A stretch of DNA of 35,925 bases, from contig CAJOGA010000019.1 of assembly GCA_905233855.1 (NCBI GenBank), forward strand, positions 1 to 35,925, written 5' to 3'. Origin of the DNA: an uncultured Clostridia bacterium. Lineage in GTDB: Bacteria > Bacillota > Clostridia > UBA1381 > CAJOGA01. The notes under the pieces were generated by a model. That model did not search any database and was not told the origin of the DNA. It saw only the letters and a list, made by a program, of their open reading frames with translations. Position 1 is the first letter of the stretch. Each line of letters opens with the position of its first letter. Positions 1-35,925 of the stretch are shown here, in pieces. Made by a program: the position numbers and the translations under genes.

Positions 1-1380
1 GCTGCCATATGTGAAATAATTGCCCGAAGACCCCAGCAAAAACGAAAGATCCATGTTCTGTGCCATGGATATATCGCCCACAAACACGTCAAAATCCTTT
101 TCATTTATTAGACGTATATATTCGTCAAACTCAACTTCCTTAACTGTTGCCGACCAGCCTGCCTCCTTCAGCGATTCAACTATGCTTTTTGCAACATTCA
201 ACCGCATGGAATTATCCTTGTTAACCAAAACCTTAAGCTGTAAAGTCTGTTCCTCTCCGTTCAGGTTACGTCTGTACAAATTTTCCGACACATCATATTT
301 CCAGCCGTCCTGTTCCAAAAGCTCACGCGATTTGGCGGTATCCTTGTAATACACCCTGCTCCTGCCGTCATGCAGCCACGACTGAGGATTTAAAGGAACC
401 TCAACTATTCTGGCATGTCCCAATAAAATGTTGTTCACTATCTCTTCTTTGTCTATAACGTACTGCAATGCCTGACGAGTGCTTTTGCCCCAAAAAACGG
501 AGTTATAAAAGTTTATGCCCAAAAAACACATGGCGTTTGATGTGTATGTATGCACCACAGCGTTTGACTTAGGCACATATTCATACAGCTTTGCAACATC
601 GTCGGTGAGCACTTCAACCTCGCGTGAATCAAAGGAAAACGACGCCGAACTTTCCGACGGCAACACCTTAAGCACTATCTTGTCGATATATGCAGGATTG
701 GCATCGCCTCTCCAGCTACCGTTTGCCATAAGCGTTACCTCACGCATGCCCGTCATTGTTGAATATTTGTACGGTCCCGTGCCGACAGGAACGTATTTTG
801 TATTTTCCGGCTCCATATCGGAATTTACCTTTACTATGGGGAAATCCAGAATAGATACAAAATTAGCCACAGGTTCGGAAAGCTTTATAAAATAAGTGTA
901 TTTATCTATAGCATAGTGCGACGCTATCTTTTCTGTGTTGAAATTATACACACTATCGTTATTTTTTATAGCGTTTATAGTGTACTCAACATCTTCCGAA
1001 TCGAAATATTTTCCGTCATGCCACGATATGTCGTTTCTGAGCGATATTGTGTATGCGGTTGCATCGTCGCTCACGGTGTAACCCGTTGCCAGCACCGGCA
1101 CCGCCGATTGCTTGCTGTCCAGCGTGAAAAGCGGTTCAAACACAAGCTTCATGGCATCTGCCACGGTAGACGATTTTGTGAGTATCGGGTTTAAAGTGTC
1201 AAAGTTGCATATTGCAAGGCTTAAAGCCCCGCCACGTTCATACTTACTGTAGTCCACGCTGTCAACGGGCGGCTGTTCGTCATCCACTATTATAGTTACG
1301 GGATAATCGTATGTCAGCTTGTTGCAGGCGGTTGTTAACAGTAAAATGATGCTTAACGTAATGAATATATATTTTTTCAA
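1..1380 (-). CDS. ABC transporter substrate-binding lipoprotein, peptide/SBP_bac_5 type (3' end outside window)
   Basis: Reading the minus strand from a TTG at 1380 gives an open frame of 460 codons that runs off the left edge, so the C terminus is missing. The TTG follows an AGGAGG lying inside the last codons of pgeF. The N terminus is a lipoprotein signal: two lysines, a hydrophobic run, then LTTAC with Cys19 as the lipidated residue. The mature part reads as an oligopeptide/nickel-type solute-binding protein: a typical entry segment (FDTLNPILTKSSTVADAM), WHDGKYFDSEDVEYTINA, and VPVGTGPYKY, all hallmarks of the SBP_bac_5 family. Such proteins capture peptides outside the membrane and hand them to an ABC permease. 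No permease gene is visible here, so the ligand is unknown. It lies 4 bp after pgeF and probably shares its transcript. Confidence 0.85.
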   Translation of the reverse strand, partial: MKKYIFITLSIILLLTTACNKLTYDYPVTIIVDDEQPPVDSVDYSKYERGGALSLAICNFDTLNPILTKSSTVADAMKLVFEPLFTLDSKQSAVPVLATGYTVSDDATAYTISLRNDISWHDGKYFDSEDVEYTINAIKNNDSVYNFNTEKIASHYAIDKYTYFIKLSEPVANFVSILDFPIVKVNSDMEPENTKYVPVGTGPYKYSTMTGMREVTLMANGSWRGDANPAYIDKIVLKVLPSESSASFSFDSREVEVLTDDVAKLYEYVPKSNAVVHTYTSNAMCFLGINFYNSVFWGKSTRQALQYVIDKEEIVNNILLGHARIVEVPLNPQSWLHDGRSRVYYKDTAKSRELLEQDGWKYDVSENLYRRNLNGEEQTLQLKVLVNKDNSMRLNVAKSIVESLKEAGWSATVKEVEFDEYIRLINEKDFDVFVGDISMAQNMDLSFLLGSSGNYFTYGS

Positions 1381-1384
1381 AGAC

Positions 1385-2197
1385 TTAATCCTCCTTTAAG
1401 CAAAGTATCGCCGCCATATTGCCTCTGTTGTTACCCTGCACACGGTGTGAAAAAAACTCGTCATTCATACAATAGGTACACATATCCGCCAAAGTTATGT
1501 TGCCGTCCGACACTCCGCATTGCATAAGCTGTGCAATTATAACGTGCCATAAATCCACATAATATTTGCCGCCGGAAATTTTTGCGACGCCGCTATAGCC
1601 TTCAAAACAGTCATACACCTCTTTGCCCACCTCAAAATGACACACTCCTATTGACGGGCCTATGCCGACCAACAGTTCACCCGGCACAGTGCCGAAAGCG
1701 TCTTTCATGCTCTCTATAGTTTTTACCGCAATACGCTTTTGTGTGCCTTTCCAGCCTGAATGTGCCAATGCTATGGCTTTATGCTTAACGTCTAAAAAAT
1801 ACAGCGGAACGCAGTCGGCGTAAAAGGTTACAAGCGGAATACCGGGAACGTCCGTCATTAATGCGTCAATACCTTTTATATCGCTTTCTTTGTATATTCC
1901 TTTGCCGGCGTCTTCTTCTTTTACAAAGTGTATTTTGTCGTCATGTACTTGGTTGGAAAGCACGGCACGCGTATAGTCTGTGCCTATTTCATCGCATATT
2001 ATGCGATAGTTTTCAAGCACATTTGCTCTATCGTCTCCCCTGTGAAAGCCAAGGTTCATACTGCCTATATCAGGATCGGCTGTAACACCGCCATGCCTTG
2101 TGGTAAAGCAATGCTTAACCATGCCGGCTTTATCAAAATCCGGTATGGTGTAGTATATAAGTCTGCCGTTTGCATGTTTGGTAAATCCCTTGTTCAT
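1385..2197 (-). CDS. pgeF: Peptidoglycan editing factor PgeF / YfiH-YlmD family multicopper-type protein
   Basis: The 270-residue protein fits the YfiH (DUF152, polyphenol oxidase-like) family in full length. The three metal-ligand residues of the family are visible: His85 in NQVHDD, Cys129 in ADCVPL and His146 in AHSGWKG; the family segment GIGPSIGVCHFEVG is also present. Members have been described as laccase-like or purine-nucleoside-acting enzymes and, in Escherichia coli, as correcting misincorporated amino acids in cell-wall precursors; which activity applies here is not visible. The start ATG overlaps the uvrC stop codon (ATGA), so the two genes are translationally coupled. Calling the family is safe; the substrate is an inference. 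Confidence 0.9.
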   Translation of the reverse strand: MNKGFTKHANGRLIYYTIPDFDKAGMVKHCFTTRHGGVTADPDIGSMNLGFHRGDDRANVLENYRIICDEIGTDYTRAVLSNQVHDDKIHFVKEEDAGKGIYKESDIKGIDALMTDVPGIPLVTFYADCVPLYFLDVKHKAIALAHSGWKGTQKRIAVKTIESMKDAFGTVPGELLVGIGPSIGVCHFEVGKEVYDCFEGYSGVAKISGGKYYVDLWHVIIAQLMQCGVSDGNITLADMCTYCMNDEFFSHRVQGNNRGNMAAILCLKED

Positions 2198-4074
2198 TGA
2201 GTTTGATCTTCCTTTGAAAAATAATCGTATATGTTTTTAGCTGTGGTTTTATCTATACCTTTAACCGATTCCAGTGCTTGTAAATCGGCGTTTTTTATTG
2301 CTGTCAGCGTTTTAAATTCCCTTAAAAGTATGCTCTTTTTTGCCTTGCCCACACCTTTTATATCGTCCAGCTGTGAAAACGACAGCCGTTTTTGGTGCAA
2401 CTGACGGTAATAGCCTATTGCGGTGTTGTGGGTTTCATCCTGTATTCTGCCGATAAGATTAAACACCGACGACGCCGGCGATATGCCTATTTCTCCGCCG
2501 TCGCCTACCAATGCACGGGTTTTGTGCTTATCGTCCTTTACCATGCCAAAAGCGGGAATATTGATGTCAAGCTCATGCAACACCTCCATGGCGGCGTGCA
2601 GATGCCCCTTACCTCCGTCTATCAGTATAAGATCAGGTTTTTCGTTAAAGCGTGCTTTTTTTGAATCCAGACTGCCCTGTGCTATTTGAGTATTTTCCGC
2701 AATCATGTTTGTGAATCTTCTGTACAGCACCTCTTGCATGGATTGATAATCGTCCGCACCCTCAACATATTTTATCCTGAATTTACGGTATTGCGACGGT
2801 GCACTCTTCCCGTTGATAAACACAGCCATCGCACCCACGTTATCGCTCCCCGATATATTTGAAATATCGTACGACTCTATGCGTTTCGGCAATGTGTCCA
2901 TGCCCAGATAGTCAGCGAGCTTGGTTAAAATTTGCGAATCACGCTCATTTTTCAGCTCTTGTATTTTATATTCGTCTATCGCCTGCACGACGTTTTTATT
3001 CACCATTGCTACAAGGTCTGCCTTTTCGCCGCGTTTCGGTACAAAAACCGACACTTTATTGCCACGCTTTTTACTCAGCCAATCGGTCAACAGTGCTTCG
3101 TCGGACGGCCGGTGCTGAAGGTATATCTCCTTTGGCACATAATCCCTGTCCGAATAGAACTGTTCTATAAATTTTGACTCTATATCCTCAAGGGCAACAT
3201 CTACATCCTGCAAAGCCATAGTGTGGCTCTCTCTGCCTATCACCTTTGCCTCACGTATAAAAAACACCTCTATAAATGCCGTTGTATCGTACTGACCTAC
3301 GGCTATAACGTCCTTGTCAATGCCGCTCTCGGTATCTATTATTTTTTGCGACTCATTCAGCTTTTCGATAGCCTGTATCTTATCCCTGTACTGTGCGGCT
3401 CTTTCAAATTGCAGATTTGCCGACGCTTCAAGCATATTCTGCGTAAAACTTTTGATTAAACCGTCATTGTCCCCGTCCAAAAACGCACATATATCGTCAA
3501 AGAGCTTTTTATATTCCGCTTGACTTACATTTCCCGTGCAAACTCCTACACAACGCTTTATACTGTAGTTAAGACACGGTCTGCCCTTGCCTATATCCTG
3601 CGGAAATCTGCGGTTGCAGGTTGCAGGCGAAAAAATGCGTCGCACCACTTCTATTGTATTCTTAACCGTTTTATTGGATGCATACGGCCCAAAGTATTTT
3701 GCTCCGTCCTTTTCCAGACGGCGTGTCATAAATATTTTCGGATAATCACGGTTTAAGGTAACCTTTATATACGGGTACGATTTATCGTCCTTAAGAAGGA
3801 TATTATAGCGTGGCTTATGTTTTTTTATGAGGTTGTTTTCCAGAATCAAAGCTTCAACTTCGCTGTCTGTAACAATGTATTCAAACCATGCTATATTACG
3901 CACAAGAGCTATTGTTTTTGCGTTTGTCTGATTATTCTGAAAATACTGACGGACACGGTTTTTAAGCACTTTTGCTTTGCCGACATATATTATTTTGCCG
4001 TTTTTGTTGTGCATCAAATACACACCCGGACTGTCGGGCAGCAGCTTGAGCTGTTCTTCTATGTTAAACGCCAT
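2194..4074 (-). CDS. uvrC: Excinuclease ABC subunit C
   Basis: UvrC makes the two incisions flanking a DNA lesion during nucleotide excision repair, acting with UvrA and UvrB. From the chosen ATG at 4074 the protein is 626 residues, the normal length. An in-frame ATG at 4122 would add 16 unconserved residues, but the AGGAGG at about 4083-4088 serves 4074. Domains in order: GIY-YIG nuclease (GVYL at 17, YVG at 30), a four-cysteine set fitting an Fe-S site (C153, C167, C175, C179), a UVR domain for UvrB (about 203-238), the RNase H-like nuclease (DISN at 403, LIDGGKGH at 485, DETH at 547) and a C-terminal helix-hairpin-helix pair (about 565-626). First gene of the uvrC-pgeF-lipoprotein unit. 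Confidence 0.97.
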   Translation of the reverse strand: MAFNIEEQLKLLPDSPGVYLMHNKNGKIIYVGKAKVLKNRVRQYFQNNQTNAKTIALVRNIAWFEYIVTDSEVEALILENNLIKKHKPRYNILLKDDKSYPYIKVTLNRDYPKIFMTRRLEKDGAKYFGPYASNKTVKNTIEVVRRIFSPATCNRRFPQDIGKGRPCLNYSIKRCVGVCTGNVSQAEYKKLFDDICAFLDGDNDGLIKSFTQNMLEASANLQFERAAQYRDKIQAIEKLNESQKIIDTESGIDKDVIAVGQYDTTAFIEVFFIREAKVIGRESHTMALQDVDVALEDIESKFIEQFYSDRDYVPKEIYLQHRPSDEALLTDWLSKKRGNKVSVFVPKRGEKADLVAMVNKNVVQAIDEYKIQELKNERDSQILTKLADYLGMDTLPKRIESYDISNISGSDNVGAMAVFINGKSAPSQYRKFRIKYVEGADDYQSMQEVLYRRFTNMIAENTQIAQGSLDSKKARFNEKPDLILIDGGKGHLHAAMEVLHELDINIPAFGMVKDDKHKTRALVGDGGEIGISPASSVFNLIGRIQDETHNTAIGYYRQLHQKRLSFSQLDDIKGVGKAKKSILLREFKTLTAIKNADLQALESVKGIDKTTAKNIYDYFSKEDQTQ

Positions 4075-4112
4075 GAAAGCAACCTCCTTTTTTAAATAGT
4101 GTGTCTGACTAA

Positions 4113-4141
4113 ATATTATCATATATTTACGTAATGTTCAA
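4113..4141 (-). promoter_or_regulatory. Putative sigma-A promoter of uvrC
   Basis: On the minus strand, TTGAAC (4136-4141) and TAATAT (4113-4118) are separated by exactly 17 bp, just upstream of the uvrC ribosome-binding site. Predicted by eye from consensus. Confidence 0.55.
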
Positions 4142-4237
4142 TAACAGGCTTTTACAAAAACAATATAATTGCTTCTTTTTTAGCAGTCTGCGATAAAAAT
4201 GTTCCCCGACATAAAAGTCTCTTATTCAAAACAAATA

Positions 4238-4266
4238 TTGACAATTACGCTTGCGATATGTAAAAT
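4238..4266 (+). promoter_or_regulatory. Putative sigma-A promoter of purB
   Basis: A perfect -35 TTGACA (4238-4243) and a -10 TAAAAT (4261-4266) are spaced by 17 bp. Transcription would start near 4273 and leave a 5' UTR of about 145 nt holding the palindromic repeat at 4318-4379. No purine riboswitch was recognised in that UTR. Confidence 0.7.
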
Positions 4267-4317
4267 TAATCTGTATGAGTCAAAGAAAATTATGTAACCG
4301 CTGATTAATGCAGAACA

Positions 4318-4379
4318 TGTAGGGGCCGGCGTTCTCGACAGCCCGAATTAACGGGACGTCAGGGAGTCCGTCCCCTACA
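4318..4379. repeat. Palindromic intergenic repeat (about 62 bp) in the purB leader
   Basis: The ends TGTAGGGG and CCCCTACA are exact inverted repeats, extended inward by CGG/CCG with one mismatch. Inside is a smaller hairpin, CCCG-AATTAA-CGGG. Its GC-rich character stands out from the AT-rich surroundings. I recall similar palindromes as common dispersed repeats of gut Clostridia; there is only one copy in this window. It would form a strong hairpin in the purB 5' UTR. Confidence 0.7.
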
Positions 4380-4419
4380 CAATACAAATTAAATCATCAT
4401 TTACTTAGGAGATGAAAAA

Positions 4420-5853
4420 ATGTCATATCAAACATATGAAAGTCCGTTAAATTCAAGATACGCCAGCAAAGAGATGCAATATCTGTTCTCGCCCGATATG
4501 AAATTCAAAACATGGCGAAAACTGTGGATAGCTTTGGCGGAATCGGAAAAGGAGCTGGGGTTGCCTATAACCGACGCACAAATCGCTCAGCTTAAACAGT
4601 TTCAGGACGATATTAACTACGAGGTTGCACAGGCACGTGAAAAGGAAGTACGCCACGATGTTATGTCGCACGTGTATGCATACGGTGTGCAATGCCCCGA
4701 TGCAAAGGGTATAATCCATCTTGGTGCAACCAGCTGCTATGTAGGCGACAATACCGATATTATCATCATGACGGAAGCTCTTAAGCTTATAAAAAGCAAG
4801 CTTATAAACGTTATGGCACTTTTAAGCAATTTTGCTCTTAAATACAAAGACATGCCTACTCTCGGCTTTACTCACTTTCAGCCCGCACAGCTTACTACTG
4901 TCGGAAAGCGTGCGTGCTTGTGGCTGCATGAGCTGCTGATGGATTTAGAGGATTTAGATTATCAGCTTTCCAAAGCCAAATTAAGAGGCGTTAAAGGCAC
5001 AACAGGCACTCAGGCAAGCTTTTTGGAATTGTTTGACGGCGACCACGAAAAGGTGCGTAAGCTTGACAAGATGGTTTGCGAAAAAATGGGCTTTAAAAAC
5101 GCGTTTGCCGTTACAGGGCAGACATATTCCAGAAAATTAGACACTCAGGTGCTTAACGTTTTAAGCTCGATAGCACAGAGTGCATATAAATTCAGCAACG
5201 ACATACGTCTTTTGCAAAATCTTAAAGAAATAGAAGAACCGTTTGAAAAGAATCAGATAGGTTCGTCGGCAATGGCATACAAACGCAACCCTATGCGTAG
5301 TGAACGCATATCGTCGCTTGCACGTTACGTAATAGTTGACGCTTTAAACCCTGCAATAACAGCGTCAACCCAATGGTTTGAAAGAACGCTGGACGACAGT
5401 GCAAACAAGCGTCTGAGCGTTGCCGAGGCATTCCTTGCAACAGACGCCATTTTGGGTATATACATGAATGTTGTGGACGGGCTTGTTGTGTATCCGAAAG
5501 TTGTGGAGCAGCACATTCTTAACGAGCTTCCGTTTATGGCAACAGAAAACATCATGATGCAGGCAGTTAAAAAAGGCGGCGACAGACAGGAGCTGCACGA
5601 AAAAATCCGCACACATTCCATGGAAGCAGGTAAACAGGTTAAAATGTACGGTCTGAAAAACGACCTTATAGACAGAATCGCCGCAGACGACAGCTTTAAC
5701 CTTTCAAAGCAAGAGCTTGAAGCAGTTCTTGAACCTAAAAATTTTGTCGGCAGAGCACCTGAACAGACTGCCGAATTCATAGCCGAACATATCCAGCCTG
5801 TGATAGACGCAAACAAGGATATGCTGGGCGTAAAAGTTGAACTTAATGTATAA
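4420..5853 (+). CDS. purB: Adenylosuccinate lyase
   Basis: PurB is a fumarase/aspartase-superfamily lyase that releases fumarate from SAICAR and from adenylosuccinate, serving two steps of purine synthesis. The 477-residue protein carries the superfamily signature GSSAMAYKRNP (281-291), whose mobile loop holds the catalytic serine, and the THFQPAQ segment (151-157) with the catalytic-type histidine. The start ATG follows TTAGGAG at normal spacing. It has its own promoter (4238-4266) and a 5' UTR with a palindromic repeat. proC follows immediately, with the purB TAA only 14 nt before the preferred proC start, so the two are co-transcribed even though their pathways differ. Confidence 0.96.
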   Translation: MSYQTYESPLNSRYASKEMQYLFSPDMKFKTWRKLWIALAESEKELGLPITDAQIAQLKQFQDDINYEVAQAREKEVRHDVMSHVYAYGVQCPDAKGIIHLGATSCYVGDNTDIIIMTEALKLIKSKLINVMALLSNFALKYKDMPTLGFTHFQPAQLTTVGKRACLWLHELLMDLEDLDYQLSKAKLRGVKGTTGTQASFLELFDGDHEKVRKLDKMVCEKMGFKNAFAVTGQTYSRKLDTQVLNVLSSIAQSAYKFSNDIRLLQNLKEIEEPFEKNQIGSSAMAYKRNPMRSERISSLARYVIVDALNPAITASTQWFERTLDDSANKRLSVAEAFLATDAILGIYMNVVDGLVVYPKVVEQHILNELPFMATENIMMQAVKKGGDRQELHEKIRTHSMEAGKQVKMYGLKNDLIDRIAADDSFNLSKQELEAVLEPKNFVGRAPEQTAEFIAEHIQPVIDANKDMLGVKVELNV

Positions 5854-5867
5854 TGAGGATTGATATT

Positions 5868-6686
5868 ATGAATACAAATTTAAAAGTAGGCGTTATAGGT
5901 GCAGGCAATATGTCCACCGCCATTGTGTCGGGATTGCTGAAAAGCGGTTTGGTCAGCAAAGACCGTCTTGCCGTAAGCGACAAGGACGAGAAAAAGCTTG
6001 CATCGGCAAAAGAAAGCTTTGGCATCAATACAGCGTCAAGCAATGCGGATTTGGTGAACGACAGCGATATTGTTATAATAGCTGTAAAACCAAATGTGTG
6101 TCAGGCGGCGTTGTCGGGTGTGTCAGGCGTGAACAACGTACAAAGCAAGCTGTTTATATCCATAGCCGCAGGAGTAACAATTTCTCAGCTTAAAGAGTAT
6201 ATCGGCTTTGACGCAAAAGTTATACGAACAATGCCCAATACGCCTGCACTGGTAGGCGAAGGCATGACTGTGCTGTCATCGGCAGAGCCGTGTACCGACG
6301 CTGATATGGATATTGCGAAAGAAATATTCAACGCTGTAGGCAAAACCGCTGTCATGCCGGAAAGCCTTATGTGTGCGACAGTTGCGTTAAACGGCAGCAG
6401 TCCGGCGTATGTGTATATGATGATAGAAGCTATGGCAGACGCAGCCGTAAAAAGCGGTATACCGCGTCAGACGGCGTATGACCTGGCGGCACAGAGCGTG
6501 TTGGGCTCGGCTAAGATGGTGCTTGAAACAGGCGAACATCCGGGCAAGCTGAAAGACATGGTCTGCTCACCTGCCGGAACAACTATAGCGGCAGTTGAAG
6601 TGCTGGAACGTGAAGGCTTCAGAAGTGCAATTATGGAGGCAATGTCGGCATGCACAGACAAATCGTATGAGTTGGCTAAAAAATAA
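5868..6686 (+). CDS. proC: Pyrroline-5-carboxylate reductase
   Basis: ProC carries out the last step of proline synthesis, NAD(P)H-dependent reduction of pyrroline-5-carboxylate. The ATG at 5868 is preferred over the in-frame ATG at 5853: GAGGA (5855-5859) lies 8 nt before 5868, whereas the earlier ATG overlaps the purB stop and has no site of its own. This gives 272 residues, usual for the family. Visible are the N-terminal Rossmann motif GVIGAGNMS (8-16), the central NGSSPAYVY segment of the dimer domain and the C-terminal signature around SPAGTTIAAVEVLE. A strong terminator follows, so purB-proC is a closed two-gene operon. Confidence 0.95.
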   Translation: MNTNLKVGVIGAGNMSTAIVSGLLKSGLVSKDRLAVSDKDEKKLASAKESFGINTASSNADLVNDSDIVIIAVKPNVCQAALSGVSGVNNVQSKLFISIAAGVTISQLKEYIGFDAKVIRTMPNTPALVGEGMTVLSSAEPCTDADMDIAKEIFNAVGKTAVMPESLMCATVALNGSSPAYVYMMIEAMADAAVKSGIPRQTAYDLAAQSVLGSAKMVLETGEHPGKLKDMVCSPAGTTIAAVEVLEREGFRSAIMEAMSACTDKSYELAKK

Positions 6687-6695
6687 TACTCTTTT

Positions 6696-6749
6696 AAAAA
6701 AAGCGGGGCAAAACCGGGCGTAAATGCTTGATTTTACCCCGCTTTTTTT
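6696..6749 (+). terminator. Intrinsic terminator after proC
   Basis: AAAAAAAGCGGGGCAAAA and TTTTACCCCGCTTTTTTT form a long near-perfect stem around an 18-nt loop, ending in a run of seven T. It closes the purB-proC operon and separates it from the accessory island. Confidence 0.9.
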
Positions 6750-6776
6750 GCATTTTAATCACATTTTATGAATTTG

Positions 6777-6805
6777 TTGATTACAAAAAATAAATATGTT
6801 ATAAT
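6777..6805 (+). promoter_or_regulatory. Putative sigma-A promoter of the SWIM-protein operon
   Basis: TTGATT (6777-6782), a 17-bp spacer and a consensus TATAAT (6800-6805). Just downstream lie GCACTGTCC (6814-6822), also found before the 11459 gene, and a TTTTAAC / GTTAAAA inverted repeat (6824-6830 / 6844-6850), both candidate operator sequences. Confidence 0.65.
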
Positions 6806-6897
6806 TTGATTGAGCACTGTCCGTTTTAACTCCCACAAAACTTGTTAAAATGAGTATAAAGAAAAAAGAAATAATCATTTTGGGAGGTTAAAACATT

Positions 6898-7716
6898 ATG
6901 AAAAAATATCCTATCGGTTTTATCGCAAGAGCAAGCAAAGAAACTAAAACAGATATTCCTGTTTCAACTTTTCAGCAAACTGTTCAGCCAAAAAAATCTG
7001 TGGTTCAGGTATATTTCCCCCACAGAGGCACAGGCTGGGCATACTACAACGACAGCTTTGACCTGAAAGTTGGCGATTTCGTTTATGTAGAAGGTAAACT
7101 GGAAGGCTATAGAGGACAAGTTACAGAGGTGAATTATTCATTTAAAATTAAACTTTCGGATTACAAAAAAGTTATTGCAGTTGTCGACACCGACGTTAAA
7201 GGCGACTTGTATCTTGCAGGTTCTCATTTTGTTAGCTTTGATAAAAACGCAATTCCTTTTTCAAAAGTGCTTACCTGGTTTAAAGCTCCGGAAAAAGACG
7301 AAGAATATGCAAGCGGTAATGACGATGAGAACAGCTTTCCTCTTGACGATTTGTCAAAGATGAATATTTCTGCGGATGCCGTTGAAAGAGGACATAATTA
7401 CTATATGGAAAACAGAGTCGGTTTTGTTGAAATAGACGGCACACGCGGTCATGCAATTGTTGAAGGCAGTGAAATTTACGAGATCGAGTTTGACTGCACA
7501 GAAGGTGAAATATCAAACCTTAATTGCTCCTGTTTTTGCAGCGGTGCTTGCAAGCACGAGTTTGCCGCTTTGCTTCAGATAAATGAAACGCTGAAAATTA
7601 TAGCCGAAAATTACACAGAGGAATATAACGGGTATTTTGCGGCAATAAGCAAAGATGTTTTTATGGACACGGTAATGAGCAAAAAAGTATCGGGAAAAAT
7701 CAGTTTGGGGGTGTAG
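6898..7716 (+). CDS. SWIM zinc-finger protein with N-terminal small-barrel domain
   Basis: The 272-residue protein has no recognised named orthologue. Residues 36-100 contain a strand-rich stretch with VGDFVYVEGKLEG and VTEVNY, resembling a KOW/SH3-like small barrel. After an acidic linker (about 132-150), residues 160-225 form a SWIM domain: the RGHNYYMENRV lead-in followed by C210-x-C212 and C218-x-H220, the CxC...CxH zinc ligands. SWIM fingers usually bind DNA or protein and often accompany helicases, transposases or recombination factors; here it stands alone. The ATG has a good GGGAGG site (6883-6888) and its own promoter. It leads a run of four closely spaced genes ending near 9700. Function unknown. 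Confidence 0.8.
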   Translation: MKKYPIGFIARASKETKTDIPVSTFQQTVQPKKSVVQVYFPHRGTGWAYYNDSFDLKVGDFVYVEGKLEGYRGQVTEVNYSFKIKLSDYKKVIAVVDTDVKGDLYLAGSHFVSFDKNAIPFSKVLTWFKAPEKDEEYASGNDDENSFPLDDLSKMNISADAVERGHNYYMENRVGFVEIDGTRGHAIVEGSEIYEIEFDCTEGEISNLNCSCFCSGACKHEFAALLQINETLKIIAENYTEEYNGYFAAISKDVFMDTVMSKKVSGKISLGV

Positions 7717-7718
7717 TT

Positions 7719-8009
7719 ATGGCATTTTACGATTGGAACGGAAACGGAAAAAACGATCCTGCAGATGATTTTATAGAATACAATATCTATAAACAAACAA
7801 CACAAAGCAACAATAACAACAATCACAGAAGCGGAGGCGGCGTGTCAAACTTTGGTGCAGCTGTGGGAACTATACTGACTATAATCATTTCTGCCGGAAT
7901 AGCCGGTGCTTTGGGACTGGAAGGAACGCCGTTTGTTATTGTGTTCTTAATTCTGGCGGTTATTGTTTGCGTATGTATTGCACTTTTGTTTGATAAAATC
8001 GGTTTTTAA
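7719..8009 (+). CDS. Small membrane protein with EF-hand-like N-terminal motif
   Basis: This 96-residue protein starts 2 bp after the SWIM gene stop, with GGGGGTG as its site. The N terminus YDWNGNGKNDPADDF fits an EF-hand/dockerin-like calcium loop (D5, N7, N9, G10, D13, D16). It is followed by an Asn/Gly-rich linker (about 30-43) and two hydrophobic segments (about 45-65 and 70-92) that should span the membrane, ending with DKIGF. A related N-terminal motif occurs in the fourth gene of this run. I do not recognise a named family. It is probably translated together with the SWIM gene. Confidence 0.75.
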   Translation: MAFYDWNGNGKNDPADDFIEYNIYKQTTQSNNNNNHRSGGGVSNFGAAVGTILTIIISAGIAGALGLEGTPFVIVFLILAVIVCVCIALLFDKIGF

Positions 8010-8027
8010 AATGTTGAGGTGATATCT

Positions 8028-8948
8028 TTGAAAAAATTTTTATACATAACAATTGCTATATTATTAATATGTGTCATATTTTGGGGCGGAACTTATATGG
8101 ACAAAAAGGCAAAAGACAACGCATATAATAACGCAATAACTTTAATTCAAAACGGTTCTTATGAAGACGCCCTTGCCGCACTTGAAAAGGCAAATCCAAA
8201 CATCTTAGACCGCAAAAATTTTAAATCGGACATGGAATACGGGATAGATGAAACGTATAAAAATACTCTCCCGTTATATTCCTATGCGTTGGCTCAACTG
8301 GAATATAATTCAGAAAAAAAACACATGAGAACTGTCAATGATTATTTAGACCTTATTCCTGCGGATTACAGCGATGAACTCAGCGAAGACATCAAAACGT
8401 TCAGAGAAAGCTTCAAGCCGCAATATGATGAATTTCTGGAAGAGGAAAAACGCAAAGACGAAGAATTAAGATTGAAAATAGAAGAAAGCAACCGCCAGTA
8501 TTACGCTAAACTGAAAACCATAATTCCGTACAAAGGCATGAATGAGTCAGACATTAACAAAACCATTATGGGAAAGCCGTACAAGAGCGAAACCGAAAAG
8601 AATAGCTGGGGAGAGTATTATACAAAATACTACTGGCGTGCAAATGATGGGGAAACAATGCTGATAGTGACCTGCAAGGACAAAGCGGTTACCTCGGTAA
8701 GCCGCTATGGATGGGAATACTATTGGACCGAGGATATCAAGCCTGTATGGAACGGGAAAAACCCTTATAAAAACAAAACAAGCAGCAGTTCATCTTCATA
8801 CAAGAAAAACTCCGCTAAAAAATCCAATGATGATCCGTATAATGTAAATGATTATACCGACCCGGAAGACTTTTATTATGACAATTACGATGATTTTTGG
8901 GAATACGAAGAAGCCGAAGATTATTTTAACGAACACCATAAAGATTAG
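8028..8948 (+). CDS. Membrane-anchored protein of unknown function, BamE/SmpA-like segment and acidic tail
   Basis: A GTG at 8019 is in frame, but it lies within the TTGAGGTG ribosome site; the TTG at 8028 gives MKKFLYITIAILL and correct spacing, hence 306 residues. An N-terminal hydrophobic segment (about 4-23) acts as membrane anchor or uncleaved signal. Residues 35-60 look like one TPR-style helix pair (NGSYEDALAALEKAN). A later stretch, GMNESDINKTIMGKP followed by strands and CKDKAVTSVSRY, resembles the small SmpA/BamE-type fold. The last 50 residues are Ser- then Asp/Tyr/Glu-rich. No specific function can be named. Third gene of the island run. Confidence 0.7.
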   Translation: MKKFLYITIAILLICVIFWGGTYMDKKAKDNAYNNAITLIQNGSYEDALAALEKANPNILDRKNFKSDMEYGIDETYKNTLPLYSYALAQLEYNSEKKHMRTVNDYLDLIPADYSDELSEDIKTFRESFKPQYDEFLEEEKRKDEELRLKIEESNRQYYAKLKTIIPYKGMNESDINKTIMGKPYKSETEKNSWGEYYTKYYWRANDGETMLIVTCKDKAVTSVSRYGWEYYWTEDIKPVWNGKNPYKNKTSSSSSSYKKNSAKKSNDDPYNVNDYTDPEDFYYDNYDDFWEYEEAEDYFNEHHKD

Positions 8949-8983
8949 TTATGATTTAGTATTTATGTAAGGAGTGATTGACT

Positions 8984-9700
8984 ATGATACCAATCAGGTT
9001 TCCAATTAATGATTGGGATGGAGACGGAAGCACAGATAGTTTGTTTGATATAACTATGGAAATGAAAGTTTGTGAAAGTTTTCAAAAAAAAGAAACAAAT
9101 TTTTTGGATGAACTTATTCCGGATGTAGAACTCCCGATTTCTGATCTACAGTATGAAAATGATGGTGTTGATAGTTCTGCGGAAGAAGAGTTTTCGCTTG
9201 AATCAGACGATGATTATGATTGGCGAGAAGCTTATAATGATACAGAAAATTATGGTGTATCTCCTTATGAACACGAAACGCAGGAAGAATTTTTTGATGC
9301 ATGCAATAGAGCTGAGGAAATGCATTTTCAAAAACTTATGGAAGAACACGAAAAAGAAATGGAAGAGTTTGAGAAAAAACAAAAAGCTTTTATCGAAGAA
9401 TGTAAAGCAAGGGATGCTAAAAGAAGAATTGAAGAACAAGAAGAAATAAGGCGTAATAAGGAAGAAGATATAAAGGATAAAAAAGAATACATATACTGTG
9501 GTGTTGTGTTTGATGATAACTCGCAGATTTTTCACTATATAACAGACGATGAAGGTATATCAGTTGGCGACAGCGTCATTGTGCCTGTAGGATATAACAA
9601 TGAGGAAACTGAGGCGGTGGTTATGTCGGTTGAAAAGTGTCTTCGAATAAACGCACCATACCCATTTTGCAAGACAAAAAAGATAATAAGAAAAGCATGA
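8984..9700 (+). CDS. Acidic coiled-coil protein with EF-hand-like N terminus and C-terminal small barrel
   Basis: The ATG at 8984 lies 9 nt after AAGGAG; a TTG at 8978 is too close. The 238-residue product begins with NDWDGDGSTDSLFD, a strong EF-hand/dockerin-like loop (D10, D12, D14, G15, D18, D22). The middle (about 95-165) is dominated by Glu and Lys and should form a long coiled coil. The C terminus (about 170-238) contains GDSVIVPVGYNNEETEAVV, resembling the GD.V.V..E..V.EV pattern in the SWIM protein and the PriA 3'-binding barrel. The codons are more AT-rich than in neighbouring housekeeping genes, suggesting a different history. No named family was recognised. Confidence 0.72.
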   Translation: MIPIRFPINDWDGDGSTDSLFDITMEMKVCESFQKKETNFLDELIPDVELPISDLQYENDGVDSSAEEEFSLESDDDYDWREAYNDTENYGVSPYEHETQEEFFDACNRAEEMHFQKLMEEHEKEMEEFEKKQKAFIEECKARDAKRRIEEQEEIRRNKEEDIKDKKEYIYCGVVFDDNSQIFHYITDDEGISVGDSVIVPVGYNNEETEAVVMSVEKCLRINAPYPFCKTKKIIRKA

Positions 9701-9808
9701 ATTTTCCGATCTTTACATAAACTCAATTTATGATTAAACACTATGTTGATTTAGTTTTAAAGGGCGAAGTAAACTTTTAAAAGCAATGAATCGAGGTAGA
9801 AAAACAAA

Positions 9809-10789
9809 ATGAAACAGTCAAACCAAAAACTCAAGATGCTGTATCTTGCAAAAATTTTAATGGAGCAAACCGATGAGGAACATACTATAACCGTGCCTGA
9901 AATGATTGCCGAGCTTTCAAAGCTCGGCATAAGCGCCGAGCGTAAAAGTATATATGATGACCTTGAATATTTGCAGCTGTTCGGTCTTGACATTTGCTCA
10001 AACAAAACCCGCACAACAAATTATTATATTGCAAGTCGTGAATTTGAGCTGCCCGAACTTAAATTGCTTGTCGACAGCGTGCAGTCGTCAAAATTTATAA
10101 CACGAAAAAAGAGCATGGAGCTTATATCAAAAATTGAAAAGCTCACAAGCCGTGAATATGCAAAACAGCTTCAAAGACAGGTGTTTATAACAAACCGCGT
10201 TAAGACGCTTAACGAACAGATATACTATAATGTGGATAAAATACACGATGCAATAGCCGCCAACAAACAAATTACGTTCAAGTATTTTAATCTTGACGTG
10301 AATAAGAAAAAGGTGTACCGCAAGGACGGCGGGTTATACACAGAATCGCCTGTTTCTCTTACATGGGACGATGAAAACTATTATCTTATCACATACAAGG
10401 AAAAGTACGACAATTACACTCACTACCGTGTAGACAAAATGGAAACGATAGAAATTACCGAATATGACAGAGTCCTTTCGGACAAACCGTTTGATTTATC
10501 GGCATATTCAAAGACTATGTTCCAGATGTTCGGCGGCGAGGAAACCGATGTTTCCGTCGAGTTCGACAACGACCTTGTAGGCGTGGTATTTGATCGGTTC
10601 GGCACGGATATTCCCATAATAAAAAAGGACGAAAACCGTTTTGTCTGTCATGTTAAAGTGGCTGTCAGCCCGCACTTTTTATCGTGGATCATGAGCTTTG
10701 GCAATAAAGCAAAAATACTTTCGCCCGACTATGTCGCCGACAAAATGTATCAGCTTGCCACGGAAATAAAACAAATTTACGAAAAATAA
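9809..10789 (+). CDS. WYL-domain transcriptional regulator with N-terminal HTH
   Basis: A 326-residue regulator of the YafY/WYL class. Residues about 8-65 form a winged helix (ITVPEMIAELSKLGISAERK followed by SIYDDLEYLQ). A WYL domain follows at about 145-225 (ITFKYFN, then TESPVSLTWDDENYYLITY and YRVDKM), a small SH3-like fold that binds nucleic acid or nucleotide ligands. A WCX-type C-terminal region reaches 326. WYL regulators frequently control DNA-damage or defence loci. It starts after GAGGT with about 11-nt spacing, 108 bp downstream of the four-gene run and on the same strand, so it is the best candidate regulator of the island. It converges with the next gene with a gap of only 19 bp. 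Confidence 0.88.
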   Translation: MKQSNQKLKMLYLAKILMEQTDEEHTITVPEMIAELSKLGISAERKSIYDDLEYLQLFGLDICSNKTRTTNYYIASREFELPELKLLVDSVQSSKFITRKKSMELISKIEKLTSREYAKQLQRQVFITNRVKTLNEQIYYNVDKIHDAIAANKQITFKYFNLDVNKKKVYRKDGGLYTESPVSLTWDDENYYLITYKEKYDNYTHYRVDKMETIEITEYDRVLSDKPFDLSAYSKTMFQMFGGEETDVSVEFDNDLVGVVFDRFGTDIPIIKKDENRFVCHVKVAVSPHFLSWIMSFGNKAKILSPDYVADKMYQLATEIKQIYEK

Positions 10790-10808
10790 ATAAGCTTTAT
10801 TTAAAACA

Positions 10809-11459
10809 TTATGCAATAAAAGCAACGTCTTTTTTCTTGTTGATTATATACTCAATATCGGTATCATCCAAAACCTTTGGACGGTACTTGCTTGTTACAA
10901 CATCATTCATTTTGTCAATGCTGTTTTTATTTTTAAGTGTATCAATGCTGTTTGCAAACATTGATGCAATAATCCTCTTGGATTTATAATCGTAACGTTC
11001 CTTTTCAAGATCCTGAAGATAGTAGCCGAGTCTTTGCATTTGAATTGCACTTAATTTGTGATTATTGTCTCTTATGTAATGACGAACATCAAGAATTTTT
11101 AAATCTGCAATTTGTTCATTGCTTTCCATATTTGCAATAAAACGGTCTATCTGCGACATTATCTGAACTACATTTGTGAAAAATCCGCAAATATCAAAAT
11201 TTTCATCTTCCAATGCGGTTTCTTTTGTTGGGTTTCCGAATTTCTTTGTTTCCTGCATCATAAGTTCATCATTCCTTTCGTCCAAATCACAAATCTTCCA
11301 ATTATAAATTTTTATTGTTTCGGGTATACATCTTAAAAAATTATTGGCAGCAACGCCTGTTTTGAATGTACACGCTCTTTCTTTGTCCGATACCGTCATG
11401 GGACGGCCTCTGAAATCCTTGCCGATATAAAAGTTATTGTCTTTAAGTACATAACGCAT
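10809..11459 (-). CDS. Conserved-looking hypothetical protein, helical
   Basis: The 216-residue product starts at an ATG behind a strong AAGGAGG and is clearly translated-looking, but I recognise no domain. The N terminus (KDNNFYIGKDFRGRPMTVSD) looks strand-rich and could be a small lead domain. The remainder is mostly amphipathic helix with many charged residues, and no signal peptide or membrane span. It faces the WYL gene tail to tail. Its upstream region holds a perfect TGTCC-N8-GGACA inverted repeat (11504-11521) and shares GCACTGTCC with the SWIM operon leader, so both may answer to one regulator. Function unknown. Confidence 0.7.
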   Translation of the reverse strand: MRYVLKDNNFYIGKDFRGRPMTVSDKERACTFKTGVAANNFLRCIPETIKIYNWKICDLDERNDELMMQETKKFGNPTKETALEDENFDICGFFTNVVQIMSQIDRFIANMESNEQIADLKILDVRHYIRDNNHKLSAIQMQRLGYYLQDLEKERYDYKSKRIIASMFANSIDTLKNKNSIDKMNDVVTSKYRPKVLDDTDIEYIINKKKDVAFIA

Positions 11460-11503
11460 TTTTCTGCCTCCTTATCTTTATGTTTTTATTTTACAAAAGC
11501 ATG

Positions 11504-11525
11504 TGTCCGTAAAAAAGGACAGTGC
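11504..11525 (-). promoter_or_regulatory. Candidate operator: TGTCC-N8-GGACA inverted repeat
   Basis: TGTCC (11504-11508) and GGACA (11517-11521) are perfect 5-bp arms 8 bp apart, 45-65 bp upstream of the 11459 start. On the minus strand the site reads GCACTGTCC then T/A-rich spacer. The 9-mer GCACTGTCC recurs after the -10 of the SWIM operon (6814-6822). This suggests, but does not prove, a shared operator. Confidence 0.4.
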
Positions 11526-11562
11526 AAAAAAATATGGCACGGTTTCATAAAAACCGTGCCAT
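11525..11562 (-). terminator. Intrinsic terminator of the short-chain reductase gene
   Basis: ATGGCACGGTTT and AAACCGTGCCAT are perfect 12-bp arms (11534-11545 / 11551-11562) with a 5-nt loop. On the minus strand the stem is followed by ATATTTTTTT, so it terminates the gene ending at 11604. Confidence 0.9.
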
Positions 11563-11603
11563 TATCATCATAGCAACATAAAGATAACATGTTTTGTCTG
11601 AAA

Positions 11604-12338
11604 TTATATCACCAATCCGCCATTGGGACTGATAACCTGTCCTGTGATAAAATCAGCTTTATCGCTTGCCAGAAAACACACTGTATTTGCAATGTCGGAC
11701 GCATTGCCTATGACTCCCAACGGAGTTTCGTCCGCTATCTGTTCAATATCCTCCTTTGACAATTCTGCGTTCATATCGGTATTGACAACTCCCGGAGCCA
11801 CACAGTTTACCTGTATTCCCGACGGACCAAGCTCCTTTGCCAACGCCTTCGTCAGCCCTATTACGGCAGCCTTTGACGCCGAATAATGCACCTCGCACGA
11901 CGCTCCGGTTATACCCCATATCGACGATATATTCACGATTTTGCCATGTTTTTGATGTATCATATACGGCAACACCGCTTTTGTGCAGTTAAACATACCC
12001 TTTACGTTTACGTTAAAGATATTATCCCAATCATCAGACGTTATATCGCTGAACAGCTTTATCTGTGCAACGGCGGCATTATTAACCAAAACGTCCACTC
12101 CGCCAAAGCGACTGTTTATCTTATCAACCATGGCGTTTACCTGCAAACCGTCCGAAACATCCGCCTGTATACACGCGGCACTAAAACCCTGATTGGTTAA
12201 TTCGCTGACCAGTTTTTCGGCTTTTTCCCTGCTTTTATTATAGTTTACAACAACATTATACCCCTCTTTTGCAAAACAGTATGCCGTTGCCGCTCCTATC
12301 CCGCGTGATGCACCGGTTATCAAAACAGTCTTTTTCAT
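11604..12338 (-). CDS. Short-chain dehydrogenase/reductase, FabG / EF-P 5-aminopentanone reductase (YmfI) type
   Basis: A classical 244-residue SDR: cofactor motif TGASRGIG (8-15), NNAA (86-89) and the catalytic set Ser139, Tyr152 and Lys156 (YSASK). The adjacent sequence (VKGMFNCTKAVLPYM, ISSIWGITGASCEVHYSASK, FITGQVISPNGG) resembles clostridial YmfI proteins, which reduce the 5-aminopentanone modification on elongation factor P. FabG proper, the ketoacyl-ACP reductase, shares the same motifs and cannot be excluded. No fatty-acid or efp gene is adjacent, so context does not decide. It appears to be a single-gene unit ended by the terminator at 11525-11562. Confidence 0.85.
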   Translation of the reverse strand: MKKTVLITGASRGIGAATAYCFAKEGYNVVVNYNKSREKAEKLVSELTNQGFSAACIQADVSDGLQVNAMVDKINSRFGGVDVLVNNAAVAQIKLFSDITSDDWDNIFNVNVKGMFNCTKAVLPYMIHQKHGKIVNISSIWGITGASCEVHYSASKAAVIGLTKALAKELGPSGIQVNCVAPGVVNTDMNAELSKEDIEQIADETPLGVIGNASDIANTVCFLASDKADFITGQVISPNGGLVI

Positions 12339-12364
12339 ACAGTATCTCCCAACTCTTATTTAAA

Positions 12365-12544
12365 GCCTGCTGAACAATTCAAAAACGCTGTCGCAGAGCG
12401 ACATTCGAGCGTTATTGAATTGTTTTGGTGCAAGGTTTTTGAACATATTTGTGAAAAAGCCTTGCACTTTGTACCATCTGTCGTCTCACAGGATGTCAAT
12501 CAATTTCATTAAAATGCTTTCGAAAAAGCATTTGTTCAGTAGGC
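12365..12544. mobile_element. MITE-like non-coding element, 180 bp, with terminal inverted repeats
   Basis: The termini GCCTGCTGAACAA (12365-12377) and TTGTTCAGTAGGC (12532-12544) are inverted repeats with one mismatch in 13. Nested inside are further hairpins: CAATTCAA...TTGAATTG with CGCT/AGCG, GTGCAAGG...CCTTGCAC with A/T extensions, and ATGCTTT-CG-AAAAGCAT. TTATTTA occurs on both flanks and could be a target duplication, although the region is AT-rich. There is no open frame of note. It fills the gap between the reductase and the SLH gene and may also serve as a terminator. Confidence 0.7.
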
Positions 12545-12552
12545 ATTATTTA

Positions 12553-15099
12553 TTAATCCGAAAAGCTTGCAATTACAATTCTTACAATTCCGCCGATTGA
12601 TGTGAGTTTGTCGGAATACAGGCTTATACTGTTGAGCTTATCGCTCTTTAAATCATCCATGGATATAGGCGTATAAGTGTAGCCGTTTTCCTGCTTGTAA
12701 ATCACAACATTTTCAGACATTTCATATATGACCGAATCAACCTTTATCCTGCCCTCCTCAACGGCGTCAACCGTTCTGCCGTACGATAGGGTTTGACTCA
12801 ATTCCTGCAAAGAAGTGAGCGTTCCGCCCGATATATCGAGCGATACAGGTCTGCCCTCTTTTGCGGAAAAACCGACGCTTGATCTGTAGGTTTGTTCTTT
12901 GCCGTTCACATCAACAACGTATGTACCCGATATGCTCATTCCGCCCGATGACACCTTACTGCTTTTTAATATGCCGTAAATCAGATTGGAATTGGTTATA
13001 TTGGAAAGGTATACCAGCTGAACATCGCCGAATGCGTTGTCGCTTACCGTAGTTATGACGTTTGAATCATACAGGGTTTTGACATTAAGGTTTTTAAAGT
13101 CTATCACGTTAAGCACAGCGTCGCTGCCGGTTTCGTTTTTAACCAGCTCTATAAATTTAACATCGCCCGTCAGCACTGTTGAGCCTATTTTATAATCAAC
13201 CTTGTTCACTTCACCGTGAATTTTGTTTACACTCGTCTTGGACAGCTTAACATAACCGCTTTCATAAGTGATACGCATTAAATCGCCTTTATTGTCTATG
13301 TAGTCCTTGTCGGTAACATATTCATATATTTCGCCGTCCGGCATAAACAGCTTGGCAACATATTCCAGTCTGCCCTTGGTTTCGCCGTCTTTGGTTGACG
13401 TTCTTGTTGATGTGTTAACCACCACGCCGTAGTCCAAAGTGCTTGCAGAGGACGGGTCTATCGCGGATATAACAGCATCGTCTTTACCAAGCAAAAGCGT
13501 AACCTTGCTGCCTATTTCAAAGCTGCCCGCATTTTCGCCCAACGCATATATTGCATCGGCAGAATTTACCGAATAGGTTTTGCCGCTGATAACTACTTGG
13601 CTGACATACGCTTTTGTCGGCAACGCTTCGTCATAAGTGCCGGTTATTTTTTTGCTGAACGCTTCAACAACGTTTGTTTTATCATTATAGTACACAACAT
13701 CGTTACGTTTTATTTCGTCAAGCGATGACGTTAAACCGTCTCTGTACACCTTAAGCGGAATGGCGGTGTTTATGTCTGTTCCGTTTATCTGTGTATCGCT
13801 GCCCCTCATATCACGTTTTGCAACAAAAGGCACAACGTCATCATAGGTTTTTAAAATTGCAAAATCCCACTCGCCGTCATTGCCGTAAAAAGTCAATTCG
13901 CTGCCGGATTTTATCTGACTTTTAACTGCAGAAAATTGAGTTTTGGTGTTGTTGGCATAAACGGTAAAATCACTGTCAAAGGTATATGAACCCGATCTGT
14001 CTTCGCTTACATATTCCAGACGGTTATCAATGAGTCTGTCTGCCACAATTTTATATGTATCTTTTTTTACAGGATATGCGGCAACAACCTTGCGTTCTTT
14101 GTCAAGCAGAATATCCGCAACAGAACCTACCATATCTTCAATGTTGTCGCTTCGGAATTTTAATGTGCCTGCCGACGTTTTAACTTCGTCATTTGCAAGG
14201 GTTTTGTCGGTTTTTGAATTTGCCAGCACAACACAGTTTTCAACAATACTGTAGCCCATGCTGTCAAGCTTGCTTGTGGTGAGCGGCTCATTGCTGTTTA
14301 TTGTAAACACAATATCGCCGTCTTTATTAACAATTATCTTGTCTGCCAGAGTGCCGGTTTCAAATTCATCGTCATATTTAGCTGTCATAACGCCCGACGA
14401 GGTTCTTATTTCGTTGTTTGCAAGAGTTTTGTCCTGAGCTTTGGTTGAGATAAGCAAAACATCTTCCATAACGGAATAACCTATTGTTTCCATAAGCTTT
14501 TTGCCGTCTGCGGTTTTAATGTCCGATATTAAAGCTTCATATATCAATGCCGCTGTTTCCATACGGTTCACTGTCTGATTAGGCAGTTTGTTCACCTTGT
14601 CTGTCAGCTTTATGTTGTTTGCCTTTTCTATGTAATTGTCCGGCCAATGCACGCCTATTGAGCTTTCGTTATAACCCAGCACACGCAGAATTACAGTTAC
14701 TATCTGTGCAAATGTAAGCTCTTCTTCCGGCTTGAACGTGCCGTCCGGATAACCGTTGATTATGCCCATATCCGCCACAAGATTTATATACGGCGTTGCC
14801 CAGTGGTTCTGAGGCACATCCGAAAACGCAGACGCACCCCCGTTGGACAATGCCATCTCCTGCTTGTTTACGGCATACACTATAATCTTGGCAAACTGTG
14901 CACGCGTTATGGGATCATACGGACCAAAGGTACCGTCAGGATAACCGTTTATAATGTCAAGCCTGCTGAGCAGGGTGAGCATTTGAATTTGTGTATCATC
15001 CGTAACGTCGCTGTATTCCGCCGATACGCCTGAAACACAAACACTTCCCAAAAGCATGACAAACGCCAGCATAAATGATAATATTTTTATTTTCTTCAT
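12553..15099 (-). CDS. Secreted S-layer-homology (SLH) domain protein
   Basis: From the ATG at 15099 (GGAG 7 nt upstream) the protein has 848 residues. An in-frame upstream start at 15156 would lie inside the preceding permease gene and add a non-signal N terminus. A signal peptide occupies about 1-27. SLH repeats follow: SDVTDDTQIQMLTLLSRL with NGYPDGTFGPYDPITRAQFA (about 29-75), a second with NHWATPY and NGYPDGTFKP (about 91-140) and a degenerate third (about 150-195). SLH triplets bind pyruvylated cell-wall polymers, so the protein should sit on the cell surface. A 57-residue unit with DKTLAN then occurs twice (about 208-264 and 282-339). The rest is strand-rich without a recognised fold. 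It lies 34 bp after the efflux permease on the same strand. Confidence 0.9.
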   Translation of the reverse strand: MKKIKILSFMLAFVMLLGSVCVSGVSAEYSDVTDDTQIQMLTLLSRLDIINGYPDGTFGPYDPITRAQFAKIIVYAVNKQEMALSNGGASAFSDVPQNHWATPYINLVADMGIINGYPDGTFKPEEELTFAQIVTVILRVLGYNESSIGVHWPDNYIEKANNIKLTDKVNKLPNQTVNRMETAALIYEALISDIKTADGKKLMETIGYSVMEDVLLISTKAQDKTLANNEIRTSSGVMTAKYDDEFETGTLADKIIVNKDGDIVFTINSNEPLTTSKLDSMGYSIVENCVVLANSKTDKTLANDEVKTSAGTLKFRSDNIEDMVGSVADILLDKERKVVAAYPVKKDTYKIVADRLIDNRLEYVSEDRSGSYTFDSDFTVYANNTKTQFSAVKSQIKSGSELTFYGNDGEWDFAILKTYDDVVPFVAKRDMRGSDTQINGTDINTAIPLKVYRDGLTSSLDEIKRNDVVYYNDKTNVVEAFSKKITGTYDEALPTKAYVSQVVISGKTYSVNSADAIYALGENAGSFEIGSKVTLLLGKDDAVISAIDPSSASTLDYGVVVNTSTRTSTKDGETKGRLEYVAKLFMPDGEIYEYVTDKDYIDNKGDLMRITYESGYVKLSKTSVNKIHGEVNKVDYKIGSTVLTGDVKFIELVKNETGSDAVLNVIDFKNLNVKTLYDSNVITTVSDNAFGDVQLVYLSNITNSNLIYGILKSSKVSSGGMSISGTYVVDVNGKEQTYRSSVGFSAKEGRPVSLDISGGTLTSLQELSQTLSYGRTVDAVEEGRIKVDSVIYEMSENVVIYKQENGYTYTPISMDDLKSDKLNSISLYSDKLTSIGGIVRIVIASFSD

Positions 15100-15133
15100 A
15101 CATATGCTCCATTCCAATAATGTTTTTTTGACT

Positions 15134-16318
15134 CTATTCAAAACGCAGAGCCTCAATAGGATTCAGCTTAGACGCTTTTTGTGCGGGATACAGTCCGAAA
15201 AAGACGCCCACAATAACGGCAAACGAAAATGCCAAAGTGATTGACGCTTGTGTGGCAACAAAATTTAAAGCCTCCACAAGCTTGGCGGCGGCATTGCCTA
15301 TGCCTATCGCCAGAAGCAGACCTATAAGACCGCCCATACAGCTTATTATCACCGACTCTATCAAAAACTGAAGCAAAATATCGCCGCGTCTTGCACCTAT
15401 CGCCTTGCGTATGCCTATCTCACGTGTACGCTCGGTAACCGAAACAAGCATTATGTTCATTATGCCTATGCCCGCAACCACGAGCGATATACCTGCTATA
15501 CCGCCTAAAAGCGCACTAAGCATTCCCATTACCTCGTCAATAACTTCCATAATCTGCTTCTGGCTTGTAACCGTTGCCTGATTCTTGCCCAGCATAGAGT
15601 TAAAATAATTCTTCAGCGTATTTACCGCAACATCCACAGCTTCATCGCTTGCAGCCTGTATGTAATAGGTTGACGGTGTGCTTGCGGACAATATCTTTCT
15701 TGCTGTTGTGTACGGTATAATAACTTTGTTGTCGGCAGAGGTTTTGGTTGAATCGCCCGTTTCCTCAAGCACGCCGACTATTTCATACACAATTCCGTTG
15801 AGCTTTATCTGCTGACCTATCGGATTTTGTCCGTCAAAAAACTCCTGCTGTATGTATGTTCCCACAACAGCCACGTTCTGACGGTTTTTTACCTCGTCCT
15901 CCGTTATAAATCTTCCGTAATCAAGATCTAATCCACGTATATCGGCAAATGACGCGTCAACACATTCAAGCGTTGTGCTTTCGTTTGTCGTGCCTACTTT
16001 TGCCGTTGTGCTTCCGCCTATATACGGAGATATATTTACTAAAATATCTCTGTTATCGTTATAAAACTCCATAATGTCCGACGGGGACACAACTCTGCTG
16101 GCACTGCGGTTTCGTATCTGTACGGTTATAAGGTCGGTTCCCATGCTGGAGAGCGAATCGTTTATTTCCTTTTGCGAGCCGTCCGAAAGCCCTATGAGCA
16201 AAACAACCGACGCAACACCGATTATCATACCGAGCATTGTCAAAAACATTCGTATCTTATTGCTTAAAATGCTGCTTATCGCCATCTTTAGCGATTGAAG
16301 AAATTTTGTTATAATCAT
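15134..16318 (-). CDS. MacB-like ABC transporter permease (FtsX family)
   Basis: A 394-residue permease of the MacB/FtsX type: one N-terminal span (about 21-43), a large extracytoplasmic domain (about 45-265, MacB_PCD-like) and three C-terminal spans (about 270-295, 320-345, 355-380). The family signature VTERTREIGIRKAIGA lies between spans 2 and 3, and the C terminus reads KLNPIEALRFE. MacB-type transporters act as mechanotransmitters that export peptides or drugs from the outer leaflet or periplasm rather than moving them through a pore. Its ATG overlaps the stop of the ATPase gene (ATGA), so both subunits are coupled. The operon order is adaptor, ATPase, permease. Confidence 0.93.
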   Translation of the reverse strand: MIITKFLQSLKMAISSILSNKIRMFLTMLGMIIGVASVVLLIGLSDGSQKEINDSLSSMGTDLITVQIRNRSASRVVSPSDIMEFYNDNRDILVNISPYIGGSTTAKVGTTNESTTLECVDASFADIRGLDLDYGRFITEDEVKNRQNVAVVGTYIQQEFFDGQNPIGQQIKLNGIVYEIVGVLEETGDSTKTSADNKVIIPYTTARKILSASTPSTYYIQAASDEAVDVAVNTLKNYFNSMLGKNQATVTSQKQIMEVIDEVMGMLSALLGGIAGISLVVAGIGIMNIMLVSVTERTREIGIRKAIGARRGDILLQFLIESVIISCMGGLIGLLLAIGIGNAAAKLVEALNFVATQASITLAFSFAVIVGVFFGLYPAQKASKLNPIEALRFE

Positions 16319-17001
16319 GCGTTGCCACCGCCTTTACTGTCGTAGCTTATTTCTCCGTCCTGTATGCGGACAATTCGCGGTGCTTGCTCTGCAATATGAT
16401 TATCGTGCGTTATCAGTATGATTGTATGACCTTCTTTATGAAGCTGCTGCATCATATTCATAACCTCCGCACCGGACTTTGAGTCCAATGCACCGGTTGG
16501 TTCGTCGGCAAGCAGAATTGACGGCTTACCCACCAATGCCCTTGCAATAGCGACACGCTGTTGCTGTCCGCCGGAAAGCTCCTTAGGCTTATGATGCGTT
16601 CTGTCGCTCAAACCCACTCTGTCCAATGCCTCAAGTGCCAATCTGTGTCTTTCTCCGGCAGGCACACCCCTGTATATCATAGGTAATTGCACGTTTTCCT
16701 CTGCCGTCAGTTTGGGCAAAAGATTGAACTGCTGAAATATAAAGCCTATCTTTCTGTTACGCATATCAGCAAGTGCACGGTCGCTCATCTTGCTGACCTC
16801 CTGACCGTCTATATAATACTTGCCGGAGGTGGGAACGTCCAGACAACCTATCATATTCATCAAAGTGGACTTGCCCGAGCCCGACGGCCCCACTATCGCG
16901 ACAAATTCACGGTCTTCTATGGTAAGACTGACATTGTTTAATGCCTTAACCTCTATGTCGCCTATTTTATATATTTTATACATGTTTTCTATAACTATCA
17001 T
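16315..17001 (-). CDS. MacB/LolD-type ABC transporter ATP-binding protein
   Basis: A 228-residue stand-alone nucleotide-binding domain. Walker A GPSGSGKST (38-46), Q-loop FQQF (89-92), signature LSGGQ (142-146), Walker B ILLADE (162-167), D-loop and H-loop His199 (THD) are all intact, so it should hydrolyse ATP. NRKIGFIFQQFNLLPKLTA is typical of the MacB/LolD/YknY subgroup. It pairs with the overlapping permease and the upstream adaptor. The clostridial or bacillar counterpart would be a YknXYZ-like toxic-peptide exporter; that assignment is by resemblance only. Confidence 0.95.
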   Translation of the reverse strand: MIVIENMYKIYKIGDIEVKALNNVSLTIEDREFVAIVGPSGSGKSTLMNMIGCLDVPTSGKYYIDGQEVSKMSDRALADMRNRKIGFIFQQFNLLPKLTAEENVQLPMIYRGVPAGERHRLALEALDRVGLSDRTHHKPKELSGGQQQRVAIARALVGKPSILLADEPTGALDSKSGAEVMNMMQQLHKEGHTIILITHDNHIAEQAPRIVRIQDGEISYDSKGGGNA

Positions 17002-17049
17002 AATTTAAAATATCACTCTCCCGTTTTTACTGTTACTATACGGAAAAAG

Positions 17050-18939
17050 TTATCTTCGGTTGCCGCCGTTATTAGGTGCGCCACCTCCGTTATTAGGCAT
17101 TCCGCCGCCGGGCATACCTCCGCCCATCATGCCGCCGCCCATCATGCCGCCGCCCATCATAGCGGCTAAACCGGTATTACTGTCGGGATTTGTGGCACGG
17201 CTGAGCGACAATATTTCATCGCCTTCGTTAAGGCCTTCAACTATTTCAACATATGAGGTGTTGGAAACTCCAACAACAACCTCTCTCAGCTCAAATCCTT
17301 CAGGCACACCGCTGTTTGACGACGCTGTACTTGACGTTCTGTTGCCGTAATTGCCTGTCTGAGCAGCGGTGCTTCTGTCGGAGGTGTTGTTTTGTCTCTC
17401 TCTTTCAGCCCATTGCCCACGCTCGGTATTTTGAGTCTCATCTGAACCGTTCTGCTGACGCTCTGCTCTCTCACGTCCCGGCATACCTTCGGCATTATCA
17501 GGTCTGTTTTGCATCTGTCCGTTAACGTTCGTTCTTTCGGATTTGTTGCTTTCCCCGTCGGATTTAACCGTTACAAACGATTTTGTTCCGATTGTTGTTA
17601 TATCCGTTGCGGCAACTCTTACCACATTTGTTCTGTTTTGAATTATGATTTGTGCGTCAACATTCATGCTTGGTCTTAAAGCACCCGGCTCGTCAATAAC
17701 AACTTCTACCTTATATGTCGCAACACCGTTCTGGCTTGTACCCTCTGTTGCTATTTTTGTTATTTTGCCCGCAAATGTCTGGTTTTCAACAGCGTCCGCC
17801 GTAACAACAACGTCCTGACCTATTTCAAGCTTGGATATATCAAGCTCGTCAACATCCATGGTAAACTTAAGCTTTGAAAGGTCGGCAACCGTCATAAGAA
17901 TAACGGATGAATTGGCGTTATTTATTGTATCGCCGGCTTTATATGTCTTTTCAACAACTGTGCCGGAAATAGGACTTGTTATGTAGTAATCTTTAAGCTG
18001 TTTCTGCTGCGACTCAAGGCTCAGCTCCAAATCACGCATATCAAGTGCGTTGGTTTCCGCATTGATGGTATATGTTTCGTTTTCAAGCTGAATAAGCTTT
18101 GCACCCTTTTTCACAAAATCGCCGTTTTTTACATATACTTCCTTAACCTTACCGTTTGTTTCAGCGGTAATTGTAATCTCAGATGCGTTCTCAAGCAAGC
18201 CGTTTGACGGGCTTGTCATGCCGTCAACCACAGCTGTTACAGACATACCCTTCTTAAGAGAACCCGGATTATTAACCTCAAATTCAACCATATAGAATAC
18301 GCCGTTGCCTGACGGTGTAGGCTGATTGGATATATCCGACACTGTTGCATCTATATAAGACATATACGTTGCACTTACGATACTTGCTCTTTCGCCCACA
18401 TACATTTTATCAACCTGGTTTTTGGTGAAAGGAATGCTGACCTTAAGCACGGTATCGTTAATGATATTGCCAAGCTTTGCACCCTGAACGTTATCGCCCG
18501 TCTTTACGTCAAGTCCGGATACATATCCGTCCTCTTTTGCATATATAGTCAGATTTGCTATGTTTTCATCGTTCTGGCGGCTGGAAACAGCTTTTTTGTC
18601 AATAGAGTTTTTTGTCTTGTCCAGACTTATAAGCATATCGCTGTCGTCTATGGAATAGAGCACGGCATCTTTGCTGACCATATCGCCTTCTTCGTACGGC
18701 GACGATATGATTTTACCCTTTACAAGCGGCACAATGTCGTATCGCTCATACGGCATCAGAACACCTGTGCTGGAAATTGAAAGCGTGATGTCGCCTCTGC
18801 TTACTCTGACAACAGCAAGGTCGCTCACAGTGCCAGCACTTTTTTTATTTTTATTTCTGAAAAAAAACACTGTACCTGCTATACCCGCTATTAAAACGAT
18901 AACAAGAATGATTATCAAAACTTTTTTCCATTTTTTCAA
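17050..18939 (-). CDS. HlyD/MacA-like efflux adaptor with duplicated lipoyl-barrel module and Gly/Met-rich tail
   Basis: TTG start at 18939 with GGGAGG 9 nt upstream; 629 residues, clearly longer than a typical 350-450-residue MacA. One N-terminal membrane anchor (about 5-27). Lipoyl half-motifs occur twice: at about 69-100 and 130-160, and again at about 255-290 and 319-352. Each pair is followed by a barrel-like section (about 163-242 and 355-432, both with a GMSV/PSMNV-type strand). A low-complexity Asn/Arg/Glu/Ser-rich insert spans about 461-555. A short barrel segment (EGFELREVVVG, VEGLNEGDEILSLS) precedes a tail of MMGGG repeats (about 600-629). It should link the ATPase-permease pair to substrates at the cell surface; no outer-membrane channel is expected. 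Confidence 0.9.
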   Translation of the reverse strand: MKKWKKVLIIILVIVLIAGIAGTVFFFRNKNKKSAGTVSDLAVVRVSRGDITLSISSTGVLMPYERYDIVPLVKGKIISSPYEEGDMVSKDAVLYSIDDSDMLISLDKTKNSIDKKAVSSRQNDENIANLTIYAKEDGYVSGLDVKTGDNVQGAKLGNIINDTVLKVSIPFTKNQVDKMYVGERASIVSATYMSYIDATVSDISNQPTPSGNGVFYMVEFEVNNPGSLKKGMSVTAVVDGMTSPSNGLLENASEITITAETNGKVKEVYVKNGDFVKKGAKLIQLENETYTINAETNALDMRDLELSLESQQKQLKDYYITSPISGTVVEKTYKAGDTINNANSSVILMTVADLSKLKFTMDVDELDISKLEIGQDVVVTADAVENQTFAGKITKIATEGTSQNGVATYKVEVVIDEPGALRPSMNVDAQIIIQNRTNVVRVAATDITTIGTKSFVTVKSDGESNKSERTNVNGQMQNRPDNAEGMPGRERAERQQNGSDETQNTERGQWAERERQNNTSDRSTAAQTGNYGNRTSSTASSNSGVPEGFELREVVVGVSNTSYVEIVEGLNEGDEILSLSRATNPDSNTGLAAMMGGGMMGGGMMGGGMPGGGMPNNGGGAPNNGGNRR

Positions 18940-19128
18940 AAGATTCTGCCTCCCTGCGTAATTTTATACCTACAGTCAATTATACTATGCAGAACATTAA
19001 TATACCATTAAAAAATTATTAACAAAATGTGAACAAAAGATTTTTTTGTTGTAACACACAACTGTCCGAAAACATATTATGTACTATCCAAACGGTGTAT
19101 TTTAAAACAGTAAGGAGGGTTATGTTAA

Positions 19129-19251
19129 ATGTTCGGAAATTTATTTTGCTCAGGCGGCAATGACGATAATTCAATTGTTTGGATAATCATTATTGCGGTT
19201 ATAGTTTTGCTGTTATTGTTCAACAATGACAACGATAAATGCTGTTGCTAA
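19129..19251 (+). CDS. 40-residue membrane peptide with C-terminal Cys-Cys-Cys
   Basis: An ATG at 19129 lies 10 nt after AAGGAGG and encodes 40 residues ending in KCCC. It has a short polar lead (MFGNLFCSGGNDDNS), a single strongly hydrophobic span of about 18 residues (IVWIIIIAVIVLLLLF), then NNDNDKCCC. The layout resembles the tiny single-span proteins with Gly/Cys-rich ends common in Clostridia, often sporulation-linked, but I cannot name a family. It is divergent from the efflux operon and runs toward mtaB; the hairpin at 19303-19335 probably ends its transcript too. The strong ribosome site and compact layout support a real gene. Confidence 0.65.
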   Translation: MFGNLFCSGGNDDNSIVWIIIIAVIVLLLLFNNDNDKCCC

Positions 19252-19295
19252 CATAAACACGTATTTGGGGCATGCGTTATTTTAAAGCCTGCCGG

Positions 19296-19340
19296 AAAAA
19301 CCAAGGGAGGTGTGGCAAAATACCATACCTCCCTTAAAAC
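19296..19340 (-). terminator. Terminator of mtaB, probably bidirectional
   Basis: AAGGGAGGTGTGG (19303-19315) and CCATACCTCCCTT (19323-19335) form a 13-bp stem with one mismatch. On the minus strand it is followed by GGTTTTTCC, shortly after the mtaB stop. On the plus strand a weaker T run lies 7 nt beyond the stem and may end the small membrane peptide transcript. Confidence 0.75.
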
Positions 19341-19345
19341 CGTTT

Positions 19346-20647
19346 TTATGCATTTAAAACCAAAGTCCCCTCCATGTTGTCATCCGACACGGAGCAAAGC
19401 TTAACAAGCACAACGGTATTTGATATATTTTTATCCGACTCTATTAAAACGTTTATATAATTCCCCGTTTTGCCCTGATACACTCCCGGGCTTATTTCAT
19501 TTTCCACAAGCACAGTTTGAACTGTGTTCAAAAATCTGTTCATAAACGCCTTACGCATATTTGCCGCCAGTTGCAGCATTTTTGTGCTTCGCAAATGCTT
19601 TGTCTCTGACGGTATCTGGCACGGCATATCATTTGCCGGCGTGCCCGGTCTGCGTGAATATTGAAAAACGTGCATATCGGCAAAGCCTATCTCTTTTGCA
19701 AAGTTATACGATTTTTCAAACTCCTCATCGCTCTCCTGCGGAAAGCCGACCATTATATCGGTAGTTATGGCGACATCGTCAAAATTATCCTTCAAGGATT
19801 TGGCAATTTGCCTGAATTCGTCGGTTGTGTATTTTCTGTTCATACGCCTGAGCGTTTCATCGCAGCCGCTCTGAAGCGATATATGAAAATGGTGGCACAC
19901 TTTTTCCAGCTTTGCGGCTTTGCTTAAAAAGTCCGCGTCTATCGCCATCGGTTCTATTGAGCTGAGACGTATTCGTTCAATCTGCTCTATGTCGTTTACC
20001 CGTTCCAGTAATTTAATCAGGTTTGTGTATCCCAGATCCGCTCCGTATGACGCCACATGTATGCCCGTCAGCACAATCTCCTTATACCCCTTTAGCGCAA
20101 GACGCTTTGCTTCGTCAATTACCTCCTCCGGATTACGTGAACGTATATTACCGCGTGCATACGGGATTATGCAATAGGAACAAAACTGGTTGCAGCCCTC
20201 CTGTATTTTTATATACGCCCTGTTGCGTTCGCTGTAGTCCGACACGGTCATATTTTCAAACTCGTACACATCGGTTATATCGCCCACAGCCGACACCTTG
20301 GAATTGCAATTTATGTTTTTCAGCAGTGAAATTATATTTTTTCTGCCGTTTGTACCTATAATAAGATTAACGCCGTCTATACCCAAGACAGCATCAGGGT
20401 TTGTCTGTGCATAGCAACCCGCAACAACAATTATTGCATTCGGATTTATTTTTTTAACGCGATGTATTATCTGACGGGATTTTTTGTCGCTCATGGCGGT
20501 TACAGTGCAGGTGTTTATAAAATAAACGTCGGCAGACGAATCAAAACCGACGATTTGGTATCCGTCGGCAGCAAACATTTCGGATACTGCCTCCGTTTCA
20601 TATTGATTAACTTTACAGCCTAATGTATAAAAAGCGGCCTTTTTCAT
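19346..20647 (-). CDS. mtaB: tRNA t6A37 methylthiotransferase MtaB
   Basis: MtaB is a radical-SAM enzyme that adds a methylthio group to t6A at position 37 of ANN-decoding tRNAs. The 433-residue protein has the UPF0004 N-terminal domain with cluster cysteines C11 (TLGCKVNQYETEA), C47 and C78, and the radical-SAM motif C152-NQF-C156-SY-C159. TLGCKVNQYETEA and the lack of a RimO-type sequence favour MtaB over MiaB or RimO. A TRAM-like segment fills about 375-433. AGGAGA precedes the ATG. It is the last gene of the murA-walJ-rlmH-mtaB run, 22 bp after rlmH, and ends at a clear terminator. Confidence 0.94.
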   Translation of the reverse strand: MKKAAFYTLGCKVNQYETEAVSEMFAADGYQIVGFDSSADVYFINTCTVTAMSDKKSRQIIHRVKKINPNAIIVVAGCYAQTNPDAVLGIDGVNLIIGTNGRKNIISLLKNINCNSKVSAVGDITDVYEFENMTVSDYSERNRAYIKIQEGCNQFCSYCIIPYARGNIRSRNPEEVIDEAKRLALKGYKEIVLTGIHVASYGADLGYTNLIKLLERVNDIEQIERIRLSSIEPMAIDADFLSKAAKLEKVCHHFHISLQSGCDETLRRMNRKYTTDEFRQIAKSLKDNFDDVAITTDIMVGFPQESDEEFEKSYNFAKEIGFADMHVFQYSRRPGTPANDMPCQIPSETKHLRSTKMLQLAANMRKAFMNRFLNTVQTVLVENEISPGVYQGKTGNYINVLIESDKNISNTVVLVKLCSVSDDNMEGTLVLNA

Positions 20648-20669
20648 TTTGGTCTCCTGTCGTGTTTTT

Positions 20670-21149
20670 TTATTTATGATAAATTTCGCCGTTTATTATT
20701 TTAAACGCCCTATAAATCTGTTCGGCAAGAACAACACGCATCAGCTGATGCGGAAATGTCATTTTTGAAAAGCTTAAACGCATCTGCGACATCTGCTTTA
20801 TGCACTCGTCCAATCCAAGCGAACCGCCTATGATAAACGCAATATTGCTTACTCCGTCAATGCCCAGCTGTTTTATGTGCCCGGCAAAGGCAATGCTGTC
20901 CATCTGTTTGCCCTCAACGCAAAGGCTTATTATATAGTCGTTGTTTTTCAGATATTTTTGTATTGCGGCGGCCTCTTTGCCTTTTATTATTTCACACTCT
21001 TTATCCGACGGGTTATCGGGTATCTTTTCGTCGGGTATTTGGATTATATCTGTCTTTGCGTATCTTGACAGACGCTTTGAATATTCCGCCAATGCATCAA
21101 TCCAATATTTTTCCTTCAGCTTACCAACGCATATAATTTTTATATTCAT
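20670..21149 (-). CDS. rlmH: 23S rRNA pseudouridine-1915 N3-methyltransferase
   Basis: RlmH is a SPOUT-type methyltransferase that modifies pseudouridine 1915 in helix 69 of 23S rRNA on assembled ribosomes. The ATG at 21149 gives the canonical 159 residues starting MNIKIICVGKLKEKYW; an in-frame ATG at 21164 adds five residues but would occupy the ribosome site GGAGA. The SAM-binding knot is visible: FIIGGSLGLDE, then MTFPHQLMRVVLAEQIYRA and the invariant C-terminal tail INGEIYHK. Its start overlaps the walJ stop by ATGA, indicating coupling. The walJ-rlmH neighbourhood is common in Firmicutes. Confidence 0.96.
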   Translation of the reverse strand: MNIKIICVGKLKEKYWIDALAEYSKRLSRYAKTDIIQIPDEKIPDNPSDKECEIIKGKEAAAIQKYLKNNDYIISLCVEGKQMDSIAFAGHIKQLGIDGVSNIAFIIGGSLGLDECIKQMSQMRLSFSKMTFPHQLMRVVLAEQIYRAFKIINGEIYHK

Positions 21150-21943
21150 ACATTTTCTCCGCATAAGCAGCTTACGTCAAACCGCTTCGCCACATTCAAC
21201 TGAACGTCTGCGTTTATTTTCACATCTTTGAGCTGCAAAAACGATTTCACCGTTTCAAAAGCCAGCTGCGGCAGATTGTTTTCATTGCTTAAATGTCCGA
21301 GCATGATTTTTTTTGTGCCGCTCTTAACCAGTTCATATGCAAATCTTGCCGACATATCGTTTGACAAATGTCCGCTGTCGCTCAATATTCTCTGCTTGAG
21401 CGGATAAGAATACGGGCCGGTTTTCAGCATTTCAACATCGTGGTTGGCTTCTAAAATAACCATCTCGCTTTGACGCACAGCTTCAAACATCTCACGCGTA
21501 ACACAGCCTATATCTGTAGCCAGCGACACTTTTGTATTTCCCGCAAACATGGAATAACCCACAGAATCCGCAGAATCGTGTGGGGTTTTAAACGGCTTAA
21601 TGCCTATATTTCCTATTTCAAATGTATCATAATTTTTAAACACACGTCTGTTTGCGTCGGTTATATTGCCCAGCTTTTGTTCCATTGCAAGCCATGTGTT
21701 TTCATTTGCATACACAGGGATATTGTGCTTTCTGGACATTACCCCCACGCCGCTGATATGATCTATATGTTCATGTGTAACCAATATTGCCGATATATCG
21801 TTTGGGTTTATGCTGATTTTTGAAAGTGCTTCACCGGCTTTTTTTGCACTCATTCCGCAGTCGATAAGTATATTTGTGCCGTTATGCGACAAAACTATGC
21901 AGTTACCGGACGAACCGCTTATTAACGATGCAAATAACAACAC
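21146..21943 (-). CDS. walJ: Metallo-beta-lactamase-fold hydrolase, WalJ/YycJ family
   Basis: A 265-residue MBL-fold protein starting at GTG 21943 behind AAGGAG. The metal-binding motif THEHIDH (56-62) is intact, and the N terminus FASLISGSSGNC and a late GHLSN motif are typical of YycJ/WalJ. In Bacillus, walJ belongs to the walRK cluster; here the kinase and regulator genes are absent, but murA and rlmH flank it. WalJ proteins are thought to act as nucleases linked to DNA replication or repair and cell-wall homeostasis; the exact substrate is unsettled. Confidence 0.88.
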   Translation of the reverse strand: MLLFASLISGSSGNCIVLSHNGTNILIDCGMSAKKAGEALSKISINPNDISAILVTHEHIDHISGVGVMSRKHNIPVYANENTWLAMEQKLGNITDANRRVFKNYDTFEIGNIGIKPFKTPHDSADSVGYSMFAGNTKVSLATDIGCVTREMFEAVRQSEMVILEANHDVEMLKTGPYSYPLKQRILSDSGHLSNDMSARFAYELVKSGTKKIMLGHLSNENNLPQLAFETVKSFLQLKDVKINADVQLNVAKRFDVSCLCGENV

Positions 21944-21953
21944 TAACCTCTCC

Positions 21954-23216
21954 TTATTCCAAAACCGATACTCTTTTTATGTCCGCACCCAAGCTGACAA
22001 GCTTTTGTTCAAAGTTTTCGTAGCCACGGTCTATATGGTTAAGGCCCTCAACCTCAGTACAGCCTTCAGCAGCCAACCCGGCGATAACCATTGCCGCTCC
22101 GGCACGCAAGTCCGTCGCCTTAACGGGAGATCCCGTAAGCTTTTCAACCCCTTGCACAACAGCCATTTTTCCGCTCACCTGCACGCTTGCACCCAAGCGT
22201 TTCAGCTCATCTATATATTGGAAACGGTTGTCCCAAACAGACTCGGTAACAACGCTTGTGCCCTCTGCCATCGACAACAGCGTTACTATTTGCGGCTGCA
22301 TATCTGTAGGAAAGCCCGGATACGGCAAGGTTTTCAGATTTATACTTTTAATGGGCTTTTCCCATTTTACGCGTATACTGTCGTCAAACTCTTCTACGCA
22401 AACGCCCATTTCCATAAGCTTTGCCGATATTGCCTCCATGTGCTTCGGTATAACGTTTTTAACCAGCACATCGCCTTTTGTTGCGGCTGCGGCAACCATA
22501 AATGTTCCCGCTTCTATCTGATCCTGAATCACCGAATATGTGCAGCCGGTAAAGTTTTTTACACCGTTTATTCTTATAACGTCGGTTCCGGCACCTTTTA
22601 TGTTCGCACCCATGGTGTTTAAAAAGTTGGCAACGTCAACTATATGCGGTTCTTTTGCAGCATTGTCTATTATTGTAATGCCCTCCGACACGGTTGCGGC
22701 AAGCATAACGTTTATTGTTGCGCCAACCGACACAACGTCCATATAAATGTGTGCACCCTTCAAGCTTTCGGCTTCCGCCGTAACGACGCCGTGGCTTGTG
22801 TCCACCTTTGCACCAAGTGCCTCAAACCCTTTGATATGCTGGTCTATAGGACGCGAGCCAAAATAGCAGCCGCCCGGCATGGCAACCGACGCCTTGCCGA
22901 AACGTGCCAGCAACGCACCTATCAAATATGAAGACCCACGCATTTTACACACCATCTCATATGGTGCTACAGTGGTTTTTATGGTTGATGTATCTATAAT
23001 TACCGTATGATTATCTATGTAGTTTACCCCTGCTCCAAGCTGGGAAAGAATATCTATCATCAATGTAACGTCTTTTATATCCGGCAGGTTTTCCAGGCGG
23101 CAGACACCGTTTGCAATAATGCAAGCCGGAATTATTGCCACAGCGGCATTTTTTGCACCGCTTATACATACCTCTCCGGTTAAAGGCGTGCCTCCTTTGA
23201 TTAATAGCTTCTCCAC
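21954..23216 (-). CDS. murA: UDP-N-acetylglucosamine 1-carboxyvinyltransferase
   Basis: MurA transfers enolpyruvate from PEP to UDP-GlcNAc, the first committed step of peptidoglycan synthesis in the cytoplasm. 420 residues, the normal length. The substrate-binding Lys22-Asn23 (SGAKNA) and the catalytic loop with Cys117 ([13 protein letters not shown]) are present; having Cys rather than Asp predicts fosfomycin sensitivity. The start is GTG at 23216 with AAGGAGTG upstream. It leads the murA-walJ-rlmH-mtaB operon from the promoter at 23263-23291. Firmicutes often hold two murA paralogues; which one this is cannot be told from this window. Confidence 0.96.
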
Positions 23217-23262
23217 TAATCAACACTCCTTAATAATATCCTAAGTTAACACTTATTAAATC

Positions 23263-23291
23263 ATTTTATCACACAATACATGTAATTGCAA
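23263..23291 (-). promoter_or_regulatory. Putative sigma-A promoter of murA operon
   Basis: Minus strand: TTGCAA (23286-23291), 17 bp, TAAAAT (23263-23268), about 40 bp upstream of the murA ribosome site. Confidence 0.6.
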
Positions 23292-23326
23292 AATATTTTT
23301 ACAAATATCGTCATAAAACAATATAA

Positions 23327-24277
23327 TTATTCAAACATTTTCAAAAAATCCACATTTTCAAGCTCAAACACAGCACCTTTTAAATATTCAAGCACGCCGG
23401 CATCGGTGGGGAAATCGAAGGTAAGCTTATATGAACACAGTGCCTGCTTTGTCATATTATACTGTTTGTTTATCTTGTTTATGCCATACTTGCCGTCGCC
23501 CAAAAGCGGATGACCGATATATGCCATATGTGCCCTGATCTGATGCGTACGGCCTGTTATCAGCTTTATGTCCAGAAGCGAAAAATCGCGGTTTTGTTTC
23601 AGCACAGTGTATCTTGTAGCGATGGTTTTTGCGTCCTTTTGCGGTGTGTCGTATATATACACTTTGTTTTTTTGCGTATCCTTTTTCAGATATGCGGTAA
23701 GCGTATCGGATTTTTTATCCATGTGTCCGCAAACAATACACAAATACTGCTTTGTTATTTCACGTTTTTTTATCTTTTCGTTCAGTACCCTGAGTGCCTC
23801 GGCATTCTTTGCGGCAATAACAATGCCCTGCGTGTTTCTGTCTATTCGATTGCACAACGACGGCACAAAACTGTTTTCGTCATCCGGATTGTATTCGCCG
23901 GCGTCGTAGAGATATTTTTTTATCTGATTTATAAGCGTGTTGGCAACATTTGTGTCGTCGTCATGCACCAACACCCCCGCCGGCTTGTTTGCCAGAATTA
24001 TATTTTCGTCCTGATATATAATGTTCGGCTTGATGTTTACCTTTAAAAAATCCGGCTCCTCACCGGAAGATAAAAAAAATTCGTCGTTTATGTAAAAGTT
24101 TATCACATCGCCTTCCGCAAGCCTATAGTCGGGATGAGGACGTTTTTTATTGATTTTAACGCAATTTTTGCGGATATATTTATATATAAGGCTCTGCGGC
24201 ATATTCGGGAAAAATTTTGTCATAAACTTGTCTAAACGCTGGTTGGCGTCGTTAGCTTTTATTTCAACGGTTCGCAA
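23327..24277 (-). CDS. RluA-family pseudouridine synthase with S4 domain
   Basis: Enzymes of this family isomerise specific uridines in rRNA or tRNA to pseudouridine. A TTG at 24277, 8 nt after AGAGGG, is the best start and gives 316 residues; the open frame reaches an ATG at 24355, but that adds 26 unconserved residues without a good site. An S4 RNA-binding domain covers about 12-75 (NQRLDKFM, then LIYKYIRKNCVKINKK). The catalytic Asp146 lies in NRIDRNTQG, the equivalent of the usual HRLDxxTSG, and TGRTHQIRAHMAYIGHPLLG is present. The RNA target (RluC/RluD-like) cannot be fixed by eye. It is 110 bp upstream of murA with no clear terminator between them. Confidence 0.92.
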   Translation of the reverse strand: MRTVEIKANDANQRLDKFMTKFFPNMPQSLIYKYIRKNCVKINKKRPHPDYRLAEGDVINFYINDEFFLSSGEEPDFLKVNIKPNIIYQDENIILANKPAGVLVHDDDTNVANTLINQIKKYLYDAGEYNPDDENSFVPSLCNRIDRNTQGIVIAAKNAEALRVLNEKIKKREITKQYLCIVCGHMDKKSDTLTAYLKKDTQKNKVYIYDTPQKDAKTIATRYTVLKQNRDFSLLDIKLITGRTHQIRAHMAYIGHPLLGDGKYGINKINKQYNMTKQALCSYKLTFDFPTDAGVLEYLKGAVFELENVDFLKMFE

Positions 24278-24424
24278 ATAAACTGCCCTCTTTCGGTATT
24301 CTTTACCTTTATTATACTTTAATGTACGTAATGTGTAAACATAAAAATTATCCAAAATTTAATCTGTATAAAAAATAAACGGCAGATAAAACTACATTTG
24401 TAATAATCAGAAAGGATGATAATT

Positions 24425-25501
24425 ATGCAAAAAAGAAAAATCCGCCTTACGGCACTTATAATGATATGTTCTCTTTTGTCCTGCTGCACGCTTGCGATGG
24501 CAGAGGATAACGCTCCGCCCGTGGTTATCGATTTCGACCACAGTGCTGTGGTGAACACTCCCGAAACCATACGTCTTACTGCCGAAGATGCAAATGCCGA
24601 TCTTTTGACCTTCGCTATTGTTACGCCTCCGCAAAACGGTACATTAGAGCTTGTTGATCCTGTTTTGGGATTGGTTATATATACTTGCACCAAAAGCGGT
24701 GCCGGCACAGACTATTTCGTATTCAAAGCCAACGACGGTCATGCTGACTCAAACACAGCTGTCTGCAATATAACAATAACCGACGAAGGCTTGCAAAACC
24801 CCGACAGCGACGCTGACAATACAGACAACGCATCTTCGGCGGATAATGAATCAAGTCCGATAACATTCGTGTATGAGGATATGAAACGTCATTGGGCAAA
24901 CTACTCCGCATCGCATCTTGTGGAAAAGAATGTGTTGAAAGGGGAGAAAATAGGCAGAAAATACTATTTTTATCCCGATGCAAAAATGACACGTAACGAC
25001 TTTATCAACCTTGTGCTTAGTGCATTGGAATTTGACACAGACAGTGTAGACATAAGTCTTTCCAACTCCTTTGCCGACTTAGACGGTGCGTTGGACTGCA
25101 TCAAAATGCCTGCGGCTGCGGCATTGGATCTTGGTCTGATAGACGGCGATGCGTCAAACGGCAAGCTTTACTATAACGCCGATGAGCCGATAACACGTAT
25201 AGAAGCGATAGCCATAATAAGCCGTGCAATCACGCCGAACGTTATCAGCGACGGCGATTTGACCTATGCCGATGCACAAAGCGTGCCCGATTGGGGTGTG
25301 CAGCATGTGTTGAATATGGAAAACTACGGCATCATAAAAGGATATGACGACAACACAATACGTCCGAACGCCGTCATGACAAAGGCTCAATCTGCCGAAA
25401 TGGTGTATCAGATGATAAAATACCGCGAAGCAAACCCAAGAAGTATGATAATACGCATGCACGACGCCATGAACAGAATAGAAGTGTCGTTTGAAGACTG
25501 A
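24425..25501 (+). CDS. Secreted SLH protein with N-terminal Ig/cadherin-like domain
   Basis: The ATG at 24425 lies 8 nt after AAAGGA; an ATG at 24416 would overlap that site. The 358-residue protein has a signal peptide (about 1-25). An Ig-like/cadherin-like repeat follows at about 30-118 (PETIRLTAEDANADLLTFAI, PPQNGTLEL, FKANDGHADS), of the type found in bacterial adhesins. After an acidic Asp/Ser linker come three SLH repeats (about 140-195, 205-265, 275-335), one containing the typical HWAN and the last ending GYDDNTIRPNAVMTKAQ. It should be anchored to secondary cell-wall polymer like the larger SLH protein at 12553. It is transcribed divergently from the pseudouridine synthase. Confidence 0.9.
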   Translation: MQKRKIRLTALIMICSLLSCCTLAMAEDNAPPVVIDFDHSAVVNTPETIRLTAEDANADLLTFAIVTPPQNGTLELVDPVLGLVIYTCTKSGAGTDYFVFKANDGHADSNTAVCNITITDEGLQNPDSDADNTDNASSADNESSPITFVYEDMKRHWANYSASHLVEKNVLKGEKIGRKYYFYPDAKMTRNDFINLVLSALEFDTDSVDISLSNSFADLDGALDCIKMPAAAALDLGLIDGDASNGKLYYNADEPITRIEAIAIISRAITPNVISDGDLTYADAQSVPDWGVQHVLNMENYGIIKGYDDNTIRPNAVMTKAQSAEMVYQMIKYREANPRSMIIRMHDAMNRIEVSFED

Positions 25502-25557
25502 AAAATTTTTATTGTTAACAATTTAGTCATACTTTCCTAATAATTAACTGTTATAGT

Positions 25558-25721
25558 ATGGGTGTAGAGAAAAATAACCTACCCCATAAACCACGTTAGC
25601 GAAAAGTTTTTTCATGTAATATGCACCTTTAAAACGGTGCAAGTGCTCCTTTTAATAACAGTAAAACCATGAAGCCTTATATCCACATCTCTACTACGGA
25701 TATAAGGCTTCCCCCTTTTTT
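25558..25721 (+). ncRNA. Candidate structured small RNA of unknown family, with intrinsic terminator
   Basis: About 165 nt without an open frame. It starts with ATGGGTGTAG / CTACCCCAT (25558-25567 / 25579-25587), a 9-bp stem with one bulge. The GCACC / GGTGC hairpin (25623-25627 / 25636-25640) follows, then a very strong 14-bp terminator stem (25671-25684 / 25698-25711) and a T run. A TATAGT at 25552-25557 could be a -10, but no matching -35 is clear and it would place the start inside the first stem. It does not match 6S, tmRNA, SRP or a riboswitch that I can recognise. It could also be a long terminator region of the SLH gene. Confidence 0.45.
25671..25721 (+). terminator. Strong intrinsic terminator
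   Basis: GAAGCCTTATATCC and GGATATAAGGCTTC are perfect 14-bp arms around a 13-nt loop, followed by CCCC and TTTTTT. No gene ends within the preceding 170 bp, which is the main reason for proposing a small RNA. Confidence 0.92.
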
Positions 25722-25806
25722 AAGATATTATCAAAAACTGTGTGAATAAAAATTTGCAAATTTCAAATAATAATCACAGACATTTTCATGTTTGGAGGTT
25801 ATTGTC

Positions 25807-25995
25807 TTGAAAAATCAAAAAAAGACGTCGGTCCGACACAGAGGCACAAATTGTGAAAACGACAAACTGCTCAAAGCATACGCAACCGCTCCGCTCTTTG
25901 ACAGAGTGAATACGGATCAAGAAGTAAATTTAGCCATACCGTCGGACGAAGACGTTGTTGAGGCGAAGGAATGGGTAGACGCCAATAAGAAATAA
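25807..25995 (+). CDS. Small protein, DUF3787 / CDIF630_02480 spore-surface-like
   Basis: TTG start at 25807, 8 nt after GGAGG; the product has 62 residues. A basic start (MKNQKKTSVRHRG) is followed by ATAPLFDRVNTDQEVNLAIP and a tail EDVVEAKEWVDANKK. The final IP-x6-AKEWVD-x-N-K pattern is what I recall for the DUF3787 family, members of which are reported on clostridial spore surfaces. A weak sigma-G-like TGAATA with a downstream CAAATAA lies at 25743-25770. If this is right, the organism is or was a spore former. It is followed by a terminator shared with the convergent gene. Confidence 0.65.
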   Translation: MKNQKKTSVRHRGTNCENDKLLKAYATAPLFDRVNTDQEVNLAIPSDEDVVEAKEWVDANKK

Positions 25996-26025
25996 AAAAG
26001 GTTTTTTGAAAACCCGTTCCGGTGT

Positions 26026-26066
26026 AAAAAAACTCCGTTTGACCGCAAGGCCACACGGAGTTTTTT
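26026..26066. terminator. Bidirectional intrinsic terminator
   Basis: AAAAAACTCCGT / ACGGAGTTTTTT (26027-26038 / 26055-26066) with a short inner CC-GCAA-GG hairpin. It has a T run in both directions and separates the convergent genes 25807-25995 and 26073-26813. Confidence 0.9.
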
Positions 26067-26072
26067 GTTGAA

Positions 26073-26813
26073 TTATTTGGATACCGTTATATTAAGCGTT
26101 CCTCTTTGAGGGAACTCAACGGAAATTTTTGTGTTATCTTTAATAAATGTTTTGACAGCATCGCCCGATTCTGCCGCTTTATATCCGCAAGATATCAAAA
26201 GCATTGTGTATTCAGACCACTCTCTTACGGTTATTTTGTCGCTCGCGTATTTGTATGTTGTTGCGCCGTCCTGTGCATTGACCGACGCAGGAACAATATC
26301 TTCAACAATGTTGGCAAAAGACGGAACCGAGGCACTCCCCTGCGGAAGCTCTGTTGCCGCATACATAACCTTATCTGACACAGGAGCTACGGTTATCTGT
26401 GCGGTACGGCTGTTTGAGTCCCAATCTATAGACACATTTTCCAGATTAACATTTTCAATAATAAATCTTAAAGGCACAAGCGTGCGGTCGTTCAATATAA
26501 CTGCAGGTGAGTCTAATTTTGCTATGCTGTCGTCAACAAAAGCGAAGTTCTGGTCTATTATAAAAGCTATGTATCTGCCGTTTATGAAAGCGTCTGCCTT
26601 TCTCATGTTTGCATCCCATGCCACAACAGCACCCAGCTCTTCAAATATCTTGCGAACGGGAACCATTGTGCGGCCGTTTATTATCACAGGGTCGCTGTCA
26701 AACGTCATTTCCTCGCCGTTAAATGTTACTTTAATGTCCGACTGAGCAAGTGCCGTGGAAAAGACTGTCATTAACATTACAAAGCATAAAACAACGGCTG
26801 TAATTTTTTTCAT
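26073..26813 (-). CDS. Secreted protein with copper-amine-oxidase N-terminal-like domains
   Basis: The ATG at 26813 with AAAGGCGGG upstream gives 246 residues; the longer frame to 26870 lacks a ribosome site and would spoil the signal peptide. A signal peptide covers 1-23 (ends STALA). Two motifs typical of the copper amine oxidase N-domain family (PF07833) follow: INGRTMVPVRKIFEELGAVV with WDANMRKA, and LNDRTLVPLRFI with IDWDSNSRTAQI. Despite the name, these are non-catalytic wall-associated modules common in clostridia. A C-terminal part of about 95 residues is unassigned. It is probably extracellular or cell-surface. Confidence 0.88.
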   Translation of the reverse strand: MKKITAVVLCFVMLMTVFSTALAQSDIKVTFNGEEMTFDSDPVIINGRTMVPVRKIFEELGAVVAWDANMRKADAFINGRYIAFIIDQNFAFVDDSIAKLDSPAVILNDRTLVPLRFIIENVNLENVSIDWDSNSRTAQITVAPVSDKVMYAATELPQGSASVPSFANIVEDIVPASVNAQDGATTYKYASDKITVREWSEYTMLLISCGYKAAESGDAVKTFIKDNTKISVEFPQRGTLNITVSK

Positions 26814-26865
26814 AATAAAAACCCGCCTTTCAAAATGTTTGATTTTCAGATTAATTTGTCTGTAT

Positions 26866-26912
26866 AGCAAAAGAAGCCGTATCGAATAGATTTACGCTAT
26901 TCGACAAGCTTC
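26866..26912 (-). terminator. Terminator after rplT
   Basis: GAAGC-x2-TATCGAATAG (26873-26889) pairs with CTATTCGA-x-AAGCTTC (26897-26912) around a 7-nt loop; on the minus strand TTCTTTTGC follows. It ends infC-rpmI-rplT. Confidence 0.8.
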
Positions 26913-26921
26913 AAGCATTCA

Positions 26922-27275
26922 TTAAAGAGCTGCTTTTGCCTTTTCAACCAACTGTGCAAAAGCTTCAGGATCGGAAATAGCAATTTCTGAAAGCATCTTT
27001 CTGTTCATGTTGATGTTTGCTTTTTTCAATCCGTTCATGAAACGGCTGTAGTTGATATCGTTCATCTTTGCAGCTGCACTTATTCTTGCAATCCACATTT
27101 GTCTGAAATCGCGTTTTTTATGCTTTCTGCCGATGTATGCATACTTAAGCGATTTCATAACAGCCTGATTAGCAACTCTGAACAGCTTGCTGCGGCCGCC
27201 TCTGTAACCTTTAGCCATTTTTAATATTTTTTTATGTCTTTTTCTGGTGTTCATAGCACCTTTAACTCTTGCCAT
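26922..27275 (-). CDS. rplT: 50S ribosomal protein L20
   Basis: 117 residues, starting [18 protein letters not shown], the invariant basic N-terminal arm that threads into 23S rRNA; the middle [19 protein letters not shown] and ending [13 protein letters not shown] are standard. L20 is an early assembly protein and in Firmicutes represses its own operon by binding the infC leader, which fits the leader at 28204-28369. GAGAGGT precedes the ATG. Last gene of the infC-rpmI-rplT operon. Confidence 0.98.
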
Positions 27276-27318
27276 GTTTATTAACCTCTCTTTCAGTCAA
27301 CCTTTTATCTTTTATTGA

Positions 27319-27360
27319 CAAACCGCGTTGGCTGTGTAACGCAATAATGCAAGCGGTTTG
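27319..27360 (-). repeat. Intercistronic inverted repeat between rpmI and rplT
   Basis: CAAACCGC (27319-27326) and GCGGTTTG (27353-27360) are perfect 8-bp arms with a 26-nt internal section that holds further complementarity. No T run follows on the minus strand, so it is not a terminator. It could be an L20 contact or an mRNA-processing site. Confidence 0.5.
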
Positions 27361-27371
27361 CGTTCTGTTGC

Positions 27372-27569
27372 TTATTTATAAGGAATAAGCGATTTGATGG
27401 TAGATGCGTTTGCAGGACCTAAATAAGCTGCTTTTCTTAAGTTTCTTTTTCTCTTTGTTGTTTTCTTATTCAAAATGTGACTTCTGAAAGCGTGTGCTCT
27501 CTTTACTTTGCCCTGTTTTGTTATAGAAAATCTTTTTGCGGTAGCTCTATGCGTTTTTAATTTAGGCAT
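27372..27569 (-). CDS. rpmI: 50S ribosomal protein L35
   Basis: The ATG at 27569 gives the canonical 65-residue L35 (MPKLKTHRATAKRF...); a GTG-type extension to 27587 covers the ribosome-binding site GGAAGGAG and is rejected. The protein is strongly basic, with RSHILNKKTTKRKRNLRK and the tail IKSLIPYK. It lies between infC and rplT in the standard order. Confidence 0.97.
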   Translation of the reverse strand: MPKLKTHRATAKRFSITKQGKVKRAHAFRSHILNKKTTKRKRNLRKAAYLGPANASTIKSLIPYK

Positions 27570-27678
27570 AACTACAACTCCTTCCAAAAAATTATTTATA
27601 TATCATATTTGATACTATCATAAGCTTGAATTTGCAAGCGTTATAATCTTTTTAAACCGCACCTGAAAAAGTGCATAT

Positions 27679-28188
27679 TTATTTTGCGTTAAGAAACATT
27701 ACCATGCTTCTGCCTTCCATCTTTGGCGGCTTGTCAACAGCACCCACTTCACTTACATTCTCGGCAAATTTATTCAGCAACGCTTCGCCCGGCTTGGTGT
27801 TATTCATCTCTCTGCCGCGGAAACGCACTGATACTTTAACTTTATCGCCGTGCTGAAGAAATTTGGTGGCATGATTTACTTTTGTTTCAAAATCATGAGT
27901 ATCTATAACAGGTGTAAGACGGATTTCTTTGATTTCGACCGTCTTTTGGTTTTTACGGTTTTCCTTTTCCTTCTTCGCAAGTTCAAAACGGTATTTACCG
28001 TAGTCCATAATTTTGCAAACCGGCGGCTCTGCCTGAGGGGCTATCTTAACTAAATCAAGCATTTTCTCGTTCGACATTTCCAACGCCTTTGCAATATCCA
28101 CAATGCCAAGCTGAGAACCGTCTGAGTCTATCAATCTGACCTGTTTGTCTCTGATTTCTTCATTGATTTGTAAATCTTTGCTGCTAAT
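27679..28188 (-). CDS. infC: Translation initiation factor IF-3, probable ATT start
   Basis: IF-3 binds the 30S subunit, checks start codon-anticodon pairing and keeps subunits apart. The conserved sequence starts at LQINEEIRDKQVRLID and ends VDKPPKMEGRSMVMFLNAK, i.e. the complete N- and C-terminal domains. No ATG, GTG or TTG is properly placed: a GTG at 28203 is embedded in the GGAGG (28197-28201). The ATT at 28188-28186 is 8 nt after that site and gives 169 residues beginning with a formyl-Met read from ATT. An AUU start is the classical infC trait, letting IF-3 repress its own translation. A second ATT at 28191 has only 5 nt spacing. Transcribed from the promoter at 28376-28404. Confidence 0.93.
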   Translation of the reverse strand: MSSKDLQINEEIRDKQVRLIDSDGSQLGIVDIAKALEMSNEKMLDLVKIAPQAEPPVCKIMDYGKYRFELAKKEKENRKNQKTVEIKEIRLTPVIDTHDFETKVNHATKFLQHGDKVKVSVRFRGREMNNTKPGEALLNKFAENVSEVGAVDKPPKMEGRSMVMFLNAK

Positions 28189-28203
28189 AATTAACACCTC
28201 CAC

Positions 28204-28369
28204 AAAATTTGAGCCTGTTCGGCTTTACAAAGACAACCGTTTTTTTGCAACAAAAAAACGACAGAAGTTAAAACAATCCGTCGCACAAAACACGCACAAA
28301 ATGTGCTGATCATATCTACCGTATCGACCTTCGCCATACGGTGAGAGCGGACAACTCTGCTTTAACAAC
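28204..28369 (-). ncRNA. infC leader RNA, L20-leader type, with transcription attenuator
   Basis: About 165 nt lie between the predicted transcript start and the infC ribosome site. Reading the minus strand, a complex segment including TTGTCCGCTCTCACCGTA is followed by CGACGGA...TCTGTCG (28259-28265 / 28277-28283) and seven T (28252-28258), a textbook attenuator upstream of the gene. Position, length and terminator match the L20 leaders of Firmicutes, where ribosomal protein L20 promotes termination. The assignment to that family is from context and remembered layout, not a model search. Confidence 0.75.
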
Positions 28370-28375
28370 ATTGTT

Positions 28376-28404
28376 ATTCTAACACATACAGTGCGATATG
28401 TCAA
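28376..28404 (-). promoter_or_regulatory. Consensus sigma-A promoter of infC-rpmI-rplT
   Basis: Minus strand: perfect TTGACA (28399-28404), 17-bp spacer, TAGAAT (28376-28381). This is among the strongest promoters in the window, as expected for a ribosomal operon. Confidence 0.85.
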
Positions 28405-28417
28405 TACCATTTATTTA

Positions 28418-28460
28418 AAATTTTTGCAAGGGATGATTTTTGCATCCCTTGCAAAAATTT
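28418..28460 (-). terminator. Long inverted repeat, terminator of the GH95-like gene
   Basis: AAATTTTTGCAAGGGATG (28418-28435) and its perfect 18-bp complement (28443-28460), with a 7-nt loop; A/T-rich stem ends supply the T run on either strand. It separates the glycosidase from the infC promoter. Confidence 0.88.
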
Positions 28461-28481
28461 CATTAAAATATTAACACAAAC

Positions 28482-30755
28482 CTATGCCTTAACTATTTTA
28501 TATTCGCCGTTTATTTCGGTATTAAACATTATCATGCCGTTTTCCGCCTTATATTCAACCTTATTGCCTTCGGCGTCGGTTACAGAAACGTTGCTGTTCC
28601 ACGGATTTTTAACCTTACATTCCAAACCGGCTTCACTGACAATGTCAACATACGACACACTTCCGTCTTTAAATTCCGAGCTTACAAGGAACGCACCGTA
28701 TGCACGCAGAGTTTCAAAAGATGCGTCTCTGTCTTTAAACCATACAGGGAACAGATTTATAAACCCTTCATGGCTCTGCAGAAGCAACGAATGTATGCCC
28801 TCAATAGCACCGGCACTTTCAATGCCGTGACGGTTGGATTTTAAAATGCAGTTATCACGCATATATTCATTTATAAGCGTGTGGAAATGCTCAAAATATT
28901 TTTCAACCGGATAGCCGACACGCGGAGCACAGTTGAAAATGTTAGGCGTGTTGTTTTCCTGAAGCCAGTTATCGTGTATCTCAATAGTGTTGAGTGCTCT
29001 CTGAACCAGTTCAGGCTCGGACGAAAGACCAACGTTACCGTCCGGGAAGACAGGCCCTTCAAGGTTCGTATGCGATACCTGATCGCCATGATTGTTTTCG
29101 GCAAGTGCAAATATAGGCTTATTTGTTTTCTGCGACGTTACAACAGGGAACGGTGCAAGGTTTTCCAGAATATCTTTCCACAGCACAATACGTTCCTGAT
29201 AAACTTCAAATTCCGTACAAGCCTCTATCATAAATTTCATAAGCCTTCTTATGCCGCCCAATGCAAGTGCCGGGTTTATGTCGTCGGCATACTGGGTTTC
29301 GTGTGCCGCAGAGTCATAAACATTGTATCTTCCGCTTTCGTCTTTAACAAGGAAATCCTCCCAGAAATTTGCAACTTCTATACAATACGGCAACGCCTTT
29401 CTTATAAAGAAGTCCTTATCGTGAGTATAGTAATATGTCCAAACGAACGGCATCATCATGGACAGCGAGTTTGTTTTCTGCTCAAGGAAGTTGTTATATG
29501 CATCGTAACCCCACGGAGCAAGACGTACAGGGAAGTAAACGCCGCGTTGAAGTGTTCCCCTTCTCGGCGAGCCCATGCCTCCCATATTTGTTGACCATGA
29601 CTCAAGGAAGTATCGGGCATATTTTTTGCCCATAGGTATGGCGTCTAACATTGTTTCACAAAACGCTCCCGCAAGGAACGGTCTGTTTGATGTGAAGACG
29701 CCGTAAAACGGTGCGGCAAAGTTATAGTTCAAGGTAAAGCCGCCGCCGAACGCCATAAAATCGGAAAAATTGAAGATGCCGTCAATACCCGTTGCAACAC
29801 ACCCCGGTCGGCATTGACAACCCAAAGCGTAGAGCGAACCGTAGTAATATTTATGTATCATTTCGTCGCCGATGTCAAGCTGCGACAAATGCCAGTATTC
29901 CGCCCACCACTTGTTGTGATTTACATTCATTTTTACAAGCTTTTTTTCGTCAAGACCGATAAGCATGTCCTGTGCTTCGGATATATGGTCGGTTTTGTCT
30001 TTGCCTCCGCCCATAGACACTACAAGATACACATGCTGCCCCGGCTGAAGAGAAAAATACATCACAGGCATGCCGTCATGGTCGGTGTCTGTGCCTGTAA
30101 TCTTTGTGCCTATAAGTCCTGCAGCCATTGCTACACGCACAACAAAACGTACGCCATCATCGCCGCTGTACGTTTCACGTGCCGCCCATATACAGGAGCT
30201 TTCTATGCCGCTGCAGGCAGGATAGCGAGGATCGTCCGGCTTTGTCCAAAGCTTTACGCCAAGGTCTGCAATATTTGACGAGGTGTTTTCTATTCTTGTT
30301 ATCAAAAAGTTGCCTTCTCTTGCGGATATGAACGACTTTAATTTAAGCGAGCCGCCGCCGAGACAAAGCTTTGCGTCTATTTCCGCTTTATATAAATTCT
30401 GTGTTATTCCGTAGTCTTTACTGTCTGTTTTGCCATTTTTTGAAAACAGATTTATTCCGCCTACCGTTATGGGACGAATGGTACGGATATCGTAATCCTG
30501 TCTGTCCGACCACATTTCGCCTTTTGTGATAAAGATTTTGTAATTGTCATAGTCGCCGGCAACAGCCGCTGCCATATCGCCGTTACCCATAACCGGGCTG
30601 GCGGTATATGTGTTACACAGAGCATATTCCGGATTGTTTACCGGCGCCATTCTCTGAGATTCCGCACCTGAAAACGGGTATCCTCTCAATTCGTTTTTCT
30701 CCGGCGGAGCTGTCCAAACAGCATTTATAGATTCAACAATATGTTTTGCACTCAT
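28482..30755 (-). CDS. Glycoside hydrolase family 95-like (alpha/alpha)6-barrel protein, cytoplasmic
   Basis: 757 residues without a signal peptide. The N-terminal part has PVMGNGDMAAAVAGDY (54-69), parallel to the LGNGRLGAMV of GH95 fucosidases/galactosidases, then a strand-rich super-sandwich region. HNKWWAEYWHLSQL (about 280-293) leads into the helical barrel, with TLNYNF (341-346) giving the N-x-N pair used in GH95 catalysis, and a later SAAHETQ that may hold the acid. The C terminus LLQSHEGFINLFPVWFKDRD and ASFETLRAYGAFLVS matches the family layout. The substrate is probably a fucosyl or galactosyl oligosaccharide taken into the cell, but other six-hairpin families cannot be ruled out. 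It has its own promoter and terminator. Confidence 0.78.
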   Translation of the reverse strand: MSAKHIVESINAVWTAPPEKNELRGYPFSGAESQRMAPVNNPEYALCNTYTASPVMGNGDMAAAVAGDYDNYKIFITKGEMWSDRQDYDIRTIRPITVGGINLFSKNGKTDSKDYGITQNLYKAEIDAKLCLGGGSLKLKSFISAREGNFLITRIENTSSNIADLGVKLWTKPDDPRYPACSGIESSCIWAARETYSGDDGVRFVVRVAMAAGLIGTKITGTDTDHDGMPVMYFSLQPGQHVYLVVSMGGGKDKTDHISEAQDMLIGLDEKKLVKMNVNHNKWWAEYWHLSQLDIGDEMIHKYYYGSLYALGCQCRPGCVATGIDGIFNFSDFMAFGGGFTLNYNFAAPFYGVFTSNRPFLAGAFCETMLDAIPMGKKYARYFLESWSTNMGGMGSPRRGTLQRGVYFPVRLAPWGYDAYNNFLEQKTNSLSMMMPFVWTYYYTHDKDFFIRKALPYCIEVANFWEDFLVKDESGRYNVYDSAAHETQYADDINPALALGGIRRLMKFMIEACTEFEVYQERIVLWKDILENLAPFPVVTSQKTNKPIFALAENNHGDQVSHTNLEGPVFPDGNVGLSSEPELVQRALNTIEIHDNWLQENNTPNIFNCAPRVGYPVEKYFEHFHTLINEYMRDNCILKSNRHGIESAGAIEGIHSLLLQSHEGFINLFPVWFKDRDASFETLRAYGAFLVSSEFKDGSVSYVDIVSEAGLECKVKNPWNSNVSVTDAEGNKVEYKAENGMIMFNTEINGEYKIVKA

Positions 30756-30807
30756 AATTTATGCCTCCCAACAGTTATAAAAAATGCCTGTACAAGGTCT
30801 TTCGTTA

Positions 30808-30836
30808 AGAATATCATTAATAAAAAACGTAGTCAA
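30808..30836 (-). promoter_or_regulatory. Putative sigma-A promoter of the GH95-like gene
   Basis: Minus strand: TTGACT (30831-30836), 17 bp, TATTCT (30808-30813), about 50 bp before the start codon. The spacer is T-rich. No clear operator seen. Confidence 0.6.
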
Positions 30837-30837
30837 G

Positions 30838-30882
30838 AAAAAAAACGAAGAAACGCTCTTTTAGCCATTCCTTCGTTTTTTA
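30838..30882 (-). terminator. Terminator of serC-serA
   Basis: A/T-capped stem AAAACGAAGaaa / ttCCTTCGTTTT, followed on the minus strand by eight T, starting 12 bp after the serA stop. Confidence 0.85.
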
Positions 30883-30894
30883 ATATACGTTTGA

Positions 30895-32058
30895 TTATTT
30901 TATAACACGCACGCCCAAAACGCCGTCTATCTCGGATATCTTTTTGATGATGTCGTCGGTGATGGTGCCGTCAACGTTCATGATAGTGTAGGCAAGATCT
31001 TTCTTGCTCTTATTTATCATATCGGAAATGTTTATGCCAACTTCAGAGAAGAACGCAGAAAATCTGCTCAGCATATTCACAATATTTTTGTGAGTTATCG
31101 CAAGTCTGCCGTTTTCGCCCATGGCAAGCGAACATTCAGGGAAGTTTACCGAATGAGAGATGTTGCCCGTTTCAAGGAAATCGGCAAGCTCTTTGCATGC
31201 CATAACAGCACAGTTATCTTCCGATTCAGGTGTTGAAGCACCAAGATGCGGAATAGGAATAACCTTATCCATCTTAACGACTTCAGCGTTAGGGAAGTCG
31301 GTTATATATGCGGCTATCTTGCCGGAATCTATTGCCTTTTTAAGGGAGTCAACGTCAACCAATTCACCGCGTGCAAAGTTGAGCAGACGGACACCGTCTT
31401 TCATTGCGGATATTGTTGTATCGTTTATCATGCCGCGTGTGGAATCGTTAAGCGGAAGATGCATTGTGATATAATCGCACTCTGAGTATATTTCGTTTAT
31501 ATCCTCTGCTTTTCTTACGTATCTGGACAACGACCACGCAGAGTCTACCGATATAAACGGGTCATAACCGATAACGTCCATACCGAGGTGATGAGCGGCA
31601 TTTGCAACCATAACGCCTATGGCACCCAACCCGATAACGCCGAGCTTTTTGCCCTCTATTTCAGGACCTACAAAAGCGCTTTTTCCTTTTTCAACCTGTT
31701 TTGCAACATCGTCGCCCGTGAGCGTTTTTGCCCATTCAATACCGCCGACAACATTTCTTGAAACCAAAAACAATCCTGCTATAACAAGCTCTTTAACGGC
31801 ATTTGCATTTGCACCCGGTGTGTTGAACACAACTATGCCTTTTTCGCTGCATTTGTCGATAGGAATATTGTTTACGCCGGCACCGGCTCTTGCAACAGCT
31901 TTAAGGTTTGACGGCAGCTCCATGTCATGCATGGCAAAGCTTCTTAATACGATGGCGTCGGCATTTGCCGAAGCGTCGTCCGTTATGGTATATTTTGAAC
32001 TGTCAAGATTGTCAAGACCGCACTTTGCAATCTTGTTAAGAGTTAAAACATTAAACAT
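30895..32058 (-). CDS. serA: D-3-phosphoglycerate dehydrogenase with ACT domain
   Basis: SerA oxidises 3-phosphoglycerate to 3-phosphohydroxypyruvate, the first step of serine synthesis. 387 residues: NAD-binding GLGAIG (143-148), catalytic Arg230 (NFARGELVD) and His271 (HLGAST), and a C-terminal ACT domain (about 318-387) that typically gives serine feedback. The usual LDVFxxEP segment is replaced by ITDFPNAEV (252-260), a variant in which the usual acidic partner residue is shifted; this is typical of one clostridial/Bacteroidetes SerA subgroup to my knowledge. It lies 24 bp after serC and shares its transcript and terminator. Confidence 0.95.
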   Translation of the reverse strand: MFNVLTLNKIAKCGLDNLDSSKYTITDDASANADAIVLRSFAMHDMELPSNLKAVARAGAGVNNIPIDKCSEKGIVVFNTPGANANAVKELVIAGLFLVSRNVVGGIEWAKTLTGDDVAKQVEKGKSAFVGPEIEGKKLGVIGLGAIGVMVANAAHHLGMDVIGYDPFISVDSAWSLSRYVRKAEDINEIYSECDYITMHLPLNDSTRGMINDTTISAMKDGVRLLNFARGELVDVDSLKKAIDSGKIAAYITDFPNAEVVKMDKVIPIPHLGASTPESEDNCAVMACKELADFLETGNISHSVNFPECSLAMGENGRLAITHKNIVNMLSRFSAFFSEVGINISDMINKSKKDLAYTIMNVDGTITDDIIKKISEIDGVLGVRVIK

Positions 32059-32082
32059 TTTTAATCCTCCAATTTATGTGTC

Positions 32083-33162
32083 TTATTTATTTTTAGCTTC
32101 AAAGTCCTTCATGAAGTTTACCAAAGCCTGAACGCCTTCAAACGTCATTGCATTGTATATGCTTGCTCTCATACCGCCAACGCTTCTGTGGCCTTTGAGG
32201 TTAACAAAACCTGCAGCTTTGGATTCTTTAACGAACTTAGCGTCCAATTCATCATTGCCTGTTATAAACGGAATATTCATAAGCGAACGGTCTGCACCCG
32301 AAACTGTTGCTTTAAACATAGACGAATTGTCTAAGAAATCATACAAAAGTTTTGCTTTTGCAATATTTACTTTTTCTATCTCCTTAACGCCGCCCTTTGC
32401 TTTTAACCATTCAAGTACAAGCTTGAAGATGTATATTGCATATGTAGGCGGAGTGTTGTACATAGATCCGTTATCGGCGTGTATGCTGTAGGTGAACATT
32501 GTAGGTGTGCCTTTGATAGGCTCTTTGATAAGGTCTTCTCTTATAATAACCACCGTCAAACCAGCAGGGCCAAGGTTCTTTTGTGCACCGGCATAAATAA
32601 GACCGTATTTTGTAACATCACATTCTTCGCTGAGTATGCACGAAGAAAAGTCTGCAACTATCGGCACGCCGTTTGTTTCAGGCACTTTGGAAAAACGTGT
32701 GCCGTAAATTGTGTTGTTTTGTGTTATATGGAAATAATCCGCATCTTTGTCAAATTTTGATGCGTCAAGCTCAGGAATATAGCTGAAGGTTTTATCGTCG
32801 GAGCTTGCAACCTTATTTACAGTTAAGTATTTAGATGCCTCAGCTGCCGCTTTCTTAGCCCACATACCTGTTATAACGTAGTCGGCTTTGCCGTTTTTGC
32901 AAAGATTCATAGGAATCATGGCAAACTGGCTTGATGCACCGCCCTGAAGGAATAACACTTTATAGTTGTCCGGTATATTCATCAGCTCACGAAATAGAGC
33001 TTCTGCCGAATTAATGATTTCCTCATAATCTTTTGATCTGTGGCTCATTTCCATAACCGACATTCCGGATTCACCGTAGCAAAGCATTTGCTCCTGTGCC
33101 TTTTTTAATACGTCCTCCGGCAAAGCGGAAGGGCCTGCCGAAAAATTGTAAACTCTGTTCAT
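32083..33162 (-). CDS. serC: Phosphoserine aminotransferase
   Basis: SerC converts 3-phosphohydroxypyruvate to phosphoserine using glutamate and PLP. The ATG at 33162 has GGAGG 9 nt upstream and gives 359 residues with the standard start [19 protein letters not shown]; the frame continues six codons further without support. PLP-binding Lys195 lies in [13 protein letters not shown], and the ADFSS segment holds the PLP-contacting Asp. [17 protein letters not shown] is the family C-terminal signature. serC-serA form the serine operon; serB is not in this window. The unknown membrane gene 33209-33895 is 46 bp upstream and may be co-transcribed. Confidence 0.97.
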
Positions 33163-33208
33163 AAAACAATACCTCCACACATTTTATATAAATATTTTTT
33201 AATCTGTT

Positions 33209-33895
33209 TTACTTTGATGACGCAGATATAATGTATTCTAAAATTTTTCTGCCTTCATCATACCGTTGCTGATTATCCTGTTTATTCTCGTTATAACGCA
33301 CGTTACGCATTGTGATAAACATATCATCGGTCGGAATATTATATTTTTCAAGCAACGTGTTGCCTTTCATGCTTATAGCACGCACAACGCCTTCATTATC
33401 ACGCACAAGCATGCCTTCGTCAAAGCCTGCGGCGTATTCGTCGAGCGATATCAGCATTTCCGCTCCGTCATCACGGCTTATAAGGTTCGGCAGCTGCTTT
33501 TGCGTCATAATAAACACATGCGACAACCCTGCCGCAAATTCAGCCGATACGCGTTCCTGCATAGACGACACATTTGCCGAAACATTCTTCCCCGTTTCAA
33601 GATCCGCAACCAGCAGCCGTAAAAAGGTTACGGCATGTTTGCCGTCGCCGTTCAGATCCTCCGTAATGAGCGACAATTCATCTTCAAGGCCGGAAACATC
33701 ATAGTCAGCCGGATAGATGTAGTTGACATAAGCAACGGTAACATCGGGCGATACGTTTGCCGCACAGTTCGACACGGCAAAAACTATCAGCAGTAATGCG
33801 GCAACGCCTATAATAGTATGCCATTTATAATAGTCCCAAAAATAGCCCCACCACGCAGGTGTGAACATTTTAGGCACTTCTCCGTATTTCTCCAT
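33209..33895 (-). CDS. Single-span membrane-anchored protein of unknown function
   Basis: 228 residues with a short cytoplasmic lead containing FTPAWWGYFWDYYKWHT, a hydrophobic span (about 27-45) and an extracytoplasmic domain of about 180 residues. I recall the aromatic FWDYYKW lead before one span from many unannotated clostridial proteins, but no function. The exterior part has the alternating strand/helix pattern of a small binding-protein-like fold, with no cysteine bridge or catalytic motif. An internal ATG (33868) is an alternative start; neither has an ideal ribosome site. It has a good upstream promoter and a GC-rich 5' UTR hairpin, and it precedes serC by 46 bp. Confidence 0.75.
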   Translation of the reverse strand: MEKYGEVPKMFTPAWWGYFWDYYKWHTIIGVAALLLIVFAVSNCAANVSPDVTVAYVNYIYPADYDVSGLEDELSLITEDLNGDGKHAVTFLRLLVADLETGKNVSANVSSMQERVSAEFAAGLSHVFIMTQKQLPNLISRDDGAEMLISLDEYAAGFDEGMLVRDNEGVVRAISMKGNTLLEKYNIPTDDMFITMRNVRYNENKQDNQQRYDEGRKILEYIISASSK

Positions 33896-34281
33896 TATAA
33901 AACAAACACCGCCTTAAATGAAAACAGCATATTCAAGTGCGGCAAACCGCCTGATTTGTGCTGTCCGCACATTTTGTCCAAACCCCAAATTATGCCATTA
34001 TCAAATTTCATTATACAACACAAGAATCAGACCGTCAAGCAATTTTATTATTATTCTATGTAATTATAAGCAGACAGCCAAAAAAAGCGTGATGAATTGG
34101 TTAAATTGAATAACTGATACAAAAAAATTATCTATAGCTCTTCTTTCGTGATATTCTTTCTTAATGCTTTTAATCAACGCAATCAAATTTTCGAAAAGGA
34201 TTATAACAATCAAAATCTTTTTGAGATTTTGGCAAAAATTCAATCCACAGAAAATCGGGTTATAGGTAAAATTAAATTAAC
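33896..34281. other. Intergenic region between the membrane-anchored gene and the OLE-like RNA
   Basis: About 385 bp without an open frame. The left part holds the 5' UTR of the minus-strand gene with two mutually exclusive stems, GTGCGG/CCGCAC (33937-33942 / 33965-33970) and GCGG-CAAA-CCGC (33939-33950). The promoter lies at 34010-34038. The rest (34040-34280) is AT-rich and I see nothing specific in it. Confidence 0.6.
34010..34038 (-). promoter_or_regulatory. Putative sigma-A promoter of the 33895 gene
   Basis: Minus strand: TTGACG (34033-34038), 17 bp, consensus TATAAT (34010-34015). The transcript would have a leader of about 110 nt. Confidence 0.7.
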
Positions 34282-34310
34282 TTTACAAACTTAAAAGGGT
34301 ATGATAAAAT
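34282..34310 (+). promoter_or_regulatory. Putative sigma-A promoter of the OLE-like RNA
   Basis: TTTACA (34282-34287), 17 bp, TAAAAT (34305-34310). The start point would be near 34317, a few bases before the closing stem of the RNA, which supports an independently transcribed RNA. Confidence 0.65.
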
Positions 34311-34322
34311 CAAGGCGTAAAT

Positions 34323-34932
34323 GTGGTGCAGTATTCTAGTCTGTTCTGCTGTTTCCCAAGACGGGCCTAAAAATCCGTTAAAGGGCACATCGATGAAGTT
34401 CCTGGTGCTTTGCTTTGAACGCCCAGTTCGGGGCGGGTGCTGGGAGTTAAGGTTTAGGGGCTGTATGCAATGGCATGCAACTACAGTACCCCTCTTCCGT
34501 GGAGACCTATGACTGTGGTGTGGGTTTTTGCCCGTGCATATGCGCGGCAATAAACATTACGGCTTAGGATAAAACCTGCTATGCGGTGCGTTTTTTTGTG
34601 CTGTGAGCAGCGTAGCCTGCCTTGAGTGTGTATGGCGGATAAACGAACCATCCCTTGACGCATTGGCCGATGCCGATTTGGAATCGCGTTTTGAAACCAT
34701 GCTTGCAAAAGAGGCTAAGAAACAGCGTGACTGTTTGGGAAAACCTCTAGACTGTCGTGTAAACCGGTTTGCAAGGGATTGCAGTACGGACTAAGTGGCA
34801 CTCCGGTAATGTGTGCGGCAACGCATGCGTAGCATCCTTTAATGGGAAACCGCTTTTTCGGCGACGATTAAGCAGGATGTTGGGAAAGCCAACCGGACCT
34901 TAAGCCGTAAAATTTACCTTGCAAACCACCAC
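34323..34932 (+). ncRNA. ole: Large structured non-coding RNA, probable OLE RNA
   Basis: About 610 nt between the promoter and the membrane-protein gene lack a convincing reading frame but are rich in secondary structure. GTGGTG (34323-34328) can pair with CACCAC (34927-34932), closing the whole molecule. Long-range helices include TAGTCTGT (34337-34344) with ACGGACTA (34786-34793, one G-U pair) and TTAAGGT (34447-34453) with ACCTTAA (34897-34903). Local hairpins include AGGGGCTGTA/TACAG-TA-CCCCT (34456-34493) and TGCG-GCAA-CGCA with a GNRA loop (34814-34825). Size, autonomy and position directly before an OapA-like gene match OLE (ornate, large, extremophilic) RNA, which forms a membrane ribonucleoprotein linked to Mg, cold and alcohol stress. 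Other large RNAs (ROOL, GOLLD) do not have this neighbour. Confidence 0.8.
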
Positions 34933-34987
34933 TTTTATTATGATTATATTATTACGCTTTTTTACGTAATTCTGGAGTGATATATAT

Positions 34988-35572
34988 TTGGGCAGGTCAA
35001 AGAAAAGTTTCCGTCCCGGTATGCCGTACAAAAATATTCAGTCGAACGTTAAGTGGTCGCTGTTTATAATTGTGCTTACCTTTGTCATCTCGGTTATAAT
35101 GAGCGTTACGGCGTCAACGGTTATGGCAAAGACACATATCTCGGTTGCGTTTGCCGTATTGCTTACAGTTATTGTAACGGGCATACTGTTCGACATGATA
35201 GGCATTGCGGTAACGACCGCAACGGAGGTATCGTTTCACTCGCTGTCGGCACGCAGGGTGTCAGGCGCAAAGGAAAGCGTCAGAATAATACGTCTTGCAC
35301 CGCAGGTGTCAAGCTTTTGCAACGACGTTATAGGCGATGTGGCAGGTATAGTGAGCGGTGCGTCGGTAAGCGTTATTGTTGTGGAAATGGTCAATACATT
35401 CGGGCTTAAAAGCTCTGCTCTGCCAAGCCTTGTTTTAACAGGACTGGCAGCGGCAATGACAGTCGGCGGCAAATCGTTTGCCAAAGGTGTTGCCATGCTG
35501 CACGCAAACGACATTGTGTTTGCTGTGGGAAAGATATTTTATTTTACGAAAAAAATATTGCACATTAAATAA
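34988..35572 (+). CDS. oapA: OLE-associated membrane protein OapA-like
   Basis: TTG start behind GGAGTG; 194 residues (about 20-21 kDa), as known for OapA. A basic N terminus (MGRSKKSFRPGMPYKN) suits RNA contact. There are hydrophobic spans at about 23-43 and 52-76, and more near 117-137 and 146-168. Between them, a conserved-looking loop reads FHSLSARRVSGAKESVRIIR, and FCNDVIGDVAGIVSG contains the D113-x-x-x-D117 motif that I recall as a hallmark of OapA. OapA binds OLE RNA and tethers it to the membrane. It begins 56 bp after the RNA and is likely on the same transcript. The family call depends on the RNA and the protein supporting each other. Confidence 0.82.
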   Translation: MGRSKKSFRPGMPYKNIQSNVKWSLFIIVLTFVISVIMSVTASTVMAKTHISVAFAVLLTVIVTGILFDMIGIAVTTATEVSFHSLSARRVSGAKESVRIIRLAPQVSSFCNDVIGDVAGIVSGASVSVIVVEMVNTFGLKSSALPSLVLTGLAAAMTVGGKSFAKGVAMLHANDIVFAVGKIFYFTKKILHIK

Positions 35573-35925
35573 GGCAGCCGCTTAAAACAGCTTTTTGACA
35601 AAATTCAGAAATGAATCAGACCGCCCGACATTTTTATGTTTACAACGTATCGATAAATTCTGTCGGTACCATTAATACACATCAGTTGCCTTTTCTCACA
35701 ATCCCTCCGGCTCTCCGAGCCACCTCCCTTTACACAAGGGATGCTTCATAAGTATTAATCGCTGCTGCAGAACGGTTCCCCTGTCAAGGGAAGCCGTAGT
35801 GACTGAGGGGTTGTAACAAAGTGGAATGTGTTAAAGTTGACATTGTTTTTTTAATTATACTTTATCAGACTGACTGAAAGCATTTTTATGTTCAGTTTTT
35901 ATTCGGGGTACTACTATGTTTGATA
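35573..35925. other. Right-end intergenic region
   Basis: About 350 bp after oapA without a gene. It contains the repeat at 35697-35817 and, near 35838, a TTGACA with an A/T-rich downstream tract that might be a promoter for a gene beyond the window. No clear terminator follows oapA. Confidence 0.5.
35697..35817. repeat. Imperfect palindromic repeat of the ACAAxCCCTC type
   Basis: The left arm (35697-35740: CACAATCCCTCCGGC then CTCCCTTTACACAAGGG) and the right arm (35778-35817: CCCCTGTCAAGGGAAG then CTGAGGGGTTGTAAC) are imperfect inverted repeats. This is a frequent intergenic, probably non-autonomous mobile repeat in gut clostridial genomes as far as I remember. It has no reading frame. Confidence 0.65.

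Follow-up and report, generated by a model that had tools for sequence, protein, structure and literature searches.

A full-length OLE RNA gene next to oapA in an uncultured Clostridia bacterium

Analysis of a 35,925-nt stretch of DNA from an uncultured Clostridia bacterium (here called the window) revealed a gene for OLE RNA followed by the gene for its protein partner, OapA. OLE is a known large bacterial RNA that acts at the cell membrane. It is among the largest structured bacterial RNAs that lack a known biochemical function. Taken as a whole, with a cellular role drawn by analogy, the locus is almost certainly a complete ole-oapA gene pair. A sequence-only reading of the window had proposed an OLE RNA-OapA locus; the proposal was confirmed as real and correctly read, and the locus is a further example of a known system. 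The same reading had emphasized the presence of OLE in a clostridium that does not look like an extremophile. OLE is indeed present, but this is not new, because OLE has been reported in 2,822 Bacillota genomes, including the gut clades TANB77 and RF39 (PMC11332333). The locus adds a full-length OLE, with its three established partners encoded, in a small-genome and probably host-associated lineage. The features are listed in the table.

Table. Features of the ole-oapA locus (positions in the window)
Feature	Position	Strand	Basis
Candidate ole promoter: TTTACA, 17-nt spacer, TAAAAT, TG extension before the -10 element	34282..34310	+	Consensus scan
OLE RNA gene (ole), full-length type	34307..34948	+	RF01071; covariation, 33 homologues
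P4 A-rich loop	34363..34376	+	Sequence; dimer contact in published OLE models
P5 region, expected OapC site	34389..34452	+	k-turn strands in sequence
P12.2 and P13 hairpins, expected OapB site	34816..34866	+	Sequence; helices 19 and 21 of the covariation analysis
oapA, 194-aa membrane protein with a TTG start, basic at both termini, D113/D117 motif	34988..35572	+	tblastn and alignment

The Rfam OLE model RF01071 was matched end to end (model positions 1 to 616) with 469.5 bits and an E-value of 6.5e-135, the gathering score being 50. OLE was the sole Rfam match within the 36-kb window, and the Rfam search found a single OLE in the genome. The conserved core, GTGGTGCAGTATTCTAGTC, begins at 34323. 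The 3' end is conserved as well, as ACCACCACTTTT at 34925-34936. Given these two positions, the 610-nt RNA previously placed at 34323-34932 is a fair estimate of the transcript, which likely spans about 34323-34935. The terminal helix and the long-range helices described earlier are present, as are two GNRA-capped hairpins, P12.2 with GCAA (34816-34823) and P13 with GCGA (34859-34866). The k-turn strands of P5, ATCGATGAAGTTCC (34389-34402) and GGAGTTAAGG (34443-34452), are mostly invariant in an alignment of 33 OLE sequences (alignment A1). The P5 k-turn is the OapC site on OLE, and P12.2/P13 is the OapB site (PMC9723947); the A-rich loop of P4 forms the dimer contact in cryo-EM models of OLE (PMC12265935). 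The window RNA thus resembles RF01071 in all main helices, the k-turn strands, both GNRA loops, the P4 loop and a GGCC in the P9 loop, and it differs from the model in a longer arm with a 19-nt insert at about 34531-34549.

Alignment A1 comprised the window copy, 24 relatives from the same order and 8 further Bacillota contigs, which include Bacillaceae, Paenibacillus and Thermotalea. The Rfam structure was carried onto this MAFFT alignment, which is based on sequence and not fitted to structure. Two-sided changes were found at 109 of the 157 pairs. Standard pairs occupied 86.8% of the cells compared to 72.6% in shuffles, none of 500 shuffles being as high, and pairing fell to 40-46% when the partners were slid by 1-3 columns. 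Helices 10-13 in the distal portion of the long arm (about 34640-34690) were weak; this portion varies in both sequence and length, and its alignment is poor. In the window, P6 has ACCCCTCTTCCG as its 3' strand (34486-34497); many relatives of the same order have ACCCCTTTTCCG there. In H. halodurans, P6 carries a CCUCCU anti-Shine-Dalgarno mimic to which bS21 binds (PMC12054373), whereas the window P6 does not contain a perfect copy of this mimic.

The RNA had been described as promoter driven. A promoter-like site with 10 of 12 consensus matches ends 12 nt before the conserved start of the RNA and is therefore well placed, but the scanned region held 8 such sites compared to 4.6 (sd 2.1) expected in shuffled sequence. 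With a match near chance level, weak on its own, it is mainly the position that argues for this candidate promoter. The end of the RNA is separated from the oapA open reading frame by 55 nt, and no terminator was predicted between OLE and oapA.

The adjacent 194-aa protein has the basic N terminus and the D-x-x-x-D motif noted before. It shares 40-50% identity with the oapA products of other Bacillota, which establishes the OapA homology, and each of the 16 loci scanned in other Bacillota had OLE directly upstream of oapA. The motif D113-x-x-x-D117 (DVIGD) was invariant in 108 of 108 aligned loci, some of them duplicates. In H. halodurans OapA, the exchanges D100A/D104A constitute the PM1 mutant, which has severe stress phenotypes (PMC9723947); judged by the motif, D113 and D117 of the window protein would be equivalent to D100 and D104. 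The window protein and OapA of H. halodurans are both four-helix membrane proteins encoded adjacent to ole, with basic residues and the invariant DVIGD and GGKxxxK motifs. The window protein differs in its TTG start, although many relatives also have a TTG start behind a Shine-Dalgarno-like sequence. The gene is present in a single copy in the genome. In the gene tree, the window OapA grouped with other families of the same order (support 87/75), so the tree gave no sign of recent transfer of oapA from outside the order.

Single-protein scans of Pfam and NCBIfam gave no name for the window OapA. Because PDB searches with its sequence and its profile found nothing, a fold search was used. The AlphaFold model (pLDDT 86.6) contained four long helices (residues 21-48, 51-77, 104-138 and 144-171), and its six best PDB fold matches were all CNNM/CorC membrane domains (best E 0.023, probability 1.00). 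The predicted structure resembles these domains, with matches that are weak by E-value. PF01595 was weakly matched by 17 of 20 OapA members (best E 1.5e-5), while the window OapA alone gave no Pfam match to CNNM. Similarity of OapA to CNNM has already been published (PMC11332333). The modeled OapA is thus similar to the CNNM membrane domain (PF01595) of the Mg2+ transporters MpfA/CorC, but in contrast to MpfA (CNNM, CBS and CorC domains), it is too short to hold CBS and CorC domains.

Genes for OapB and OapC, which the sequence-only reading had suggested seeking, were found elsewhere in the genome. OapB, a YbzG/KOW-type protein, is encoded by a 95-aa open reading frame between map and infA (L116:15800-16087) and matched OLE-associated protein B (PDB entry 7k9b) in phmmer with E 1.2e-13. 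The KOW Pfam model missed it in the genome search and picked up only an L24-like protein at the rplX position. OapC, an L7Ae-type k-turn protein related to YbxF, has 81 aa, lies immediately before rpsL-rpsG-fusA-tuf and matched the YbxF structures 4lck and 3v7e with E 1.2e-15. Between nusA and infB lies the gene for a second L7Ae-type protein, which its position marks as YlxQ-like.

The window OLE is an ordinary full-length member of the family, with three established partners encoded in the genome. Reduced OLE variants are known from TANB77 (variant 1) and RF39 (variant 2) (PMC11332333), which are, like the host of the window, small-genome and probably host-associated Bacillota. The window RNA, in contrast to these variants, still has P7-P9 together with the OapB site, and the genome encodes both OapB and OapC, which places the RNA in the full-length type. 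Assignment to variant 1, with shortened P7-P9 and loss of the P13 OapB site, was rejected because the full model was matched and the P13 GCGA hairpin is present. A separate observation concerns genus g7, in which little of the P12.2 hairpin (A1 columns 653-679), half of the published OapB site, is left in the OLE RNAs (L018, L020, L021, L023 and L024). The genomes of this genus still encode OapB, which may bind P13 alone or serve other RNAs.

Upstream of ole and divergent from it lie genes for a 228-aa protein, SerC-like and SerA-like proteins and a GH95-type glycosidase. The 228-aa protein (33209-33895, minus strand) has a single hydrophobic stretch, close to its N terminus, and no Pfam or NCBIfam match. 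The location beside serine biosynthesis genes pointed out earlier is correct, but it is not conserved: the 228-aa protein, SerC and SerA occurred at none of 109 other loci, those of the order being represented with only about 1.5 kb of flank, and serine biosynthesis was ruled out as a conserved ole partner within these flanks. Isoprenoid neighbors, also described as missing, are absent on the upstream side, the only side on which they could be judged because just 353 nt of the contig remain beyond oapA. An ispA-like gene lies near ole in family f2 of the order and at most Bacillaceae loci. As family f2 has retained ispA next to ole, the missing isoprenoid neighbors are best read from gene order as a local rearrangement. 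In one relative, G001, an intact OLE (498 bits; L131:1544-2200 on G001:C6) follows an ispA-like gene and another gene for a small membrane protein. Its neighborhood has no oapA, which is located on another contig (L132:998-1633 on G001:C21), both OLE and oapA being well inside their contigs. The two genes can therefore be unlinked.

It is highly improbable that the window holds a decayed copy with a recognizable structure and lost function. Its score is somewhat below those of the best relatives of the order (up to 513.9 bits), and defective OLE genes exist in nature (PMC11332333), but many full-length relatives score lower still (about 410-450 bits). Moreover, the match runs end to end with conserved core nucleotides and compensatory changes, oapA and the partner genes are intact, and no CNNM back-up was detected. 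An equally small probability is given to a long structured, riboswitch-like leader at the 5' end of the oapA mRNA, whose action would be confined to oapA in cis. The position of OLE directly before oapA without a predicted terminator would fit such a leader. The arrangement in G001, where OLE stands beside ispA and apart from oapA, argues against it, as does the OLE of H. halodurans, an abundant RNA that forms a ribonucleoprotein with several proteins (PMC12265935). A protein-coding region misread as RNA can be practically dismissed. A 92-aa open reading frame on the minus strand (34272-34550) covers the 5' part of OLE and is probably due to chance. The plus-strand frames of the window OLE copy are broken, with longest open runs of 46, 33 and 73 codons, and many indels among OLE relatives are not divisible by three. 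These features indicate that the region is non-coding, as claimed from the outset, and together with conservation that follows base pairs they refute the coding interpretation.

For the ole-oapA gene pair, the RNA, its structure and the genes for OapA, OapB and OapC were established, with no detectable CNNM/MpfA in the genome. A transcript started at the candidate promoter would yield an OLE RNA of about 610 nt, and OapA would be made by read-through or processing. By analogy with H. halodurans, the RNA would dimerize and be held at the membrane by OapA, while two further proteins would help it to fold, OapC acting on the P5 k-turn and OapB on P12.2/P13. The particle would then let the cell cope with high Mg2+, cold and alcohols. 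Membrane localization, complex formation and the stress role are thus carried over from other species.

A PF01595 search of the genome carrying the window, a 93-contig draft that is 97.65% complete, gave no match to CNNM/MpfA, the magnesium-exporter family that as a rule takes the place of OLE; its absence could reflect an assembly gap. Anticorrelation of OLE and MpfA across Bacillota has been published (PMC11332333). Among 61 genomes of the order, with MpfA-type CNNM called at E below 1e-20, 33 (including the window genome) had OLE only, 24 had CNNM only, 4 had both and none had neither. OLE was present in 37 of these genomes and OapA in 35, never without OLE; the two genomes with OLE but without OapA (G031 and G041) have OLE matches that adjoin contig ends. 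CNNM was found in 24/24 OLE-negative compared to 4/37 OLE-positive genomes (Fisher p 3e-13; family f2 alone, 2e-4; family f4 alone, 3e-7), the p values taking no account of phylogenetic relatedness and being inflated by shared ancestry. A second sample, restricted to order genomes at least 90% complete and mostly overlapping the first, contained 16 genomes with OLE only, 16 with CNNM only, 4 with both and 1 with neither (G062, 91% complete). Here, CNNM occurred in 4/20 OLE-positive compared to 16/17 OLE-negative genomes (Fisher p 7e-6, likewise inflated by relatedness).

What these counts add is the sharpness of the known anticorrelation inside one order and even one genus. Tentatively, and with somewhat more doubt than confidence, the OLE-OapA particle and MpfA-type exporters might serve one and the same need interchangeably within the order and have been swapped repeatedly, even within a genus, so that the window genome would rely on the RNA device alone for Mg2+ homeostasis. 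Genus g2 is mixed, with OLE only in, e.g., G001, G010, G013 and G017 and CNNM only in, e.g., G015, G027 and G039. The near-clean split, extending into this genus, offers close natural comparisons for asking whether OLE-OapA replaces an Mg exporter.
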